The notes beneath the pieces are model-generated. The model saw only the letters and a list, made by a program, of their open reading frames with translations, was not told the DNA's origin and did no database searches. From assembly GCA_023267975.1 (NCBI GenBank), contig JALNLA010000001.1:62001-126000 (forward strand): a stretch of 64,000 nt of DNA, in the 5' to 3' direction. The translations under genes and the position numbers were made by a program. This stretch comes from Candidatus Terraquivivens ruidianensis. Lineage in GTDB: Archaea > Thermoproteota > Nitrososphaeria_A > Caldarchaeales > Wolframiiraptoraceae. Positions within the stretch are counted from its first letter, which is position 1. Every line of letters starts with the position of its first letter. This document shows positions 1 through 64,000 of this stretch, one piece after another.

Positions 1-642
1 TGCGAGGTCGCAAGCTTCTACGGAATACCCACTCCAAAGAAATTTGTTGCAAAAAATTTAGAGGAAGCCCTCAGATTGGCAGATGACTTAGGATACCCGC
101 TCGTCCTCGAGGTTGAATCTCCGGACATAGTTCACAAGACCGATGTGGGAGCGATAAAGCTCAACATAAGAGACAGGAGAGAGTTGGAGGATGCCTACGA
201 TGGGATTCTTAAATCCGTTAAGGAGAAAGCTCCAAATGCTAAGATAGAGGGCGTCGTGGTTAGGCCGTTCGTTAAAGAGGGAACGCAGGTTGCTGTGGGC
301 ATGCATAGGGACGAGGCTTTTGGGCCACTCGTTATGTTCGGCTCCGGAGGCGTTCTGGTAGAATTGTACAGAGACGTGTCCTTCAGGGTTGCTCCGCTCA
401 CGGATGTCGACATAGAGGAGATGATGAGAGAGACGAAAGTCTATCGGGTGCTGGAAGGTTTCAGAGGCGCTCCGAAGGACGCGAACTCCGTGAAGAATGT
501 TTTGGCGGCGGTGAGCCAACTCGCGCTGGACTTTGACATTATAAGCGACGTCGATATAAACCCGCTATTCGTCTATGAGAGCGGCTGCATGGCCTTTGAC
601 GTAAAGATGCTGTTGAAGGGTGTCAAGCGGCATAGCAATTAG
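1..642 (+). CDS. ADP-forming acyl-CoA synthetase, ATP-grasp (beta) part, 5'-truncated
   Basis: The reading frame is already open at base 1, so the gene starts left of the window and a TTG near base 76 is only internal. The visible 213 residues have the ATP-grasp pattern of ADP-forming acetyl/acyl-CoA synthetases: a 'YGIPTPK' entry, then 'GYPLVLEVESPDIVHKTDVG', then 'FGPLVMFGSGGVLVEL' with the nucleotide-binding glycines, and a C-terminal 'DINPLFVY'. The family makes ATP from acyl-CoA, ADP and phosphate (or the reverse) in the cytoplasm. Substrate preference (acetate, propionate, succinate) cannot be read here, although propionate-cycle genes lie about 10 kb away. Whether the alpha part is fused upstream is unseen. 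Confidence 0.88.
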   Translation, partial: CEVASFYGIPTPKKFVAKNLEEALRLADDLGYPLVLEVESPDIVHKTDVGAIKLNIRDRRELEDAYDGILKSVKEKAPNAKIEGVVVRPFVKEGTQVAVGMHRDEAFGPLVMFGSGGVLVELYRDVSFRVAPLTDVDIEEMMRETKVYRVLEGFRGAPKDANSVKNVLAAVSQLALDFDIISDVDINPLFVYESGCMAFDVKMLLKGVKRHSN

Positions 643-696
643 ATTTTCATACGCTCTCGACAAACTAATATACTTCTGTCTCCCTCCTATTGTCAA

Positions 697-1029
697 ATGG
701 TTCTGGTGAAGGTTTACAGGATTTCCAGCACCAACGACCCTGAGACTGGTAGACCTGGAAGGATTGTGGAGCTGGTCGAGGTCAGACGACACGGTGATAG
801 GACTAGTGCGCTCGCTGAGGATACTCTGATGTTGCAAAAGCTCATGCAGGGCGTGTTCCTTCAGATGCAGTCCATGGGCTTGCTACCCCACATGAGAGAG
901 GTCGTTATACCAAAGATGACGTTGTTCCTTACAGAGGAGGAGTACGAGATGCTCAACGTGAAGCTCGAGGTGAACTATGTTTATGAGCTCCAATTCAAGG
1001 ATGGAAAAATAACGTTCATTCCAGCCTAG
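697..1029 (+). CDS. Small conserved archaeal protein, function not recognised
   Basis: A 110-residue acidic, soluble protein with no signal peptide, membrane helix or cysteine motif. It begins with a beta-rich stretch containing 'DPETGRPGRIVELVEV', has a central helical segment (about residues 40-62) and ends with 'LFLTEEEYEMLNVKLEVNYVYEL'. From memory this is reminiscent of arcadin-1, the small partner of the archaeal actin crenactin, but I cannot confirm that and no actin gene is in view. An AT-rich TATA-like stretch (about 665-675) precedes the ATG. Its 3' end overlaps the convergent phosphatidyltransferase gene by 14 bp. Confidence 0.7.
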   Translation: MVLVKVYRISSTNDPETGRPGRIVELVEVRRHGDRTSALAEDTLMLQKLMQGVFLQMQSMGLLPHMREVVIPKMTLFLTEEEYEMLNVKLEVNYVYELQFKDGKITFIPA

Positions 1030-1651
1030 AGTTGGCGTTTCTTCCTTTCAACCTAGACCTCACGTGTAAAACTCTTTGAATTATTACTAAGACGTTTATT
1101 GCTATCAACGCGGCGGAGAGGAGCATTATGGCGCGGGGAAGGAAGTATTCGGCTATGGATGCGGCGAAGAGTACGAGAATCCTCTCTGCCCTCTCGAAGA
1201 GCCCTACACCCTTCATCTCGACGCCAAGGCCCTCAGCCCTCGCCCTCGAGTAGCTCACCAAGTATGAAGATAACAGCAGGAGCATACCAAGCAGGACATC
1301 CATGAAGCCAGCAAGGGTCATACCGACGATTATCGCAGCATCCTCTATCCTGTCGAGCATGGAGTCAGTGAATGCACCAAAGGCGGTAACCTTACCCGAT
1401 GCCCTCGCAACAGCACCGTCTATGGCGTCGAAGAACCCGGACACTAGTAGAACGACTGCGGCTAAGATTATCAGCTCGGGTACGTTGGCGGCTGCAAGGT
1501 AAAGGCCGGCCGATACTATGGCGAAGACGAGTCCAGACAAGCTTAGCGTGATAGGTTTTACACTGTGGCTAACCATGTAGCTGACAAGCCTGCCTGTCAC
1601 CGCCTCGAAGAGTTTCCTTCCCTTTCCTCCCAACAGTGAGGCGTTTCCCAA
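1016..1651 (-). CDS. CDP-alcohol phosphatidyltransferase (archaetidylinositol-phosphate synthase-like)
   Basis: An integral membrane protein of 211 residues with about six hydrophobic segments. The family motif D-G-x2-A-R-x8-G-x3-D-x3-D is visible around residues 77-100 ('DGAVARASGKVTAFGAF' followed by 'TDSMLD'); these Asp residues bind the two metal ions. The enzyme transfers a phospho-alcohol from or to CDP-archaeol in polar lipid synthesis. Archaeal proteins of this size with one such domain are usually archaetidylinositol-phosphate synthases, but the alcohol acceptor is not proven by sequence. A TATA-like 'gcttttaaacc' on the minus strand lies about 35-45 bp upstream of the ATG. Confidence 0.85.
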   Translation of the reverse strand: MGNASLLGGKGRKLFEAVTGRLVSYMVSHSVKPITLSLSGLVFAIVSAGLYLAAANVPELIILAAVVLLVSGFFDAIDGAVARASGKVTAFGAFTDSMLDRIEDAAIIVGMTLAGFMDVLLGMLLLLSSYLVSYSRARAEGLGVEMKGVGLFERAERILVLFAASIAEYFLPRAIMLLSAALIAINVLVIIQRVLHVRSRLKGRNANSRLE

Positions 1652-1831
1652 AACGCATCACGTTGATGCCGTGTGTATCTTCTAATGGTTTAAAAGCTTG
1701 ATTCGCACTACGTAAACTTTCATGCGCAAACGTACCCTAGGCTAATAATTACGCGTTATGTATTCTCTTGACTAATCTGAGTTCGGATTCAAACATGGGT
1801 AAAAGTTAGAATAGCAGAAACGATACATTTA

Positions 1832-1858
1832 TATTTGGATGGATTATCCATCCAAATA
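1832..1858. promoter_or_regulatory. Perfect 13-bp-arm palindrome at the nrdD promoter (likely operator)
   Basis: Bases 1832-1844 (TATTTGGATGGAT) and 1846-1858 (ATCCATCCAAATA) are perfect reverse complements around a single T at 1845. The site overlaps the 3' end of the TATA-like element 'atttatat' (about 1827-1834) and ends 3 bp before the nrdD ATG at 1862. A dimeric regulator bound here would block TBP/TFB or RNA polymerase, so repression of anaerobic ribonucleotide reductase is the simplest reading. The regulator is unknown. Confidence 0.7.
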
Positions 1859-1861
1859 CCT

Positions 1862-3967
1862 ATGCTGAAAAGGATAATCAAAAGAGATGGAAGAACCGTA
1901 GAGTTCGAAGAGACGAAGATAGTAGAGGCGATATGGAAGGCTATGCGCTCTACGGGTGAACGGGATAGGACTTTGGCTGAAAACGTTGCCAAGAAGGTTG
2001 TCAGCGCCCTTGAAGAAAAGTTCGGGCCTAACGGGACGCCTACCGTAGAACAGGTCCAAGACCTTATCGAGAGAGTTCTCGTAGATTGTGGCCATTACAT
2101 GGTAGCAAGGGCTTATGTTCTTCATAGAGCCTTACATGCCCAAATAAGGGACCTTGTGGACGGGTATCTTGAAAAAAGGACTTGGCTCGTGAAAGAGAAC
2201 GCAAACACGACCTATTCCCTTCAGGCTCTAAACTTTCACATATCTTCTCAAGTGATTTCAAGCTATTGGCTTCATAGGATATACTACAAAAGGAATCCTA
2301 GAATCGTTGAGGCACATTATAAAGGGGATTTTCACATCCATAACCTTGGCATATTAGGGCCGTACTGCGTCGGATGGGACCTCCAAGACCTCCTGCTTAC
2401 GGGGTTTAAGGGCGTCAGGGGAAAAACCTGGTCCAACCCAGCAAAACATTTTAGGGTCGCACTCGGACAGGCCACGAACTTCATCTTCACATTGCAGGGC
2501 GAGGCGGCCGGTGCTCAAGCTTTCTCGAACTTTGATACGTTCCTAAGCCCCTTCATAAGGTACGATGGCTTAGATTATAAGACAGTTAAGCAGGCATTAC
2601 AAGAATTCATCTTTAATATGAACGTTCCGACGCGGGTTGGCTTCCAAACACCATTTTCTAACATAACTTTAGACCTCACCATTCCGGAGTTCCTCGAGAA
2701 TGAGCCGGTGGTGGTCGGTGGAGAGGTCAAGAATAATGTATATGGTGACTTTCAGGAAGAAATGGACATCTTTAACGTTGCGTTTGCTGAAGTAATGCTA
2801 GAAGGGGACGCCTCGGGGAGACCATTCACGTTTCCTATTCCGACGATTAATGTAACGAAGGATTTCAGATGGGAAAGCGCTCCTGTCAAAAAGATTTTTG
2901 GGACATGCGCAAAATACGGTCTACCATACTTTGCCAACTTCATAAACTCTGACATGAGGCCCGACGACGTACGCTCGATGTGTTGTCGCCTTAGGATAGA
3001 CACGAAAGAATTAAGAAGGAGGGGAGGTGGGCTTTTCGGGTCAAACCCTCTCACGGGTTCTATCGGCGTAGTAACAATTAACATGCCGAGGATAGGATAT
3101 CTTTCAAAGGATGAGACGAGGTTTTTTGAAATGCTCATGGACAGGATGTTACTGGCCAAGGAGGCCCTGGAGATCAAGAGAGAATGGCTTGAGAGGCTTA
3201 TCGAGGATGGCTTGTATCCCTACTCGAAGTTTTATCTTAGAGAGGTTAAAGAAGCTTTCGGGAAATACTGGAAGAACCACTTTTCAACGATAGGGCTTGT
3301 TGGAATGAATGAGTGTTGCGTGAACCTCTTGGGATGTGGCATAGGGGATGCTGAGGGGTTAAGATTTGCGGAGAAAACTCTGGAGTTTATGAGGGGCGCG
3401 TTATTGGAATTTCAGGAAGATACGGGGAACTTGTACAACCTTGAGGCCACACCAGCCGAGTCTGCGGCGTATCGTTTGGCCAAAATCGATAAGAGCATAT
3501 ACCCGGACATATTTGTCGCGAACGACGGGGGGGCTAAAACAGCATCGGAACCTTATTACACGAACTCTTCACAACTACCAGTATACTATACGGATGACTT
3601 ATGGCAAGCGCTGAGGTTGCAGGAACCACTTCAGACGAAATACACCGGCGGGACAGTCTTCCATATATGGCTTGGAGAAAGCTATCCCCCGGTAGAGTCC
3701 ATAGCGGCCCTTGTTAGAAAAGTTTGCGAAAACTTTAGAATCCCCTATTTTACGATAAGTCCAACTTTTAGCGTGTGTGAAGAGCACGGCTATATGAGCG
3801 GCAGGGTAATCGCCTGTCCAAAATGCGGAAGGTCTTCGGAAATCTATTCCAGAATCGTCGGCTACCTTAGGCCGGTTGACCAATGGAATATGGGGAAACA
3901 GGAGGAGTTTAGGCAGAGGAGGACATTTGACAGGACAGCTTTAGAGGATGGGGAAGGAGCCGCGTGA
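1862..3967 (+). CDS. nrdD: Anaerobic (class III) ribonucleoside-triphosphate reductase
   Basis: About 701 residues. It reduces ribonucleoside triphosphates to deoxynucleotides with a glycyl radical and formate in the cytoplasm. The N-terminus is an ATP-cone regulatory domain ('IIKRDGRTVEFEETKIVEAIW'). The C-terminus has the zinc site 'CEEHG...CPKCG' followed by the glycyl-radical loop 'SRIVGYLRP', with the radical Gly near residue 667. An upstream in-frame TTG (1835) lies inside the TATA box and palindrome, so the ATG at 1862 is the likely start and the mRNA is probably nearly leaderless. The activase gene overlaps its stop codon, so the two form an operon. Confidence 0.95.
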   Translation: MLKRIIKRDGRTVEFEETKIVEAIWKAMRSTGERDRTLAENVAKKVVSALEEKFGPNGTPTVEQVQDLIERVLVDCGHYMVARAYVLHRALHAQIRDLVDGYLEKRTWLVKENANTTYSLQALNFHISSQVISSYWLHRIYYKRNPRIVEAHYKGDFHIHNLGILGPYCVGWDLQDLLLTGFKGVRGKTWSNPAKHFRVALGQATNFIFTLQGEAAGAQAFSNFDTFLSPFIRYDGLDYKTVKQALQEFIFNMNVPTRVGFQTPFSNITLDLTIPEFLENEPVVVGGEVKNNVYGDFQEEMDIFNVAFAEVMLEGDASGRPFTFPIPTINVTKDFRWESAPVKKIFGTCAKYGLPYFANFINSDMRPDDVRSMCCRLRIDTKELRRRGGGLFGSNPLTGSIGVVTINMPRIGYLSKDETRFFEMLMDRMLLAKEALEIKREWLERLIEDGLYPYSKFYLREVKEAFGKYWKNHFSTIGLVGMNECCVNLLGCGIGDAEGLRFAEKTLEFMRGALLEFQEDTGNLYNLEATPAESAAYRLAKIDKSIYPDIFVANDGGAKTASEPYYTNSSQLPVYYTDDLWQALRLQEPLQTKYTGGTVFHIWLGESYPPVESIAALVRKVCENFRIPYFTISPTFSVCEEHGYMSGRVIACPKCGRSSEIYSRIVGYLRPVDQWNMGKQEEFRQRRTFDRTALEDGEGAA

Positions 3968-4671
3968 GGATAGGAGGATTCCAAAAAGTAAGCTTGGTGG
4001 AGTATCCTGGAAAAGTTTCAACCGTAGTCTTTACCGTAGGATGCAACTTCAGGTGTCCATTCTGCTACGTACCATGGCTCGTCATCCCGGATGAAGTTAA
4101 GGAGGTAAGGAAAGATGAGGTCCTCAGTTATATTAAAAGGAGAGCAGGATTAATTGATGCCGTGGTGGTAACTGGCGGAGAGCCGACGTTGCAGGAAAGC
4201 CTGCCGGATTTTTTTAGGGAGGTAAGGCGCATAGGCCTACTTACCGGGATAGAGACGAACGGGAGCAATTTCTTCATGCTGGAGAAGTTGGTCAGAGAAA
4301 GGCTCGTTGATTACGTCGCGATGGACATAAAGACAGCGCTTGAGTACGAGAAGTATAAGAAGGTCACGGGAAGCATTCTAACGAGAGAGTTGTTCGAGAA
4401 CGTGAAAAGGTCCCTTAGCTTGCTCATGGAATCAGGAATTTCGTACGAATTTAGGACGACGTTGGTGAAAGAGTATCATACAAAAGAAGACATAATCGAA
4501 ATATGCAAAAGCATCGAGGGGGCAAAAATCTACTATCTACAAAACTTGCAACCTACAAAAAGGCTTCTGGGTGGAGAGAAACTCACACCGTTTAGCGAGG
4601 AAGAAATCGAGGGGTTGCTCACGGAAGGTAGAAGGTACGTAAACATCGTTTACAGAAGAGGATACGTTTGA
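3964..4671 (+). CDS. nrdG: Anaerobic ribonucleotide reductase activating protein (radical SAM)
   Basis: A 235-residue radical SAM protein with the cluster motif C-x3-C-x2-C in 'GCNFRCPFCY' (residues 27-34) and the SAM-binding 'VTGGEPTLQ'. It starts at a GTG sharing bases with the TGA of nrdD (GTGA), which indicates coupled translation. By family and position it uses SAM and a [4Fe-4S] cluster to generate the glycyl radical on NrdD. At 235 residues it is longer than bacterial NrdG (about 155) and matches the archaeal form, which resembles pyruvate formate-lyase activases. Confidence 0.92.
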   Translation: MRIGGFQKVSLVEYPGKVSTVVFTVGCNFRCPFCYVPWLVIPDEVKEVRKDEVLSYIKRRAGLIDAVVVTGGEPTLQESLPDFFREVRRIGLLTGIETNGSNFFMLEKLVRERLVDYVAMDIKTALEYEKYKKVTGSILTRELFENVKRSLSLLMESGISYEFRTTLVKEYHTKEDIIEICKSIEGAKIYYLQNLQPTKRLLGGEKLTPFSEEEIEGLLTEGRRYVNIVYRRGYV

Positions 4672-4682
4672 AGGAAGGCCTT

Positions 4683-4699
4683 GCTTTTAATATAAAAGC
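4683..4699 (+). terminator. AT-rich hairpin after nrdDG
   Basis: GCTTTTA (4683-4689) and TAAAAGC (4693-4699) form a 7-bp stem with a 3-nt loop, 12 bp after the nrdG stop. It may act in termination or 3'-end stability. There is no long T-run, so this is tentative. Confidence 0.35.
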
Positions 4700-4808
4700 T
4701 TTGACGTAACCGTTTACAAATTCACGATATACATGCGAAATGAGTACTCCCAACCAAATCAGGGTCATCATTTAAATACATGGGCTAGTCGCTATCCATG
4801 AAGTAAAG

Positions 4809-6212
4809 GTGCCCTACGTGAAAGAAAGCGAGCTCGAGAAATTGAGGAACGATGTGTTGGAAACCACTAAGGAAATCCTCAGGCTCGTCGCAAAACGGCA
4901 GACCCTTTGTACCGAGATAGGTAAGCTGAAGCAGATGAAGGGTTTGAGTGTCGAGGACCCGAGCGTCGAGAGAACGTTAAGGGAGGCTATGGTTAAGGAG
5001 GCTATGAGTCTTGGCGTAGAGAAGGATTTTGCGCAGAGGCTGACGACGTTACTCATCGAGGAGTGCACGAAGGTCCAACCAAAGCCGCCAGAGAGGAAGG
5101 TCCTTACGCATAGGGACATAGCCAGGATGGCGGAGGCTCTCGAGAAGCAAGGCGTCAAGGTCATCAGGATGGACGTAGGCGAGCCTGACTTCAGGGCGCC
5201 GAGCGTCGTCGTGGAGAGGGCCTACCAAGAGATGAAGGCAGGAAGGTCAAGGTACACGGAGCCGAAGGGAAAGCAGGAGCTGAGGCAGGCAATCGCTGAT
5301 TATGTGAAGATGAAGTTCGGCGCGGATATAAAGGCAGACCAGGCGATAGCCACGGTAGGCGGTGCGTTTGGCGTGTACCTAGCCCTTGCATCTACGATAT
5401 CTCCGGGCGACGAGGTAGTGGTCATCGACCCATCGTGGCCAATTTACAAGCCCTGCGTCAAGTACGTCGGCGGAAGGCCCATCGTTTTGGAGACGCAGTT
5501 GGGTGATGGATGGGAGCCAAACCTCGACGAGCTTAACGAAAAGATAAGCGCGGCCACGAAGGCCGTAATCCTGAACTATCCGTGCAACCCAACGGGCAAG
5601 GCCTTGGGTAGGAAGACGTTCAAGGGTATAGTGGAGATAGCGCAGGACAGGAAGCTGACGCTGATAAGCGACGAGGTTTATGCGGACTACAACTTCACAG
5701 GCTCGGAGCACAACACGGTCCTTAACTATCCGGACGTGAGCCACGTTCTTATCTCGTCCTTCTCCAAGAGCTGGGGCATGACGGGCTTTAGGGTTGGTTT
5801 CGTCATCTCTGACCTCGACAGGACGAACAGGATGGCCGCCATACAATCCATGCTCATAACGTGCATCCCAGAGTTCATACAGTATGCATCCATCGAGGCG
5901 CTGAAGTGCTTGGAGGAGGCAAAGAGAAACTCCGAGGTAATGAGGGAGAGGGCTGAGGCGGTGTGTAAGGCCCTTGAGCCCTTACCCGTGTCGTTCTACA
6001 AGCCAGACGGTGCGATGTACGTCTTTCCACGAATTGACGTGGAAGGCATAGATGGTTCGGAGTTTGCCGTGAAGCTCTTAGAGAAGAAGAACGTAAGCGT
6101 GGCGCCCGGAGGCGCATTCGGCAACTACTTCAACTACTTCAGGATATCGCTCGGACAGCCAAAAGATAGCTTGGTCGAGGGTGTGAAGAGAATAGGCGAG
6201 TTCCTGTCCTGA
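4809..6212 (+). CDS. Chorismate mutase-aminotransferase fusion (aromatic amino acid synthesis)
   Basis: A 467-residue fusion. Residues 1 to about 95 are an all-helical AroQ-type chorismate mutase: 'LRNDVLETTKEILRLVAKRQ' is the long first helix, followed by the typical 'K-x-x-x-G-L-S-V-E-D-P-S-V-E' turn and two more helices. Residues 100-467 are a fold-type I class I/II aminotransferase with 'NYPCNPTGKALG' and the PLP lysine in 'SSFSKSWGMTGFRVG' (about K320). One chain could convert chorismate to prephenate and then transaminate prephenate (to arogenate) or an aromatic keto acid. Prephenate dehydrogenase follows 82 bp downstream. The GTG start sits about 35 bp after a TATA element 'tttaaata' (4771). 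Confidence 0.9.
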   Translation: MPYVKESELEKLRNDVLETTKEILRLVAKRQTLCTEIGKLKQMKGLSVEDPSVERTLREAMVKEAMSLGVEKDFAQRLTTLLIEECTKVQPKPPERKVLTHRDIARMAEALEKQGVKVIRMDVGEPDFRAPSVVVERAYQEMKAGRSRYTEPKGKQELRQAIADYVKMKFGADIKADQAIATVGGAFGVYLALASTISPGDEVVVIDPSWPIYKPCVKYVGGRPIVLETQLGDGWEPNLDELNEKISAATKAVILNYPCNPTGKALGRKTFKGIVEIAQDRKLTLISDEVYADYNFTGSEHNTVLNYPDVSHVLISSFSKSWGMTGFRVGFVISDLDRTNRMAAIQSMLITCIPEFIQYASIEALKCLEEAKRNSEVMRERAEAVCKALEPLPVSFYKPDGAMYVFPRIDVEGIDGSEFAVKLLEKKNVSVAPGGAFGNYFNYFRISLGQPKDSLVEGVKRIGEFLS

Positions 6213-6294
6213 GTCGACGGTCGTATAAGAGCAGGCGGCGAGTCTTCCTAGGGAAAGTTATTTAGTTTAATTCTTCTTTAAGTGTTGAAAATAG

Positions 6295-7149
6295 ATGAAG
6301 GTGGCGGTTATCGGAGCAGGAAAGATGGGTGGCTGGTTCGCCAACTATTTTTGTAAAAGGAGGTACGAGATAAAAATTTTCGATAAGAACCCAAGTGCCG
6401 CATCCAGGTTGGCAAGGAAAATTGGGGCAACTATGGGTAGAAGCATTAAGGACGTCGTACATGATGCAGACGTTACACTAGTGGCCGTTCCACCGGACGT
6501 TACGGCATCAGTAGTCGGTGAAGCTTTAGGGTATGCAAAACAGGGAGGCGTGGTAATAGAGGTCTCGTCCCTGAAGGCGCATGTCGTTACGTCGCTGAAG
6601 AGGTTAAAGCATACACGTGTGAGGCTACTTTCTGTCCACCCGCTATTTGGGCCAGGCGCAAGCAGCATGAAGGGAAGGGTCGTCGCCTTGATTCCGATTA
6701 AGAGCAGAAGTTCTGAGCTGCGCATAGCAAAAAGCCTGTTCGGCGATGCAAAAATCGTCGCCGTAGACTGGAGGACGCACGACAAGGTTATGGCATACGC
6801 ACTTTCCTTATCGCATGCTCTGGCAATCTCGCTCGTTTTTGCTACTGATAGTGAGATGTTAAATAAGCTGAAGAGGCTCTCGGGAACAACTTTCAGGTTA
6901 CAGATGCTATCAGCAGCAACCTCGCTATCGGAGAGTCCAGAGTTCATGGCCTCAGCGTTCAAGATGAACCCCTATGCGTTCCGAGTCCTCTTGTCTTACA
7001 AGAGAAAGCTCAACGAGCTTCTCAGGATTATCAGCAAAGGCGATGTAAGGAAGCTTGAAAGAATCTTCAAGGAATGCAGGGCTAAAGTTGGGCCAAGGCT
7101 TTACGGAGAAGCGTATGAGTTTCTTGAGGGAAGCTCCCGGTCTAGATGA
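6295..7149 (+). CDS. tyrA: Prephenate/arogenate dehydrogenase
   Basis: A 284-residue NAD(P)-dependent dehydrogenase. The N-terminal Rossmann motif is 'VIGAGKMGGWF' (residues 5-15). The TyrA signature 'SVHPLFGPGA' lies near residue 113, and an all-helical dimerisation domain fills the C-terminal half. It oxidatively decarboxylates prephenate (or arogenate) to the tyrosine precursor. Together with the upstream mutase-aminotransferase fusion it supplies the chorismate-to-tyrosine branch. There is no ACT domain, so feedback control by tyrosine through ACT is unlikely. Confidence 0.9.
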   Translation: MKVAVIGAGKMGGWFANYFCKRRYEIKIFDKNPSAASRLARKIGATMGRSIKDVVHDADVTLVAVPPDVTASVVGEALGYAKQGGVVIEVSSLKAHVVTSLKRLKHTRVRLLSVHPLFGPGASSMKGRVVALIPIKSRSSELRIAKSLFGDAKIVAVDWRTHDKVMAYALSLSHALAISLVFATDSEMLNKLKRLSGTTFRLQMLSAATSLSESPEFMASAFKMNPYAFRVLLSYKRKLNELLRIISKGDVRKLERIFKECRAKVGPRLYGEAYEFLEGSSRSR

Positions 7150-7247
7150 CTGAGTCTATTGCCTCCCTGATCTCGCGGGTTGCCGCTGCTGAGTCCGATG
7201 TGCTTGTTCAAGGGATGTAAAGTCCAGAGCAACCTGGAGTATCGGCC

Positions 7248-8669
7248 TCATGCCTCTAGCACAACCACCTTCGTATCCCTTTCGACAGCTATCTCCAGCT
7301 CGCCGAAGACGTTCCGCCTGACCCTGACCCAGCGCAGCTGAACCCTCTTGCCTATCGGCACGGAATCTATCTCCCTCGCCTTGGACCTCCACGCAGAGCA
7401 GAGCATCGTAGTCTCGCCGTCCCTCAGCCAGAAGCTTGTCTTCTCAGCCTTACCGAACCTTGTCTCCACGGCTCCCAGCGGAGTCTTCGTATGGAGTATC
7501 CCTTCGACTATTATCTCGGACTCCTCGCCGCTTATATCTGCTAGCTTCCTCCTTCTATCGACCATCGGTATCTTCTTTGCATCCTCATCGGCTACTGCCA
7601 TTATCCCGTATTCTGATGTCACAATGGTCTTCCTGCCATTCCTCTCCGATACGAAACCTTTGGCGAGACGAATCACGTCGCCTTCCTTAACGTCGACATT
7701 GGACAGCGAGCGGCTCGAAAGCCTGTAAACCCATACACCGTCGGAGACAACGAGTGTTATGAGCTCCGGCTCCTTGATGACGTCGAGCACCTTGAGGGGC
7801 TTGTTGCTCATCAACCTCTTGGACTCTGCCATTAGCCTTGATAGGTCCAGCTTGCTCTTGGCCGCCTTGGCGATGCACGTCCTCATAGTCGTCTGGAGCT
7901 GGCCTCCTCTGAACCTGACGTCCGTCAGCATCAACTCGGTTCCTGGTGGAGTGCTCGTTATCAGCTCCACTTTGTCCCTCCACGCTACCAAGACAGCCTC
8001 GCCGCCCTCGTCGGCCAAGAGCGCCTCCACTAAGTTTACTGTACCGGACTTCGTCTGTATAGACTTCGGCTCGCCAACCATTATAAGCGTGCCCTTCACG
8101 TCAAAGGTTCCAGCTACCGAGACTCCGCTTACGGGAACGAAGAAGCTCTCGACCTGCGGCAGGATGCCCGAATCTTCGACGATGTTTACCGAGCTGTTCT
8201 TCCCTAGCTGTATCTCGGGTTTACCGTCAAAGCCGCTTCTCGTATAGGCATGCATTATCGTGATGGTCATGCCAGGAGAGAGACCTATCGTCGCCAGCTC
8301 TTCCGCCTTCTGCTCCCATGCGACGGTTGAAGCTTTGCCGGTTTCGTCACCGACCTTCATCCTTAGGATGGCTCTGCCGTTCAGCTTGACGAGGGGCGAG
8401 ACAGCTATAACTCTAACATAGAGCGAGATGTCGTTCAGCCCTGAGACCAGCGAGGATACTTTCGTGAACTCGCTCGTATCGAGCGGTGACGTAGAACCTC
8501 CGGATATCTTGAGAGCTCCTAACTCGTCCGCTACCAGTAGCAGCGCTCCGAGTCTACTCAGCATTGGCGAACTCTTCAGCTTCTCCTCAACTTTTTTCTC
8601 TAATTCCTCCTCGGAAAGCTCCGGTCTACTTTTCAGTATCCTCTTGACAAAATCCTTGTGCTCGGCCAT
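7248..8669 (-). CDS. Replication protein A-like ssDNA-binding protein with four OB folds
   Basis: A 473-residue protein with a helical N-terminal region (1-50, 'SEEELEKKVEEKL') and, by my reading, four OB-fold repeats at about 60-155, 165-270, 280-365 and 370-470. Repeats 1 and 4 share the RPA-like core 'G-[DE]-x-T-G-x-A-x-x-x-A-W' and 'LRDGETTMLCSAW'. Archaeal RPAs of this type coat single-stranded DNA in replication and repair. No C-terminal zinc finger is seen. The start ATG lies 33 bp from the DUF72 gene on the same strand. Confidence 0.85.
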   Translation of the reverse strand: MAEHKDFVKRILKSRPELSEEELEKKVEEKLKSSPMLSRLGALLLVADELGALKISGGSTSPLDTSEFTKVSSLVSGLNDISLYVRVIAVSPLVKLNGRAILRMKVGDETGKASTVAWEQKAEELATIGLSPGMTITIMHAYTRSGFDGKPEIQLGKNSSVNIVEDSGILPQVESFFVPVSGVSVAGTFDVKGTLIMVGEPKSIQTKSGTVNLVEALLADEGGEAVLVAWRDKVELITSTPPGTELMLTDVRFRGGQLQTTMRTCIAKAAKSKLDLSRLMAESKRLMSNKPLKVLDVIKEPELITLVVSDGVWVYRLSSRSLSNVDVKEGDVIRLAKGFVSERNGRKTIVTSEYGIMAVADEDAKKIPMVDRRRKLADISGEESEIIVEGILHTKTPLGAVETRFGKAEKTSFWLRDGETTMLCSAWRSKAREIDSVPIGKRVQLRWVRVRRNVFGELEIAVERDTKVVVLEA

Positions 8670-8702
8670 TAGTCCTTGCCTTCCATTAGAGCGTGCATAC
8701 GG

Positions 8703-9467
8703 CTAAATAAATGCTTCTAAGAGCCGCTTGAACTTTAACGCGTCCTCGGCCATCGAAACGTTGTTAAACAGCACGTAGCATGCATCCCTATCCTCTGACT
8801 CCTCTACGACCATCTGCCTCAGCTTGGCCAGGTCATCATCGGTGTACCTGTACGAATAGTTCACCTCGCCACTCCCTATACCGTGTAGCCTCGTGTAGAA
8901 CCATCTATGCTTGTGGACAGGCCTCCAGCGGAACACGTCCGTCACGTGTATCAGGCCGTGCTTCTCGCAGAGCTCCTTGACTGCGTCGGGCTTCTCGCGC
9001 CAGCTGCCCCTTGGCTCCCAGCCTACCTCGAAGCCCTCGCGCCGTATATCGCCGAAGAACTTGTCAGCGTTCTCGAAGTTCTTCTCGGCGTAGCCGAACG
9101 AGGAGGGCGTTTGTATCACGACTACTGCCGCCCCGATAGCCTTCGCCACCTCGACCGTCTTGCTCCAAGCCTCGAAGTTCTCCTTCGTGGGCTTCAGGTT
9201 CCCATAATTTTCTTTCATACCCTCCGGAACCTTAATGCCGGCTCTCCTCCAAGTCGGGCTGCTCGGAGGGTGCGTTATCGCCTGCCAAGCCTTCATGCTA
9301 AAGACAAAGTCCCTCGGTGCCGATTCCCTCCATTTTCTTGCGGTATCCGGCTTGGGTAGCTTGTAGAAGGTCTCCTGTAACTCTATAGTTTTGAGGCTGC
9401 TGTAATAGGCCTGCTTGCCTCCCTTTATGGCCCAGCCGCAACAGCCGACCAGAGTACGGATTCCCAT
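8703..9467 (-). CDS. DUF72 (YecE-like) TIM-barrel protein
   Basis: A 254-residue protein of the DUF72 family, recognised by the opening 'VGCCGWA', 'ELQETFYKLP', 'FVFSMKAWQAITHP', 'GAAVVVIQTPSSF' and 'WEPRGSW', ending with 'CYVLFNNVSMAEDA'. The fold is a TIM barrel and the biochemical role is unknown. A longer reading to 9503 adds 12 residues that collide with the tRNA promoter side, so the ATG at 9467 is preferred. It may be co-transcribed with the RPA gene downstream. Confidence 0.88.
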   Translation of the reverse strand: MGIRTLVGCCGWAIKGGKQAYYSSLKTIELQETFYKLPKPDTARKWRESAPRDFVFSMKAWQAITHPPSSPTWRRAGIKVPEGMKENYGNLKPTKENFEAWSKTVEVAKAIGAAVVVIQTPSSFGYAEKNFENADKFFGDIRREGFEVGWEPRGSWREKPDAVKELCEKHGLIHVTDVFRWRPVHKHRWFYTRLHGIGSGEVNYSYRYTDDDLAKLRQMVVEESEDRDACYVLFNNVSMAEDALKFKRLLEAFI

Positions 9468-9504
9468 ACCGGTTTTTGTGGTACATTTAGTCTTAAAAAT
9501 CATA

Positions 9505-9592
9505 TGGGCCCGCTGGGACTCGAACCCAGGACCTACAGGTTATGAGCCTCGGCCAAACCACTGCCGCTCTAACCATGCTGAGCTACGGGCCC
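9505..9592 (-). tRNA. tRNA-Met (CAT), elongator type, with 13-nt non-canonical intron
   Basis: The minus strand folds as a cloverleaf. Acceptor GGGCCCG/CGGGCCC pairs 9586-9592 with 9506-9512, with discriminator A at 9505. The D-arm is GCTC/GAGC, the loop CTCATAA carries anticodon CAT (9542-9544), and the T-loop is TTCGAGT. The 5' anticodon strand is interrupted: removing bases 9548-9560 restores GCAGG pairing with CCTGT. This puts the intron in the anticodon stem at about position 29/30 or 30/31 rather than the usual 37/38. It lacks the three consecutive G-C pairs of initiators, so an elongator is likely; a C34-modified tRNA-Ile is an alternative. Confidence 0.9.
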
Positions 9593-9674
9593 GCATGCGG
9601 TTCTAACGGTAACTTCGGAATTCGTCTATTAAAATATTTATACCCTAAAATTAAAGATTTAATCGTGTTCTGCT

Positions 9675-10877
9675 TTGGCCAGGAAACTAACTCCTGAAGA
9701 GCAACCTTGGTGTATAGATAAGACTACTAAGCAGGTGCTCATCAGCAAAGGCCTCGAGAACGTATGCATGGATAAGAGTACTATATGCTTCATAGACGGG
9801 TTCCACAGTAAGCTGTACTACAGGGGTTACAGCATCGAGGATTTGGCGAAAAACTGCACGTATGAGGAGGTGGTTTACCTAATACTTCAGGGTAAGCTAC
9901 CCACAAGGAAGGAGCTGAGCGATTTCGGCGGCTGGATGAAGGAGGAAAGGGAAATACCGGGGCAGGTCGTCGAGTTGCTCCGCAAAATCCCAAAGGACAT
10001 AGAGCCCATGGAGATGCTCAGAACCGCCGTATCTTATCTTGGAAACCTGGAGCCCGGCAGGTACGACATGAGTAGGGACGGTATGTACAGGAAGACCATA
10101 AGGCTGATTTCCAAGATGCCGACCATAGTAGCTTATTGGTATAGGATTAAGAACGGTTTGGACTTGGTCGAGCCTGACCCGAGGCTCAACCACGCCGAGA
10201 ACTTCCTCTACATGTTGCACGGCAAGAGGCAGGAAGAGCTTTTGAATAGGGCTATGGACGTTTCCATGATTCTGTATGCGGAGCATGAGATGAATGCATC
10301 CGCCTTCACGGCAGTCGTCATCGCGTCAACGCTGAGCGATTACTACAGCGCAATCGTAGGAGCCATAGGAGCCTTGAGGGGGCCTCTTCACGGATACGCG
10401 AACGTAGAGGCCATGCGGCAGTTCGACGAGATAGGAAGTCCGGAGAACGTGGACAGCTGGTATAGTGAGAATATCCTAACCGGCAAGAGGAGGGTAATGG
10501 GCGCAGGTCACAGGGTTTACAAGAGCTACGACCCTAGGGCTAAGATATTCAGGGATTATGCGAAGATTTTTGCTGATAAGTACGGTGGAAGGGCCAAGAA
10601 CTATTACGACCTCGCTTACAAGCTTGAGACCCTCGTGATGACGCAGCTCTGTGAGCCAAAGAACATATGCACGAACTGCGACTTCTGGGCTGGCATATGC
10701 TACTACGCTATGGGCATACCGACTGACCTATACTGCGCGGTGTTCGCCGCGGCAAGGACTGTCGGATGGTCTGCACACATCATAGAGTACACGGCGGACA
10801 ACAGGATTCTAAGGCCAAGGCTCTACTACGACGGCGAGGTTGAGAAGGAGTTCGTACCGATCGATAAAAGAACCTAA
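9675..10877 (+). CDS. gltA: Citrate synthase / 2-methylcitrate synthase
   Basis: A 400-residue citrate synthase family protein. Key motifs are 'RLNHAENFLYML', 'GPLHGYANVEAM' (catalytic His) and 'GAGHRVYKSYDPRA' (second active-site His and CoA/substrate Arg). It condenses acetyl-CoA or propionyl-CoA with oxaloacetate. Archaeal enzymes often do both, and the adjacent convergent prpD-prpB pair favours a part in the 2-methylcitrate cycle. The start is a TTG with 'ggccagg' just after it; a TATA element 'aatatttata' lies at about 9632-9641. A cysteine-rich stretch near residues 320-337 ('CEPKNICTNC') is unusual for the family. Confidence 0.92.
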   Translation: MARKLTPEEQPWCIDKTTKQVLISKGLENVCMDKSTICFIDGFHSKLYYRGYSIEDLAKNCTYEEVVYLILQGKLPTRKELSDFGGWMKEEREIPGQVVELLRKIPKDIEPMEMLRTAVSYLGNLEPGRYDMSRDGMYRKTIRLISKMPTIVAYWYRIKNGLDLVEPDPRLNHAENFLYMLHGKRQEELLNRAMDVSMILYAEHEMNASAFTAVVIASTLSDYYSAIVGAIGALRGPLHGYANVEAMRQFDEIGSPENVDSWYSENILTGKRRVMGAGHRVYKSYDPRAKIFRDYAKIFADKYGGRAKNYYDLAYKLETLVMTQLCEPKNICTNCDFWAGICYYAMGIPTDLYCAVFAAARTVGWSAHIIEYTADNRILRPRLYYDGEVEKEFVPIDKRT

Positions 10878-10899
10878 CCATATCGCCTAAAACCCTTTA

Positions 10900-10906
10900 T
10901 TTTTTT
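10900..10906 (+). terminator. Oligo-T terminator after citrate synthase
   Basis: A run of seven T at 10900-10906 within 'ctttatttttttac' lies 23 bp after the citrate synthase stop, in the space before the convergent prpD gene. Archaeal RNA polymerase terminates on such T-tracts without a hairpin. Confidence 0.55.
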
Positions 10907-10927
10907 ACGTCTTGTTAAGCCTGCGAG

Positions 10928-12310
10928 CTAAACTACTGCATCCTCAACTATCTCGGCCACCGAGTAATCTTCGAGTCTCCACAGCTTCTGCAGCAACCTC
11001 TTCCTCTGAGCTTCTGGCATGATGCCGGCCGTAAGCTCGTGGAACCTCTTCTCCAGCTCGGCGTCCGACATGGGATTCTTGGGGTGGCCCTTCGCATAGT
11101 CTACCTGCTCCGTGAACTTCCTGCCGTTCTTTGTAACGACTGTCATCCTGTTGGGGAACGCAGCCGGATACATGCGGTCAAGCTCTGGGTCAACCCTAAC
11201 CTCCATCTTCTTCATTAGGGACAGGACTGTGGGGTTCCTTACATCGCCGTAGTGCTCAAACCTTATAGGTCCCCAAACGAGCGCTGCAGCAGCAATCCAC
11301 ATGAGTGAGTGGTCTGCCGTCTCCTTCGTGTGCGGGTCCCACTTCTCAGGGTCTTTCGGACCTATGATGTCGTAAGCCGTTTGGAACGTATCGATGATTA
11401 TTTTCTCGATATCCTCTGGCTTGAGCTCTTCCCTCAGCTTTAGAGCCGCCTCAACTGCCGTCTGCGCATGGTATTCTACAGGATACGGCTTTATGTATGT
11501 GTCAAGAATTCTTCTGGGCGGCCTCTTTTCTGCCAACGGTGCGAGGACGCTCGCATCGAAGTCTCCGTGTAGAAGTTGTTTTATGAAACCCATCTCTCCC
11601 TCGAACGGCTTGAAAGGTCCTGTGAAACCTTCCGCCGCCAGCAAGGATGCGAAGACCGCGTTCCTCGTAGAGTTCGCCGCTGCGGCACCTTTCCACATGC
11701 TTAGCTCTCCAACCCTCGTCTGCCTCATCGACGCATGCGGGACTGCGTATATCGCGAGGGCATGCTGAGTCTTTTCGACGTCCAGACTGAGGAGCTTACC
11801 GGACACCAAGGCGCTACCTACCCCGAGGAAGTTCACGTGGTCCCATCCCTTCTTTCTTAAGCTTCCACCGTCGCAGAGCGTCACGGAAGCTTCGTACCCT
11901 ATCGCTATGGCCGCTATCGCATCCTTCCCGGACGAGCAGAGGGCATCGCCCAACCCGAGTGCGGCGGCTATCATGTCACTCGGGTGCAACGGCTCCTTCG
12001 AGAGATAGGTATCGTTGTAGTCATGGTAGCGTATCATAACACCATCCACGAACGAAGCCCAGTCGGGCGATGCTCTATATCTCGTCCCGATTAATCGTCC
12101 GCCCCATGTCGTTACATACCGTGATGCGGCGCGGCGCGCCATAACGACTGGCTCCGCATTATAGGCGGCGAAGGCCACGGCGAGCGAGTCTATAACCCTC
12201 CGCTTCGCCTCGCGGGCAGTCTCTCCCGGAACGTCTTCATACTCAATCTCGCATGCATACTCTCCCAAAATCTTCGTTATCCTGTCCATGCTAAGCTTGT
12301 CCCCCTTCAA
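10928..12310 (-). CDS. prpD: MmgE/PrpD family 2-methylcitrate dehydratase
   Basis: A 460-residue MmgE/PrpD protein with the family opening 'VPGETAREAKRRVIDSLAVAFAAY', then 'FVDGVMIRYHDYNDTYLSKEPLHPSDMIAAAL' containing the active-site His/Asp cluster, and 'YPVEYHAQTAVEAALKLRE'. It dehydrates 2-methylcitrate to 2-methyl-cis-aconitate in propionyl-CoA oxidation. It overlaps the upstream prpB by 20 bp on the same strand, so the two are one transcription unit. An internal ATG at about 12289 is an alternative start. Some family members act on other tricarboxylates, so the substrate rests on context. Confidence 0.88.
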   Translation of the reverse strand: MKGDKLSMDRITKILGEYACEIEYEDVPGETAREAKRRVIDSLAVAFAAYNAEPVVMARRAASRYVTTWGGRLIGTRYRASPDWASFVDGVMIRYHDYNDTYLSKEPLHPSDMIAAALGLGDALCSSGKDAIAAIAIGYEASVTLCDGGSLRKKGWDHVNFLGVGSALVSGKLLSLDVEKTQHALAIYAVPHASMRQTRVGELSMWKGAAAANSTRNAVFASLLAAEGFTGPFKPFEGEMGFIKQLLHGDFDASVLAPLAEKRPPRRILDTYIKPYPVEYHAQTAVEAALKLREELKPEDIEKIIIDTFQTAYDIIGPKDPEKWDPHTKETADHSLMWIAAAALVWGPIRFEHYGDVRNPTVLSLMKKMEVRVDPELDRMYPAAFPNRMTVVTKNGRKFTEQVDYAKGHPKNPMSDAELEKRFHELTAGIMPEAQRKRLLQKLWRLEDYSVAEIVEDAVV

Positions 12311-13211
12311 CCTCTTGAGATATCTTCCTGTCGAACTCTTCGTATTCGTGATAACCTATCAAATCGTAAAGCTCCTTACGTGTGAACATTCTGGGCACCA
12401 GAGCCTCTTGGGTTCCGTGCTGCATTATCAAGCTCAAAGCTTCCCTCGCGGATGCCATCATCATTCTAAGCATCGTGACCGGATATATAACAAATTTGTA
12501 GCCCATCTCCTCGAGCTTTCTTGCGGGTATCAGCGGAGACTTTCCGAACTCTGTCATGTTCACGAGCAAAGGCGCCCTGACCCTCCTGGAGAATTCCCTG
12601 AATTCTTCCTCCGACTCTAAGGCCTCGGGGAATATCACGTCGGCGCCTACGTCTAGGTAAAGCTTCGCCCTCTCGATTGCATCCTCAAAGCCAGTCACAC
12701 CTCTCGCATCGGTTCTGGCTATTATCACGAAGTCGGAATTCTGTCTAGCCTCGGCGGCCGTCCTGACCTTCTTGGCCATCTCGACCGACGAGATAAGACC
12801 CTTGCCCGCCAAGTGCCCGCATTTTTTCGGAAGTACTTGGTCCTCCAGCTGAACGGCAGCAGCTCCTGCCCTCTCCATCTCCCTCACGGCCCTCGCGACG
12901 TTTAACGCCTCGCCGTATCCGGTGTCTATGTCAACGATTACGGGTATGCTGACGGCGTCGGTTATGTACTTCACGGCCCTTGCTACCTCGTCCATCGTTA
13001 TGAGGCCTATGTCCGGAAGGCCGAGCGATGCGGTAAAGGCGGCTCCTGAGAAATAGACGGCCTTGAACCCCATACTCTCGGCCATCATGGCTAATAGGGC
13101 GTTGAAGACTCCTGGAACCAGAACTATTCCTGGCCTCCTCAGCTCCTTACGCAACGCTCCGGCTGGCTCAGACACCTTGCGCCTCAGAAGGGTCGCATGT
13201 CCTATATACAT
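12291..13211 (-). CDS. prpB: 2-methylisocitrate lyase (isocitrate lyase/PEP mutase family)
   Basis: A 306-residue TIM-barrel lyase. The catalytic signature 'KKCGHLAGKGLIS' (Cys of the K-[KR]-C-G-H loop) follows 'GAAAVQLEDQVLP', and 'VDIDTGYGEALNVARAV' provides the metal-binding acids. It splits 2-methylisocitrate into pyruvate and succinate. As first gene of the prpB-prpD unit it has a TATA-like 'agatttaagc' on the minus strand about 35-45 bp upstream. The length fits PrpB rather than the longer isocitrate lyase AceA. Confidence 0.9.
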   Translation of the reverse strand: MYIGHATLLRRKVSEPAGALRKELRRPGIVLVPGVFNALLAMMAESMGFKAVYFSGAAFTASLGLPDIGLITMDEVARAVKYITDAVSIPVIVDIDTGYGEALNVARAVREMERAGAAAVQLEDQVLPKKCGHLAGKGLISSVEMAKKVRTAAEARQNSDFVIIARTDARGVTGFEDAIERAKLYLDVGADVIFPEALESEEEFREFSRRVRAPLLVNMTEFGKSPLIPARKLEEMGYKFVIYPVTMLRMMMASAREALSLIMQHGTQEALVPRMFTRKELYDLIGYHEYEEFDRKISQEVEGGQA

Positions 13212-13309
13212 TTCACCCTAATGGTTAAGACGCTCATCAACGCTTAAATCTTTAACGAGGCCAGGGGAAAAGAAGTTAAATTGGGCCGCAATTCGTGCTT
13301 TATTGAGCC

Positions 13310-14335
13310 ATGCGTAAGATTGCCGTAGTCGGGCTTGGTGTGGCAGGCTCCTATCTCGTCTCCAGGCTGGCGCATGACTACAAGGTCGTCGGATTCGAGA
13401 GGTGCAGCTACGCAGATTGCTACCCGCCCTGCGCGTGGGCTACATCCAGCAACGAGATGCGGAGGCTCCTCTTGCCCGTCGGCCTGAACTTCGAGGACTA
13501 CGTGTTTTACAAAGGTAAAGAAATGTGTGTTGACCTTGGAGGTCCACGCTTCTGGATAAAGCTCAAGGGCCTATGCACGTTCGACAAGCTCTCACTTGAG
13601 AGGGACATGGTGGACGGTCACGATGCGAGGTTCGGCGTTCACGTCAGGAGTGCCGAGCAGTTTAAGGACGACTACGACCTAATAGTCGACTCTACAGGAT
13701 TCCCGAGGACATTGCTCCCAAAAATCGGCAAAGAATACATAGTCCACACGTTGGAATACAAAGTGAAGTACAGCAAGATGCCCATAGACGACTTCTACAT
13801 AAGGCCGATGAGGGCCGGCTATCTCTGGTTCTTCCCGCTCGGCGATTCCTATGCCCATGTTGGCTGCGGCGACTGCTTCGGAAGGCAGAGGTACTTCTTG
13901 GACGCTTTCATGCGGGAACACGGAGGCGAGGTAGTCAAAAGGACGGGCAGGCCGCTCAGAATAACGCCTCCATCCATGTGCCAGCCTTACTACGTGGGAA
14001 AGGTAGTTGGTATCGGCGAAAGCGTAGGAACGGTTTTCTCCGTGCTGGGCGAGGGCATAATACCGAGCCTCCAGTGCGCCGAGATTTTCTTGAAGAATGC
14101 ACAAGACCCAGAGGCGTACACCGCTGAGCTCCTGAGAAAGTTTTCACCGTACAAGGAAGTGTTCGATGTCGTCGCAGACAAGATACGCGGCAGGTTCAGC
14201 TTCATCAAAGACTTTCCGAGGCTGCTCGGCGTCTTCCGCTACATGAAGCGTGAGGAGGAGCGCTTCGGCATAGAGGTTAGGATGACGGACATCGTCAAGA
14301 TATTCTTCTCCAAGGCAACGAGCAGCAAAGGATAG
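13310..14335 (+). CDS. FAD-dependent oxidoreductase of the geranylgeranyl reductase type
   Basis: A 341-residue flavoprotein. The N-terminal dinucleotide fold is 'VVGLGVAGSYLVSRL' (residues 5-19), the cysteine-rich 'CSYADCYPPCAWA' follows at about 31-43, and the central 'PMRAGYLWFFPLG...HVGCGDC' and late 'GIGESVGTVFSVLGEGI' are typical of the geranylgeranyl reductase / archaeal isoprenoid reductase group, which saturates isoprenoid chains of membrane lipids. The substrate is inferred only by family. It is divergent from prpB with about 98 bp between them. Confidence 0.75.
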   Translation: MRKIAVVGLGVAGSYLVSRLAHDYKVVGFERCSYADCYPPCAWATSSNEMRRLLLPVGLNFEDYVFYKGKEMCVDLGGPRFWIKLKGLCTFDKLSLERDMVDGHDARFGVHVRSAEQFKDDYDLIVDSTGFPRTLLPKIGKEYIVHTLEYKVKYSKMPIDDFYIRPMRAGYLWFFPLGDSYAHVGCGDCFGRQRYFLDAFMREHGGEVVKRTGRPLRITPPSMCQPYYVGKVVGIGESVGTVFSVLGEGIIPSLQCAEIFLKNAQDPEAYTAELLRKFSPYKEVFDVVADKIRGRFSFIKDFPRLLGVFRYMKREEERFGIEVRMTDIVKIFFSKATSSKG

Positions 14336-14354
14336 ACAGTTTTGCGTCTCAGGT

Positions 14355-14395
14355 TAAATTTATAAGCAGGAGGGCACCCTCCCTCATACAGGTGG
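14355..14395 (+). promoter_or_regulatory. hsp20 promoter with inverted repeat and SD
   Basis: A TATA element 'aaatttataa' lies at 14355-14364. GGAGGG (14369-14374) and CCCTCC (14377-14382) form a 6-bp inverted repeat with 2-bp spacer, placed where transcription should begin. A GGTGG ribosome-binding site at 14391-14395 lies 6 bp before the TTG start. The repeat may be a heat-shock operator or a small 5' hairpin in the mRNA. Confidence 0.5.
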
Positions 14396-14401
14396 TTCTG
14401 T

Positions 14402-14974
14402 TTGCCAGATGAGTGGGATGAATTTTTCAGGAGGCTCAGGCGCTTCCCCTTCGGCTTCTTCGAGAGGTATTGGGAGGACTTTTTCAGAGAATTCGAAGAA
14501 GAGTTCAGGAGAATGGAGGAGATGGTTCCGAGGGAACTCGTGAAGGAGAGGAGGACGGACAGGGGCGTAGAGAAAATCTTCGGGCCGTTCGTTTACGGTT
14601 ACTCTATCACGATAGGGCCTGACGGGAAACCTATCATAAGGGAGTTCGGCAACATAAGACCTAGGCTCGGTAGAAGGCCCTTAGAGCTCAGGGGCGAGAG
14701 GGAGCCTTTGGTCGATGTGATACCTGAGGAAAACACGGTAAGGGTTGTGGCCGAGCTACCGGGCGTCGACAAGAACGACATACAGCTGAACGTTACGGAA
14801 AAGACTCTGACGATAAAGGTGGATACGCCCGAGAGGAAGTACTACAAGGAGGTTGAGCTCCCCGAGGAGGTCGAGTCTGAGGGCGCAAAGGCCACCTACA
14901 AGAACGGCGTCCTAGAGGTAGTACTCAACAAGAAGAAGTTAAAGGCGAAGGGCGTCAGCCTCAGGGTGGAATAA
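14402..14974 (+). CDS. Small heat shock protein, Hsp20/alpha-crystallin
   Basis: A 190-residue protein. The N-terminal 45 residues are aromatic and acidic ('FFRRLRRFPFGFFERYWEDFF') as in the variable N-arm. The alpha-crystallin domain spans about 105-190 with 'VRVVAELPGVDKNDIQLNV' and the signature 'ATYKNGVLEVVLNKK' (A-x-x-x-n-G-v-L). It prevents aggregation of unfolded proteins. An I-x-I/V C-terminal tail is replaced by 'VSLRV'. The TTG start is supported by the GGTGG six bases before it; an ATG two codons later in another frame is not used. Confidence 0.92.
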   Translation: MPDEWDEFFRRLRRFPFGFFERYWEDFFREFEEEFRRMEEMVPRELVKERRTDRGVEKIFGPFVYGYSITIGPDGKPIIREFGNIRPRLGRRPLELRGEREPLVDVIPEENTVRVVAELPGVDKNDIQLNVTEKTLTIKVDTPERKYYKEVELPEEVESEGAKATYKNGVLEVVLNKKKLKAKGVSLRVE

Positions 14975-15116
14975 GTACGCGTTGTTGTATGGTTGCGTCA
15001 CTCCGTTTCAACGCATAGTCATCTTTATACCCCGCAATACGATTGCGTATGCATGTTACCGCTGGAGGTTGAGAAGGTCTGACAGATTTACATAAATACG
15101 AAGTTCAGCTCAGATG
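14975..15116. other. Intergenic stretch with promoter-like TATA and nested inverted repeats
   Basis: Between hsp20 and the convergent MNT gene there is a TATA-like 'ctttatac' (15023-15030) followed by CGCAAT/ATTGCG (15033-15038, 15042-15047), which overlaps ATACG/CGTAT (15037-15041, 15046-15050). No ORF longer than a few codons follows, so a short RNA or a relict promoter is possible. Confidence 0.3.
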
Positions 15117-15491
15117 CTATGAGTAGCTCGCGTTGATTATCTTTACTCCCTCCGTTTCTATCGTCTTTATCCACATCGAGCCTCTTATGTTGCCGTACTC
15201 TTTCTTTGAAAATATATGCAACTCTGCTCTTGGTATCTTGAGGTGCTTCATCAAACGCTTATACACGAGGTCGTTATCGGACTTTTCGTCATCGTAAACA
15301 ACTAAGATGTCTACGTCACTGGCTACGGTGTAGATTTTCTTGGCGTAAGATCCGAAAAGGACTACCATCTCTATCCCAAGCTCATCCTTCAGCCCATTAA
15401 CAACCTCTCTTATTCTCTCAAGAATTTCTTCCTGACTAAATTTTGGATAGAATATCCTTACAGAGCCTGAGGATTTCCTCTGCATATCCAA
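15117..15491 (-). CDS. mntA: MNT-type nucleotidyltransferase (antitoxin of HEPN/MNT pair 1)
   Basis: A 124-residue minimal nucleotidyltransferase with the exact GSx10DxD signature: G47-S48 followed by D59 and D61 in 'LFGSYAKKIYTVASDVDILVV'. In type VII toxin-antitoxin systems such proteins add AMP to the HEPN partner to silence it. It overlaps the upstream HEPN gene by 56 bp on the same strand, and the order HEPN-MNT is typical. An alternative start two codons in (ATG 15485) is possible. Confidence 0.85.
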   Translation of the reverse strand: MDMQRKSSGSVRIFYPKFSQEEILERIREVVNGLKDELGIEMVVLFGSYAKKIYTVASDVDILVVYDDEKSDNDLVYKRLMKHLKIPRAELHIFSKKEYGNIRGSMWIKTIETEGVKIINASYS

Positions 15492-15831
15492 TCATCCTCT
15501 CTGCCTCCATCCTTGTATACCTTCTTCTTGGGGACGAGGACGGATGGGCGTTCGGATACCTTGTCGGAATGTAAGCCTTGTCAAGTTCCAGCGCATAATC
15601 TATCAGCTTCTCGTTTACGTTTAACCTTTCCTTTAGGTTTACGAGGAGGTCGTAGACGGAATGCCCCCATGCTTCCGCACCCATCTTTTGAAAAACAGCC
15701 TTTAATGCCTTCTCGGCGGACTGCTGAGCCGAGAAGCATGCCCAATCATAAAATCCGTACTCCACGTCGTTCTTAGCATGCTTAAGATCCCATTCTGCCT
15801 GGTCTAGCCAGTCTTTGCTTCTCTCGACCAC
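15436..15831 (-). CDS. hepT: HEPN-domain protein (toxin of HEPN/MNT pair 1)
   Basis: A 131-residue helical HEPN protein. 'WLDQAEWDLKHAKNDVEYGFYDWACFSAQQSAEKALKAV' is the classic N-terminal helix pair. The RNase motif R-x4-H is present as R91-YPNA-H96. HEPN proteins of this class are RNases or AMPylated toxins neutralised by the MNT partner encoded immediately downstream. A second, diverged pair lies near 36 kb. Confidence 0.86.
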   Translation of the reverse strand: MVERSKDWLDQAEWDLKHAKNDVEYGFYDWACFSAQQSAEKALKAVFQKMGAEAWGHSVYDLLVNLKERLNVNEKLIDYALELDKAYIPTRYPNAHPSSSPRRRYTRMEAERMIGYAEEILRLCKDILSKI

Positions 15832-16054
15832 ACCTTAGGACGTTCATCTATAGGTAATAAGCCTTTAAAAATATCTAACCAGAGGGACAGCGATGCGTCT
15901 GTCCATATCCTAAAGATCAAATCCTTAACCCAGAGACAGAAAACAAAATTTTTAACTTTTTAAAGGTAGCCTCGCTAAGCTTTACCGGATTATTTTATAA
16001 GTTACTTGTTAAAATGTTTATAATGAGCTTGGGGGCGGTATCGCAGGACGGATT

Positions 16055-17326
16055 ATGAAGGTTAAGCTCCCGCCGGAATGGGGAGCCAAGCCGGTATCGA
16101 GGGACGCGAAGATACTGGGGGGCATAGACTACTTCGTACTATGGTCGAGCCTAGGCGTCGGGCTGCTCGTCCTTTTGGCCGGCTCGCTATTGGAGGGGCT
16201 CTCGTTCTTCGAGGTGCTTTTTGTATCCCTGCTGGGCTCCGTGATAGGAAGCATCATGCTGGCGCTTCCGGGAGTCGTGGGCAGCAAATACGGCGTGCCC
16301 ACGATGGTGAGCCTCAGGCCAGTCCTCGGCATTAAAGCATCCTACTTTCCGACCGTCCTGAACGTAGCACAGCTGATAGGCTGGACCGCATTCGAGTTTA
16401 TGATAATGGCGCAGGCTGCCACGCTGCTAACCTCTAACTTACTCGGTCAGGCATCGTATAGCTTCTGGGTCATCTTCTTCGGAGTTTGGTGCATGCTCCT
16501 TGCCCTAGGTGGACCCTTGGTCGTAGTGAGGAAGTGGCTGGAGAGGGTTGCGATATGGTTAGTCTACGGCTCCACGGTCTGGATAACCTACCATGCGTTC
16601 AGCTCCGGCGACTTTTGGAGCTGGGCACTTTACCACGGCGATAGCTCTGTCCCCCTGCTCCTAGCTTTAGACCTCGTCATAGCTATGCCGATATCTTGGT
16701 GGCCACTGGTATCCGACTACAGCAGGTTTGCTAATAGACCTCGCTCAGCTTTCCTCGGGACCGTTGCTGGCTTTACCATGTCCAACACATGGTTCTACGT
16801 TCTGGGAGCTGCGCTCGTCGTGCTCTTGGGCATAAGGGATGTCGTGGCATCCATAGCGCTCCTCTTCTTTGGAGGAGTGGCCTTGATACTCATACTCGTC
16901 GATGAGACTGACAACTGCTTCGCCGACATCTACTCGTCAGCCGTATCGTTCCAGAACATCTTCCCGAAGACCAAGCAGTGGAAGTTCGTCATCCTCGTGG
17001 CCGGCATAGGGGTCGCGCTCGCCATGAGCCTTCCTATTGCAGAATACGAGAGCTTCCTGCTTATGATAGGCGCCCTGTTCGTCCCGCTCCTCGGCGTTGC
17101 CTCCGCTGAGTTCTTCGTGAACAGGGGCCGCTCATCTATCGTGCTGGAAGAGTTCTACGAGAAGGCTAGGGCCGTAAGGCCGGAGAACATGCTGGCTTGG
17201 ATTTTTGGCATAGCGACGTACGTCGCGGTTGTTAGCTTCGTGCCAGAATTGGGTGCGAGCCTTCCTTCCTTTGCGGCATCCTTCCTCGTATCGGTCGCGG
17301 TAAACCGTCTTAAGGGAGCTCGTTAA
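16055..17326 (+). CDS. NCS1-family permease (cytosine/purine/thiamine-precursor type)
   Basis: A 423-residue membrane protein with about 12 hydrophobic segments. It matches the NCS1/Cytosine-permease family: the opening 'DAKILGGIDYFVLWSSLGVGLLVLLAG', then 'LPGVVGSKYGVPTMVSLRPVLGIKASYFPTVLNVAQLIGWTAFEF', and 'PISWWPLVSDYSRFA' in the central substrate helix. It probably imports a pyrimidine, purine or hydroxymethylpyrimidine with H+ or Na+; the ligand is not determined by sequence. A TATA element 'gtttataat' lies at 16016-16024. No thiamine riboswitch is seen upstream. The provirus block begins 33 bp after its stop. Confidence 0.85.
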   Translation: MKVKLPPEWGAKPVSRDAKILGGIDYFVLWSSLGVGLLVLLAGSLLEGLSFFEVLFVSLLGSVIGSIMLALPGVVGSKYGVPTMVSLRPVLGIKASYFPTVLNVAQLIGWTAFEFMIMAQAATLLTSNLLGQASYSFWVIFFGVWCMLLALGGPLVVVRKWLERVAIWLVYGSTVWITYHAFSSGDFWSWALYHGDSSVPLLLALDLVIAMPISWWPLVSDYSRFANRPRSAFLGTVAGFTMSNTWFYVLGAALVVLLGIRDVVASIALLFFGGVALILILVDETDNCFADIYSSAVSFQNIFPKTKQWKFVILVAGIGVALAMSLPIAEYESFLLMIGALFVPLLGVASAEFFVNRGRSSIVLEEFYEKARAVRPENMLAWIFGIATYVAVVSFVPELGASLPSFAASFLVSVAVNRLKGAR

Positions 17327-17358
17327 TTCAGAGATTAAGCTCCTTGATTCCTGAAGAG

Positions 17359-18948
17359 CTAGAGCGGCGATATCGTGATACCAGCCCCACCTTTGCTAGC
17401 ATAGACAGCCAGGGCCATGCTCCAAAACACGTCGTCGTGCGTGCCTTCCTGATGGTAAAACTTTATACTGCCCTCCTTGGTCAAGGCGTATTTCTCGACG
17501 TTAAGCTCGGCGATTATTCTCCTCACCAGCTCGCTGTCTTCGGGGTATGGTATGTGAAAGCTCGAAGTGCCAGTCCATTTGCCCTTCGAGTCTTGCTCAC
17601 AGTTCTCTTGCATCTTTTGTTTTAGATAACCTGCTATCTCAACTTTCTTCGGCCCTGTAAGAACTACACCCTCTAAGTTGGATATGCCCGAACCGAGCAT
17701 GTCCTCGACGACGTACTCGCCGACTCCGCTCTGGTCAACTAAAATTTTATAGGGCGAGTGCAATCTTTCTGAAAGCACCTTCACGTAGCCTATGACAGCA
17801 GAGTACGGCGTCTCGAGCGGCCAAATCTTTACGTGCCTGACATAAAGCTCATCGCCGACTTTTTCAACGACTGTAAGAACTGAGTAGTCAACTTTCTTGC
17901 CTAGGTCTAGGCCCATGTAGAACTCGCCCGTGTGATATTCCTCAAAATCCCAGAACTGCTCGTCGGCATCTAGGCAACAGTTTATCAAGTCTTGCGTTAG
18001 CCAGCTCCCCTCATCCGAGACGAACTCGACCTCGTACTCACGCTTGAAAAAGTTCATGTCTTTAGTCTGCATCTCGCTCTCGATGAAGCTCATGGGTATG
18101 ACACTCTCGGCCACGGCCTCGCGCCAAGTCCAAACCTGATGACTCCACTCTGGCGCGACTCTCGGGTCTTTGAAGATGCGATAGAAGTAGTTGTTCGTGC
18201 CCCATGGCGTCGAACATGCTATCAGCTGGGCGCCCCTCTCCCAGCGCGTTGCTAGCATAGGCTTCAAAACACCCTCAAATAGCTCCTCGTCGTCAGGAAT
18301 GAAGGCCGCTTCGTCGACAAGTATGTAGTCGCATGTCTCGCCCCTCAAGCGTTCGAGGGCATAAGGAAATGCCTCGGCCTCGCTCCCGTTCGTGAACCTA
18401 ACCTTCGTCTTCAGCTCCTCGAGAACCCATGCCCGTCGGACAACGGGGTCTAGCGTCGCCAAGTGCTCCTTGACCTTTCGGAAGGATGTCTTAGACTGTC
18501 TGAAGCTGGGAGCGGCGTAGAGGGCTTTTGAGCTGGGATGCGTTATGCAGAAAAGGATGGTCTTGACGGCTAGCGCATAGGATTTACCGCTTTGTCTAGC
18601 GCCCCTTACCGCGATTCGCTTCGACTGGTCCGCTATCAGCTTGAGCTGGTAGGACGTCGGCTTGAACTTCAAGAAAATTTTGCAAAAATTCTCCGGTTCT
18701 TTCAATTCGTCGATTGAATGGCCCTTAATTCGCTGGTATAGCATACTGACCGCCTCAAGCTCGGCTTGGTCTCTGGGCGCTATCCTACGGAGCATATGCT
18801 CAGCCATCTGGGGTATGCCGGCTATGGCCACAAGCGCCTCAGCCACGTACTCTAACGTTGCCCTATGCTTCTCTAAAACCTCCCGCTGCTTTAGCTCGGC
18901 TAATACCTGCCACCACTTCCTCCAGCTTCTGGGTTGCGTCCGCCACAT
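17359..18948 (-). CDS. terL: Large terminase subunit (DNA-packaging ATPase-nuclease)
   Basis: A 529-residue terminase. The ATPase domain has Walker A 'GARQSGKS' (residues 116-123) and Walker B 'DYILVDEAAF' (about 208-217). The RNase H-like nuclease domain has its three acidic stations in 'YMGLDLGKKVDYS', 'KILVDQSGVGE' and 'THDDVFWSMALA'. It cuts concatemeric viral DNA and pumps it into proheads. It is the last gene of the leftward arm. The portal gene that normally follows is absent: the next gene, 33 bp on, is the host permease on the other strand. Confidence 0.93.
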   Translation of the reverse strand: MWRTQPRSWRKWWQVLAELKQREVLEKHRATLEYVAEALVAIAGIPQMAEHMLRRIAPRDQAELEAVSMLYQRIKGHSIDELKEPENFCKIFLKFKPTSYQLKLIADQSKRIAVRGARQSGKSYALAVKTILFCITHPSSKALYAAPSFRQSKTSFRKVKEHLATLDPVVRRAWVLEELKTKVRFTNGSEAEAFPYALERLRGETCDYILVDEAAFIPDDEELFEGVLKPMLATRWERGAQLIACSTPWGTNNYFYRIFKDPRVAPEWSHQVWTWREAVAESVIPMSFIESEMQTKDMNFFKREYEVEFVSDEGSWLTQDLINCCLDADEQFWDFEEYHTGEFYMGLDLGKKVDYSVLTVVEKVGDELYVRHVKIWPLETPYSAVIGYVKVLSERLHSPYKILVDQSGVGEYVVEDMLGSGISNLEGVVLTGPKKVEIAGYLKQKMQENCEQDSKGKWTGTSSFHIPYPEDSELVRRIIAELNVEKYALTKEGSIKFYHQEGTHDDVFWSMALAVYASKGGAGITISPL

Positions 18949-18951
18949 GAT

Positions 18952-19275
18952 TCACGCTATGTAGCTTAGGCTTTTCGAGAAGCAAACCGGACAGTAGTCG
19001 TTGTAAGCCTTAGTGAAGTGTCCCTCGATGTCGGAGTGGCCGCATTTCAGGTAGTAGGCTGAGCGATGGCCGCAGTCAACACCGCAGAAGCACCTGTCGA
19101 AGACTACGCCGTCGAAGCCTTCTTCTATCCAGAACCTGACGCTCTCGACGACCTCCGAGGACCTCTCGTCCATTCTCTTCGACGGAAGCCTTACGGTCTT
19201 CATGATGATAGGCTTCTGCTCATCACCCTTCACGCGTCTCACCTCCTTCGGAGCGCATAAGGGGCACCTCATCAC
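18952..19275 (-). CDS. Small cysteine-rich viral protein, probable zinc binder
   Basis: A 107-residue protein with 'CPLC' at the N-terminus, a central 'DRCFCGVDCGHRSAYYLKCGH' and 'CPVC' near the C-terminus, so one or two zinc sites are likely. It ends 3 bp before terL and its first 53 bp overlap the preceding gene in another frame. A DNA- or protein-binding helper of packaging is possible; no family was recognised. Confidence 0.6.
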   Translation of the reverse strand: MMRCPLCAPKEVRRVKGDEQKPIIMKTVRLPSKRMDERSSEVVESVRFWIEEGFDGVVFDRCFCGVDCGHRSAYYLKCGHSDIEGHFTKAYNDYCPVCFSKSLSYIA

Positions 19276-19867
19276 CCTTTGCGGCTATCTTTGCCAGGGC
19301 TTTCTGCGCCTCCTCTGCCACTACCTCGAACCTTGCTTTCTGGCTTAGCTTAAAAAACCTTACCACGAGTTCAAGAAACTTCTGACCGTTCTTCATGTCA
19401 CCATCCTCGAAGCAGTGCCTCGCCATCTCGTAACACTCTTCCGCAAGCTCCCTTGCTACGGCATCATGGTCGAGCCAGCTCACTACATGCACGAACCTTC
19501 GCTGCATAAGCTCGGCCTCCTTCTGGGCTTTCAGGGCACGTTTTAGCAAAATCTGCTTGATTTCATGCTGCAGTTGTTTGTCCCGCTTAAGGCCGAGCTT
19601 CCTCAGGCGCCTATAAAGCTCCTTAAAGTGCCTGTACTCGTGCTCGACGTATCCTTTCTGGTCGCCAGCCAAATAGTTACGAACGTCGGGAAAAAATTTT
19701 TTCCTGCGTTCGTAACTAACATCAAACTTCTTTGCTATTGCTCTGACGCGACTCATGGCTTTCTCGGAGCCTTCGCCATAAACTTCCTCTGCTACTTCTT
19801 TCGTACCTTTCCCTTGCTTGAGCAATTCCACTACGCGCTTCTCTATCCCTTTACCCTTCCTGTCCAT
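19223..19867 (-). CDS. Candidate small terminase subunit
   Basis: About 214 residues, highly charged and helical. The N-terminus 'KGIEKRVVELLKQGKGTKEVAEEVYGEGSEKAMSRVRAIAKKF' looks like a helix-turn-helix, followed by long helices (about 75-200) that could oligomerise. DNA-binding N-terminus, helical core and location just upstream of terL fit a small terminase subunit that recognises viral DNA. The assignment is by architecture and position only. Start at the ATG 19867 is chosen; 19888 is the alternative. Both overlap the upstream 54-residue zinc-ribbon gene. Confidence 0.5.
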   Translation of the reverse strand: MDRKGKGIEKRVVELLKQGKGTKEVAEEVYGEGSEKAMSRVRAIAKKFDVSYERRKKFFPDVRNYLAGDQKGYVEHEYRHFKELYRRLRKLGLKRDKQLQHEIKQILLKRALKAQKEAELMQRRFVHVVSWLDHDAVARELAEECYEMARHCFEDGDMKNGQKFLELVVRFFKLSQKARFEVVAEEAQKALAKIAAKGDEVPLMRSEGGETREG

Positions 19868-20015
19868 GGCCGTCCTCCTCGGGCTCAAGCTCTACGACCG
19901 TCAGGACCCATACCCTGCCGCATCTGCTGCACCTCATCAGATAACACTCCTCGTTCACGTCCTTGATGTCTAGGGTTTGGCCGCATGCCTCGCACCTAAA
20001 CTCGATGGTCGTCAT
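19851..20015 (-). CDS. 54-residue zinc-ribbon protein
   Basis: A short gene read directly from the sequence: 54 residues, starting 'MTTIEFRCEACGQTLDIKD' and continuing through 'RCSRCGRVWVLTVVELEP'. The two C-x2-C knuckles make a zinc ribbon. It begins within the last codons of the upstream membrane-protein gene (4-bp overlap) and ends inside the candidate small terminase gene, as expected in a compact viral operon. It may be a transcription-related or DNA-binding accessory factor. Confidence 0.65.
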   Translation of the reverse strand: MTTIEFRCEACGQTLDIKDVNEECYLMRCSRCGRVWVLTVVELEPEEDGHGQEG

Positions 20016-20257
20016 AACCTTCTACGCTCCAGCAAAGCTTCCATCAGGCTACCGAAACCCCATCCGGACAAGAAAACCCCGAGTTGCCACAGCCCCTCCG
20101 TCCTCCCTGTCAGAAGCAGGTATATCGCAGTAGCGGCGAAGGCAGAGGATATGAGCGCATAATAGTCTTGGCGGCCGACATAAACCCTTAACCTACCGAG
20201 CCTTATGGCTATCCTAGCACTTTTTTGGGGTAGTTGCCTTCTCCTCATGCTTAGCAC
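20012..20257 (-). CDS. Small membrane protein of the viral left arm
   Basis: Up to 81 residues (a shorter start at about 20248 is possible). A basic N-terminus ('RRRQLPQKSARIAIRLGRLRVYVGR') is followed by two hydrophobic helices, about 33-49 and 56-70. It overlaps neighbours at both ends. A holin-like or envelope role is conceivable for a viral two-helix protein, but nothing identifies it. Confidence 0.55.
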   Translation of the reverse strand: MLSMRRRQLPQKSARIAIRLGRLRVYVGRQDYYALISSAFAATAIYLLLTGRTEGLWQLGVFLSGWGFGSLMEALLERRRL

Positions 20258-20627
20258 CTTCGGGCTTTGCTTTCAGGAGAATTACGCTGACGCTCTCGAA
20301 GCTTCCGTCCTTAGTGTATACCTTGAGGGACTTGAGCGCCTCCCTCTCAACTAGCTTTACCACCTTCCTGAGTAGCACGAGAGGTATGGATGTCCAAGTT
20401 TCCATGTCGCCGCTCCTCTCGGTTACGATTATGATGTGTGGAACGTGAAACTTCTCATCCTTCAGCACGCCCATGAATTGGCCGACTGTTTCCGTTATCG
20501 TCGCTATTGGAATTTCGTTCATGTTTACGTCCGTCGGGACCTTCGATATCGTTGCGGCGTCAAACCAAACGACCTTCACCCAATCACCCTTCTTAAGCCT
20601 CTTTAACTCCTTTTCAAACCCCATCAT
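20214..20627 (-). CDS. Hypothetical viral protein
   Basis: A 137-residue soluble protein. Its N-terminal 'LKRLKKGDWVKVVWFDAATIS' resembles a small beta-barrel that could bind nucleic acid or protein, and the C-terminus is a Lys/Glu-rich tail ending 'TTPKKC'. No family recognised. The ATG overlaps the stop of the upstream gene (20624-20627). Confidence 0.55.
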   Translation of the reverse strand: MMGFEKELKRLKKGDWVKVVWFDAATISKVPTDVNMNEIPIATITETVGQFMGVLKDEKFHVPHIIIVTERSGDMETWTSIPLVLLRKVVKLVEREALKSLKVYTKDGSFESVSVILLKAKPEGAKHEEKATTPKKC

Positions 20628-20971
20628 TTTGTAGCACCAGCTAAGCCGAAATACCTAAACCTTGAACGGTAGATTTCTACGAGCTTCTCGCATCTCGCCA
20701 TGAGCTCCCTTGCCCTTTCGGTATCCTTCCTGTCGAAAAGGAAGAGGGCTGCAGCGCAATCCGCCGCCGCTTCCATCAGTATTCTAGGCGGGTCGCCCAA
20801 CGGCATCTCAACATAACCGTGCAGCATCGCCTCCAAGAATGCGTCGGCTGCCTGCAACTTGCTGTCTATGTCCGTGCCGTAAACGTTTTCGAACTCTGAC
20901 CTCTCGCTCGGGTTCGGAACCAAACGCTCTACAACCATACTTCTTGAGCCGTAGGTCACGTGTTTGACCAC
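20624..20971 (-). CDS. Hypothetical viral protein, first gene of the leftward arm
   Basis: A 115-residue, mainly helical protein with no recognised motif. It has an alanine-rich helix around residues 65-80 and ends 'RFRYFGLAGATK'. It lies directly behind the divergent promoter region and is translationally coupled (ATGA-type overlap) to the next gene. Confidence 0.55.
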   Translation of the reverse strand: MVKHVTYGSRSMVVERLVPNPSERSEFENVYGTDIDSKLQAADAFLEAMLHGYVEMPLGDPPRILMEAAADCAAALFLFDRKDTERARELMARCEKLVEIYRSRFRYFGLAGATK

Positions 20972-21064
20972 TTGACAAGCAAAAGATAAACAAAGCCGAC
21001 CGAGCGTACTCTCCGAGCCTCTGTCGGCTAATCTAATTTATAACCTGCAACCGCAAAATTTCAG
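20972..21064. promoter_or_regulatory. Divergent promoter region of the provirus
   Basis: The 93 bp between the two arms contain a plus-strand TATA element 'aatttataa' at about 21034-21042, some 25 bp before the ATG at 21065. This implies a nearly leaderless mRNA for the tail arm. The minus-strand signal is less clear; an AT-rich 'gctttgtttatct' on the minus strand (about 20983-20995) is a candidate. Confidence 0.5.
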
Positions 21065-21493
21065 ATGTCAACGATAGAAAGGTTCAACACCGTCGAGAAA
21101 GCGCTTGTTGATATAGCTAAGAGCGTACAGGGCATCCAGAGCGTGTCCGTCGCTGAGCACTCAGGCGTTGACGTGTTCCCGCGCATCCACGTATGGGCTA
21201 GGAGGGGGAGGAGCCAAGACCTGAAGGTCAGCGGCACTAAGAGACAGCACAGATGGACTTTCGAGTACGTGATAGAGACGATGGGTGGCGAGCCGAGGAA
21301 GAGTTACGAGGAAGCGAAGCGTATCCACTGGGCGATTTACGACACCATCATGGCAGACAGAACTCTGGGAATAAAGGAGTTCACGGTCTTTGCACATCCA
21401 AGCGCCGAGTTCGAGAGGGTTGAGGGAAGAGCTGGGACTGGAGACTACGGCCACATGTGGATTCAGAGGGTCGAGGTGGAGCTGGAGGCATGA
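21065..21493 (+). CDS. Tail-terminator / head-tail connector-like protein
   Basis: A 142-residue protein opening the rightward arm. 'MSTIERFNTVEKALVDIAKSV' forms the first helix. The middle has a beta-rich region with 'RHRWTFEYVIETMG'-like strands, and it ends with 'YGHMWIQRVEVELEA', a pattern seen in siphovirus tail-terminator (gpU-like) proteins whose C-terminal strand completes a sheet. Position just before the tail tube gene agrees. The identification is structural guesswork from pattern and order. Confidence 0.5.
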   Translation: MSTIERFNTVEKALVDIAKSVQGIQSVSVAEHSGVDVFPRIHVWARRGRSQDLKVSGTKRQHRWTFEYVIETMGGEPRKSYEEAKRIHWAIYDTIMADRTLGIKEFTVFAHPSAEFERVEGRAGTGDYGHMWIQRVEVELEA

Positions 21494-22020
21494 GGGTAAA
21501 GCACTTTCTCTTGCTATTGGCGTCGGTGCTGTCCTTCATCGCAGGCTCGCTTACAACGGCTTTCTACATTCAGCCAAAGGTCTTCGCCGAGTCTGTCGTG
21601 AAAACGATTGCATGGCCGACAAACGTCCTGCCTGAGTATCTAAGGGGTATGACGACCTCGTTCGTCGAGTGGCACTACAGCACCGTTTCCAACCCTACGG
21701 TCGCGTGGGCTTTCGGGATTCTGACCGTCTTCTCCGCTTGCGTCATGTCATACGCAGCTTGGAGGCTGGCCTTCGTCTCACGTAATTTCAGGAGGGCGGC
21801 CCTCGCTGCCGGTGGTGGATATGCTACGACAGCACTTGCTTTAGTCGGCCTTAGCGGAGAGTTCAGGAAGGCCAAGATTATCTTCGTCCCCCTTGCGGCC
21901 ATCCTTTTCGTCCTCGTGCTCATAGGCTTGGTTTTGATGAGGTTCGCCGACAGGGCTGCGCATCCTCGGAGAACGGGGGCGCAGAAGCCCGAAAGGGTGA
22001 GGAGGTTGAGTAAAGAATGA
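21490..22020 (+). CDS. Viral membrane protein with about four transmembrane helices
   Basis: A 176-residue protein started at the ATG overlapping the previous stop (ATGA at 21490). Hydrophobic helices are at about residues 5-27 (possible signal anchor), 67-90, 100-120 and 125-147, and the C-terminal tail is basic. Location inside the tail gene cluster is unusual; holin-like or membrane-docking functions are possible. No family recognised. Confidence 0.6.
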   Translation: MRVKHFLLLLASVLSFIAGSLTTAFYIQPKVFAESVVKTIAWPTNVLPEYLRGMTTSFVEWHYSTVSNPTVAWAFGILTVFSACVMSYAAWRLAFVSRNFRRAALAAGGGYATTALALVGLSGEFRKAKIIFVPLAAILFVLVLIGLVLMRFADRAAHPRRTGAQKPERVRRLSKE

Positions 22021-22178
22021 ATTGGGAAGACTACGTGGTCCTGTTAACGGGTCTGGCGAGCTTCTTCGCTGCAGTATCCGAGGTCGAGTCGAGGCTCGCC
22101 ATCGTGCCGATAGTCTTGGGCGCTATCGTCAAGGCCATCAAGGACATCAGAGCCGAGCTCGAAAAGAGGGGTAAGTAG
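22017..22178 (+). CDS. 53-residue viral membrane-associated peptide
   Basis: Read directly from the sequence. The start ATG overlaps the previous stop (ATGA), the protein begins 'MNWEDYVVLLTGLASFFAA' and ends with a charged helix 'IKDIRAELEKRGK'. One hydrophobic segment (about 7-40, broken by charges) may be membrane associated. It fills the gap exactly between its neighbours, ending 2 bp before the tail tube ATG, which supports it as a real gene. Confidence 0.55.
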   Translation: MNWEDYVVLLTGLASFFAAVSEVESRLAIVPIVLGAIVKAIKDIRAELEKRGK

Positions 22179-22180
22179 TC

Positions 22181-23068
22181 ATGGTGAGGGGTTTAGGGGT
22201 CGGTAAGGAGACGACGTTCGGTACACCTGTCGTCGCATCGAAATGGTACAACATTGTGCGCGAAAACCTGGCGACTCGTAAGACGATTTTATTTGACGAA
22301 GACACTGTCGGGAGCAGGCAACTCATAAGGGCTGCAAGGGGAGCTGAGCGCGTCGAGGGAAGCGTGGAGCTTTACCTGAACTCGCAGGAAATCGGCCACC
22401 TGTTGCTTTCGTGCCTCGGCAGCGTGACGACGACGGGCACTGGACCGTACACGCATACGTTTTCTATCGCTAATTCTCTACCATCGCTGACTTTGCGGAG
22501 TATTATGGACGATGTGAAAGAGAAAATTGTCACGGGCGCGCTCGTGAACAATTTGGAGATAGCATCGACGGTAGGAAAGGCGAGGGTAACGGCTAACATC
22601 ATAGCAAGACAGGAGACGCTTGGAACAGCAAGCATACCAAGCTTCACGGCTCAGGATGACTTCGTGCATGGTGAAGTGACCATTACAATCGCTGGTGTAA
22701 CAAAGAAACCAAGGCGATTGAGTTTGAGAATAGCAAATAACCTCGAGCCGGTCGAAGTTCTTGGTGATTACTATCCGACGAAGATCGTGCCACGAAAGCT
22801 CAGCGTAACTGGTTCGTTTGAATTAGACTTCGAGAGCGACGTTGAGTATCAGGACTTCTTAAACTTGACTTCGCGGGACTTAAACATCGTTTTCGAGAAG
22901 GGTGATCATAGCATACAGTTTGACATCGACAAGTTTTACTACACACGTGCCGAGGTTGAAGTACGCGGTCGCGAGCTACTCGTGGCCGGTTTTGACTTCA
23001 CGGCCGTTAAGCCGGAGGCGCAGGACGCGGTCAAGGTCGTGCTAGTGAACGGCGACGCGAGTTATTAG
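22181..23068 (+). CDS. Major tail tube protein
   Basis: A 295-residue beta-rich protein. The N-terminal 'GLGVGKETTFGTPVVASKWY', the internal 'VEGSVELYLNSQEIGHLLLSCLGS' and 'GTGPYTHTFSIANSLPSLTLR' are characteristic of siphovirus tail tube subunits, in which a hydrophobic hairpin packs against the next ring. It is expected to polymerise as hexameric rings around the tape measure. The regular spacing of genes downstream (chaperone, gp10-like, tape measure) agrees. Confidence 0.8.
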   Translation: MVRGLGVGKETTFGTPVVASKWYNIVRENLATRKTILFDEDTVGSRQLIRAARGAERVEGSVELYLNSQEIGHLLLSCLGSVTTTGTGPYTHTFSIANSLPSLTLRSIMDDVKEKIVTGALVNNLEIASTVGKARVTANIIARQETLGTASIPSFTAQDDFVHGEVTITIAGVTKKPRRLSLRIANNLEPVEVLGDYYPTKIVPRKLSVTGSFELDFESDVEYQDFLNLTSRDLNIVFEKGDHSIQFDIDKFYYTRAEVEVRGRELLVAGFDFTAVKPEAQDAVKVVLVNGDASY

Positions 23069-23078
23069 CCAAGGTGAA

Positions 23079-23393
23079 TTGGGCTTGAAGGTCGAGGTCG
23101 ATGGTGTCGAGTACGAGGTGAGGACGTCGCCGAAAGCATGGCCATTACTCGCGTTAATTGACGACTTGCGGCTGAACGCGCCGAAAACCCTCGAGGATGC
23201 GGATAAACGTGGCGAGTTACTCGAAAGAGCGTTAGAAAAGCTGATGGAAAATTGCATCTCGCCCAAACCTCCGCGTGAACTTTGGCTTAGATTCTTGACG
23301 ATAATCAATTTAGTGGACGCTACTGCGATTCGTGAGGCGTCCGAGTTCTTCGACTCGTTTCGTCGACGCCCTGATACGCAGTCCCGAGGCTGA
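23079..23393 (+). CDS. Tail assembly chaperone, zero-frame product
   Basis: A 104-residue protein, TTG start (a second TTG two codons later is possible), lying between tail tube and tape measure genes where tailed phages encode assembly chaperones. Its last codons overlap an open +1 frame (23332-23553). At 23358-23361 the sequence UUU-C lets the Phe tRNA slip forward from UUU to UUC, followed by the Arg codon CGU. The shifted product would be about 157 residues, the usual short/long chaperone pair. Confidence 0.65.
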   Translation: MGLKVEVDGVEYEVRTSPKAWPLLALIDDLRLNAPKTLEDADKRGELLERALEKLMENCISPKPPRELWLRFLTIINLVDATAIREASEFFDSFRRRPDTQSRG

Positions 23394-23553
23394 GCAGAAG
23401 ATGCTGCTGGCTGCAGCCGTCGCCTACGAGTTCCACGTCAGGCCGAGCGCTGTGCTGCGCGGTTCGCTGTACGACATGTTACTCGACCTCAGGCTCGCTG
23501 AACTTTATCAAAAGCATCAGCATCATCGGAGACGAGGGGAAGATGAGGGTTGA
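23332..23553 (+). CDS. Tail assembly chaperone, +1-frame extension
   Basis: This frame joins the upstream chaperone after a +1 shift near 23361, reading '...FFDSF' then 'VDALIRSPEAEQKMLLAA' and 'AYEFHVRPSAVLRGSLYDML'. The 'H-V-R-P-S' followed by a short acidic helix resembles the distal domain of phage chaperone fusions. Independent initiation at the GTG 23332 is possible but would give a nonsense basic leader. It overlaps the next gene by 11 bp. Confidence 0.6.
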   Translation: MRRPSSSTRFVDALIRSPEAEQKMLLAAAVAYEFHVRPSAVLRGSLYDMLLDLRLAELYQKHQHHRRRGEDEG

Positions 23554-23989
23554 AATAGACGTTAAGGGTCTCGACGTGGTCGTCCAGAAGCTTAGCCCTG
23601 ATACTCCGCTCGCTCTACTCGAGAAGGTCGTTTCCGAGGCCGCTTGTCTCGTAAATGACAGGATCAGGCAATTCGTTCCCGTGCGGACGGGTAGATTACT
23701 TGAGACTACGCGAATGGAGAAAATTTCGCCCTTGCATATCGATGTTGTAAGCGGCGGCCCTCAAGCGCCGTATGCACCCTTTGTCGCCTACGGCACGAGA
23801 CCACATATCATCGAGCCCGTAAGGGCCAGAGCGCTGCGTTTCGAGGTCGACGGTACAACAGTATTCGCCAAGAGGGTGATGCACCCGGGCTATGCAGGCT
23901 ATCCGTATCCAAAGTTGGCCATAGAATATGCCATTGAGGATTTCAAGCAATTTTTGAAAGAGGAGGTTGCGGAGGTATTCCATAAATGA
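23543..23989 (+). CDS. HK97 gp10-like neck/tail protein
   Basis: A 148-residue protein with the HK97-gp10 family pattern: 'FVPVRTGRLLETT', 'YAPFVAYGTRPHIIEPV', 'ALRFEVDGTTVFAKRVMHPG' and 'YPKLAIEYAIEDF'. Such proteins act at the head-tail interface or in tail completion. It usually lies upstream of the tail tube gene; here it sits between the chaperone and the tape measure, an unusual position. It overlaps the tape measure start by 4 bp (ATGA). Confidence 0.8.
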   Translation: MRVEIDVKGLDVVVQKLSPDTPLALLEKVVSEAACLVNDRIRQFVPVRTGRLLETTRMEKISPLHIDVVSGGPQAPYAPFVAYGTRPHIIEPVRARALRFEVDGTTVFAKRVMHPGYAGYPYPKLAIEYAIEDFKQFLKEEVAEVFHK

Positions 23990-26073
23990 GCGAGTTCGAG
24001 ATAAGAATCCCGATACGTGCAACCGACGAGGCCTCGCCAGCCTTCAAGGACGTAACGTCGGCAATCATCGAGATGCGCAAGGGCAGCGAGAAGGCACGTG
24101 AGGAATTCGACAAACTACACAGGTTGGTTTATGAAGAGAGCAGGATAATAAGGGTGCTGAAGGAGGAGGCATGGGGCGCTGGCCTGACTTTCAACGCCTA
24201 CAAAGATACGCTCAGCAAGTTCGGCAGCGTAATGAGCAGTATCAACAGCATCATGACGCAGTGGAACACGTTGCAAACGAGGCTGAACACCGCCCAGATA
24301 GCCCTAAATCAAGCCCAAGAAGAGTACAACGATGCGGTTCGTGAATTCGGGCCGAACAGCGAGCAGGCAAGGAGGGCGCTCGAGAAATTAGAAGAGGCTC
24401 AAAGAAAGATGAGACAAGCGCAAACCGAAGCGAGCATCCAGATGTTCACGCTGGGCGCCAACGCCATAAACCTCGTTCCGAGATTCATGGAACTTTACAA
24501 ATCGCTCAGTATGCTCGCAGCCGTCAAGAGGATAGCGGCGGCATCGGCGACAGAATTGGCGACAGCACAGGCAACGTCGGGTGCGGCGGGTGCGGCGTCG
24601 GTCGCGGGTCATATGGCGGCGGCAGGCAGCATAACAGCAGTCGGCTCGGCCGCTCAGGCGGCATCTTTCCCGCTCGCGCTGTTTAAAGCCCTGCTCAGCC
24701 CTGCTGGTCTGGCCATAGTGGTAGGTACGATAGCGGCCATCGGCACCGCTTTTGCATCATTGAGCATGCAGACAGGTGGCGCAACGCAAAGCCTTGAAAG
24801 ATTCAACACGACAGCTATGACAACATCGGGCGCTATCGCTACGGCATCGACCGCAATCGGCGGGCTGAGCGCGTCCTTCAAAGAGTGGGGCATAACGACG
24901 GAGGAGGCCTTAACAAAAACAACGAAAAACATAGCGATGGTTCAAGGGCAATTTGTCGAGCAAATGAAAGAAGAAATAACGGGTTACAAAACTATAGTCC
25001 ACGAGGGCGTTTATGGAACTTGGGAAGTTACGAGAGCACAAGTCGGTTGGACTCTAAGGGATTTAGGCAGCCAACACTCGCAAACCTTCAAGGCGATGAA
25101 TGAGGAGGCACAAACTTATGGACAAATTTTAGAACAAATTGCATACAAAGCCGAGAGGGAGATGGAGAAAATAATCGGCGAGATGAAAAAAGCCGAGTGG
25201 GAAATCGAGAACATGAAGCGAAAATATACGTATGCCGGCGTGCAAGTGTATGGTGTAGAGGCGCAAATGATTGCTGAGGGAAAGTATGAGGAGCTGGGGA
25301 GGTTGCGAAGGGCGGGTAGTGCTGAAGGATGGTTCTCTACGGGCGGTTATGTTTCGTATGAGGGCCTGCTCATGGCTGGCGGCTCACTTGAGCAGAGAAG
25401 AGAGTGGCTCGAAAAAGAAATCGCATTCTGGAAACAAGAGAAGGAGAAACGGGAAAGGTTGGTTGCCGAGGCAATTGCACAAGGAAGGACCACAGTCACG
25501 CTTACGAATCAATTTGGCGAGACAATCACGCGAACGGTAGAAGACATAACAGACTCGATTAAATGGATAGGGGAATACATAGCAGAACATGAGCGCTATC
25601 TCGAGCAGGTTTTTAAAGAAATGGCATTTAGGGAAACAAAAGCAAGAGCGGAAGAAGCTGTAGCTGGGGCCGCGAAAGCCTACGGTGTTAGTTATGCCGA
25701 GCTGAAGAAAGCGATAGAGTCGGCCGTAGAGATCGAGACCGCGGGCATCTATCCAAAGGTGTACGTCGCCAAGACGAGTGAGGGTGAGCTGAAGCTGGTC
25801 ACGCCCGAGGCTGCAGAAAAATTCGGCTGGGAAATTGTAAAGATTCCCGCAGCTCAGCACGGCGGCGTATTCACAAAGCCGACCTTGACGCTGATAGCGG
25901 AGAAAGAGCCCGAGGCCGTTATACCGCTCAGTAAGAGCGTAGCGTTCAGCGCTGAACCCACGATAGTCATCGAGCACCTCGAAATCAAGGTCGAGGACGG
26001 ACGGGATGCCGCCAGAAAGCTGCTTGATGAGCTGAGCAGGCTTGCGTATCTTCGTGGCGAGGTGACGGCATGA
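23986..26073 (+). CDS. Tail tape measure protein
   Basis: A 695-residue protein. The N-terminus 'IPIRATDEASPAFKDVTSAI' is typical of tape measures. Long coiled coil covers about 25-160. Ala/Gly-rich hydrophobic segments follow (about 185-260, 'GAAGAASVAGHMAAAGS'), then more coiled coil to about 540. The C-terminus has the widely conserved 'AAQHGGVFTKPTLTLIAEKEPEAVIPLSK'-type motif (about 625-650). It sets tail length; about 700 residues suggests a tail of roughly 100 nm by the usual 1.5 angstrom per residue rule (an inference). Confidence 0.9.
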   Translation: MSEFEIRIPIRATDEASPAFKDVTSAIIEMRKGSEKAREEFDKLHRLVYEESRIIRVLKEEAWGAGLTFNAYKDTLSKFGSVMSSINSIMTQWNTLQTRLNTAQIALNQAQEEYNDAVREFGPNSEQARRALEKLEEAQRKMRQAQTEASIQMFTLGANAINLVPRFMELYKSLSMLAAVKRIAAASATELATAQATSGAAGAASVAGHMAAAGSITAVGSAAQAASFPLALFKALLSPAGLAIVVGTIAAIGTAFASLSMQTGGATQSLERFNTTAMTTSGAIATASTAIGGLSASFKEWGITTEEALTKTTKNIAMVQGQFVEQMKEEITGYKTIVHEGVYGTWEVTRAQVGWTLRDLGSQHSQTFKAMNEEAQTYGQILEQIAYKAEREMEKIIGEMKKAEWEIENMKRKYTYAGVQVYGVEAQMIAEGKYEELGRLRRAGSAEGWFSTGGYVSYEGLLMAGGSLEQRREWLEKEIAFWKQEKEKRERLVAEAIAQGRTTVTLTNQFGETITRTVEDITDSIKWIGEYIAEHERYLEQVFKEMAFRETKARAEEAVAGAAKAYGVSYAELKKAIESAVEIETAGIYPKVYVAKTSEGELKLVTPEAAEKFGWEIVKIPAAQHGGVFTKPTLTLIAEKEPEAVIPLSKSVAFSAEPTIVIEHLEIKVEDGRDAARKLLDELSRLAYLRGEVTA

Positions 26074-28349
26074 GCTTTCCGACGCTCCAACTATTCATAA
26101 AAAACCATGCAGGCGAATGGGTAGACGTTACGCCGAAGGTCGGCGACTTGGATGTCGTGATGAAGTGGGGCAGAGAGGTCGAGGAACTTTCGTTCAGCCT
26201 CGACATGGCAGGTACGGAGACCGACATAGCGACTTTCCAGAGCGGTAGGGAAGTTCAGCTTAAGGTAGACGGTGTAACTAAATTTGCAGGCATAATAACA
26301 GACTATAAACCGAGTGTAAAGCTAAATTCTCGAAGAGTCGCGTGCGTCGCAACGAGTTATCTAAGCCTGCTCGAAAGCGTCGAGGTCACAAAAAAGTATC
26401 CACCGACCGATGTCAGCAAAGTCATCAAGGATATAGCCTCGGCTGTCTCGGGGATAACGACCGACGGCGTAGAGACCACCAGCATCACGCTTGCCCCAGA
26501 GTTTAAGCATACTTCAGGGCTGAAGGCCTGCTTGGATATGGCCGAGAAGGCCGGATGTGTTTTGAGGATGACGCCACAGAAAGACTTGCAACTTAAGCCT
26601 CGTGGTTTCGGCAACAACCTCTTAGCCAACCCGAGTTTTGAGAACGAAACTGCATGGTCGCTTGTTCAATACTCTGGCACACCATCAGTCTCTTTTGACC
26701 CGTGGGGGGCGAGGTCAGGGGAGAAGTGCGTCCGTGTCGAAGGGAACTCATCGGCCGATGAGGGCGGCGCGCAACAGATCATCGATGTCGAGGCGGGTAA
26801 GCGTTACCGATTCTCTATGTTTGCCAAGGGCACGAATGCTGGGAAGCTCGTGGTCATATGGCTTGACTCGAACTACAGCGAGATATCGAGTATTGTAGAA
26901 ACGAAAGCGCTTTCCTCAAACTATCAGGAAATTGTTCTGGATGCTGTGGCTCCCTCGAACGCCGCAAAGGCAAAGGTTTCGGCGAGGGGGTCGGGCCAGG
27001 GTGTAGCACGCATCGACGATGTGTATGCCATCAAAGTTCATGAACTAATCGACACGAAAAACGTCATCGAGGCCAGCAAAGAGGAGCAGGACTACCTGCG
27101 ACGTAATAAGGTCACGGTCGTAGGCGGATGGTACGGGGGCGAGCAAATCATGGCCGTGGCCGAGGAACCGCCCGGTGACAAACCTCTTACGATATACGAT
27201 TTTTCAATAACGAATCAGGCCGATGCCGAGAAACTCGCCAGACAGAAGCTAGAACAACTGAAGGTTACGCCCGTCAAGCTTGAGATTCTGGTCGATGGTG
27301 ATGCGGACATCGAGCCGGGCGACTATGCTTATGTCAAAATTGATTGGTTAGACGTGAACGGTTATTACGTCATCGAGAGTGTTGAGCATAGTTTTGGAAA
27401 AAGGATTTTTAAATCCAAACTAAATCTCGTAAACCCTGAATTCATAGTAAAGGAATATCTCGAGAACCTCTCTGAATCAATTAAAAAACTCGAGCGGCCC
27501 GAGAAGTTAGGAGAGTCCCAACTCCTCATGCAAAACATCAGGACAATCAGGCTCGACAACAGGCCTCCGATTGTCATACAGAACGCAACAAACGTAGAGC
27601 ATGATGAGGATGGTTACGTCGTCTTGGCTGGCGGAGCGACGGTGGGCAGCTTTGAGGTCTCATGCTACCCGAGCGCGCAATTGTTCCGTAGGTGGAAACG
27701 TTTGGTAATCGATTACGATGTTGGTGAGGGGGATGTCGTCATGAAGCTGCTGAGGGCTGACGGCTCGGTTGCCGAGGAAATTTCGCCGGAGAGTCTCGGG
27801 GCATGGGAGTTTCCGTATTTTCCCGAGGTGAGGGGAGGGTTAACGGAACAGAATGCAGATGAATGGTTGGCCGTAAACGGAGATTTGGGCTATTGGGATA
27901 ACGGTCGGCATAGCGTCAGGGTTACTTCAACAACCACGCCCTTTGGCATGATCTACCCGAAGACGAAGGACTTGGCCCTCGACCTGAGCGGATACCTGCT
28001 CTGTCAGTTCTGGCTCTATGTCGATGAGCAGGCTCTTGTAAAAATTCGGCTCCATATGGATGATGCAAACTATCTTGAGCGGCCATTCGTAGCCGAGGGA
28101 GGCTGGGCGCTTTACAGCTTTCTGTTGAGGGGCTTCGATGCCATAGGAAGTCCGAGCCTTGCGAGCATAAACTACATCGCATTACTCTTCGAGTCGCCAG
28201 CCACGCAAGCAGCCATAGATATAGAGTATCTTTTCATGCGTTATGTTCAGGAGCAGCTCAAGCTCAAATTCGAACTCAGCAGAGTAGACACGATGAAAAA
28301 ATCTCCAAAAATCAAGATGGTGAGGTGGGTATGGGAGGTGGGTGGATAA
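26070..28349 (+). CDS. Tail hub protein with inserted carbohydrate-binding-like modules
   Basis: A 759-residue protein. Residues 1 to about 185 and about 330-470 form a phage hub (gp27/gpD-like) domain: 'VVMKWGREVEELSFSLDMAG', 'VTKFAGIITDYKP', then 'EPGDYAYVKIDWLDVNGYYVIESVEHSF'. Between them (about 188-330) lies a jelly-roll starting 'NLLANPSFENETAWS', like carbohydrate-binding modules, and a second beta-sandwich occupies about 590-720. The hub closes the tail tip and anchors the fibre; the inserts suggest contact with a glycosylated surface layer. It is coupled to the tape measure by a 4-bp overlap. Confidence 0.75.
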   Translation: MSFPTLQLFIKNHAGEWVDVTPKVGDLDVVMKWGREVEELSFSLDMAGTETDIATFQSGREVQLKVDGVTKFAGIITDYKPSVKLNSRRVACVATSYLSLLESVEVTKKYPPTDVSKVIKDIASAVSGITTDGVETTSITLAPEFKHTSGLKACLDMAEKAGCVLRMTPQKDLQLKPRGFGNNLLANPSFENETAWSLVQYSGTPSVSFDPWGARSGEKCVRVEGNSSADEGGAQQIIDVEAGKRYRFSMFAKGTNAGKLVVIWLDSNYSEISSIVETKALSSNYQEIVLDAVAPSNAAKAKVSARGSGQGVARIDDVYAIKVHELIDTKNVIEASKEEQDYLRRNKVTVVGGWYGGEQIMAVAEEPPGDKPLTIYDFSITNQADAEKLARQKLEQLKVTPVKLEILVDGDADIEPGDYAYVKIDWLDVNGYYVIESVEHSFGKRIFKSKLNLVNPEFIVKEYLENLSESIKKLERPEKLGESQLLMQNIRTIRLDNRPPIVIQNATNVEHDEDGYVVLAGGATVGSFEVSCYPSAQLFRRWKRLVIDYDVGEGDVVMKLLRADGSVAEEISPESLGAWEFPYFPEVRGGLTEQNADEWLAVNGDLGYWDNGRHSVRVTSTTTPFGMIYPKTKDLALDLSGYLLCQFWLYVDEQALVKIRLHMDDANYLERPFVAEGGWALYSFLLRGFDAIGSPSLASINYIALLFESPATQAAIDIEYLFMRYVQEQLKLKFELSRVDTMKKSPKIKMVRWVWEVGG

Positions 28350-28352
28350 GGA

Positions 28353-30032
28353 ATGCCCGAAACGATGACGTACACAAAGCTTGAGACCCAACCTATCTTA
28401 GTGCCGTACGGCCAGCTAAAACCATTCGAGGTGCCGACTGAAGCGAGTAGTATAACCGAGTGGAGTGGTATTTCGCAAAACGTTTCCCACATCGAGCAGA
28501 CAAGTAGCAACACTGACACATTAGTCTATTACAAAAATTATGCCGCTCAAGACTTTACGATATCACCAAGCGACTCCCAGGCCAGGGTCATCACCACACT
28601 CGCATGGTATGGCCGAAAAGTGGGCTCGCCACCCGGCGCGCTTATCGTCGAACTGAGAGAAACGTCGTATAAGCTTGAACGAAGCGTAAAGATAGACGTC
28701 ACGACGGGCGCGCAAGAAAATCGAAAATTTTACGGTTCATGTCAGTACTTTACGCGTGATGAAAGCGCGGGTAGCTCGGGTTGGAATCTTGGCTACGTCA
28801 TGTTGCGGATGAGAAAAGTCGGGACACCACCATCCACAAAAATGAGGGTTGAGCTATGGAGTCAGGACAGAACTACAAAGCTTGCCGAGTCGGAACTTAT
28901 CAGTACTAATGTTTTAACCGACCAGTTTCAAGATATATATTTCAATTTTCCAACGAAGCCCTCGCTCTCAGCAAATACATCTTACCGTTTCAAGATAGTT
29001 TATGAAAACTGTCCAGCTGGCGGTGATGAAGGCAACTGCGTGGAAGTCCTTATTGTGAGATATGGTAGCGGCGACGCTAGACGAGCGTATTATACAAACG
29101 ATTGCGGAACGAGTTGGAGCGAGCTGAGGGGAAGCAATAACGACCCCGCAACGTTGTACCTAAAAGCTGGCGAAAACGCCGACGTTTACGTACCGACGTC
29201 GAAAGTTTTAGCCTCAGTGTCATGGTCGGCCTCGGAAATTGGCACAACTGATGCTTGGTACCAAAAATCGCTCAGTAATCCCGTTATAGTCACTTCAGAA
29301 AAACATTACGCTTTAGTTTTCAAGCAAGACGTTTATCTCGGCGACGGATCAAACTATTACGTTGTCCGAAAACAATCGGGAAATCCCTACGCCGGCGGCT
29401 TCCAGATGAAAAGTAGCGACGCAGGAAATACTTGGAGCGTTGAGGGGTTGGCAAGCGGTATTTCCAGCACGTATGACTTAGCGTTCAAAATCCTTGGCGA
29501 TTTAGCTACTAAAATCTACGAAAATACTGTAAATCTGGCCGAGGTCGGTAGCAAAACTCCAGCCACCGGCAGACTCAACATAACCGTAAGGGCGAGGGCG
29601 GCCACGGGCACGATAAAACTTTTCGGCGTCGCAGGCTCGGCGCAAGGAGCGGCCACAACGACGAGCACTTCACTCATAGAAATTGTAGTCCTCGCAAAGG
29701 AGACGGACATACCTGAGCAAACAAACAACCTTACGTGGCAAGTCTGGGCTAACGGCTCCGGCCTCGCCGACAAATATGTTGTTCAACGCTATTCATACTT
29801 CTCTAAGAAAGACATTACGCCTAAAGATTTCGGTGCGGCGGAGCTTTTCCTGGCGGGCTATAGGCTACCGCCGAATTCGGCGTTCATGATTAACGACGAC
29901 GCGGGTAACGTATACAGCAACGATGGGACGAGTGAAGTAACGCAACGCATAGGCGATGCTTTCAACGTTAGCGTGAGAAAAATAAGCATCATAAATGGTA
30001 CGCCAACGATAGAGTTACTGAAGGTGGTATAA
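28353..30032 (+). CDS. Tail tip / receptor-binding protein with tandem beta-sandwich repeats
   Basis: A 559-residue protein without signal peptide. At least two repeats share 'RKVG[ST]PP' followed by a strand ending 'VEL[RW]', near residues 88-107 and 150-170, then 'L-x-x-N-x-x-Y-x-F-K/L-V' (about 210 and 325). These resemble the anchor-like jelly-roll domains common in archaeal surface proteins and viral fibres. Location right after the hub fits host recognition. The C-terminal 70 residues ('AELFLAGYRLPPNSAFMINDD') may be a separate tip domain. Confidence 0.6.
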   Translation: MPETMTYTKLETQPILVPYGQLKPFEVPTEASSITEWSGISQNVSHIEQTSSNTDTLVYYKNYAAQDFTISPSDSQARVITTLAWYGRKVGSPPGALIVELRETSYKLERSVKIDVTTGAQENRKFYGSCQYFTRDESAGSSGWNLGYVMLRMRKVGTPPSTKMRVELWSQDRTTKLAESELISTNVLTDQFQDIYFNFPTKPSLSANTSYRFKIVYENCPAGGDEGNCVEVLIVRYGSGDARRAYYTNDCGTSWSELRGSNNDPATLYLKAGENADVYVPTSKVLASVSWSASEIGTTDAWYQKSLSNPVIVTSEKHYALVFKQDVYLGDGSNYYVVRKQSGNPYAGGFQMKSSDAGNTWSVEGLASGISSTYDLAFKILGDLATKIYENTVNLAEVGSKTPATGRLNITVRARAATGTIKLFGVAGSAQGAATTTSTSLIEIVVLAKETDIPEQTNNLTWQVWANGSGLADKYVVQRYSYFSKKDITPKDFGAAELFLAGYRLPPNSAFMINDDAGNVYSNDGTSEVTQRIGDAFNVSVRKISIINGTPTIELLKVV

Positions 30033-30033
30033 T

Positions 30034-30423
30034 GTGGAAAAACGAGTAAAAATTATCAAACTCGATGAAAAAGCGCTCTCAGACGTAGGGATGACTATGA
30101 CCGAGATATTTTACATGCTCAGCCTTAGCCCTGAGAGCCATGCGGCTGGCGGCATAACGAGGCATGCGAATGGCGAGGTAGAAATATGTTTGGCCGAGAC
30201 GGATATCGACAAACTCGAAAGCATCAAGCAGATACTCGGCGAGCCGAAAGTGGTCGAGGAAAAGAGAGTCACGAGCAAACCGCCGCCTCCATCGCCTACC
30301 GCTGAGTTGGAGCTGGCCGAAATCACGGCGGATAAAGAAGTCGAGTGTCCGTTCTGCCACGCGAAATTGAGGCTTAAGCCCAAAGCATCACAAAAGGCGG
30401 ACGTTCAAGATGGTTCTGCTTAG
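30034..30423 (+). CDS. Hypothetical viral protein with a C-terminal C-x2-C knuckle
   Basis: A 129-residue protein from a GTG start; the ATG two bases earlier runs into a stop after five codons. An N-terminal mixed alpha/beta domain (1-70) is joined by a Pro-rich linker ('KPPPPSPT') to a tail with 'VECPFCHAKLRLKPK', half of a zinc ribbon, perhaps completed in a dimer. It overlaps the next gene by 14 bp. Function unknown. Confidence 0.6.
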   Translation: MEKRVKIIKLDEKALSDVGMTMTEIFYMLSLSPESHAAGGITRHANGEVEICLAETDIDKLESIKQILGEPKVVEEKRVTSKPPPPSPTAELELAEITADKEVECPFCHAKLRLKPKASQKADVQDGSA

Positions 30424-31885
30424 AGTTAGCTGTCCGCTCGTTAAGCCGCTGAGAACCTTCAAAATTAACAAAGCATTCAAGACTAAAACGGAGGTAACTA
30501 AGCGCACTATAGCAGTCTCGGATGCGTTCGGGATAGGCGTGGATGACGAAAAATTCTTCCCAGTCTTCAGGAATTTCGTCATCGACGTGAATCCGGGCGA
30601 CGTAGTGTATATCACGGGCGAAAGCGGCGGCGGAAAGAGCGTCCTGCTAACTGAGCTGGCCAAGCAGCTTCAAGAGCATGAAGAGTTTGCGCCCGTGATA
30701 ACGGATAGGGCGTTAGAAATCGACCCGAATGAAATCCTGATACACGGCATAGGTAAAGATGTGACGGGGGCGATAGAAATTCTGAGCTTCGTAGGCTTAA
30801 ACGAGGCTTTCCTGTTTCTCAGACGTTACAAAGAGCTGAGCGACGGCCAGAAGTACAGGTATAGGCTTGCCAAAGCCTTCTGGAAAGGCGCAAAAACCCT
30901 CGTTTTCGACGAATTTTGTGCCACTTTGGACAGAACTACTGCAAAAGTCGTTGCCTATTTAGCCCAAAAGTTCTGCCGAAAGCGTGGCATGACCCTTATA
31001 GTTGCCACGACCCATACGGATTTGCTCGAGGACTTAAACCCAAGCATCCATGTGGTGAAGAAATTTGGAGTCGATGTTGACGTAACGTATTTCAAGCCAG
31101 AGCCAAGGCCCTGTAGCCTGCTCAAAGAGGTTGTAATCTCCAAGGGCACCACAGACGACTACAAGAGGCTTGAGATGTTCCACTACAAGGGAAGCAGACC
31201 GGTCGGCATAACCGATGTTTTCAAAGCCGAAATACATGGTGATCTGGCGGGCATAATAGTGTACAATACGTCATACTTCGATTTGAAGCCGAGAAACATA
31301 GCGCTCCCGCACCTCGTGGAAATACGAAGGCATGTCGGCCTCAAGTCTTTAACAGAATACGTGAATAAAAACTTCAGAAGAATCGCAAGGGTCGTAGTCG
31401 CACCCAAGTACCGTGGCATAGGTTTGGGTGTTAAGCTTGTCAAAGAGACCATGCCTTTGGTCGGCGTCCCTTATGTCGAGACGTTGGCCGTCATGGCGAA
31501 ATACAACCCGTTTTTTGAGCATGCCGGAATGAAAGAAGTGGTTTATGAGAGAGAATACGATAAAAGGCAACAAAAAGTGCTGGAGTTTTTGGAGAGTATG
31601 GGGCTCAACGTCGAGCTCGCCAAGAGCAGGAAAAAGAACCTATCTTGGCTCAGGACGCTGAGCAGTAAGCAGGTTAAAGACGTGGCAAAGGTCGTCGAAA
31701 CTCTCGTTTGTGAAAGATTCACGAAACCGCGTTTAGCCAAAAAGCTAAGGGAGGGTAAATTTTCGCTCGAGGATTTGGCGGAGGCAATTGCGCAATTCAA
31801 GACGAAGCCGAAGTATTATATATGGAAGAATCCAAGCTTTATCGGGTTTCCCGAGCCCCTTGTGCAAGAGGTGTTAAGTTTCTGA
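30410..31885 (+). CDS. ABC-type ATPase fused to a GNAT acetyltransferase (COG2401-like)
   Basis: A 491-residue soluble protein. The N-terminal ABC ATPase has Walker A 'GESGGGKS' (70-77), the signature 'LSDGQKYRYRLA' (about 142-153) and Walker B 'TLVFDEF' (about 163-169). There are no membrane helices, so it is not a transporter. The C-terminal part (about 240-400) has the GNAT acetyl-CoA loop 'VAPKYRGIGLGVKLV'. This is the architecture I know as COG2401, 'ABC ATPase fused to acetyltransferase', found in some viruses and archaea, with no settled function. Protein or nucleic-acid modification during infection is a guess. Confidence 0.85.
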   Translation: MVLLRVSCPLVKPLRTFKINKAFKTKTEVTKRTIAVSDAFGIGVDDEKFFPVFRNFVIDVNPGDVVYITGESGGGKSVLLTELAKQLQEHEEFAPVITDRALEIDPNEILIHGIGKDVTGAIEILSFVGLNEAFLFLRRYKELSDGQKYRYRLAKAFWKGAKTLVFDEFCATLDRTTAKVVAYLAQKFCRKRGMTLIVATTHTDLLEDLNPSIHVVKKFGVDVDVTYFKPEPRPCSLLKEVVISKGTTDDYKRLEMFHYKGSRPVGITDVFKAEIHGDLAGIIVYNTSYFDLKPRNIALPHLVEIRRHVGLKSLTEYVNKNFRRIARVVVAPKYRGIGLGVKLVKETMPLVGVPYVETLAVMAKYNPFFEHAGMKEVVYEREYDKRQQKVLEFLESMGLNVELAKSRKKNLSWLRTLSSKQVKDVAKVVETLVCERFTKPRLAKKLREGKFSLEDLAEAIAQFKTKPKYYIWKNPSFIGFPEPLVQEVLSF

Positions 31886-32379
31886 GGGTCGTAAAGCTGG
31901 TGTTGACCTTTGCTCTTTTGGCCTGCTCGATATACCTTATAGCGTTTGCCATTTTCAGCGTACCAAAATGGCAGCCCGTGGAGCAAACGACGCCCATAGT
32001 CCAAGCCGGAGTGTGTTCTGGAGAGGCCCTCTGCATCGTGGGGAAGGTTACGGCCGTCATAGATGGTGACACGTTGGAGATTGACGGTACAAGAATAAGG
32101 CTTGCTCTAGTGAATACGCCTGAAAAGGGTGAGCCAGGTTATGCGGAGGCTAAGGAGTTCACGAAGAGGGCGTGTGCCGTCGGAGTTTCCGCAGTAGCGG
32201 ACCAGGACGATGGCCAACCGTACGACAGGTACGGCAGGGTCGTCGCCAAGGTAACGTGTGAAGGTGTGAACTTGAATGCAGCATTATTGGAAAACGGTCA
32301 TGCAAAGATTCTTACGGTTTACTGCTCGAAGAGCGAGTTCAGGACGGAGTGGTGGGCGAGAAGTTATGGTTGCGGGTAA
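31822..32379 (+). CDS. Membrane-anchored thermonuclease (SNase family)
   Basis: Up to 185 residues: a hydrophobic anchor or signal at about 25-48 ('LVLTFALLACSIYLIAFAIF'), a linker, and a staphylococcal-nuclease domain from about 70. SNase motifs 'VIDGDTLEIDGTRIRLALVNTPEKGEPGY' (metal-binding Asp, first catalytic Arg), 'EFTKR' and 'YDRYGRVVAKV' (second Arg) are intact. Several cysteines may form disulfides outside the cell. It overlaps the ATPase gene by 64 bp; a later GTG (31900) would remove part of the overlap. It may belong to the virus (DNA entry or exclusion) or be the first host gene at the right edge. Confidence 0.82.
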   Translation: MEESKLYRVSRAPCARGVKFLRVVKLVLTFALLACSIYLIAFAIFSVPKWQPVEQTTPIVQAGVCSGEALCIVGKVTAVIDGDTLEIDGTRIRLALVNTPEKGEPGYAEAKEFTKRACAVGVSAVADQDDGQPYDRYGRVVAKVTCEGVNLNAALLENGHAKILTVYCSKSEFRTEWWARSYGCG

Positions 32380-32393
32380 GCTGGGGTATGAAG

Positions 32394-33923
32394 TTAACCC
32401 TTCGTCGCCTCTTCGAGGTCGTACTCCATATCCTTGGCTAATTCCTTCTTTATCTTGTCGGCTCCTTCTCCACTTCCCGATGCCTTGTTGAGCGTCTTGT
32501 CTATCTCCTTTTCGATTGGATCCCTTGAGCTGGCAAACTTTTTCGGCCACTTCGCCTTTAACCACTCTTCGTAGCCAGCCCACTTGAATGGTCCATACAG
32601 ACCTTGTGCCACATCCAGCCTATCTCTCTGAGCACCTCCGAGCCACATCTGAACAATCTTGAAATCCCTATAGTATTTCTCGAGGTCCATCTCGAACACG
32701 TAACCATACGAGCCCATGAGTTCCATGGCTTTGTTAGCGCAGAACATGGCAGCCTCGCCAGCGAAGGAGCGTGCCGTTGAAAATTTCGCGGTCATGTGAG
32801 GGCTCCAAAGCTCGCCGTATATCTCTGGGTGCATGACCTGCCAAGTAACCGACAGATAATACTGCCTAGCCAAGTCGACCATCCTGTACATATCAGCCAG
32901 AATGGACGCGAAGTATGACCTCTCTCTGACGGGCTTTCCTGCAATCTGTCTGCTCTTGGTCCACTCAAGGGCAATTTCTAAGCATGCCGTTGCAATTCCC
33001 GTGAGCCTTGCTGCGGCGGCCAATCTGCCTGCCCCAATAACGTATCCATGAATTATTTTAGCGCCGTTCCCCGGCTTAACGTCAACTCTGTACTTAGCTG
33101 GAACCTTAACGTTTTCGTACCATATCTCGACGTTCTCGTCGGTCATACAGAGCCCGCACTTTTTGTAAGGCAAGCCAAACTTAACACCCTCGACGTTGTA
33201 CGGATGGTACACCATACCCGCCGCATCCTCGCCCCTGCTTGGGTCCTCGGTCACGACAACCCAGTACCCGAGGTGCCCAGCAAACTTATCTGGCCATTTT
33301 TCGTGCCACTTATCCCAATACGATGGGTCTGCGGCCGGTCCAGGCCAAATCTTGTGTCCGTTCAATACCCAGAAATCTCCTTCCTTTTTAGCGATTACTG
33401 TGTTTAAGCACCTCAACTCTAGGGCCGGGTCTTCTATGTTCGCACCGCCTTCGGGCTCGCTGATGTTTACGCATGAGATGTACGGAGTATTGTCAGTCAG
33501 CTTGGGCGCGAACTCTTTGAGCAAATCTTCCCTAACTTGCACCCTGTTGTACATGAACGACACTATCCAATGCGTTTTGCCTACCAAGGTCGCTAACCCG
33601 ACGTCGCCCCGGGATAGCTCTTCGTTGATCATGTACCTGACTATCGGCGATAGAGCCAGACCGCCATACTCGCTAGGTAAGTTTGAGATGGTTAACCCTA
33701 GCTGATGACATTTGTGATACAGCTCGAACAGTGTCTTGTGCGCCAATTCCTCGTCGCGGTGCCACCCACCCTCTAAATTCTGTCTGTTAGGTAAGACTTC
33801 CCTGTCGACGAACTCTCGTATCCTTTTAGCCATTATAACCTCTTCTTCGGTGCAAAAACATCTAGGATACTTGTGCTCCGGCGTTAAAAGGAGGTAATTC
33901 GCCTCGGTCGACATGACTCTCAC
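32394..33923 (-). CDS. Acyl-CoA dehydrogenase family protein with an altered active site
   Basis: A 509-residue flavoprotein; a start at 33911 ('MSTEANYLL') is an alternative. It has the acyl-CoA dehydrogenase layout: N-terminal helical domain, FAD strand 'ISCVNISEPEGGANIEDP', beta-domain with 'WVLNGHKIWPGPA', and C-terminal helices 'ACLEIALEWTKSRQIAGKPV' and 'AMELMGSYGYVFEMDLEKYYRDFKIVQMWLGG'. The usual catalytic Glu of 'Y-E-G-T' aligns with Leu here ('WLGG'), and the alternative Glu site before 'RL' is Gly. It may be a non-canonical or inactive relative. It is convergent with the nuclease gene (15 bp gap). Confidence 0.82.
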   Translation of the reverse strand: MRVMSTEANYLLLTPEHKYPRCFCTEEEVIMAKRIREFVDREVLPNRQNLEGGWHRDEELAHKTLFELYHKCHQLGLTISNLPSEYGGLALSPIVRYMINEELSRGDVGLATLVGKTHWIVSFMYNRVQVREDLLKEFAPKLTDNTPYISCVNISEPEGGANIEDPALELRCLNTVIAKKEGDFWVLNGHKIWPGPAADPSYWDKWHEKWPDKFAGHLGYWVVVTEDPSRGEDAAGMVYHPYNVEGVKFGLPYKKCGLCMTDENVEIWYENVKVPAKYRVDVKPGNGAKIIHGYVIGAGRLAAAARLTGIATACLEIALEWTKSRQIAGKPVRERSYFASILADMYRMVDLARQYYLSVTWQVMHPEIYGELWSPHMTAKFSTARSFAGEAAMFCANKAMELMGSYGYVFEMDLEKYYRDFKIVQMWLGGAQRDRLDVAQGLYGPFKWAGYEEWLKAKWPKKFASSRDPIEKEIDKTLNKASGSGEGADKIKKELAKDMEYDLEEATKG

Positions 33924-34093
33924 TTAAATTTTTGTGCAAAATTATAAAGCTTACGTTAGTATGTTAAATGGTACTCTCATAAGTTTGAAGGCCTTCAAAG
34001 TAATTTATACGGAGACCGTGTTATGCTGTCAATGACTTGTAGCTAAGCGAGTGAAGCCCGAAATCCTCTACCATTATCCTACTTACGGATGCG

Positions 34094-35305
34094 CTAAAGC
34101 TTTGCTGTCTTCTCCCTGAAGCTGAAGGCTGGCGATACCGAAGTTACGGCCAGGGAGCTGAACAGCAACATTGCGGCAGGTATGTAAATGCTCCAGACGA
34201 AGTTGCCGGTTAGGTCCCTCAGTAGACCCGTGAGCCAAGGAGATATCAGCGACCCGGTAAAGTGTATGCCATTCATCAGACCGAAGGCCGTTCCGTGAAG
34301 CCTGCTGGGAACCATCTCCTGCAACATGGCGTAGAGCGGGGCTACAAAACCCCAGTAGAGTAGACTGATCACCGCGTAAAACGCTATCAGCAAGATCGGG
34401 TTCGAGTTTATGGACAGAGCGTAACCGAACAAGAATAAGAATACCGACATGATGGTTATATCTAAGACGGTTATCAGCTTCCTCCTCACACCCTTCTTTT
34501 TCAGGGCATCACTCAGGTAGCCCATGGATATTAGGCTTGGAACCGCCGCCATCCCTATGATGGATGCCAGCAGCGACGATGTAGTAATATCACCTATGCC
34601 CATCTCCATGAACATCGTCGGAGCCCATGTGGCTAAGACCCAGAAGGCATATATGCACGGTATGCCAGCAAGGCACACGAACAAGAAGTCCCTATTTCTA
34701 AGTAGCTCCGAGAACGATCTCAGGCTGTCGTTTCCATTCGAAGGCGTACCCTTGAGTACTATAAACATCATGATAGAGACGATGAAGGAAGGTATCGCAA
34801 AGAGCACGAACATCCACCTCCATCCCATCAACGACGTTATCAGGCCACCTAGGTACATACCTAGGACAGTTCCAAGACCTATGCCTATGAAGGATATACC
34901 TTGGCTTATCCCCGCGCTACCTTTCGGTGTATACGCCGCGACCGTGGGCCGGTCGTTACCGAAGTACAAGCCCTGAACGACGCCGGTTACCATCCTTGCC
35001 GCTAGGAACTGATGGAAACTGTTCACGAAGGCAGTAAAGATAGATATCAAGCCCCACAGCGCGCTGGATAGACTTAGCACGAGCCTCCGACCAAACCTAT
35101 CGCCTATCCATCCAGAAGGAAACTGTGCTGGAAGGTAGGCGTAGAAGTATGCAGTAACAAGAAGGCCTGCCTCTGTGTACGAAAGGTTAAACTCGTGTTT
35201 TATGTTCGCCAAGGCAGATGAGGGTGCCATTCTTATTATGTATATAGATATCCATCCAAGTATCATGACCAACCATACAGTGTGATAACGTTTCCAGCCA
35301 TGCAT
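34094..35305 (-). CDS. Major facilitator superfamily transporter
   Basis: A 403-residue protein with 12 predicted transmembrane helices. The MFS loop 2-3 motif is 'GWIGDRFGRRLVL' (about residues 64-76). 'NDRPTVAAYTPKGSAGISQGISFIGIGLGTVLG' resembles the anion:cation symporter group that imports organic acids. The substrate is unknown. It stands alone between the acyl-CoA dehydrogenase and the toxin-antitoxin island. Confidence 0.85.
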   Translation of the reverse strand: MHGWKRYHTVWLVMILGWISIYIIRMAPSSALANIKHEFNLSYTEAGLLVTAYFYAYLPAQFPSGWIGDRFGRRLVLSLSSALWGLISIFTAFVNSFHQFLAARMVTGVVQGLYFGNDRPTVAAYTPKGSAGISQGISFIGIGLGTVLGMYLGGLITSLMGWRWMFVLFAIPSFIVSIMMFIVLKGTPSNGNDSLRSFSELLRNRDFLFVCLAGIPCIYAFWVLATWAPTMFMEMGIGDITTSSLLASIIGMAAVPSLISMGYLSDALKKKGVRRKLITVLDITIMSVFLFLFGYALSINSNPILLIAFYAVISLLYWGFVAPLYAMLQEMVPSRLHGTAFGLMNGIHFTGSLISPWLTGLLRDLTGNFVWSIYIPAAMLLFSSLAVTSVSPAFSFREKTAKL

Positions 35306-35620
35306 TTTAAAGTACTCCGACTACCATCGAGTATATAGGTTTGATAAAGATCGATGATCCATGGTGCATGTCTTCATCAGCCTTGTGCTATGCTTGATAA
35401 GACCGTGTAAAGCAGTTACTTCGGCTTCGTCATCCAGCATTTGTACCCAGCCAACCTTCATCCTATAATTCCGTATAATTTAATAACGCTCGTGCTTCCT
35501 ACTTTGGAGACTAAAGCTATAATTATTACTATTTGAGTAGGAAAAGATCTAAAAAACTTCAACCTATTCCAAATCCATTATAATAAGAATGGGTAGGGAT
35601 TGTTCGACCTATTTGGTTAT
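35306..35620. other. Gene-free AT-rich gap
   Basis: This 315-bp stretch contains no credible ORF, tRNA or long repeat. Several TATA-like strings occur ('ccgtataatttaataac', about 35471-35487). It separates the transporter from the toxin-antitoxin island and may be remnant DNA of earlier insertions; nothing specific is recognised. Confidence 0.5.
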
Positions 35621-35977
35621 CTACCGGCGTGTTTTATCTGGTCTTATTTCTATCCAGTATCTTGATATGTCTTTATAGAAAGCATTGTTTAACTTTTTCT
35701 TTAATTCATAAGGTGTTAGTGGAATTATGTCGAAGCCTAGCTCTTGCGGAAGCATTCTTCTTACAAATTCAACTCTATCTATAAACTTCATGTTCTCAAA
35801 TGTCCTCGATATGATTACTACGTCGATATCACTATCAACTATGTGGTCTCCTCTAGCATAGCTACCAAAGAGGTATACGGTGGCTTCTAGCTCTTCAGCA
35901 ACATCTTTAAGAATTTCTAAAATCTTTTTACGAGCCTCTAATAATTTTTGTGACCTCATATACAACAACCTCGGCAA
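35621..35977 (-). CDS. mntA: MNT-type nucleotidyltransferase (antitoxin of HEPN/MNT pair 2)
   Basis: A 118-residue minimal nucleotidyltransferase with a complete GSx10DxD motif: G38-S39 and D50, D52 in 'LFGSYARGDHIVDSDIDVVII'. It overlaps the upstream HEPN gene by 50 bp. Its overall similarity to the pair near 15 kb is low outside the motif, so this looks like an independent acquisition rather than a recent duplication. A start at the internal ATG (35959, 'MRSQKLLE') is equally plausible. Confidence 0.84.
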   Translation of the reverse strand: MPRLLYMRSQKLLEARKKILEILKDVAEELEATVYLFGSYARGDHIVDSDIDVVIISRTFENMKFIDRVEFVRRMLPQELGFDIIPLTPYELKKKLNNAFYKDISRYWIEIRPDKTRR

Positions 35978-36320
35978 CTTCTATAGCTTCTATAGCCAGC
36001 TCCTTAGAAAGTTCTTCATGAGGCCTCTCAATACCTGCGTTAGGATATCTGGCCTGCGTGTAATAAGCTGATAACCTTGCAAGCCCACCTTCACTAACTT
36101 TAAGCTTTACAACCTCTTTAATCATCCTATAGAGCTTGACGAGGTCATGTCCACGTGGATACTCACCGATAACGTGTATAACTAGAGCCTTTAAAGCTTT
36201 CTCAGCAGCTTGCTGAGCTGCAAAACAAGCCCAACTATAATCACCTATCTCCAAGCTCTTCTTAGCATGCTTTAAATCAGCTTCAGAGCTATCAAGCCAA
36301 TCTACAACCTCATCTCTCAC
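35928..36320 (-). CDS. HEPN-domain protein (partner of MNT pair 2), RNase motif altered
   Basis: A 130-residue HEPN protein with the recognisable 'WLDSSEADLKHAKKSLEIGDYSWACFAAQQAAEKALKAL' helices. The region matching the R-x4-H motif of pair 1 reads 'RYPNAGIERPHEE': Arg is kept, but His is four residues later than the R-x4-6-H rule allows. It may not be an active RNase and could be an MNT substrate or regulatory subunit. Gene order is HEPN then MNT, overlapping. Confidence 0.82.
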   Translation of the reverse strand: MRDEVVDWLDSSEADLKHAKKSLEIGDYSWACFAAQQAAEKALKALVIHVIGEYPRGHDLVKLYRMIKEVVKLKVSEGGLARLSAYYTQARYPNAGIERPHEELSKELAIEAIEVAEVVVYEVTKIIRGS

Positions 36321-36584
36321 AGACGTAAATCATCAACCCCCCATACATAGTGACGTAAGCATAGTTAAAATCTTATACCTCATGCTCTAAACTTCATAGC
36401 ATTACAAAACCATACATGGTTATAATATCACTGCCCTTAATTGAAGTTAAGGGTGTAATGGATGATAAAGTCAGTAAAACCTTCGTTCGGTCCTAAATGC
36501 AAATTCTAACCACATATTAAGGCGAATTAATAATTCCTTAGTGGAGAATAATAATTTGAAAAGGGGTGTCTCTGGTCGGCGCAG

Positions 36585-36989
36585 TTATTCGATGCAACTC
36601 ACTTTTACGCCCTCGTTTGATGCTGTTCTAGCCTGAATACTATCGGCCGTCAGGAGCGCAGAGTTCTTAGCCTTAGAATAGACGATATATAGCGCATCGT
36701 AGACCGTGGTTCCTTTCTCAAGTGCGAATCTGACGGCCTCGTCAACGTATGCGGCCTCGCTCTCAACTTTCAAAGCGGCTCCGCAGAGGGTCTTTAGTGC
36801 CAGTAAGATCGAGTCAACCTCCTCAAGACCCATCTCGCCACGCCTATACCTCTTCAGCACGGCGTTACACGTCTCTTTGATGACCATGTCGATCGAGAGC
36901 GTTCCTTCCTTAAGCGCCTCCTCAACCACTTGCCAGCCGGGTTCCTTCAGCAAGAATTTAGTTAAGGCCGAGGCATCAATGACTATCAC
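36585..36989 (-). CDS. vapC: VapC-like PIN-domain toxin
   Basis: A 134-residue PIN RNase: the first Asp in 'MIVIDASALTKFLLKE' (D5), a conserved Glu in 'DMVIKETCNAVLKRYR', and acidic residues in 'TTVYDALYIVYSKAKNSALLTAD'. VapC toxins cleave tRNA or rRNA and are held inactive by VapB. The start overlaps the upstream antitoxin gene by 14 bp. Confidence 0.9.
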   Translation of the reverse strand: MIVIDASALTKFLLKEPGWQVVEEALKEGTLSIDMVIKETCNAVLKRYRRGEMGLEEVDSILLALKTLCGAALKVESEAAYVDEAVRFALEKGTTVYDALYIVYSKAKNSALLTADSIQARTASNEGVKVSCIE

Positions 36990-37203
36990 GGTCCTCCCTC
37001 ACCAGCTGCGTCGCCGTACCTATAGTAGCTGGCTTCACTTTCTCGAGAAGCTTGACGGCCTCTTCAACGGCCTGCTTTCTTTCCAGCTCCTCTAGCTTCG
37101 CTATTATGGCCCTCCTAATCTCCTCCGGCCAGTCAACGACGCCCTTATACTTCTTCATCCTCTCCTTAATCGATTTGTGAACTTTAACGCTGATGACGGA
37201 CAT
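36976..37203 (-). CDS. vapB: VapB-like antitoxin
   Basis: A 75-residue protein: the N-terminal 'MSVISVKVHKSIKERMKKY' is a beta-strand and helix of the ribbon-helix-helix type used for DNA binding, followed by a charged C-terminal tail that should wrap VapC. Upstream, 'aggtataccaatagggtatacct' (about 37205-37227, minus-strand promoter side) contains inverted copies of GGTATACC, a likely operator bound by the VapBC complex. Confidence 0.85.
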   Translation of the reverse strand: MSVISVKVHKSIKERMKKYKGVVDWPEEIRRAIIAKLEELERKQAVEEAVKLLEKVKPATIGTATQLVREDRDSH

Positions 37204-37205
37204 CT

Positions 37206-37228
37206 TAGGTATACCAATAGGGTATACC
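37206..37228. promoter_or_regulatory. Repeated GGTATACC elements at the vapBC promoter
   Basis: Two near-identical palindromic units, 'aggtatacc' at about 37205-37213 and 'gggtatacct' at about 37219-37228, flank 'aatag'. Together they form an imperfect inverted repeat immediately upstream of vapB. Such sites are typical autoregulatory operators of RHH antitoxins. Confidence 0.55.
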
Positions 37229-37426
37229 TATTATAAATATTTTTTGGTAAACCAGCTAACAACCACATTCATACCATCTTCGATATAATGGTTCACCCGA
37301 ATGCCCTCACAGCTTGCGGTTAACAAACGTTTGGCGCTGATGTGACACAGGATAGAGGAAATCAATTGATAGTCCTATGAATGCTTAGAAAAACATTATT
37401 AATCTGGGAATAGATAGTGCGGTGAT

Positions 37427-37999
37427 ATGGGTAAGATTAGACCCGTAGAGGTATCTGAACAAGTTTTGGAAGATTATATTATGGAGAACCCCGATGATGT
37501 TGAGGAAGATTTTAAGGTGGTGGATAAGCAATGGCCCACTGACAGCGGTCCTCTAGATATTCTTGGAGTGGATGGCGAGGGGATCCTCGTCATCATTGAA
37601 CTGAAGGCTAAAGAAGATGATGGGCAGTTAATACAAGGTTTAAGGTATTATGATTACGTTGCATCTAACATTGCAAGTATAGTAAAACACTTAGAAAATA
37701 GGCATATTCCTGTCTCAGAGGAGGAACCTAGGCTTATGTTAATAGCACCTTCCTTTTCTCGAACGCTGGTGAGAGTTGCCAAGTATGTTGATGTAGATTT
37801 GGATTTAAAGGAATATCAGGCATTCAAACTACCCTCAAATGAGATAGAGATTGTTTTTAAGAGTATTGAAATAGAGGAGAGAAAAGAGCCGAAGATATAT
37901 CCAACCTTAGAGGAGAAACTAAACATCATAGAGAAAGAAGATATGCGAGATTTGGCAAGGAGCTTCTTAGAAGAATTAAAAAACTTGGATGTGAGCTAA
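37427..37999 (+). CDS. PD-(D/E)xK nuclease, NucS/DUF91-like
   Basis: A 190-residue protein with a compact restriction-endonuclease core: 'E15', then 'GPLDILGVDGEGILVIIELKAK' giving D44 and E58-x-K60, and a following helix 'QLIQGLRYYDYVAS'. This matches the catalytic half of NucS-type and DUF91-like nucleases that cut branched or mismatched DNA. The C-terminal part (about 130-190) is helical and charged. The next gene starts 2 bp after the stop, so they form one unit. The AT-rich composition and the neighbouring toxin-antitoxin genes suggest acquired defence DNA. Confidence 0.75.
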   Translation: MGKIRPVEVSEQVLEDYIMENPDDVEEDFKVVDKQWPTDSGPLDILGVDGEGILVIIELKAKEDDGQLIQGLRYYDYVASNIASIVKHLENRHIPVSEEEPRLMLIAPSFSRTLVRVAKYVDVDLDLKEYQAFKLPSNEIEIVFKSIEIEERKEPKIYPTLEEKLNIIEKEDMRDLARSFLEELKNLDVS

Positions 38000-38001
38000 A
38001 A

Positions 38002-38208
38002 ATGGTTCATGATGAATGGATAAGCTTAAAGTACGCTGGAAAAAGGGTCGCAACCATAGGGTGCAAAAAGAAATTTTTCGTAATTGAGGCACCAACAGAA
38101 AAAGGTTGGAAAAGGTTTAGAATACAGACTAAATTAGACTATGAAAACTATCTTAACGCGTTGAAAGAAAGAATGAAAAGTATCGGAGGTTTCCAGACAG
38201 GTACGTGA
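38002..38208 (+). CDS. Small partner of the PD-(D/E)xK nuclease
   Basis: A 68-residue basic, beta-rich protein ('EWISLKYAGKRVATIGCKKKFFVIEAPTEKGWKRF') starting 2 bp after the nuclease stop. It resembles the small DUF5655-like DNA-binding tail often fused to such nucleases, here encoded separately. It has no catalytic motif of its own; a DNA-binding subunit is the best guess. Confidence 0.6.
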   Translation: MVHDEWISLKYAGKRVATIGCKKKFFVIEAPTEKGWKRFRIQTKLDYENYLNALKERMKSIGGFQTGT

Positions 38209-38304
38209 CCTTAATCTCATCAGCAAGCACATACCAACAATCTTGACGTCTAGGTCTACTTATTACTAGGAGGGCTACATTAAGAAGAATTCCTGAAGAT
38301 TACG

Positions 38305-39603
38305 TTACTCATACCGTAAAGCCTCGATAGGTGTTAACTTTGCAGCCCTCCATGCGGGCAATAGTCCTGCCAAGATACCTATCAACACAGCAAGTAGTAA
38401 AGTAGTTATGATTAACTCAGGCGTAATTATAGGACTCACAGATAGCTGAGGCTGTCCGAGGCCGGCAGACATACCGTACTGTCGAGTCCCTACCGTGCTG
38501 GCAGGTGCGCCTGTCATCCCGAGTCCACCTCTGAAAAAGTACATCACCATGTATGAGCCTACAGAGCCGACGGATATTCCAATTAAACCACCTATCAGGC
38601 CTATCATCATGGATTCCATGATGAATAGCAGCATGACGTCTTTGGTCTTGAAGCCAAGAGCTTTTAGCAGACCTATCTCCCTAACCCTCTCCGTTACCGA
38701 GGTGAACATCGTCGTCATTATACCTAAAAAAGCAACGATTAAGGACATGGATGCTATCGACCCCATAAACGTGCTCACAGAGTTCATTATCGAGCTGACA
38801 GACTCTGTAATTGTACTTATGCTGACTACTCTTATCCCTTCGCCGTACCTCTCTACGATTGCATTTTGGATAATTTCCACCATCTCAACGCTTTCTGCCT
38901 TTATAAATAGCCCGGAGTAGCTCTTTCTTCCTGTTAGCAACTCACCAACCTTAACGGGTACGAATATGGAGACGTCTGGGTTTAAGAAGAATCCCTGGCC
39001 ATAGTATGTGAGAGTTCCCTTAACCAGGAAGCTTCTGGAGGAGCTAGTCTGTGTACCTCCCGAGAGTCTCGTGGTCGTTATAACTAGCGAGTCTCCAACT
39101 TTAATGCTTGGCATGGAGGGGTCAGTCGGGTTAGCAACGCTAAAACCTACAATACAAGAACTTCCAGAATTCGTTGATAGCGTATCAGTGCCCTCAACCA
39201 AAGATATTCCTGGAAACATCTTCTCCAAATTATAGAAATCTAGTGCTATCACGGTGTAGGAGGCAGGCTCTATGGTTACTGACTTCCCCCCAATCCTAAC
39301 CTCCCCAGAGGCTATTGAGTAATAAGGTATGATGTCCCTAACACCTTCTATTGATAGCATCTCCCTCACCATTTTGTCGTCAATGTTCACAGAGGTCCTT
39401 CCAAAGCCGCCGGTTATGAGGAGCGTTTCCACACCCATCTTTGATATCTGAGAGGATATTGAGTGGCTCAGTCCTTGTGTCGCTGATATTAGGGAAACTA
39501 TGACGGCAGGACCTATGACAACACCAAGTATCGTAAGTATCGTCCTCAGCTTCCTATCCCTTAACGCCATGATAGCCAGATGAACAATATCAAGAAGCTT
39601 CAA
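38305..39603 (-). CDS. FtsX/MacB-like ABC transporter permease
   Basis: A 432-residue permease: TM1 near residues 17-42 ('LGVVIGPAVIVSLISA'), a large extracytoplasmic domain (about 45-280), then three C-terminal helices with the FtsX core 'VREIGLLKALGFKTKDVMLLFIMES' and the end 'LLPAWRAAKLTPIEALRYE'. This is the MacB four-helix topology used for mechanotransmission across one membrane. It is the last gene of a three-gene unit with an extracellular subunit (14-bp overlap) and an ATPase. Confidence 0.9.
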   Translation of the reverse strand: MKLLDIVHLAIMALRDRKLRTILTILGVVIGPAVIVSLISATQGLSHSISSQISKMGVETLLITGGFGRTSVNIDDKMVREMLSIEGVRDIIPYYSIASGEVRIGGKSVTIEPASYTVIALDFYNLEKMFPGISLVEGTDTLSTNSGSSCIVGFSVANPTDPSMPSIKVGDSLVITTTRLSGGTQTSSSRSFLVKGTLTYYGQGFFLNPDVSIFVPVKVGELLTGRKSYSGLFIKAESVEMVEIIQNAIVERYGEGIRVVSISTITESVSSIMNSVSTFMGSIASMSLIVAFLGIMTTMFTSVTERVREIGLLKALGFKTKDVMLLFIMESMMIGLIGGLIGISVGSVGSYMVMYFFRGGLGMTGAPASTVGTRQYGMSAGLGQPQLSVSPIITPELIITTLLLAVLIGILAGLLPAWRAAKLTPIEALRYE

Positions 39604-41647
39604 GGTCCTTTCCCTTCTTTAACATAGAGAGCTTCTTTCTGTATCTGATAAGCAGAACAGCTTGCACCACTATAACTACAACGAACACGATGGGCAGAAT
39701 GTACCCTAGCCCGGCGAGGGGCGATGTCTGTTGTGTCATAGGTCTTGTAATTAGTGTTGTTACCGGTAGTTGTTGTCCTTCTACAACTCTAATATTAATG
39801 GGGCTCGTAATCTTGTGTAATTCACCATAACTGTCTTGGTAAGTTACTACTAGGCTTATGTTATAGGCCCCTGGACTAGCATCCTTTGCAACATCTAAGG
39901 ATACGCTGAAGGATACTGTCGCATAGGGGTCTATGTCTCCTATGTAATAGTTAGAGAGGGATGTTATGACGAAGGGCTTTCCAGCAAAAACACTTACATC
40001 GCTTACCTTTGCGGTTGTACCTCCTCTGTTTAATATCTCACCTACTATGTCTATCGTATCCCCAGCTGAGAATCTTTCTTTACTGATCTCTAAAGATTTG
40101 AACGTAAGATCTATTGTTCCCTTAGCGATGAAGCTTAGTGGTAAAGTTTCTTCTTTTCTCATACCATAAGAATTCCTGTATTCTACGTTCAGTTTAGCTT
40201 GGTAAATTGTCTCTTGAGCTGATGGCGATACAATTAAGACAAATTTTATAGTTGCAACATCTCCGGGATTAAGATTATCAAAGAACTCCGACGTGGTATT
40301 AGATAACACGCTAATGGGTAAACCGGATACATCCAAAGATGCCTTAAGGGATGGTATAGGTTCATCGTTCAGATTCTGTATCTTAACGAGTGCCTCATTC
40401 TTCATTCCAATTCTTAACGGGTTCCCTTCGACCCATACTGCTAAGCCCTTTGTGCTTTTCTCTATGATGGTTACTATTAGGTTTCGCGTCTCGGTGTATA
40501 AGTTACCCTTTATATCCTTGTATGATATCGTGAGAGATATTGGGTAGGTGCCTTCAGAGGTAATAGGAGAAACTTGTAAGAGCGGTGATAGTTCTAACTT
40601 TTCACCAGCTGGCAAGTATGGGGTCTTAAAGATCTCTCCTGATAGCACAGTTATCTGTTGTGTGCTTGGGGAGAACTTAATCTCTAAGCTGGAGAAGGGC
40701 GCAGTACCGTTATTTATTAACGATACCCTTGGACTGATTGTTGAACCAGGACTTGACGTTGGGTGTTCCATATATATGAATAGCTCGCCCTTACCCTCAA
40801 GGACTACGGGTATCTGGATAACCTGGGTCTTTTTAGTTCCCCAGTGGTTATAGTACTCAAGTTGAAGGAGCGCCGTGTAAGTACCAAGCACAGCATCTTC
40901 CGCTACGTTAACATTAAACCTTAGCGTGAGGGGGCTGTTTGGCTGAACTGTTCCACTTATGAAAGCCCTTGCCTCGCTACCTCCGGTTGCGTTTGTGAAT
41001 GGCCAGCTTAGCATAAGCCTTCCAACAACATCGGACATCAAGTTCTGCGATGGGTTATGGAGTGTGATAGCTAAGCTCATACCTCTTGAGCCAGGTCCTG
41101 CCGATGCCTTCAGACCATCACTTTCCCAAGAAACATCAATAACATCCAATGCTGGAAGTTGCCAGACCTTTATCTTTATCGGTATGCTGATCGTGTATCT
41201 TGGTGTATCCCAAGTTCCACACTTGTAGTAGTTGACAGCTAGTATGGCATCATAAACCCCTGGCTCAACATGCTCGTCTATGTTTAACCTAAACTGCATC
41301 GTTATCGCACTACCAAAGGGAAGGGAGCCCGCATAATAACTCATAGCTTCATCGGATTCCGTAACGCTTCTGAATGGGTACTCTTTAAATGGGTAACCCC
41401 TTAGAGTTGCAGTTATGCCGCACATAACGAAGTCGCTCTCTAGCTTATCTGGTATCCTCATATTCTGGATTGTGATGCTCAATCTTGCATCTTTATCACC
41501 TGGAGTAGCTATCCAAGGGTCGCTTGGAGTCCCCCAAAGAACCTCCACTACTTCTACGTATGCTCCCTCGACAGCTACGACTGATATTGAAGCGATTATT
41601 GCAAGGCACAATATTACATAAGTAACAAAAGCATATCTCTTATCCAC
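39590..41647 (-). CDS. Secreted, membrane-anchored Ig-like repeat subunit of the ABC exporter
   Basis: A 685-residue protein with an N-terminal signal ('YVILCLAIIASISVVAVEGAY'), several beta-sandwich repeats of the NEW3/CARDB type (recurring 'L-x-N-x-G-x-x-x-A/P...P-G-x-Y'), for example 'VSLINNGTAPFSSLEIKF' and 'GEILNRGGTTAKVSDVSVFAG', and a C-terminal TM helix (about 645-668) with basic cytoplasmic tail. It should stand on the outer face of the membrane. Being sandwiched between the ATPase and permease genes with overlaps (8 and 14 bp) argues that it is part of the exporter or its cargo-handling periplasmic component. Confidence 0.8.
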   Translation of the reverse strand: MDKRYAFVTYVILCLAIIASISVVAVEGAYVEVVEVLWGTPSDPWIATPGDKDARLSITIQNMRIPDKLESDFVMCGITATLRGYPFKEYPFRSVTESDEAMSYYAGSLPFGSAITMQFRLNIDEHVEPGVYDAILAVNYYKCGTWDTPRYTISIPIKIKVWQLPALDVIDVSWESDGLKASAGPGSRGMSLAITLHNPSQNLMSDVVGRLMLSWPFTNATGGSEARAFISGTVQPNSPLTLRFNVNVAEDAVLGTYTALLQLEYYNHWGTKKTQVIQIPVVLEGKGELFIYMEHPTSSPGSTISPRVSLINNGTAPFSSLEIKFSPSTQQITVLSGEIFKTPYLPAGEKLELSPLLQVSPITSEGTYPISLTISYKDIKGNLYTETRNLIVTIIEKSTKGLAVWVEGNPLRIGMKNEALVKIQNLNDEPIPSLKASLDVSGLPISVLSNTTSEFFDNLNPGDVATIKFVLIVSPSAQETIYQAKLNVEYRNSYGMRKEETLPLSFIAKGTIDLTFKSLEISKERFSAGDTIDIVGEILNRGGTTAKVSDVSVFAGKPFVITSLSNYYIGDIDPYATVSFSVSLDVAKDASPGAYNISLVVTYQDSYGELHKITSPINIRVVEGQQLPVTTLITRPMTQQTSPLAGLGYILPIVFVVVIVVQAVLLIRYRKKLSMLKKGKDLEAS

Positions 41648-42338
41648 TAATCAGCACCTCCTCCCTTTCAATCACACCGTCCCTAAGTCGGATTATCCTC
41701 TTTGTCTGGTATGCGACCTCGGGGTTATGTGTAACAACTACTATGGTTCTTCCCTCCTTGTTTAGATTCTTAAAAATTTCAATGATTACATTTGCGCTCT
41801 TAGAATCAAGATTACCCGTCGGCTCATCGGCAAGCATTATTTTCGGATCCGAAACAATGGCCCTGGCTATTGCAACCCTCTGCTGCTCGCCGCCGCTCAA
41901 CTGCGGCGGCTTTGAGTCAGCCTTATGCTCCAGCCCGACCTTCTTGATGGCCTCTAAAACTTTTTCTCTCCTCTCACCTGTGGGCAGACCTCTTACTATC
42001 AATGGAAGTTCCACGTTCTTCATGATGCTCATTCTTGGTAGTAGATTGTACATTTGAAAGACAAAGCCTATCTTCCTGTTCCTAAGGTCTGCCAGCTGGT
42101 TGTCATCTAACGTCGAGATGTCTATTCCGTCTATTATCACCTGGCCGCTCGTCGGTCTATCCAAGGCACCGAGCACGTTCAAAAGCGTAGACTTTCCGCT
42201 CCCTGATGGCCCAACTATTGCTACAAAGTCTTCGTCAAAGAACTTCAGGCTTATACCTCTTAGGGCCGGCACCTCAATTGGACCGGCCCTATAAACCTTT
42301 ACTAACGATCTTGTCTCGATAACAGGTTTATCCGTCAT
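41640..42338 (-). CDS. MacB/LolD-type ABC transporter ATP-binding protein
   Basis: A 232-residue ATPase with Walker A 'GPSGSGKSTLLN' (about 43-54), Q-loop 'VFQMYNLLPRMS', signature 'LSGGEQQRVAIARA', Walker B 'IMLADEPTGNLDS' and H-loop 'VVTHNPEV'. These are the LolD/MacB subfamily sequences. It powers the neighbouring FtsX-like permease. As first gene of the unit it probably carries the promoter. Confidence 0.94.
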   Translation of the reverse strand: MTDKPVIETRSLVKVYRAGPIEVPALRGISLKFFDEDFVAIVGPSGSGKSTLLNVLGALDRPTSGQVIIDGIDISTLDDNQLADLRNRKIGFVFQMYNLLPRMSIMKNVELPLIVRGLPTGERREKVLEAIKKVGLEHKADSKPPQLSGGEQQRVAIARAIVSDPKIMLADEPTGNLDSKSANVIIEIFKNLNKEGRTIVVVTHNPEVAYQTKRIIRLRDGVIEREEVLISG

Positions 42339-42513
42339 CAGGCTTTGACCCTTCAGGATTCTTAAAAATTTTTTCCAAAGTTCTTTCAGAATCTTCTAGG
42401 AGAACGACACCTAAGATCACTATAGAGGGGCATTTATAAGGCAGCAGTTATATCATGAGCATAATAAAATTATTATTAAGTTGAATGATTCAATTTAGTT
42501 AAGTGCTACTGAA

Positions 42514-42588
42514 GGGCCCGTGGCGCAGAATGGACAGCGCACCGGCCTTCTAAGTCGGGGGTCGCGGGTTCGAATCCCGCCGGGCCCG
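42514..42588 (+). tRNA. tRNA-Arg (TCT)
   Basis: A complete cloverleaf: acceptor GGGCCCG (42514-42520) with CGGGCCC (42581-42587), discriminator G42588, D-stem GCGC/GCGC, anticodon stem CCGGC/GTCGG with loop CTTCTAA, T-loop TTCGAAT in GCGGG/CCCGC. The anticodon is TCT (about 42548-42550). There is no intron and no encoded CCA. Confidence 0.95.
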
Positions 42589-42691
42589 CTCATACTTCCG
42601 GTCCAAATTACCTCTGAGTTTCCTAAGTGGAACAATAGAAACCAGCTTAAGAACGTGAGGGTTGTGTAGAATATAGCGCGCAAACCGACTT

Positions 42692-43249
42692 CTAAGCCTT
42701 CCACCACTCAAACGCCAAATATGTGACCTTTCTATCCAGCAGGTTCGGAACCGCTATGACGAAGTGCTTCCTGACTGTCGTTGCCAACCTACCTGCCCTT
42801 ATCAGCTCGGCGGCCGAGAGCTCATCATCCTCCAGTTTGACTTGGACTATGAAGGGCGCATGCTCTATGCCCGGGCCATGCTTGTATACCGCGAAGTCGC
42901 TCCCGAACTTTATTCCCGGTGTGACCACGAACCCCTTATCCCTCAAATCCTTATACACCAAGTACTTCTCCTCGAACCTCTCGTAGCTCTTCCTTCCGTA
43001 CTCCATCAGCTCCTCCAACTTCATCAAAGAGTCGCCCTTTTTGACGTTGATTATTCCTTTCTCCACTAAGTAAACGGCCTCTATCACGTCAAGAACCAGC
43101 GGCGCATCAAAATCAAAGGTCTTGGGCTTGGGTATGCCGAGCGGCTTTCCGTAGTAACCCAGCTTGTAGAGCTCCCTTCCCTTCTCCACATCCCATACTA
43201 TTATGTTGTCTTGAACTAAGTCAGCAGTTATCCTATCTGGGCTACTCAA
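42692..43249 (-). CDS. endA: tRNA-splicing endonuclease
   Basis: A 185-residue EndA of the short archaeal type. The catalytic triad is visible: Y122 in 'DFAVYKHG', H130 in 'GPGIEHAPFIV' and K161 in 'TTVRKHFV'. It cuts bulge-helix-bulge junctions in precursor tRNAs. A substrate is in this window: the intron-bearing tRNA-Met at 9505-9592, whose non-canonical intron site usually requires a broad-specificity enzyme. Whether it works as homotetramer or with a second structural subunit is not evident. Confidence 0.93.
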   Translation of the reverse strand: MSSPDRITADLVQDNIIVWDVEKGRELYKLGYYGKPLGIPKPKTFDFDAPLVLDVIEAVYLVEKGIINVKKGDSLMKLEELMEYGRKSYERFEEKYLVYKDLRDKGFVVTPGIKFGSDFAVYKHGPGIEHAPFIVQVKLEDDELSAAELIRAGRLATTVRKHFVIAVPNLLDRKVTYLAFEWWKA

Positions 43250-43261
43250 AACCTACACCAA

Positions 43262-43936
43262 TTAGAATATAGTGAGCGAAAGCGTCCTTAACGTTTCAAC
43301 GGATTCTTCAGCTTTGTCTGCTATATCCTCGAGCATGGATACTATTTCATTTATGAGAAACATATGGCCTACCTTCATATCGCTCTGAAGAATCATCAGG
43401 CTCAGGTTCCTGTATATGTCGTCTATGCTCCTTTCTGCGTTATCTATTTCTGTAACCTTCTTCATGAAAGTCTCTGAATCGAGTGCAACGCTCAACAACG
43501 CTTCTCTTAACTTGCTGATGATTGACTGAACCGCCTCGCCCAGATGGAGTATTCCTTTGAATATCTCCCTATTTATCTTGAACTTAATTTTTACCAAGCT
43601 TACAAGCCTGTACGCTATTCCTTCGGACATATCAGCAATTTTGTCAAGGCCGCTCATCAATCTTAAGAAATCTTCCCTGTTTGTTAGGAGTGCTCCTACA
43701 TTCGCAACTTCCTTTTCCATCATCCTTCTAATATTCCGCTCCTCCTCGTCAAGTTTTAGGATAGCATCGTATTTAGATTCTATGTCTTTAAGGGGGGCCT
43801 CATTCATAACATCTTCTATCATCACGAGTACTGCCCTGAACATGTCCATAACCTTTCGGATTTGGTCTTGCAGTAGCGAGAGTAGCCTAGCGCCATATTC
43901 TTCTTCCCTATCTCTTGGCAGAGTCATGTTAACCAC
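43262..43936 (-). CDS. PhoU-like / DUF47 family protein
   Basis: A 224-residue all-helical protein composed of PhoU-like helices: 'LLSLLQDQIRKVMDMFRAVLVMIED', 'RMMEKEVANVGALL', 'MSGLDKIADMSEGIAYRL' and 'SMLEDIADKAEESVETL'. Members with this length (DUF47) often sit beside phosphate permeases and may regulate phosphate uptake or bind metal clusters. No phosphate transporter is next to it here; its neighbours are endA (12 bp) and glyS. Confidence 0.78.
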   Translation of the reverse strand: MVNMTLPRDREEEYGARLLSLLQDQIRKVMDMFRAVLVMIEDVMNEAPLKDIESKYDAILKLDEEERNIRRMMEKEVANVGALLTNREDFLRLMSGLDKIADMSEGIAYRLVSLVKIKFKINREIFKGILHLGEAVQSIISKLREALLSVALDSETFMKKVTEIDNAERSIDDIYRNLSLMILQSDMKVGHMFLINEIVSMLEDIADKAEESVETLRTLSLTIF

Positions 43937-43985
43937 TTTGATGGTAATGATTATTATTTTAAACCTTTTCTTTTCTGACGAAACT

Positions 43986-45443
43986 TTAGCGTCTTAACTT
44001 TTCTGTGAGGTATCCTTTAAGGTCTTTGATGGGGACCCTTTTCTGACCCATGGTGTCCCTTTCCCTGACCGTAACAGTTTCATCCTCCATCGTTTGGTAG
44101 TCTACGGTTACGCAGAACGGTGTGCCTATCTCATCCTGCCTCCTGTAGCGCCTACCTATGGAGCCACTCTCATCGTAAACCGTGTCAAAATCCAGCCTTA
44201 GAGCCTCGTAAACCTCCCGCGCTTTTTTGTCTAAATTGTCCTTGGTAACGAGCGGGAAGATAGCTACTTGGACCGGTGCCAACGTAGGTGGAAGCTTTAG
44301 GACAGTCCTTTCGCTTTCTTTCATGTAACTATGCTCCAGTATGCAGAAGAGACTTCTATCGACGCCCATAGAAAGCTCGAATATATGTGGTATTATTTTC
44401 TCTCCGTCGTCATAAACACTCAAATCCTGACCACTGACTCTGGAGTGGCCAGAGAGGTCATAGTCCGTCCTGTTGTTGCACGCAACTAGCTCTATCCATC
44501 CAATGCCGGTTAATACCTCTACATCCCATGCTTCCTTCGCATAGAAGGCCTTTTCCTCGTCGCTCAGTTGTCTTAGCCTGAATCGCTCCATATCGATACC
44601 TACGACTTGATAGAAGTGTTGTATGAGGGCAAGGTAGTAGGCTACGAGCATGCTCGATATGAGACCGGTCTCGACGCTTTCCTTACATGACGCTGCAATA
44701 ATTTTATCCTCATCCAAAGGTTTCAGCTTTAAAACGTAATTCTCGTACTCGCGTGCCTTTTGAAAATCGTTTGCCTTCTTTGGGTTAAAGAAGACCTCGA
44801 TCTCGGCTTGGTAAAACTCCCTAAGCCTTATCAAAGACTGTCTGGGCGATATCTCGTTCCTGAAACTCTTGCCATACTGCGCAATCGCAAACGGAAGTTT
44901 CTTCCTCATCGTTTTGTAAATCCTGAGGAAATCGACAAATATACTCTGGCAAGTTTCTGGTCTAAGGTAACACTCGTCGCCCGATGCGCCAACGTTTACT
45001 TTGAACATCATGTTAAACTTTGAAACTTTGTCGAGCTTACCTTTGCAGTTTGGACAGACGACGTTGTGTTCTGAGATGATTCTGTCCATTTCTTTTGTAT
45101 CCAGCCTTTCGGGTACTGAGAGCTTTAGAACTTCTTCGAGTAGCTTATCGGCCCTGAAGATGGCGTTACATACTGTGCACTTTGTTATCGGGTCCGTAAA
45201 ACTCTCAAGATGCCCGGAGGCTACGAATACCCTTTTCGGCATTATCTGGGAGCCGTCTATCTCTACCATTTCGTCCCTTCTAATCAACTCCCTTCGCCAA
45301 GCCTCTATGTACTTGTTCTTCATCGAAACAGCCAACGGCCCGTATTCATAGAAACCTGCTGGCGCATCGCTGTATATCTCCGAGGACGGGAAGAAGAAGT
45401 TTCGTTCAAGTGCCAACTTAATTATCTCGTCGTATAACGACAT
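43986..45443 (-). CDS. glyS: Glycyl-tRNA synthetase (class II, archaeal/eukaryal type)
   Basis: A 485-residue class II synthetase. Motif 1 region 'APAGFYEYGPLAVSMKNKYIEAW', motif 2 'FRNEISPRQSLIRLREFYQAEIEVF' and motif 3 'LSMGVDRSLFCILEHSY' are clear, plus the C-terminal anticodon-binding domain with 'VAIFPLV' and 'SIGRRYRRQDEIGTPFCVTVD'. A zinc-like site 'CTVC...CPNC' interrupts the N-terminal part. It is shorter than many archaeal GlyRS (about 570) but none of the key motifs is lost. Confidence 0.95.
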   Translation of the reverse strand: MSLYDEIIKLALERNFFFPSSEIYSDAPAGFYEYGPLAVSMKNKYIEAWRRELIRRDEMVEIDGSQIMPKRVFVASGHLESFTDPITKCTVCNAIFRADKLLEEVLKLSVPERLDTKEMDRIISEHNVVCPNCKGKLDKVSKFNMMFKVNVGASGDECYLRPETCQSIFVDFLRIYKTMRKKLPFAIAQYGKSFRNEISPRQSLIRLREFYQAEIEVFFNPKKANDFQKAREYENYVLKLKPLDEDKIIAASCKESVETGLISSMLVAYYLALIQHFYQVVGIDMERFRLRQLSDEEKAFYAKEAWDVEVLTGIGWIELVACNNRTDYDLSGHSRVSGQDLSVYDDGEKIIPHIFELSMGVDRSLFCILEHSYMKESERTVLKLPPTLAPVQVAIFPLVTKDNLDKKAREVYEALRLDFDTVYDESGSIGRRYRRQDEIGTPFCVTVDYQTMEDETVTVRERDTMGQKRVPIKDLKGYLTEKLRR

Positions 45444-45497
45444 CCTTGACTCCCTATCGCCTAAGATATGGGTGCGATAGCCAGTCGATATAAAGGT

Positions 45498-46193
45498 TTA
45501 TCTGAGCACGGGCTTCTTGCAACTTGGACACGTACCGTTTAGGTTTACCCAGAGGTCGATGCAACCTTTGTGGAATAATGTCTGGCAGTTGCTGCACATT
45601 GAGGTAGTCTCTGGGTCCAGCTCTTGGTAGCATATCCCGCAGATGGCGCCAGGGGGTATCTCAGTTGCGTGCGTTAGTTCAACAGCTTCCTCAACAATCG
45701 GAGCTGGGGCCCCAGGATAATAGGGTCCAGTATGAGGTATTACCTCAACCCTAATAGGCGTGGCTATTATCGTGACAGCGGGGACCATCATCGCTATCGC
45801 TGAAAGATAGGACATGAATATTCCTATTCCCAAATGCCCCTCTGCCTGTAGCGCGGGTATTATCATGAAATGCGCATAAGCTGGCGATGCTATCGCAAGA
45901 AGAGCTCCAACGAGTGTGGTGGCTCCGATGAGCCATCTTGCCGTCGTTATATTCGAGAACTTCGAAGACAGCAATAGCGCAACTCCGCAAACTATACCAC
46001 CGCCGATTGACATGTAGAGGGATTCGGCAATGACGTACCCCTCTATGGAAGTCGTTGTTATCGTGTCCGATATCACGATGTACCAGGACATGAGCAGCGT
46101 GAGGATGTGGACTGCGCCGATTCCAGCAGTGATTAATGCCAGTTTAAAAAACCTCCCTATTACGGCTTGGGATGAAACTTCCAAACCCGCCAC
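45498..46193 (-). CDS. Membrane-anchored RING-finger protein, candidate ubiquitin E3 ligase
   Basis: A 231-residue protein. Residues 10-150 form four hydrophobic helices (about 15-38, 50-75, 83-105, 118-145); a Pro-rich linker leads to a C-terminal RING. The metal ligands are C185, C188, C200, C203, H208, C211, C222 and C225, a C4HC3 arrangement with the E2-contact-like Trp in 'CIDLW' and end 'CPSCKKPVL'. Ligand order and spacing match the soluble small RING protein at 47.5 kb, so the two are related. It would ubiquitinate membrane or membrane-near proteins. A TATA-like 'atttataca' on the minus strand (about 46227-46236) lies upstream; the coiled-coil gene diverges from the same region. Confidence 0.82.
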   Translation of the reverse strand: MAGLEVSSQAVIGRFFKLALITAGIGAVHILTLLMSWYIVISDTITTTSIEGYVIAESLYMSIGGGIVCGVALLLSSKFSNITTARWLIGATTLVGALLAIASPAYAHFMIIPALQAEGHLGIGIFMSYLSAIAMMVPAVTIIATPIRVEVIPHTGPYYPGAPAPIVEEAVELTHATEIPPGAICGICYQELDPETTSMCSNCQTLFHKGCIDLWVNLNGTCPSCKKPVLR

Positions 46194-46301
46194 TCAACCT
46201 TCTGTTAAGTTTCTCTATACTAAACGTTGTATAAATGCTTATCCAGCCTCCCACTTATGTATATTTTTATACAAGTTTTGCACGAACCTCTGTGAGCTAA
46301 A
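46194..46301. promoter_or_regulatory. Divergent promoter region of the membrane RING gene and coiled-coil gene
   Basis: Within 108 bp there is a plus-strand TATA 'tatttttata' (about 46262-46271), 30-40 bp before the ATG at 46302, and a minus-strand TATA 'gcatttataca' (about 46227-46237). Shared control of the two genes is likely. Confidence 0.55.
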
Positions 46302-47141
46302 ATGGGTTTTCTGGGAGGAAAGTCCAAAGAAGAGGTCTTCAATGAATTTAGAAGAGAGCTAGAGGAGCTCAGGCTCCAGCTTGAGGAGAAAATAGACAAA
46401 AAGATTGGTGCGCTCGAAAGAGCACTTAGTGAGGTCTCAGAAAACGTTAAGGAACTTATGAAGGAAAGGGCATTCCCAGAAGAGTTTCTGCTAAGCGTGA
46501 ACAAAGCAGCTGAAAAGGCGGAAAATGTTGTTAGGGAGCTGAGAGTTACGAAGGAATACCGAGAATGGTTTGATTCTATTAAGGACGGTCTTAACGACGT
46601 TTTGGAGCTACTTTCACGGGAGAGGGCCATGCTTAGGGAGGATGTGGAGAGGTTGGTTAAAGAGAGGAGCGACCTTGAGACCCTTAAAAACGAATTGAAG
46701 AAGTGGAGGGCAGACCTTGATGAGAGGGAGCAGAGGCTTTCAGCCTTTAGCGAGCGTGTTAGGGAGCTTGAAGAAAGGAAGAATAGAGTTGAGATGGAGC
46801 TTAGGGAGCTATCCCAGCGTTATTTAGTGTCGTTGGAGGATATGTTGCATAGGGTTAACGAAGAAGTGGGTAAGATAAATCGGATGTTTAAGCTAAAGGA
46901 GATAAGGCTTGAGAGGATTGTAAAGAGAGAGAGGGAACTTTCGGATGCTTTAATGAAGGTAAAGGAGCGTGAAGAATTGTCGCATGAATTAGAAAAGAGG
47001 GTAAAGGAGATGAACGAAGAGGTCTCTAAGTTAGAGAGAAAGAGGGCAGAGCTGTCAAACGATATAAACGAGCTTATGGAGCGTAAGGCAAGTTTAGAAA
47101 AGCTGGTGGGAGAGCTCAGGAGGGCTATACTTACTCCCTAA
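46302..47141 (+). CDS. Long coiled-coil protein
   Basis: A 279-residue, almost wholly coiled-coil protein with about 40 percent charged residues: heptad-like runs 'EVFNEFRRELEELRLQLEEKIDKKI', 'LKKWRADLDEREQRLSAFSERVRELEERKNRVE' and 'LEKRVKEMNEEVSKLERKRAELSNDINELMERK'. The N-terminal 'MGFLGGKSKEE' could be a short membrane- or protein-docking tag. No enzyme motif. It diverges from the membrane RING gene and converges on the E1-RING operon (4-bp overlap), so a structural partner of the ubiquitin apparatus is possible but unproved. Confidence 0.75.
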   Translation: MGFLGGKSKEEVFNEFRRELEELRLQLEEKIDKKIGALERALSEVSENVKELMKERAFPEEFLLSVNKAAEKAENVVRELRVTKEYREWFDSIKDGLNDVLELLSRERAMLREDVERLVKERSDLETLKNELKKWRADLDEREQRLSAFSERVRELEERKNRVEMELRELSQRYLVSLEDMLHRVNEEVGKINRMFKLKEIRLERIVKRERELSDALMKVKEREELSHELEKRVKEMNEEVSKLERKRAELSNDINELMERKASLEKLVGELRRAILTP

Positions 47142-47449
47142 TCTTTTCTAAGTGTTTTCTCCAAAGTTTCGATTAAGCTATTAAAGGCCTCTATGAGAGA
47201 GTCTATATGCGCGAGTATCTGGTCCTGACCCTTCTCCAAAGCCGCTAACCTACTTTCCAGCCTGTTCAATAGGTCGGTGCTCGGTATTTTATTTTCGAGC
47301 GATTGGACTTTAGTCGAAAGTTCTTCGGTGTCCTCATGAATCATGGAAATTGCTTCAGCTAATTTCTTAACCGTGTTGAGTGATGCCACTTTTCCCCCGG
47401 GCGTATCCACGTACTCTAAATCTATTACAAATTCTTCTTCCTCGCTCAT
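47138..47449 (-). CDS. Short coiled-coil protein in the E1-RING operon
   Basis: A 103-residue protein with acidic N-terminus, beta-turn 'YVDTPGGKVASLNTVKKLAEAIS' and a coiled coil from about residue 40 to 98 ('LSTKVQSLENKIPSTDLLNRLESRLAALEKGQDQIL'). It is the third gene of the E1 - small RING - coiled-coil operon (4-bp overlap with the RING gene). Its constant coupling suggests a scaffold or specificity subunit for the RING ligase. No known family recognised. Confidence 0.7.
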   Translation of the reverse strand: MSEEEEFVIDLEYVDTPGGKVASLNTVKKLAEAISMIHEDTEELSTKVQSLENKIPSTDLLNRLESRLAALEKGQDQILAHIDSLIEAFNSLIETLEKTLRKD

Positions 47450-47679
47450 AACACCACCTCCAGTACTGGCCTCTTACATATTGGGCAGGCGTTCCTTATG
47501 CTTAGCCAATTATCAAAACATGTCTTATGACCTACGGCACCGCAGTGGGGGCACGTTATTGTCGCCGCACCCTCATCAATCTCAGAAGTGCAAATTGGGC
47601 ACATCTTACTTACCGTCTTAGCTTTTACCCAGATCCACTTGCCTATGCAAACTTCACGCCCTATCACTACTCTCAACAA
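47446..47679 (-). CDS. Small RING-finger protein (E3-like) of the ubiquitin cluster
   Basis: A 77-residue protein; ligands C27, C30, C43, C46, H51, C54, C65, C68 with 'CFDNW' and end 'CPICKRPVL'. This corresponds to the small zinc RING finger protein reported in the Caldiarchaeum ubiquitin cluster, which promotes E2-dependent ubiquitin transfer. It starts at TTG, overlapping the E1 stop region by 26 bp, so it is translationally linked to E1. The N-terminal 25 residues are basic and hydrophobic with no clear role. Confidence 0.88.
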   Translation of the reverse strand: MLRVVIGREVCIGKWIWVKAKTVSKMCPICTSEIDEGAATITCPHCGAVGHKTCFDNWLSIRNACPICKRPVLEVVL

Positions 47680-48841
47680 AACTCACCCTTATGGCTATCG
47701 GCACGTACCGCCTGCTTGTGTGAATATACAAAATGTCGTCGCTTTTAATGTTTATCTCCGACAGCTTTTGTTCGTCTTTTAATATCCATTTTTTATACTG
47801 GATTTCAGGGTCCGGGATGCTGAATAAGGAGCTTACCTTCTCCTTCAGGCTCCATACACAATCCTCGAGGCTAACGGTCACCTCGATGGGTTTCCCTTGT
47901 ATGACGTCGCCGCAAACGAAGCAATCCTCTCTCCTTTTCAGCGCAACTTTCGTTAACCTTTGTGAAATACCGTCGTATACGATGAGGTGCTTTGTTATCT
48001 TACCGATGCTTCCACCGTGTAGTATCTTTAGCACCTCTAAAGATGCTAGGCCTGCGATGACTGATGCTCCACCCTGAATCGCTGGTAGCTTAGGTTTCAG
48101 CAAATCCCTTAGTCGGATTATCTCCTCAGAAATCTTGCTACCTTCTCTTTGAAGCCTATCTATTGGGGCATACTTCAGGTCGTAAATCGTTTTTATACCC
48201 ATAGAAAACAGCTCCTTGACCAGCTCAAACGGTATCTCAATTTCGTTTTTCTTTAAATCCTCAGCAAGGTCCTCGGGCTTACGCCTTTTAAGGGTGCATT
48301 CGGCTAACTGCGTATCCTTAGGAATCAGGGTATCGCCATGACATTCGAGACACGCAGTTTCTCCTGGTATTATAACTTGCACGTTGCCATAAAGACCCTC
48401 GATTGCTGTATCAACGAGTGGCTTTTTGAGCTCAACGGCAAGCGAATTAAGCCATCTCCTCGTAGCCCAGTTGTCTAGACAAGAGCAAAAAACATCTACA
48501 TCCTTTAGCGTCGATTCATCAAACTTCCTCAGGTCCTCATAATAAGCATCAATCTTAACGTATGGGTTTATCCTCTGGAGCTTCTCTTTGGCCACAGCGG
48601 CTTTAGGTGAACCTATATCAGAGTCATCGAACAGCATTTGACGGTTAAGGTTCGAGAGTTCCACCACGTCGTTGTCAACTAAGATTAACTTGCCGATTCC
48701 CGCAAGGCAAAGGTTCTTTGCTACCTCGCAACCCGTTGCACCCACACCTGCTATCAAGATTGTTGAGTTTAAGACCTTCCGCTGGTCCCAGCCGCTAATC
48801 CTTATCTGTCTATCATATCTTTCCAGTAGATACGGCTCCAT
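47654..48841 (-). CDS. Ubiquitin-activating enzyme E1-like protein
   Basis: A 395-residue E1. It opens with the E1/ThiF hallmark 'YDRQIRISGW'; the adenylation Rossmann loop is 'GVGATG' (32-37); 'DNDVVELSNLNRQ' binds Mg-ATP; zinc pairs are C164/C167 and the late 'CFVC'; the thioester Cys is probably C182 in 'ECTLKRRKPE'. About residues 312-395 form a ubiquitin-like fold domain that should dock E2, separating true E1-like proteins from MoeB/ThiF. It adenylates the ubiquitin C-terminal Gly and passes it to E2. First gene of the E1-RING-coiled-coil operon; a minus-strand TATA 'attatatc' sits about 26-37 bp upstream. Confidence 0.93.
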   Translation of the reverse strand: MEPYLLERYDRQIRISGWDQRKVLNSTILIAGVGATGCEVAKNLCLAGIGKLILVDNDVVELSNLNRQMLFDDSDIGSPKAAVAKEKLQRINPYVKIDAYYEDLRKFDESTLKDVDVFCSCLDNWATRRWLNSLAVELKKPLVDTAIEGLYGNVQVIIPGETACLECHGDTLIPKDTQLAECTLKRRKPEDLAEDLKKNEIEIPFELVKELFSMGIKTIYDLKYAPIDRLQREGSKISEEIIRLRDLLKPKLPAIQGGASVIAGLASLEVLKILHGGSIGKITKHLIVYDGISQRLTKVALKRREDCFVCGDVIQGKPIEVTVSLEDCVWSLKEKVSSLFSIPDPEIQYKKWILKDEQKLSEINIKSDDILYIHTSRRYVPIAIRVSFVESSDRA

Positions 48842-48988
48842 TTACAGCTTGAAGGCTTGTTTGAACGATATAATAATGTTTAGGCCGAAATTTAAAAATG
48901 GACGTGCCAAAGCTACGGAGATGTTAGGGGTTAGATAGGGCATAATCATCATGAAAACGTTAAAAACTCAAGTGCGCTATAATCTGAC

Positions 48989-49660
48989 ATGATTAGCTGG
49001 ACGATAGATAACAGGCCGTCTTATACCGTGCTGAAGGTGAAGTTAGACCCTGGTGATTCTGTGACGTCAGAGGGTGGAGCGATGATGGCGATGAAGGGTG
49101 ACGTTGAAGTCAAGACGTCCACAGGTGGTATGAGGGGTGCAATACTAAGAGGGCTCGCAGGCGGCGAGTCCCTATTTTTGAATACATTCTCGACAAGGAC
49201 AGGTGGTGAAATCTGGCTTGTTCCACCAATGCCTGGAGATGTGGAATACATACCCCTTAACAATGAGGGCTACCTGATTCAGGACACCTCATACTTGGCG
49301 CATCACGGCGACGTAAAAGTGAGCGTTGGGTGGATGGGAGTAAAGGGCGTGCTGGCCGAGGGGCAATTTGTGTGGTTGAGTGTAAAGGGAACTGGAGGTG
49401 TGTGGGTAAACTCATTTGGTGCAATCGAAAAAGTCGAGCTACAACCTCACGAGAAGGTGAGTGTGGATAATTTCCACTTCGTAGCCATGCCGGAGAACAC
49501 CAAGTGGAGCGTGAGGAAGTTCGGCGGCTGGAAGAGCTTTCTTCTGGGAGGTGAGGGCATAATATTTGACGTCGAAGGTCCGACAAGAATCTACCTTCAG
49601 ACACGAGTACTCCCGCTGTTTGCAGAACTCTTGGCACCATACCTCCCCAGACAGAGATGA
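48989..49660 (+). CDS. AIM24/TIGR00266 family protein
   Basis: A 223-residue beta-rich protein of the TIGR00266/AIM24 family: 'LDPGDSVTSEGGAMMAMKGDVEVKTST', 'GGESLFLNTFSTRTGGEIWLVPPMPGDV' and late 'WKSFLLGGEGIIFDVEGPTRIYLQTR'. The fold is a double-stranded beta-helix like a tryptophan-RNA-binding attenuation protein. Function is unknown (mitochondrial AIM24 affects inner membrane organisation). It lies between the two divided ubiquitin operons on the opposite strand, which may be chance. Confidence 0.85.
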   Translation: MISWTIDNRPSYTVLKVKLDPGDSVTSEGGAMMAMKGDVEVKTSTGGMRGAILRGLAGGESLFLNTFSTRTGGEIWLVPPMPGDVEYIPLNNEGYLIQDTSYLAHHGDVKVSVGWMGVKGVLAEGQFVWLSVKGTGGVWVNSFGAIEKVELQPHEKVSVDNFHFVAMPENTKWSVRKFGGWKSFLLGGEGIIFDVEGPTRIYLQTRVLPLFAELLAPYLPRQR

Positions 49661-49697
49661 AAACTGTTTTTAACGACTCAGAACATAGAATTTTTAA

Positions 49698-50204
49698 CTA
49701 CATTCGCCACCTTAGCTTTTTCTCAAAGACCTTATCTGGAGTTGCGTATAACTGTATGTAATACTTAACCCTATTCAAAAAAACGTCTGGCCTATATTTC
49801 ATTTCGTAAGCGGCTATCGAGTTAAGCGGGTCGTCCGGGTTCGGGTTGGCCAGTAGATTTTGGAGCGACTCGATGATGTTTACGAGGTATAGCCCTGGCC
49901 TCCAGTCGTCTTTGAATATAGACTCGCATATCTTAGCAGGAACTTCGTCTGTGAAGTTAGGATGCCATATCCTCGTATGCCAAATTACGTTTGGCGGCGT
50001 GTACGGATACGACCTCGGTATCTTTATCTCTATCTTAAAGTATCCACCCTCGTAGTACCCAGAGCCCACGATTATGCCCGCATAGTGTGTCAGGTCACCA
50101 TCAACTATATCGAATAAGGGGGGGTCGCGCTCTTGTATCAGCCTATACTCTACGGCTAGCCTCTTATTCCATAAAGATTCAGGTAACTCTGAGTAGGCCT
50201 CCAG
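49698..50204 (-). CDS. Ubiquitin-conjugating enzyme E2-like protein, start codon unresolved
   Basis: The UBC core is clear: 'YYEGGYFKIEIKIPRSYPYTPP', 'HPNFTDEVPAKIC' with the catalytic Cys, and 'W-R-P-G-L-Y-L-V-N-I-I-E-S-L-Q-N-L-L'. The first conventional start (GTG 50069) would give 123 residues without helix 1 and strand 1. Yet the frame upstream encodes exactly these: 'LWNKRLAVEYRLIQERDPP' then 'FDIVDGDLTHYAGII'. No ATG, GTG or TTG exists in frame up to the stop at 50247-50249. The coordinates given assume a CTG at 50202-50204, preceded 5-12 bases upstream by a G-rich 'gggggtgg'. The alternative is a -1 frameshift from ubiquitin, joining at 50213. Confidence 0.85.
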   Translation of the reverse strand: MEAYSELPESLWNKRLAVEYRLIQERDPPLFDIVDGDLTHYAGIIVGSGYYEGGYFKIEIKIPRSYPYTPPNVIWHTRIWHPNFTDEVPAKICESIFKDDWRPGLYLVNIIESLQNLLANPNPDDPLNSIAAYEMKYRPDVFLNRVKYYIQLYATPDKVFEKKLRWRM

Positions 50205-50446
50205 AGACGCCCACCCCCAACAGTTCTTGTTATGATGACTAATTTGTCACCGTCCGATACCCCTATATTGGCGAGCGTCTCCGTTTCTTTCAAAGCCCTG
50301 CCCTTGTACGTTAAGTGCGTGGTATCTGGCGGGAGTTTCTTAATTGCGCAAACCTTCGTCTTCACCGCTCCTATAGTTGCGTTTGGTGAGACTTCTAACT
50401 CTAGCGGACTGCCGCCGCCGACTGCAGGTATAACCTTGATTTTCAT
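50156..50446 (-). CDS. Ubiquitin-like modifier precursor
   Basis: A 96-residue beta-grasp protein opening 'MKIKVIPAVGGGSPLELEV' with the central helix 'IGAVKTKVCAIKKLPPD' and 'THLTYKGRALKETETL', the counterparts of ubiquitin's helix and 'QRLIFAGKQLEDGRTL' strand. It reaches Gly-Gly-Gly at 77-79 and then an 18-residue tail ('RLWRPTQSYLNLYGIRG'), so it needs a protease to expose the di-glycine; the Rpn11-like JAMM gene next door is the obvious candidate. Lysines at 29, 31, 36, 37, 48 and 53 could allow chains. A TATA 'gtatttaaatat' (50481-50492) lies about 35-45 bp upstream. Confidence 0.92.
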   Translation of the reverse strand: MKIKVIPAVGGGSPLELEVSPNATIGAVKTKVCAIKKLPPDTTHLTYKGRALKETETLANIGVSDGDKLVIITRTVGGGRLWRPTQSYLNLYGIRG

Positions 50447-50641
50447 AAACCGTTACCCCTATCGGCATTTTATTCGTAGTGTATTTAAATATTAACTTTT
50501 AAAACGGACAGGAATTACGTACAGACAACGCTGGGAATATCCGTATATTTTGGGGATAGTTGCCTACGGAGGCTGTTTGATAGCTTTGCTGACAATCTCA
50601 AACGTTAATTAATATGGTTTAGGCATTAGTGTGTAGGTTCC
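50447..50641. promoter_or_regulatory. Divergent promoter region of Ub-E2 and JAMM operons
   Basis: A minus-strand TATA overlaps 50481-50492 (TATTTAAAT) and serves ubiquitin. A plus-strand element 'gttaattaatat' (50603-50614) lies about 28-39 bp before the JAMM ATG at 50642. The 195 bp therefore control conjugation and deconjugation genes from one place. No convincing operator repeat was seen. Confidence 0.55.
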
Positions 50642-51331
50642 ATGAGAGCACGAATTTATCCCTTAGCGCTCGGCAAGATACTTCACCATTCTATCAGCAA
50701 CATTAATCAAGAAGTTGCAGGATTAATGGTAGGAAAAGTCGTATCTGATGTCGTTGAGGTTTGGGATACGGTCACAGGCTCTCAACAAAACTCACCTGCG
50801 TACGTTAAGCTTGAAGAGAGCGTTATGGCCTTGGTTGCCGAGGTTCTATTGGAAAACCTTCCAGACCTGTACATAGTCGGCTGGTATCATTCGCATCCTG
50901 GTCTAAACGTCTTCATGTCACCCATAGATATCGAGACGCAAAGAACCTACCAGGCCATGTTCCCTAAGGCCATAGCGTTAGTGATAGACCCCGTGCAATT
51001 TAGCGTTAGTTGGAAGATTTCAGACCTTAAGATTGGCGTGTTTAGGATAGATAAAAATAAGGGGATAGTGCCTGTAAGATTCACACTCGGTTTACAACGA
51101 CGCAAGGTCCTAGAAAGCACGTTAATCGGTCTCCAAACTCTTGATTTAATGCCCAAAGGACCCGATGTTAAGGATGAGGAGCTAGTAAAGGTTAGCGCTA
51201 CTGAAAAAACTGATAACATCGATTATATAGTAAAGTTTTTTAGTAGAGCCAAAAAACTCTTACCAGGAAAAAAGGATAGAAGTAGAGGTGTGGATTCTTC
51301 AAAGGTCAGGTTTAATCAGGAGGAGTTATAA
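50642..51331 (+). CDS. Rpn11-like JAMM metalloprotease (deubiquitinase)
   Basis: A 229-residue MPN+ protein. The JAMM zinc site is complete: E24 in 'NQEVAGLMVGK', H83 and H85 in 'GWYHSHPG', S93 and D96 in 'FMSPIDIETQ'. The longer 'HSHPGLNVFMSPIDIETQ' and the C-terminal helices (about 160-229) match eukaryotic Rpn11/CSN5 more than the short prokaryotic JAMMs. It should remove the ubiquitin tail extension and cut isopeptide bonds. The stop codon overlaps the ATG of the next gene (TAATG), giving a two-gene operon divergent from Ub-E2. Confidence 0.93.
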   Translation: MRARIYPLALGKILHHSISNINQEVAGLMVGKVVSDVVEVWDTVTGSQQNSPAYVKLEESVMALVAEVLLENLPDLYIVGWYHSHPGLNVFMSPIDIETQRTYQAMFPKAIALVIDPVQFSVSWKISDLKIGVFRIDKNKGIVPVRFTLGLQRRKVLESTLIGLQTLDLMPKGPDVKDEELVKVSATEKTDNIDYIVKFFSRAKKLLPGKKDRSRGVDSSKVRFNQEEL

Positions 51332-52131
51332 TGCCAAAAAAGATAGTCATCAAGTTTAAAGAGGAAAAAGCGCCGAGGGATGTATTAGAGGAGGTCCCTC
51401 AGTTAGAACCTGAGGCTAGCGTTACAGAAACAGAGGTAAGGGTACAAACAAAACCATCTGAGATTGTCACACCATCCAAGGGTGTCGAGGCTTCGATAAT
51501 CAAAGAGGCTTTTGACGGGTATGATGCGCTAATGGCAAAGATACAAGAAGTGAAGGTACGGGAACAGATATTCCAAAAAATGTTTCTAGAGCAGGACATC
51601 AGCATTACGACCGTTAAAGAGATACTTGCAAGGTGGAATACGGCAAGGGACCAAATAGTTAATGAGGCGGCATCTTTAATTGAAAAAGTTAACGAGGCTA
51701 AAAGTAAACTGGAAAGTGAGTTTTCAAAGATTGAAACGGATTTATGCATCTCGGTCGTTGAATTGGACACGCTAAAGTATAAAGAAAGTTCGAATGTGCC
51801 CGTACCTCAAGAGCTTAAAGCAGGTTTAGAGGCAAAGATTACGATTCTTAGGCAAGAACTTTCCGAGAAGAAAAAGAAAATAGGAGAATTGGAGGAGATG
51901 GTTAGAATGCTCTCTGAGTTGCCGAAAAAAATCCATTCCTTAACGTCGTACACTGAGCTCGCCGATAAACTCTACGAGGAGTTAAAGGAAAAGCACGGTA
52001 CAAAGTTTGGTCCTAGGGTTGACGAGGCTTTGCAGAAGAACATAGAGACCGTCATGCAATCTAAGGGCATACCGAGGGAGTATGCTATAATACTTATTTG
52101 GAGGGAAGTCCAAGCTTCCGCTACCAGCTGA
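51331..52131 (+). CDS. Coiled-coil protein co-transcribed with the JAMM protease
   Basis: A 266-residue protein: a Glu/Val-rich disordered start (1-55), helical segments from about 60, a coiled coil at about 110-195 ('AKITILRQELSEKKKKIGELEEMVRML'), and a C-terminal globular part 'KFGPRVDEALQKNIETVMQSKGIPREYAIILIWREV'. Its start codon overlaps the JAMM stop by one base, strong evidence for functional linkage. It might act as a Rpn8-like or substrate-tethering partner, but it lacks an MPN domain and no family was recognised. Confidence 0.72.
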   Translation: MPKKIVIKFKEEKAPRDVLEEVPQLEPEASVTETEVRVQTKPSEIVTPSKGVEASIIKEAFDGYDALMAKIQEVKVREQIFQKMFLEQDISITTVKEILARWNTARDQIVNEAASLIEKVNEAKSKLESEFSKIETDLCISVVELDTLKYKESSNVPVPQELKAGLEAKITILRQELSEKKKKIGELEEMVRMLSELPKKIHSLTSYTELADKLYEELKEKHGTKFGPRVDEALQKNIETVMQSKGIPREYAIILIWREVQASATS

Positions 52132-52234
52132 TGTATATAGCCATAAGTAGCGGCTTTACCTTTTAATTCAACTTTTAATGAATAAATACAAGAGTAAGAA
52201 CCAAAAGCAACCATCAACTTTATTTAATAAAGGT

Positions 52235-52678
52235 ATGATGGACGAAAAAGATTGGAAAATATTAAATGAATTAATCGAGGATGCGAGCCAGAGCATCTCT
52301 GAGCTTGCAATAAAGCTTAGCCTGCCGAGGACGACGGTTCAAGAAAGGGTAAAGAAGTTAAAGAGTAAGGAAATAATTAAGAAATTTACCGTGATACCGA
52401 ATTACTCGAAGCTCGGTAAGCCAGCGACGGCGTTCGTGTTGATATCCTTTCTTCCGGGCGCAAACATTTCCCAGAAAAAGCTTGCCGAATACATAGCAAC
52501 GCTGCCCGGCGTCCATGAAGTTCACCTCATATCCGGAGAGTGGGATATACTTTTGAAGGTGAGGGGGGAGTCGATACAGTCAATAGGTGAACTTGTCATA
52601 GATAAGCTTAGGGCTATTGAAGGTGTAGGGAAGAGTATGACGTGCGCATCGTTCCTTACGATTAAGGAGGAGGTCTGA
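52235..52678 (+). CDS. Lrp/AsnC-family transcriptional regulator
   Basis: About 147 residues from the ATG at 52235 (or 52238), preceded by 'aaaggt'; an in-frame ATG at 52178 would add 19 residues without family similarity. The HTH is 'DWKILNELIEDASQSISELAIKLSLPRTTVQERVKKLKSKEII', followed by the RAM ligand-binding domain with 'TLPGVHEVHLISGEWDILLKV'. Such proteins sense amino acids. The two genes downstream may be its operon (7 bp to the zinc ribbon gene). Confidence 0.88.
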   Translation: MMDEKDWKILNELIEDASQSISELAIKLSLPRTTVQERVKKLKSKEIIKKFTVIPNYSKLGKPATAFVLISFLPGANISQKKLAEYIATLPGVHEVHLISGEWDILLKVRGESIQSIGELVIDKLRAIEGVGKSMTCASFLTIKEEV

Positions 52679-52684
52679 TAGGGT

Positions 52685-52939
52685 GTGAAAGTTCTAATCT
52701 GTCCTATATGCAAAAGCGAGAAAGTTAGTTTATATTTAGGTGGATATGCGGGAATGTTGTATCAGTGCACCTCCTGCAGCTATGTTGGGCCCGTAGTGAT
52801 CGAGGTGAATGACTTGGATACGTTAAAGGAGCTTGAGGAGTTGTCCAAAGAGACAGCAAACGGTTCAGTTGAAGAAGAGTATGTTGACGAATGTGAGAAA
52901 ATGCCCGCTAAGAAGACGAGGCGTGGAGGTTTCAAATAA
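52685..52939 (+). CDS. Zinc-ribbon protein
   Basis: An 84-residue protein from a GTG start: 'CPICKSEKVSLYLGGYAGMLYQCTSCSYVGPVVIEV' forms a zinc ribbon with two C-x2-C knuckles, then an acidic helical tail. Related archaeal ribbons accompany RecA-superfamily ATPases; here its end overlaps the KaiC-like gene. It probably gives protein or nucleic-acid contacts. Confidence 0.7.
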   Translation: MKVLICPICKSEKVSLYLGGYAGMLYQCTSCSYVGPVVIEVNDLDTLKELEELSKETANGSVEEEYVDECEKMPAKKTRRGGFK

Positions 52940-53726
52940 CTTAAAGTTTAAACAACCCATATTTTATAAAATAAGTGAGGTGGATTTGCGAGAATACGCT
53001 CCTACCGGCATAGAGGGGGTCGACCTCATGCTGGAGGGGTACGGTATACCGAGGGGATACGTGGTACTGGTCCTCGGTTCGCCAGGTTGCGGTAAGACGA
53101 CGCTCGGCGTCCAATTTCTTTATAATGGCGTTGTTAAGTTTAACGAAAACGGGATTTTGGTCCTTCTTGAGGAAGACCCTGAGATGCTCAAGTCCAATAT
53201 GCTGAGGTTTGGCTGGGATTTGTACAGGTTAGAGAAGGAGAACAGAATTGCCATAATTGATGCTTCACCGATACGTTTTATAACGAAAGGCATCAAATTG
53301 GGCGAGACAACCATTGGTAGCAGAGAATTCCAGCTCTTATCCCTAATAGAAAAGATAAAAAAGGAGAGTGAGAGGTTAAACGCTAAAAGGCTTGTTATAG
53401 ACTCGCTCTCTACTTTCACGTTACAGTATCCAAAAGAAGTGGAAAGGAGGGGGGCTGTCCTCAACTTGATTCAAGGCATCGCCTCAACCGGCTGCACAAC
53501 GTTGTTGATTTCGGAGCTCGTAGGCTCGTCAACCGAAAGAAAGTACCAAATCGAAGAGTATCTTGCTCATGGTGTGATACTTTTGCAGAGGTTGCTCAGA
53601 GCTGGTGGGGTCGTTCATGCTTTCATGATCGAGAAAATGAGAAAGGTGAATCATGATGTTCAACCAAGACCGTTTAAGATAACCCAAAATGGAATCGTCG
53701 TATTTCCCTCAGAGGTCATTTTTTGA
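52923..53726 (+). CDS. KaiC/RadA-like RecA-superfamily ATPase
   Basis: About 268 residues from the GTG at 52923; upstream codons in frame look like overlap noise. The core opens 'APTGIEGVDLMLEGYGIPRGYVVLVLGSPGCGKTTLGVQF' with Walker A 'GSPGCGKTT'; Walker B is 'RLVIDSLSTFTL'. It is a single-domain KaiC-like protein, a group tied to archaeal signalling and motility control, with targets generally unknown. It lies in an apparent operon with the Lrp regulator and the zinc ribbon. Confidence 0.85.
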   Translation: MEVSNNLKFKQPIFYKISEVDLREYAPTGIEGVDLMLEGYGIPRGYVVLVLGSPGCGKTTLGVQFLYNGVVKFNENGILVLLEEDPEMLKSNMLRFGWDLYRLEKENRIAIIDASPIRFITKGIKLGETTIGSREFQLLSLIEKIKKESERLNAKRLVIDSLSTFTLQYPKEVERRGAVLNLIQGIASTGCTTLLISELVGSSTERKYQIEEYLAHGVILLQRLLRAGGVVHAFMIEKMRKVNHDVQPRPFKITQNGIVVFPSEVIF

Positions 53727-53781
53727 TATGCTTATGGGTGGTTTGTCATTTATATAAGACTAAAATTTTAATGTAGAGAGG

Positions 53782-54378
53782 ATGTCCCCTGAAACTTCAG
53801 AGCCAAAGCACGGGGTCTTTACGGTAATTATACCTAAGGACCGGATAGGCGTGTTAATAGGTGTCAACGGTTCCGTGAAGGAGACGATAGAAGAGAGGCT
53901 AGGTGTAAAACTCACGGTCGATAGCAAGGATGGTGTAGTTTCGATAGAGCTGGCGAAGTCTCCTAACGAAGGTGGAGACCCAGCTGCCCTCTTCAAGGCC
54001 CGTGACGTTGTAGTTGCTATAGGAAGGGGGTTCTCGCCAGATAGGGCATTTAAGCTCTTCGAGGAGGATACCGTTCTGAGCATCATCCATTTAGAAGATT
54101 TTGTCGGTAGAAATGCGAGTAACTTAGTTAGAGTTAAGGCTAGGCTTATAGGAACGGGAGGGAAAACGAGGAAAATAATCGAGGAAAATGCTCATGTGTT
54201 AGTATCGATATACGGCGATACCGTGGCAATGATAGGCGACCCTCAGGACGTTGAGGCTGCTAAGGAGGCTGTGATAAGGCTGATAACCGGCTCGCCCCAC
54301 AGCGCAGTATACAAAATGCTTGACGAGTATGCTCGGAGGAGGAAGATGGGAAAGCTTGTGCCCAGATTTAAAATGTGA
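53782..54378 (+). CDS. KH-domain RNA-binding protein, Dim2/Pno1-like
   Basis: A 198-residue protein with two KH domains: 'IIPKDRIGVLIGVNGSVKETIEERLGVKL' and 'VKARLIGTGGKTRKIIEENAHVLVSIYGDTV'. This matches archaeal Dim2/Pno1 (Krr1-like) proteins that bind the 3' region of pre-16S rRNA during small subunit assembly. Its usual genomic partners, RIO1 and aIF1A, follow within 3 kb. The lysine-rich 'YARRRKMGKLVPRFKM' tail is typical. Confidence 0.92.
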   Translation: MSPETSEPKHGVFTVIIPKDRIGVLIGVNGSVKETIEERLGVKLTVDSKDGVVSIELAKSPNEGGDPAALFKARDVVVAIGRGFSPDRAFKLFEEDTVLSIIHLEDFVGRNASNLVRVKARLIGTGGKTRKIIEENAHVLVSIYGDTVAMIGDPQDVEAAKEAVIRLITGSPHSAVYKMLDEYARRRKMGKLVPRFKM

Positions 54379-54477
54379 TGGGACTGCGAGGGAAAGATAA
54401 AATAGGTGCTCTGCACAAACTGTGTAGCAAGCTTACATAGAAGTTGCAATTCATGCTTAAGAAAAGGTGATAAAGGC

Positions 54478-56040
54478 TTGGCAGAGGTAAAGTTCGAGAA
54501 GATATCGCCTGCCGACTTCTTCTACCGCAATAGGGACATAGCCGGATTCACAAATCCCAGCCGTTCTCTTTACACATCCATCAGAGAGCTCGTAGAGAAC
54601 TCGCTCGACGCTTGTGAGGTGGGCAGGATTTTGCCCGAGATAATTGTTGAACTACGGGAGGTTGGTGAAGGTAGTTCCGAAGATGTTAGAGTGTTTAGGT
54701 TAAGAGTTAAGGACAACGGAATAGGTGTTGATGCGGAACACATACCGCATGCATTCGCAACAGTATTTTACGGAAGCAAATATGGGTATCGCCAATCGCG
54801 TGGAACTTTTGGGCTCGGTGGTACGATGGCGCTATTGTATGGTCAGATTACAACAAACAAACCCGTAACTGTCATCTCTTGCACAGACAACGACGTTCAT
54901 GAATTCGTTTTAAGGATAGATATCGTCGAGAACAAACCTATAGTGCTCGACCACAAAGTTCATGAAAACAGCAACAATTGGAGGGGCACGATAATAGATT
55001 ATTATCTGGAGGCGGATTACACCAATAGCAAGGCGAAGATAGTCGAGTATTTCAGAAACACGGCCATGGCGAATCCAAGTGCATCTTTAATGTTTATCGA
55101 CCCTAAAGGTAGGCTATACTACTTCCCAAGAATCGCCGAAAAGGTTCCAGAGCCTCCGAAGGAGGCATTACCGCATCCCGTGGGGGTCGATGTGGAAACG
55201 ATGAAGCGACTGATATCCGGGACAAAGTCCGAGACGCTCCTATCTTTTTTGACAAGCAACTTCCAGCGTGTTGGTCCTAAAACTGCGAAAGAGGTTCTAG
55301 AATCAGCTACCCTTTCACCGACAATAAACCCAAAAGAATTAAACCATGAGCAGCTTACGGCACTCGTAGAGGCCATCAAAAGATACAAAAAGTTCAGAGC
55401 ACCAGACCCGACACCTCTGAGTCCAATAGGCAGGGATCTACTCGAGGCAGGTATTAAAGCGATACTGATGCCAGAGTTCCTCTACGTAGTCCAGAGGCCA
55501 CCACAATCTTACTCCGGCTTTCCGTTTATAGTTGAGGCTGCAGTAGCGTATGGTGGTAAGATGCAACCGAGTGAAGACATACGAATATACAGGTTTGCGA
55601 ACAAAATACCACTTATCTATGACGAGAGAGCGGATGTTGTTTGGAAGGTAGTATCCGAGAGAATCGATTGGAGCAACTACAACGTCCCGAAAGGTGCGCC
55701 GCTGGCTGTAGTCACACATATATGCTCTTTGAAAGTGCCCTACAAGACCGTAGGTAAGGAGGCGATAGCTGATAGGCCAGAAATCGAACACGAACTGACG
55801 ATCGCAATAAGGGAGTGCGCCAGGGTGCTGAAGCACTATCTCATAAAGGTTGAGAGGCGTGCTATCACGATGAAGAAGTTGAACATATATGCTAAGTACC
55901 TTCCGAAGATAGCAAGATTTTCAGCAGAACTCATAGACAGAAAGGAGCCACCAGACATTACGAAACTTTTAGAAAAGATAGGCGTTACGCCTGAAATTCT
56001 AGAAAAGATAAAACTCGAGGAGCAGGAGGGCGCAATATAA
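54478..56040 (+). CDS. top6B: DNA topoisomerase VI subunit B
   Basis: About 520 residues. The GHKL ATPase has 'SIRELVENSLDACE' (N box), 'VKDNGIGVDAEHIPHAF' and 'GTFGLGGTMALLYGQ'; the helix-two-turn-helix linker and transducer follow, with the switch Lys in 'GFPFIVEAAVAYGG...' to 'NKIPLIYDE'. It forms a heterotetramer with Top6A to relax supercoils and decatenate DNA. The TTG at 54478 with 'aggtgata' eight bases before is preferred; a longer reading from 54406 adds a Cys-rich leader of no known family. The Top6A gene is not adjacent, as it commonly is. Confidence 0.93.
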   Translation: MAEVKFEKISPADFFYRNRDIAGFTNPSRSLYTSIRELVENSLDACEVGRILPEIIVELREVGEGSSEDVRVFRLRVKDNGIGVDAEHIPHAFATVFYGSKYGYRQSRGTFGLGGTMALLYGQITTNKPVTVISCTDNDVHEFVLRIDIVENKPIVLDHKVHENSNNWRGTIIDYYLEADYTNSKAKIVEYFRNTAMANPSASLMFIDPKGRLYYFPRIAEKVPEPPKEALPHPVGVDVETMKRLISGTKSETLLSFLTSNFQRVGPKTAKEVLESATLSPTINPKELNHEQLTALVEAIKRYKKFRAPDPTPLSPIGRDLLEAGIKAILMPEFLYVVQRPPQSYSGFPFIVEAAVAYGGKMQPSEDIRIYRFANKIPLIYDERADVVWKVVSERIDWSNYNVPKGAPLAVVTHICSLKVPYKTVGKEAIADRPEIEHELTIAIRECARVLKHYLIKVERRAITMKKLNIYAKYLPKIARFSAELIDRKEPPDITKLLEKIGVTPEILEKIKLEEQEGAI

Positions 56041-56046
56041 GGGTGT

Positions 56047-56850
56047 TTAAGATTTTATCCACCCAATTACCTCTTCGGGAGACCTAACGCTAACGCCCTT
56101 TTTCTCGAAAAATTTTGTAATGTTTCTTACATCTCTTTCTAAAAATACTTCAGCCAGAGGGTGTGAGGTATGGACCGCTTGGGATAAATCTATGAAGTAA
56201 ATTGACAAGGTGTCTGTAACGAATACATTGTATTGACTCATGTCCGCATGTATTAGGTCTGCTTTCTGGTAAAGTTTCTTCATATTTTCGATTATCAGCG
56301 GATAGACCTTTCCGTAATCGCTCAGCTCTAAATTAGCTTCTTCCAACGTCGGATATCTGATTCCTTCTTTTCCTAGAAATTGCATGCCCAGAACGTTATT
56401 CTCCACAAAGTATGGTTTTGGCACCGGAACCTCAGCCTCGTACGCCTTCTTTAGATTTCCAAATTCACGCTTTGCCCAAAGGTAAACGAAGTCCTTAAAA
56501 TCGCTCGGAATTCTCTTGAACCGTGGGTCGTGCACTACGTAAGTCATTCTGGTTTTCTTAAACTCTGCGCTGGTTATCAAGTATATCTTCACGGCTACGA
56601 GTCCCTCCGGACCTTTTGCAAGGTATATCCTTGACTCTTTTCCGGCGCTAATTACACCATAGAACTCTGACAGCATACCAGCATTCATCAAGTCATAGAT
56701 CGTCATGAGCGTAAGTCTATCAAAAACTTCTTCTAGAACTTCGTCCAGTTCTGACCTTTTATGTAAGTATCTTTGCTCCTTGTCTGCCTTAAACTCTTTT
56801 CTCCTAAGCTTCTTCTCGACCTTATCAGAACTCAGGGCAAGCCTCACCAT
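56047..56850 (-). CDS. rio1: RIO1-family serine protein kinase
   Basis: A 267-residue atypical kinase. The P-loop is 'ISAGKESRIYLA', the ATP Lys is in 'LVAVKIYLI', the catalytic loop is 'LIHADMSQYNVF' and the metal-binding loop 'FIDLSQAV', all RIO1-type. It acts in late maturation of the small ribosomal subunit. Ten bp separate it from aIF1A upstream on the same strand, so they form one unit, facing the KH-top6B pair. Confidence 0.95.
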   Translation of the reverse strand: MVRLALSSDKVEKKLRRKEFKADKEQRYLHKRSELDEVLEEVFDRLTLMTIYDLMNAGMLSEFYGVISAGKESRIYLAKGPEGLVAVKIYLITSAEFKKTRMTYVVHDPRFKRIPSDFKDFVYLWAKREFGNLKKAYEAEVPVPKPYFVENNVLGMQFLGKEGIRYPTLEEANLELSDYGKVYPLIIENMKKLYQKADLIHADMSQYNVFVTDTLSIYFIDLSQAVHTSHPLAEVFLERDVRNITKFFEKKGVSVRSPEEVIGWIKS

Positions 56851-56860
56851 ATGTGGAACT

Positions 56861-57193
56861 TTATCCGGCCTCTATCTTAGCTTTGAGAAAATCAGGCAGG
56901 ACGTCCTGCTTGGCCAACTCTATGGCTTGATTTTTCGTAAACCTCCAGAAAATGTCTCCCCTATTCTGTTGAAACTCCCAAGGGCTAACCAGCACGAGGT
57001 CTCCTTCCTTAATCCAGATTCTCCTTTTCAACTGCCCCCTTATCCTACACAACCTTTGCTTTCCATCCGAGCACTCTACTAAAGCCCTATCGTATCCATA
57101 CATCTTTGTGACGACTCCGTAAACGTCCCCAGGCCCAGGCTTCACGGACTCTTCCAAGACGTCAGACTCGGATACTATCTTCCTTTTACCCAT
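56861..57193 (-). CDS. eif1A: Translation initiation factor aIF1A
   Basis: A 110-residue protein with an S1-like OB fold: 'GDVYGVVTKMYGYDRALVECSDGKQRLCRIRGQLKRRIWIKEGDLVLVSPWEFQ', the eIF1A core, plus a C-terminal helix. It promotes mRNA scanning/initiator selection on the small subunit. It leads the aIF1A-RIO1 unit. Confidence 0.95.
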   Translation of the reverse strand: MGKRKIVSESDVLEESVKPGPGDVYGVVTKMYGYDRALVECSDGKQRLCRIRGQLKRRIWIKEGDLVLVSPWEFQQNRGDIFWRFTKNQAIELAKQDVLPDFLKAKIEAG

Positions 57194-57300
57194 ACCGCTA
57201 CCTCCCTAAGTTAAGAATCTAATAAACGTTAGCCGGGCGATTGTCGGGCTAAACTCTATTAGGAACGTATACGGCTTCTAGTGAAGGGCGTAGGATAGAT

Positions 57301-58038
57301 TTGGAGATAAACGTACTAAAGAGTGGCGTCACGGCCAAGTCGTTGGTCGCAGCGCTTCCTGGTATGGGCAATGTGGGAGGCATTGCAGCAACGTACCTTA
57401 TAGAAGAGCTGAAGATGGAGCCAGTAGTGGAGATACTGGACTACATGCCACCTTACGTTATTCACAGGAATTCCATAATTGGGTTTGAAAGATTTTCTTT
57501 CAAGCTGTACTGGGGTGGAGGAGATTTTGCTGTATTTACTGGATTTTATCAACCTCAGGACCCTCACGTGCTGTACGAGTTATGTAATGATTTGCTCGAT
57601 TTAGCGGTCAGCTTGAATGTTAAAAGAATATACACGTTAGGAGCAGCGCATACCGGCATATCAGCACCAGAGCCAAGGGTTTTTTATGCAGTAACCGACG
57701 CTAGGCTTAGCGAGGAGATAGAATCTTATGGAGCCCAGCAAATGAGGGGTGAGGGGTACATAACTGGCTTTAACGGTCTATTGCTTGGATTGGCGGCACG
57801 ACGCAACATCGAGGGCGTGTGCTTCCTCGGAGAGATAGAAAGGCCCGATGTAGCACAACCTAAGGCTTCAAGAGAAGTGCTGAAAAGACTCTCCGCCGCT
57901 TTAAGGCTCGAGCATCTAGACTACACGAAGCTCGATGAGCAAGTAAGAAAGGTTGAAATTTACATCAATTCACTCAAAAGGAGTGAAGAGCTCAGACAGC
58001 CAAGGACTGGGATGGACATGCCACCGGGCGTTATGTGA
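57301..58038 (+). CDS. PAC2-family protein (proteasome assembly chaperone-like)
   Basis: A 245-residue protein of the PAC2 family: 'LVAALPGMGNVGGIAATYLIEEL', 'GDFAVFTGFYQPQDPHVLYELCNDLLDLA', 'RIYTLGAAHTGISAPEPRVFYAVTD' and 'FNGLLLGLAARRNIEGVCFLGEI'. Eukaryotic PAC2 helps build proteasome rings; archaeal homologues are thought to be related chaperones. With a ubiquitin system in the same genome a link to the proteasome is attractive, but nothing here proves it. TTG start. The cupin gene begins 9 bp after its stop. Confidence 0.85.
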   Translation: MEINVLKSGVTAKSLVAALPGMGNVGGIAATYLIEELKMEPVVEILDYMPPYVIHRNSIIGFERFSFKLYWGGGDFAVFTGFYQPQDPHVLYELCNDLLDLAVSLNVKRIYTLGAAHTGISAPEPRVFYAVTDARLSEEIESYGAQQMRGEGYITGFNGLLLGLAARRNIEGVCFLGEIERPDVAQPKASREVLKRLSAALRLEHLDYTKLDEQVRKVEIYINSLKRSEELRQPRTGMDMPPGVM

Positions 58039-58047
58039 GGTGTTTTT

Positions 58048-58356
58048 ATGAACGCTGTTATCAAGAATCTTGAAGAGTGTATCGAGTTTCCTAAGGAGGG
58101 AATACTGAGCAAGGTCATTATGAAAGTAAAGGGCATACAATGCACGCTATTTTGCATGTCTAAGGGGACAGAGATATCGGAACACACTTCGCTGAAAAAC
58201 GCGTCCCTGATCGTCCTAAAGGGTAAGGGTCTTATGAGCGTAGCTGGTGAAGAAACCATACTAAAACCGAGTGTCTTCATACACATGCCCGCAAACACAT
58301 CGCATGCCCTAAAAGCCGACGACGACTTGGCTTTCCTTCTAATCTTGACCGAGTAG
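58048..58356 (+). CDS. Small cupin protein
   Basis: A 102-residue single-domain cupin: 'GTEISEHTSLKNASLIVLKGKGLMSVAGEETILKPSVFIHMPANTSHAL'. Only two or three of the usual metal-binding His residues are visible ('EH' and 'SHAL'), so metal binding is uncertain. It is likely co-transcribed with the PAC2 gene; function unknown. Confidence 0.8.
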   Translation: MNAVIKNLEECIEFPKEGILSKVIMKVKGIQCTLFCMSKGTEISEHTSLKNASLIVLKGKGLMSVAGEETILKPSVFIHMPANTSHALKADDDLAFLLILTE

Positions 58357-58405
58357 TAAAGAAGTGCAACAATTTATATAACATAAGAAAAATAGCGGTA
58401 TGTGA

Positions 58406-59302
58406 ATGGATGTGAATGAGTCCTTAGTTTATATCGATGGAAAATTTTACCCGAAATCCGAGGCCAAGATCTCCGTCTACGACCACGGTCTACTTTACGG
58501 GGACGGCGTCTTCGAAGGCATAAGAGTTTATAACGGTGTAGTGTTCTTACTGAAGGAGCACATAGAAAGACTGTACAATTCGGCGAAGTTCATCAAGCTT
58601 AATATACCCATTTCAAAGGAAGAGATGACGGCCGCCGTCGTCGAGACCGTCAGAAGAAATAACGCTAGGAATTCCTACATTAGACTTCTCGTGACCAGGG
58701 GCGTGGGTGACTTGGGTCTAGACCCTAGAAAGTGTCCTAAGGCAAGCATAATAATCATAGTTGAGCAGATACAGCTGGTGGGTGGAGCCGCCAAGGAGAG
58801 GGGCATATCCACGATTATAGCGTCAACGAGAAGAGATTCTGTCTCAGCGACCACGCACGAAGTTAAGTCGTTAAACTATCTTAACAGCATACTCGCAAAG
58901 CTGGAGGCCAACGAGGCTGGTGTAGATATGGCCATCATGCTCGATAGTAGGGGATTCGTTTCGGAGGCCGAGGCGGCAAACATCTTCATCGTCAAGAATA
59001 GCGTTATAGCCACGCCGCCGTCAACAGCAGGCATCTTAGATGGTGTGACGAGAAGAAGAATTATAAGGCTGATACATGAACTCGGAATGAATGTCGTAGA
59101 AAGGGACATAACACCCTTCGAGCTGATTACTGCGGAAGAGGTTTTTTTGACTGGGACGGGCGCGGAAATACTGCCAGTCACTAAGATAAATGGCATACAA
59201 ATTGGAGATGGTTTACCTGGGCCGATAACTAGAAAGGTCATGCAAGAATTTGAGAAATTAGTAAAAAGTGGAAAAGAAGGTGTGAGGGTTCCGTTTGACT
59301 GA
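58406..59302 (+). CDS. ilvE: Branched-chain amino acid aminotransferase
   Basis: A 298-residue fold-type IV PLP enzyme: 'VYDHGLLYGDGVFEGIRVYNG', the PLP lysine at K154 in 'HEVKSLNYLNS', 'SRGFVSEAEAANIFIVK' and 'TPPSTAGILDGVTRRRI'. These match archaeal/bacterial IlvE, which makes Val, Leu and Ile. D-amino acid and ADC-lyase relatives share the fold, but the 'GxGxLxGxxFEG' and length fit IlvE best. A TATA 'caatttatataac' (58369-58381) lies before the ATG. Confidence 0.92.
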   Translation: MDVNESLVYIDGKFYPKSEAKISVYDHGLLYGDGVFEGIRVYNGVVFLLKEHIERLYNSAKFIKLNIPISKEEMTAAVVETVRRNNARNSYIRLLVTRGVGDLGLDPRKCPKASIIIIVEQIQLVGGAAKERGISTIIASTRRDSVSATTHEVKSLNYLNSILAKLEANEAGVDMAIMLDSRGFVSEAEAANIFIVKNSVIATPPSTAGILDGVTRRRIIRLIHELGMNVVERDITPFELITAEEVFLTGTGAEILPVTKINGIQIGDGLPGPITRKVMQEFEKLVKSGKEGVRVPFD

Positions 59303-59387
59303 CTGCGTAAATTTCTAAATTTTATTTTTATGTATAAGCCCTTTCACACAAAACACTTTTTAATGAACAGTTAACACATTAACTTTG

Positions 59388-60518
59388 ATGAGGACTTGTG
59401 TAGAGTTCGAGAATGCTTTAAGGGCCGCAGAAGAGTTCATAAGCTCTAGGACCTTAGAGCCCGTAAAAAACCAAATACAGTATGTCAGGCTCTACGCGAG
59501 TGCTTTTAGAAGCTTAGACGTTTATAGACCCATAATGGGCTCAATTCAAGAGATGATGGAAAGGGATGGGTTGAAAGGATGCGAGCGGGATGTCAAAACG
59601 GTTCTCAAGGGACTTGCTTTGTTATACACCGCAAGATACCATCAACTATATCATGACCACAGGATTTTCCCAACATTCTATCAGTACGTTCAGGCCATAA
59701 ACCTTGTCGAGGAAGGGTTAGCCTCTGCAAAGAGCAGCTGCGCTACCTTAAAAAACGTCTACGAAGGTTTTATGGATGCCGTCGAGCAGATCACGTTAGG
59801 GAATGGGATATACGTAATTAATTGGAAGAATGTCCCAAAATATCACTTCACGCTTTACAAAAAAGTTGGATTACAGATTGCTAGACTGATAGCCAGCGAG
59901 CTTATAGGTCTTTACGTCGTTAAGGTAAAGGATGAGGCCCCGCTTCATTACCATCATTTTCTTGACGAACACCACTTTTTACCAGAGCGCGTAGATGGGC
60001 TGCATTACCTTGACGGCAAGGTATCTGGAACTACGCAGACCGATATCCTCTACATAAAGAAGGGGCAAGTTCATGGTTTTAAAAACAAAGAGGGGCGTGA
60101 GGTTGCATTCCTATTCGTATGCGGCTCTGAGGAAACCGGACCATGGGATTTCGTTCAAGATATAGAGTTGGTTAAGAAAGAATTTCCTGATAAAGCTTTT
60201 AGCAACATCGATGAGATCGGTGGAAGGGACTTGCATAAGACCCTAGAAGGGGTCAGGACCCTCAGGCAAAATTTCTACGAGAGGCTCTCGCCGAACTACA
60301 TGCGCCTGTTCCATGATATTGCCAAGTTTCACGGAGAATACATGCCGCCCAATAAGGATAAAGAGCTGATATGCTTCGTTGTCGAAGGCAACGGTACAGT
60401 TGAGGTCGAAGGTAGGAGTTGCGATATAAAACCAGGAGATTCTTTCCTGCTCCCTTCCCAGATGAGAGCAAAAATCTCAAGCCCTTCCATGATACTCTAT
60501 CAATTTGGCTATGGGTAA
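59388..60518 (+). CDS. Bicupin protein with helical N-terminal domain
   Basis: A 376-residue protein from the ATG at 59388 (a TTG three bases earlier is less likely). Residues 1-150 are helical; the first cupin (about 165-245) carries a dense His motif 'APLHYHHFLDEHHFLPE' with a later 'QVHGF', consistent with a metal site; the second cupin (about 320-376) has 'VVEGNGTVEVEGRSCDIKPGDSFLLPSQMRA' but lacks the His set. Function not recognised; an isomerase or dioxygenase role is possible for the first cupin. Confidence 0.75.
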   Translation: MRTCVEFENALRAAEEFISSRTLEPVKNQIQYVRLYASAFRSLDVYRPIMGSIQEMMERDGLKGCERDVKTVLKGLALLYTARYHQLYHDHRIFPTFYQYVQAINLVEEGLASAKSSCATLKNVYEGFMDAVEQITLGNGIYVINWKNVPKYHFTLYKKVGLQIARLIASELIGLYVVKVKDEAPLHYHHFLDEHHFLPERVDGLHYLDGKVSGTTQTDILYIKKGQVHGFKNKEGREVAFLFVCGSEETGPWDFVQDIELVKKEFPDKAFSNIDEIGGRDLHKTLEGVRTLRQNFYERLSPNYMRLFHDIAKFHGEYMPPNKDKELICFVVEGNGTVEVEGRSCDIKPGDSFLLPSQMRAKISSPSMILYQFGYG

Positions 60519-60592
60519 AGGCAGGGAGTAGTATAATACCCCTACTCATCTAAAAGAGAAGGCTTTTATCCGATTGATTCTCACTAACTTTC

Positions 60593-60889
60593 ATGAACGC
60601 CTCTGAAGAAGTACTGGAGGATTTTAAGAGAGCCTGGATAGAGTTCGAGGTGGAGGAGACCAATCGGGGTTTCCTATCCCACTTAGCTGCTTACGTGATA
60701 GTCAATGTTTTCTTGGTATTCATAAACCTCTATACATATCCTACAGCAATATGGTTTGTATGGCCTTTGCTCGGCTGGGGCATCGGACTCGCCTTTCACT
60801 TTGTCTTCTCGCGGAAGAGGTTTATCGTAGCTGAGTGTGAGAAGAAAGCTGCCATGGTAGAGATGAAAATGAGGACGAAAAAGCGATGA
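60593..60889 (+). CDS. 2TM-domain membrane protein
   Basis: A 98-residue protein of the 2TM-domain type: 'RGFLSHLAAYVIVNVFLVFINLYTYP' and 'WFVWPLLGWGIGLAFHFVFSRKRF' form a helical hairpin, with charged ends inside the cell. Such domains often accompany histidine kinases; here it stands alone. Function unknown. Confidence 0.82.
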   Translation: MNASEEVLEDFKRAWIEFEVEETNRGFLSHLAAYVIVNVFLVFINLYTYPTAIWFVWPLLGWGIGLAFHFVFSRKRFIVAECEKKAAMVEMKMRTKKR

Positions 60890-60967
60890 ATTGACGAGGC
60901 CTGCCAAATGCACGTTTATTAAGTAGAGAAGGTTAAAGCTCGATGAAAGGGAGGCGGCTGGCCTTTT

Positions 60968-61957
60968 GTGTCGGTTAGACGACGCAATCCATGGGCTCAA
61001 GCCAACTACAACGCACGTTATCTCAGAGCCTACGATAAACCTCTGAAACTCGTCGGCAATACACCCCTTTGTAGGCTTGAAAAGGTACCCGCAAAACATG
61101 GTATAAAGGACGGAGTTAAGATATACGCTAAGCTTGAGTTTTTTAATCCAGGAGGTTCCGTCAAGGATAGGGCTGCACTGAACATAATTTTAAGCGCCAT
61201 AAGGGATGGAAACTTAACGCCCGACAAGACGATCCTCGATGCCACTTCCGGTAACACAGGAGTCTCTTACTCGATGATCTCTGCGGCCCTCGGCTATAAA
61301 TGTAAGATGCTAGTCCCAGCGAACGCCAATGCTAAGAAAGTCGCTATCATGAAGGCTTATGGGGCCGAAGTTGTATTTACAGACCCCGTGGACGGGATAG
61401 ATGGCGCAATTAAAAAAGCCCGTGAAATATACGAGCAAGACCCGAGGGCATACTTCTACGCAAACCAGTACGACAACGATGCAAACTGGCTGGCCCATTA
61501 TAGGACGACGGGCCCTGAGATAATCAGACAAACGAGGGGAAGATTAACGCATTTCATCGCCGGTGTCGGGACGTCTGGAACGTTCATGGGCGTTGGAAGA
61601 AGGCTGAAGGAATTCAACCCAAGCATAAAGCTCGTGGAGGTTCAGCCAGACTCAGGCTTTCATGGGATTGAGGGGTTAAAGCACATGGGTACAAGCATCA
61701 GGCCGAAGATATATGACGAGAACTTCAGCGACGTACGTATGAGCGTATCTACCATCGAAGCTTACGAAATGGTTAAAGAGCTTGCAAAAGTTGAAGGGGT
61801 GCTCGTCGGCATATCGTCCGGTGCTGCGCTTTCTGCAGCCCTAAAGATAGCAAAGGAGCTGGGAAGGGGACTGTTGGTGGTCATATTCCCAGACGGAGGG
61901 GAGAAGTACCTTGAAGAGCGTTTCTGGAGAGAGGAGCTCCAGGCCCAGCCCTTATAG
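60968..61957 (+). CDS. cysK: Cysteine synthase-like PLP enzyme
   Basis: A 329-residue fold-type II enzyme from a TTG or GTG start; 'LVGNTPLCRLEKV' opens the domain, the PLP lysine is K66 in 'NPGGSVKDRAAL', the phosphate loop is 'ATSGNTGVSYSM' and 'GVGTSGTFMGVGRRLKEF', and 'GISSGAALSAAL' ends it. It should make cysteine from O-acetyl- or O-phosphoserine. The N-terminal 25 residues ('VRRRNPWAQANYNARYLRAYD') are longer than usual. Neighbouring TusA-like and JAMM genes suggest that its sulfur donor may be a carrier protein rather than free sulfide. Confidence 0.9.
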   Translation: MSVRRRNPWAQANYNARYLRAYDKPLKLVGNTPLCRLEKVPAKHGIKDGVKIYAKLEFFNPGGSVKDRAALNIILSAIRDGNLTPDKTILDATSGNTGVSYSMISAALGYKCKMLVPANANAKKVAIMKAYGAEVVFTDPVDGIDGAIKKAREIYEQDPRAYFYANQYDNDANWLAHYRTTGPEIIRQTRGRLTHFIAGVGTSGTFMGVGRRLKEFNPSIKLVEVQPDSGFHGIEGLKHMGTSIRPKIYDENFSDVRMSVSTIEAYEMVKELAKVEGVLVGISSGAALSAALKIAKELGRGLLVVIFPDGGEKYLEERFWREELQAQPL

Positions 61958-61970
61958 TGCTTTTCGCATT

Positions 61971-62213
61971 CTAATACGTCTTCCTTACCACTATCTCAGC
62001 GTAACCATCGCGCTCGAATATACCTATTAACTCATGACCCATTTTTCTTACCCAAAGAGGTATATCCTGCTTTGAGGTGCTGTCCGATGCGTAAACGGAA
62101 ACAACATCGCCAACGTCAACCTCCCTTATCGTCTTCACCAACTCTATCAAAGGACCTGGGCAGAAGCTACCCCTTGCATCGACAACCCTATTCACTTTTA
62201 TTTCTCCTGACAT
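61971..62213 (-). CDS. TusA/SirA-like sulfur-carrier protein
   Basis: An 80-residue protein (start ATG 62213; a longer reading to 62243 adds ten residues). The signature 'DARGSFCPGPLIELVKTI' has the sulfur-carrying Cys of the C-P-x-P motif, followed by the TusA fold 'DVVSVYASDSTSKQDIPLWVRKMGHEL'. It carries persulfide sulfur for tRNA thiolation, cofactors or cysteine synthesis. It converges on cysK and diverges from the second JAMM gene. Confidence 0.9.
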   Translation of the reverse strand: MSGEIKVNRVVDARGSFCPGPLIELVKTIREVDVGDVVSVYASDSTSKQDIPLWVRKMGHELIGIFERDGYAEIVVRKTY

Positions 62214-62269
62214 ACATCGTACCCTGAAACGGTAACAAATCATATAACTTTGTTATTTAAATATTTCAT

Positions 62270-62731
62270 GTGACGATTATATATCGGTACGACCTCTTTG
62301 GTGACGGGTTGACGCTCGTAATAAGCAAATCCGAGCTGGATGAGATAATCAGGCACGCTTTGGAGACGTATCCCGAAGAGTGCTGCGGGCTCTTGGTAGG
62401 AAGAAAGGACGGCGGAAGGAGTGTCGTCGCTAAAGTTGTCAGGAGCAAAAACGCCTACATAGGAGATAGGAGAAGGAGATACGTAGTCGACCCGTTAGAC
62501 ATATACAATGTAGAGAAGGATGCTGAGAAGCAAGGGTTAATGCTGATTGGCGTATACCACTCCCACCCCAACTATCCTGCAAGACCATCGGCCTACGATG
62601 CGGAGGTCGCTTGGCCCTCCATAAGGTATCTTATAGTGTCCATATATGATGGAAAGCCTGAGAAGGTTACCGTGTGGCTTTTTAACGAGAAGAATAAGGA
62701 GTTTCTTGAAGAGAGCATGGTCGTTCTTTAA
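62270..62731 (+). CDS. JAMM/MPN+ metalloprotease, short prokaryotic type
   Basis: A 153-residue JAMM protein: E37 in 'PEECCGLLVG', H97 and H99 in 'GVYHSHPNYPARPSAYD', S107 and D110. The 'EECCGLL' and 'HPNYPARPSAYD' signatures belong to the short JAMM group that includes Mec+ and QbsD, which trim sulfur-carrier ubiquitin-like proteins in cysteine or cofactor synthesis. The GTG at 62270 is used; the start is uncertain (a TTG at about 62307 is possible). It is distinct from the Rpn11-like enzyme at 50.6 kb. Confidence 0.88.
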   Translation: MTIIYRYDLFGDGLTLVISKSELDEIIRHALETYPEECCGLLVGRKDGGRSVVAKVVRSKNAYIGDRRRRYVVDPLDIYNVEKDAEKQGLMLIGVYHSHPNYPARPSAYDAEVAWPSIRYLIVSIYDGKPEKVTVWLFNEKNKEFLEESMVVL

Positions 62732-62810
62732 ATTTCTTAAAAGTATTAGATTTTTCACCGTTGAAAATTGTGGAAAACTTATTTCTCTCACCAAATCCTG
62801 GAATAATCTG

Positions 62811-64000
62811 ATGAGCGGTATACCGATTTCGCTTGGCTTCGGCGCCATGCGCATCATTCTTTCAAACTCGCAACCAAGAGCGTTAATGAAGAAGAGTTTG
62901 GAGAAATGTAATAGATGCGGCAAGAGACCCATAGACATATTTTTCGATGAATGTTTGGGGATTAAGCAAAAGAAGTGCATCATGTGTGCATCGATTGTTT
63001 CTGCGCTTAAATTTTTTACTTTTGTTACTTTGAAGGTACTGAACTCCAACCAGGATTCGTTAGTCAAAGCTTTAAGCGTGCCGTACTGGAGAAAAGGGCT
63101 GACGTCGGCTGTAAAGGGTTTAGCGTGGTTCGGTGCAACGAAACCTTTTGTCACGGGTTCACCACTCTTTGTTGTCTGGAACTTTACGAATAGATGCAAC
63201 CTAAGATGCAAGCATTGTTACCAAAACGCCAGTGCAAGCTTACCAACGGAGCTTACAACAAGCGAGGCGCTCCGTGTTGTTAAGGAACTTTCGGATGCGG
63301 ACGTTTCCTCTATTGCTTTTTCAGGAGGAGAGCCGCTCATCAGGCAGGATTTCTTCAAGGTTGCAGGTAGCGCAAAAGATAGTGGGATGTATGTGACGGT
63401 CGCATCAAATGGCACGCTCATAACAAAGGAGGTCGCTAAGAGGCTTGCCAAAACCATACATTACGTAGAAATAAGCTTAGACAGTATAAATCCAAAAACG
63501 CATGACGAGTTTAGGGGAGTTCCTAGTAGCTGGGATAGGGCAGTTTCCGCAATCAAATACTTGAAGGAAGAGGGCGTTACGGTAGGTGTCGCTACAACCG
63601 TAACCAAACACAATATATCGGAGGTGCAAAAAATGGTCGACTTCGTAGAGGAGCTTGGTGTTGAGTATTTCATATGCTTTAATTTCATACCGACGGGTAG
63701 GGCTATAGAAATCGTTAAAGATGATCCATCGCCGTCTGAAAGGGAGGAGTTTATGAAGTTTCTATACAAGAGGCTGGTTCTCAACATGCTTCAAAATAAG
63801 AGACTAAAACTCTACACGACGGCGCCCCAGTTTGCGAGGGTTGGACTCGAGGCGATGGAAGAAGTCATGAGAGAGGTTTATACGATTGGCCCAACAGTTC
63901 CATGCGTTGAGCCAGTAATACCTACAACGCATTACGCAAACATCCCTGGCATAACACCCGGGGTTGCGGAGTTTATTGGTGGTTGTGGCGCAGGTAGAGT
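62811..64000 (+). CDS. Radical SAM/SPASM protein, 3'-truncated
   Basis: The frame is open from the ATG at 62811 to the window edge (396 codons). The radical SAM cluster motif is 'CNLRCKHC' (about residues 130-137) with 'FSGGEPLIRQDF' for SAM. A zinc-finger-like N-terminal domain ('CNRCGKRP' and 'CIMCASI', about 33-66) precedes it. At the edge 'GGCGAGR' looks like the beginning of a SPASM domain holding extra Fe-S clusters. Such proteins modify peptides or make cofactors. The N-terminal Cys pairs are unusual for the family. No partner peptide was seen in the remaining bases. Confidence 0.85.
   Translation, partial: MSGIPISLGFGAMRIILSNSQPRALMKKSLEKCNRCGKRPIDIFFDECLGIKQKKCIMCASIVSALKFFTFVTLKVLNSNQDSLVKALSVPYWRKGLTSAVKGLAWFGATKPFVTGSPLFVVWNFTNRCNLRCKHCYQNASASLPTELTTSEALRVVKELSDADVSSIAFSGGEPLIRQDFFKVAGSAKDSGMYVTVASNGTLITKEVAKRLAKTIHYVEISLDSINPKTHDEFRGVPSSWDRAVSAIKYLKEEGVTVGVATTVTKHNISEVQKMVDFVEELGVEYFICFNFIPTGRAIEIVKDDPSPSEREEFMKFLYKRLVLNMLQNKRLKLYTTAPQFARVGLEAMEEVMREVYTIGPTVPCVEPVIPTTHYANIPGITPGVAEFIGGCGAGR

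Follow-up and report, generated by a model that had tools for sequence, protein, structure and literature searches.

The closest models known for the ancestor of eukaryotic ubiquitylation are the ubiquitin systems of archaea, which have been investigated as a soluble set consisting of E1, E2 and a small RING protein. Ubiquitylation at the membrane is a defining trait of protein quality control and trafficking in eukaryotes. In C. subterraneum, the small RING protein (srfp) was treated as the E3 (Hennell James et al., 2017; PMC5654768). Exchange I30Q in srfp abolishes the ligation reaction and W58A and R69A impair it, while the exchange PY67/68AA in the E2 also abolishes it (PMC5654768). The operon of this organism has further been described, in a single clause that cites Nunoura et al. 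(2011), as "adjacent to a second E3 protein" (Fuchs et al., 2018; PMC6043591), a text that gives no membrane architecture, conservation or function for this protein. In addition, several C3H2C3-type RINGs were counted by Pfam in aigarchaeotes (Grau-Bove et al., 2014).

The gene examined here, TM-RING, lies in a 64,000-nucleotide stretch of DNA from Candidatus Terraquivivens ruidianensis (the window). Comparison of its sequence with that of its orthologs makes it likely that the product is a membrane-anchored RING-type E3, or the E2-binding subunit of one, acting in the local system of ubiquitin, E1, E2 and Rpn11. Caldarchaeales would then probably attach ubiquitin not only in the cytosol but also at the cell membrane, and membrane ubiquitylation would already exist in a prokaryote whose RING ligases number just two. 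The srfp of C. subterraneum resembles TM-RING in its C4HC3 ligands, near-identical spacing, E2-contact Ile and Trp and gene neighbourhood (PMC5654768), and resembles the TM-RINGs of family f1 also in the basic residue after the last Cys. However, srfp orthologs have about 60-90 aa and no membrane domain, whereas TM-RING adds a four-helix domain, and the two kinds of RING fall into separate groups. The initial annotation had proposed a second archaeal E3 candidate outside the described minimal archaeal set. A membrane-embedded second RING that carries E2-contact residues and is co-inherited with the ubiquitin system is indeed present, but the existence of a second E3 had already been mentioned (PMC6043591). 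What appears to be new is the membrane domain, its conservation throughout the order and the divergence of srfp in family f2, for which we found no description in the accessible literature, Nunoura et al. (2011) not being part of it. The gene and its parts are the following:

45498 to 46193, minus strand: TM-RING gene, 231 aa, with a GTG start at 46193 that the ortholog alignment backs
46092 to 46172, minus strand: predicted membrane helix 1, residues 8-34, with invariant R14, H29 and L33 and with invariant W37 just after it
45960 to 46028, minus strand: predicted membrane helix 2, residues 56-78, with invariant S62 and G70
45849 to 45950, minus strand: predicted long membrane helix 3, residues 82-115, with invariant S103
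45762 to 45827, minus strand: predicted membrane helix 4, residues 123-144, with invariant G124
45642 to 45761, minus strand: linker to the RING, residues 145-184, modelled with low confidence at 157-167 and differing in length and sequence between families
45519 to 45641, minus strand: RING domain, C185 to C225, with I187 and W215 at the E2-contact positions

The open reading frame occupies exactly the positions first assigned to it, on the minus strand and with a GTG start and 231 codons for amino acids. Its assignment as four transmembrane helices followed by a C-terminal RING was borne out by family-mean hydropathy, which gives four membrane segments, by the AlphaFold2 model and by the match to zf-RING_2. 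The model, built with 37 orthologs, has a mean pLDDT of 89.5 and places the helices at residues 8-34, 56-78, 82-115 and 123-144, with short strands, some following helix 1 and others preceding helix 4; a model from f2 sequences alone reached a pLDDT of 68.7, too poor for a check of the fold. The protein is predicted to have both termini inside, with the RING facing the cell interior. The side is read from the model and from a charge bias, with a mean K+R of 2.4 at the N-terminus, 2.6 in the inner loop, 0.4 in outer loop 1 and 1.4 in outer loop 2, the last of which holds some K/R, so that the charge rule is not clean for this protein. Residues R14, H29, L33, W37, G52, S62, G70, S103 and G124 are invariant, which argues that the membrane domain is more than a mere anchor.

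When the model was compared with the PDB by Foldseek, claudins and TARPs held the first 22 ranks, none of them below E 0.001; the best match had E 2.5e-3, probability 1.0 and a TM-score of about 0.57 by target length. Claudins and the TARP/Cav-gamma proteins share with TM-RING the four helices, the long third helix, a Trp right after helix 1 and beta strands in both outer loops. They differ from it by an rmsd of about 5 A and by the RING that is fused to TM-RING. The membrane profile matched no PDB chain at E<=10, no Pfam claudin match was found, and the outer loops of TM-RING contain no Cys, so that the claudin-type Cys pair is missing. We regard the claudin likeness as probably a fold resemblance of moderate strength and do not claim homology. 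The same comparison bears on a second suggestion made at the outset, according to which TM-RING would resemble ER-associated ligases of eukaryotes. Hrd1/synoviolin, gp78 and ZNRF3 are, like TM-RING, membrane-embedded proteins with a cytosolic RING (predicted in the case of TM-RING) that match its RING profile, but their membrane domains differ. The likeness can therefore be kept as a functional analogy only, with Hrd1/synoviolin and gp78 being two among many E3s matched by the RING profile; a membrane domain of the Hrd1/gp78 type was rejected, given that no PDB chain matched in sequence and that the fold matches are claudins and TARPs. No free-standing copy of the membrane domain without a RING occurs in the 398 genomes, and no known phage family was found for TM-RING.

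The RING domain matches zf-RING_2 (PF13639) with 37.2 bits against a curated cut-off of 27.3 (E 3.5e-9), and all 37 aligned orthologs match this profile at E<=1. Its eight zinc ligands, C185-x2-C188-x11-C200-x2-C203-x4-H208-x2-C211-x10-C222-x2-C225, stand in cross-brace order and are all invariant in these 37 orthologs. The ligands of srfp follow the pattern C-x2-C-x12-C-x2-C-x4-H-x2-C-x10-C-x2-C, which upholds the earlier observation of a shared order and nearly the same spacing, the difference being a single residue in the first loop. The motifs F/I-D-x-W and CPxCKxPVL, also pointed out before, are found as IDLW and CPSCKKPVL in TM-RING and as FDNW and CPICKRPVL in srfp. A chance origin of the pattern was rejected, since none of 200,000 shuffles of the protein reproduced it and since it is conserved throughout the order. 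With T205 at the usual site of the first His and C200/C203 at the second site, the ligands follow the order C4HC3, and srfp is alike in this respect. This excludes a classical RING-H2 (C3H2C3), that is, the subtype and not the RING class. PHD fingers share the C4HC3 order and are mostly not E3s; the PHD profile matches TM-RING with E 0.006. When a profile of the RING of TM-RING was compared with the PDB, it matched RINGs of proven E3s, including Arkadia (3.5e-12), ZNRF3 (1.2e-11), synoviolin (3.5e-8), RNF165, RNF38 and gp78.

Residues I187, W215 and K226 of TM-RING are the counterparts of I30, W58 and R69 of srfp, with K226 at the linchpin position just past the RING domain. Among the 40 orthologs that fit the RING pattern, the residue between the first two Cys is I in 39 and L in one, and the Trp position holds W in 37 and Y in three. 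The linchpin is more variable: it is K or R in f1 and in two members of f4 (K in the window species and in most of f1), G in 12 of 12 members of f2, and one of G, Q and N in f3 and the other members of f4. C. subterraneum itself has Tyr at the Trp position and Gly at the linchpin of its TM-RING. Retention of the E2-contact residues together with a Gly linchpin, in f2 and in C. subterraneum, is what one would expect of an inactive pseudo-ligase, which would limit soluble ubiquitylation by holding E2 or srfp back at the membrane. We consider this very improbable, as the linchpin is K in the window species and most of f1 and as the RING is under strong constraint. Compared with four congeners, TM-RING has an overall dN/dS of about 0.10-0.12. 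The RING has the lowest values (0.04-0.07 in those comparisons that allowed a computation), and in three of the four comparisons the linker has the highest. TM-RING is under purifying selection, which is strong across the whole RING.

The distribution of TM-RING was followed in 44 genomes of the order Caldarchaeales and in 354 other genomes of the phylum. The initial annotation had called for a search of Aigarchaeota for four-helix RING proteins of this kind, and orthologs were found in 41 of the 44 genomes, with one copy each. Wide occurrence in archaea that have no ubiquitin genes had been named as an observation that would speak against an E3; within this phylum, the membrane-domain profile found no ortholog in any of the 354 genomes outside the order. 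The sole protein-search match there (G168) is a 66-residue stretch with two stops and was discarded as spurious. TM-RING is missing from three genomes: in G020 and G037 the locus is truncated by contig ends, and in G006 the expected place has other content. E2, ubiquitin and E1-like matches occur in 44/44 genomes of the order, with only divergent forms in G043 (57% complete), and all 41 genomes with TM-RING also carry E2, ubiquitin and E1. Elsewhere in the phylum, a weaker E2 match exceeds the cut-off in six genomes, and none of these six encodes a zf-RING_2 protein, as opposed to 43/44 genomes of the order in the same search. TM-RING thus co-occurs exclusively with the ubiquitin system within this phylum.

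Each well-assembled genome of the order encodes exactly two zf-RING_2 proteins, srfp and TM-RING. We take genome G024 to be C. subterraneum; in its srfp, residues I, W and R are spaced like I30, W58 and R69 in the protein described before. Since G024 has only two zf-RING_2 proteins, the "second E3" mentioned for this organism would by elimination be the ortholog of TM-RING. A search with the single protein found only three close relatives in named genomes, two of which, in family f1, are named Geocrenenecus; this, together with the identity of G024, indicates that the order corresponds to the former Aigarchaeota. In a tree of 40 TM-RINGs and 38 small RINGs, the two kinds are split by one branch (98/91), and only this split is taken from the tree, which is based on as few as 46 columns. 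In the tree of TM-RING, families f2, f3 and f4 form clades and f1 is not resolved, a pattern that fits vertical inheritance since the ancestor of the order.

TM-RING is surrounded by the genes of the ubiquitin system and by two coiled-coil proteins:

43986 to 45443, minus strand: glycyl-tRNA synthetase (GlyRS), 54 bases downstream of TM-RING on the same strand
46302 to 47141, plus strand: 279-aa coiled-coil protein (CC279), divergent neighbour of TM-RING and largely confined to the order
47138 to 47449, minus strand: 103-aa coiled-coil protein, overlapping the srfp stop by 4 bases and found beside srfp in most families
47446 to 47679, minus strand: srfp, the small RING protein orthologous to the E3 of C. 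subterraneum (PMC5654768)
47654 to 48841, minus strand: E1-like protein, ThiF with a C-terminal ubiquitin-like domain
49698 to 50210, minus strand: E2-like protein (UQ_con), in a frame that is open upstream of its first ATG/GTG/TTG codon
50156 to 50446, minus strand: pro-ubiquitin, in the ubiquitin operon
50642 to 51331, plus strand: Rpn11/JAMM deubiquitinase, divergent from the ubiquitin operon

Families f1, f3 and f4 share the gene order Rpn11 (divergent), ubiquitin, E2, E1, srfp, 103-aa coiled coil, CC279 (on the other strand), TM-RING and GlyRS, which is usually followed by PhoU. Linkage of TM-RING to E1 is seen in 21 genomes, one of them that of the window, and contig ends account for most of the others; exceptions to the operon linkage in these families are G026, where TM-RING is on another contig, and G006, which misses it. 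In f2, ubiquitin, E2 and E1 are far off, yet 8 of the 12 genomes still have srfp, CC279, TM-RING and GlyRS in one group. Four f2 genomes of genus g9 have TM-RING beside GlyRS only, and in one of that genus (G028) srfp, the 103-aa protein and CC279 are grouped elsewhere. CC279 occurs in 40/44 genomes of the order and only weak coiled-coil matches were found outside, in four genomes; the two conserved coiled-coil proteins that flank srfp are possible partners of the RING proteins. TM-RING itself lies outside the ubiquitin operon, from which CC279 on the opposite strand separates it, and is most closely associated with the GlyRS gene, the next recognised gene downstream in 41/41 genomes (reversed in two). 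A transcription start of its own is probable for TM-RING, given the 108 bases between it and the divergent CC279 and the 54 bases that precede GlyRS on its other side.

The ubiquitin operon of the window has two further peculiarities. An AIM24-family gene (48989-49660, plus strand) sits between E2 and E1 on the opposite strand; it is found at the same place in G003 and is missing from most relatives. In the window (50069-50210, minus strand) and in G004, the E2 frame is open into the ubiquitin gene, but no ATG, GTG or TTG precedes E2 profile position 40; in four other congeners a GTG is present there. The frame is shifted by a one-base difference that follows the GG codons of ubiquitin, so that the E2 start may be CTG or depend on translational coupling.

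The constant GlyRS neighbour raises the question of whether the C-terminal domain might be a zinc-binding interaction or regulatory module with no role in ubiquitylation, its proximity to the ubiquitin genes reflecting nothing but a stable GlyRS neighbourhood. Two of the points that weigh against an E3, namely the non-conserved linchpin and a C4HC3 order that is common to PHD fingers, would fit this explanation as well, and so would the fact that the tightest linkage is that to GlyRS (41/41). We nevertheless find it quite unlikely, in view of the exclusive co-occurrence with the ubiquitin system in the phylum, the near-invariant Ile and Trp/Tyr at the E2-contact positions, the best RING-profile matches, which are proven E3 RINGs, and a link to srfp and CC279 that persists where ubiquitin, E2 and E1 are no longer nearby.

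For TM-RING as a membrane-anchored E3 or its E2-binding subunit, we infer topology, E2 docking, catalysis and substrates as follows. The four helices would hold the protein in the cell membrane with both ends inside, and the 40-residue linker would let the cytoplasmic RING dock the E2~ubiquitin thioester via I187 and W215, with K226 helping to set the closed state in the source lineage. These roles are assigned because the matching residues matter by mutation in the small RING of C. subterraneum. The membrane domain, which carries a small outer beta sheet besides the invariant residues R14, H29, W37, S62 and S103, might select or sense membrane-associated substrates. These would be tagged at the inner face and subsequently deubiquitylated by Rpn11 or extracted and degraded; the source genome encodes two Cdc48_N proteins, and two such Cdc48-type ATPases would make the extraction step possible. 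For one member of the order, an in vitro system reconstituted from a cognate ubiquitin, E1, E2 and small RING is already at hand, so that this mechanism can be tested at once.

Family f2 sets the two RINGs of the order apart. As far as can be read from the alignments, its membrane RING has kept both E2-contact residues and its srfp has lost both: in f2 srfp (e.g. L032:8605-8811), A or V replaces I/V and L replaces W, while the zinc ligands, the basic linchpin and the coiled-coil neighbours are retained. The membrane RING would consequently be the sole f2 RING with both contact residues. We know of no earlier report of this loss.

Such a division of residues, with I/W and a G linchpin in TM-RING and A or V, L and an R/K linchpin in srfp, could also point to a two-RING E3, in which TM-RING, no ligase by itself, would be the membrane receptor half that recruits E2 or substrate and srfp, its partner, would supply the activating basic residue, similar to the heterodimeric RING ligases of eukaryotes. 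Both RINGs co-occur across the order, and TM-RING, srfp and CC279 have stayed together in 8 f2 genomes after the departure of ubiquitin, E2 and E1. In known RING dimers, however, the linchpin lies within the RING that binds E2, and both f1 RINGs look complete, so that a pair would not be needed there. Moreover, C. subterraneum srfp works in vitro without TM-RING (PMC5654768), and altogether we judge a two-RING E3 unlikely. Returning to TM-RING as an E3 or E2-binding subunit in its own right, we tentatively raise the possibility that the membrane RING, and not srfp, might be the constant E3 of the order, being the only one of the two to keep both E2-contact positions in every family, and might act as a claudin-like four-helix sensor-ligase. 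If this were true, membrane ubiquitylation would not have needed the eukaryotic endomembrane system.

Two further observations concern the ubiquitin genes of f2. Genus g9 has a second ubiquitin-like cluster (L096:5095-7869, G040:C29; also in G028, G041 and G043), which consists of a ThiF E1-like gene, a 273-aa ORF and a JAMM protease. The 273-aa ORF begins with a ubiquitin-like domain that ends in GG and passes directly into an E2-like domain, and thus looks like a ubiquitin-E2 polyprotein cleavable by JAMM. The ubiquitin of G028 (L086:5524-5760) has 78 aa and ends exactly at GG, so that maturation by Rpn11 would be unnecessary, whereas the precursors in the genus of the window are tailed.
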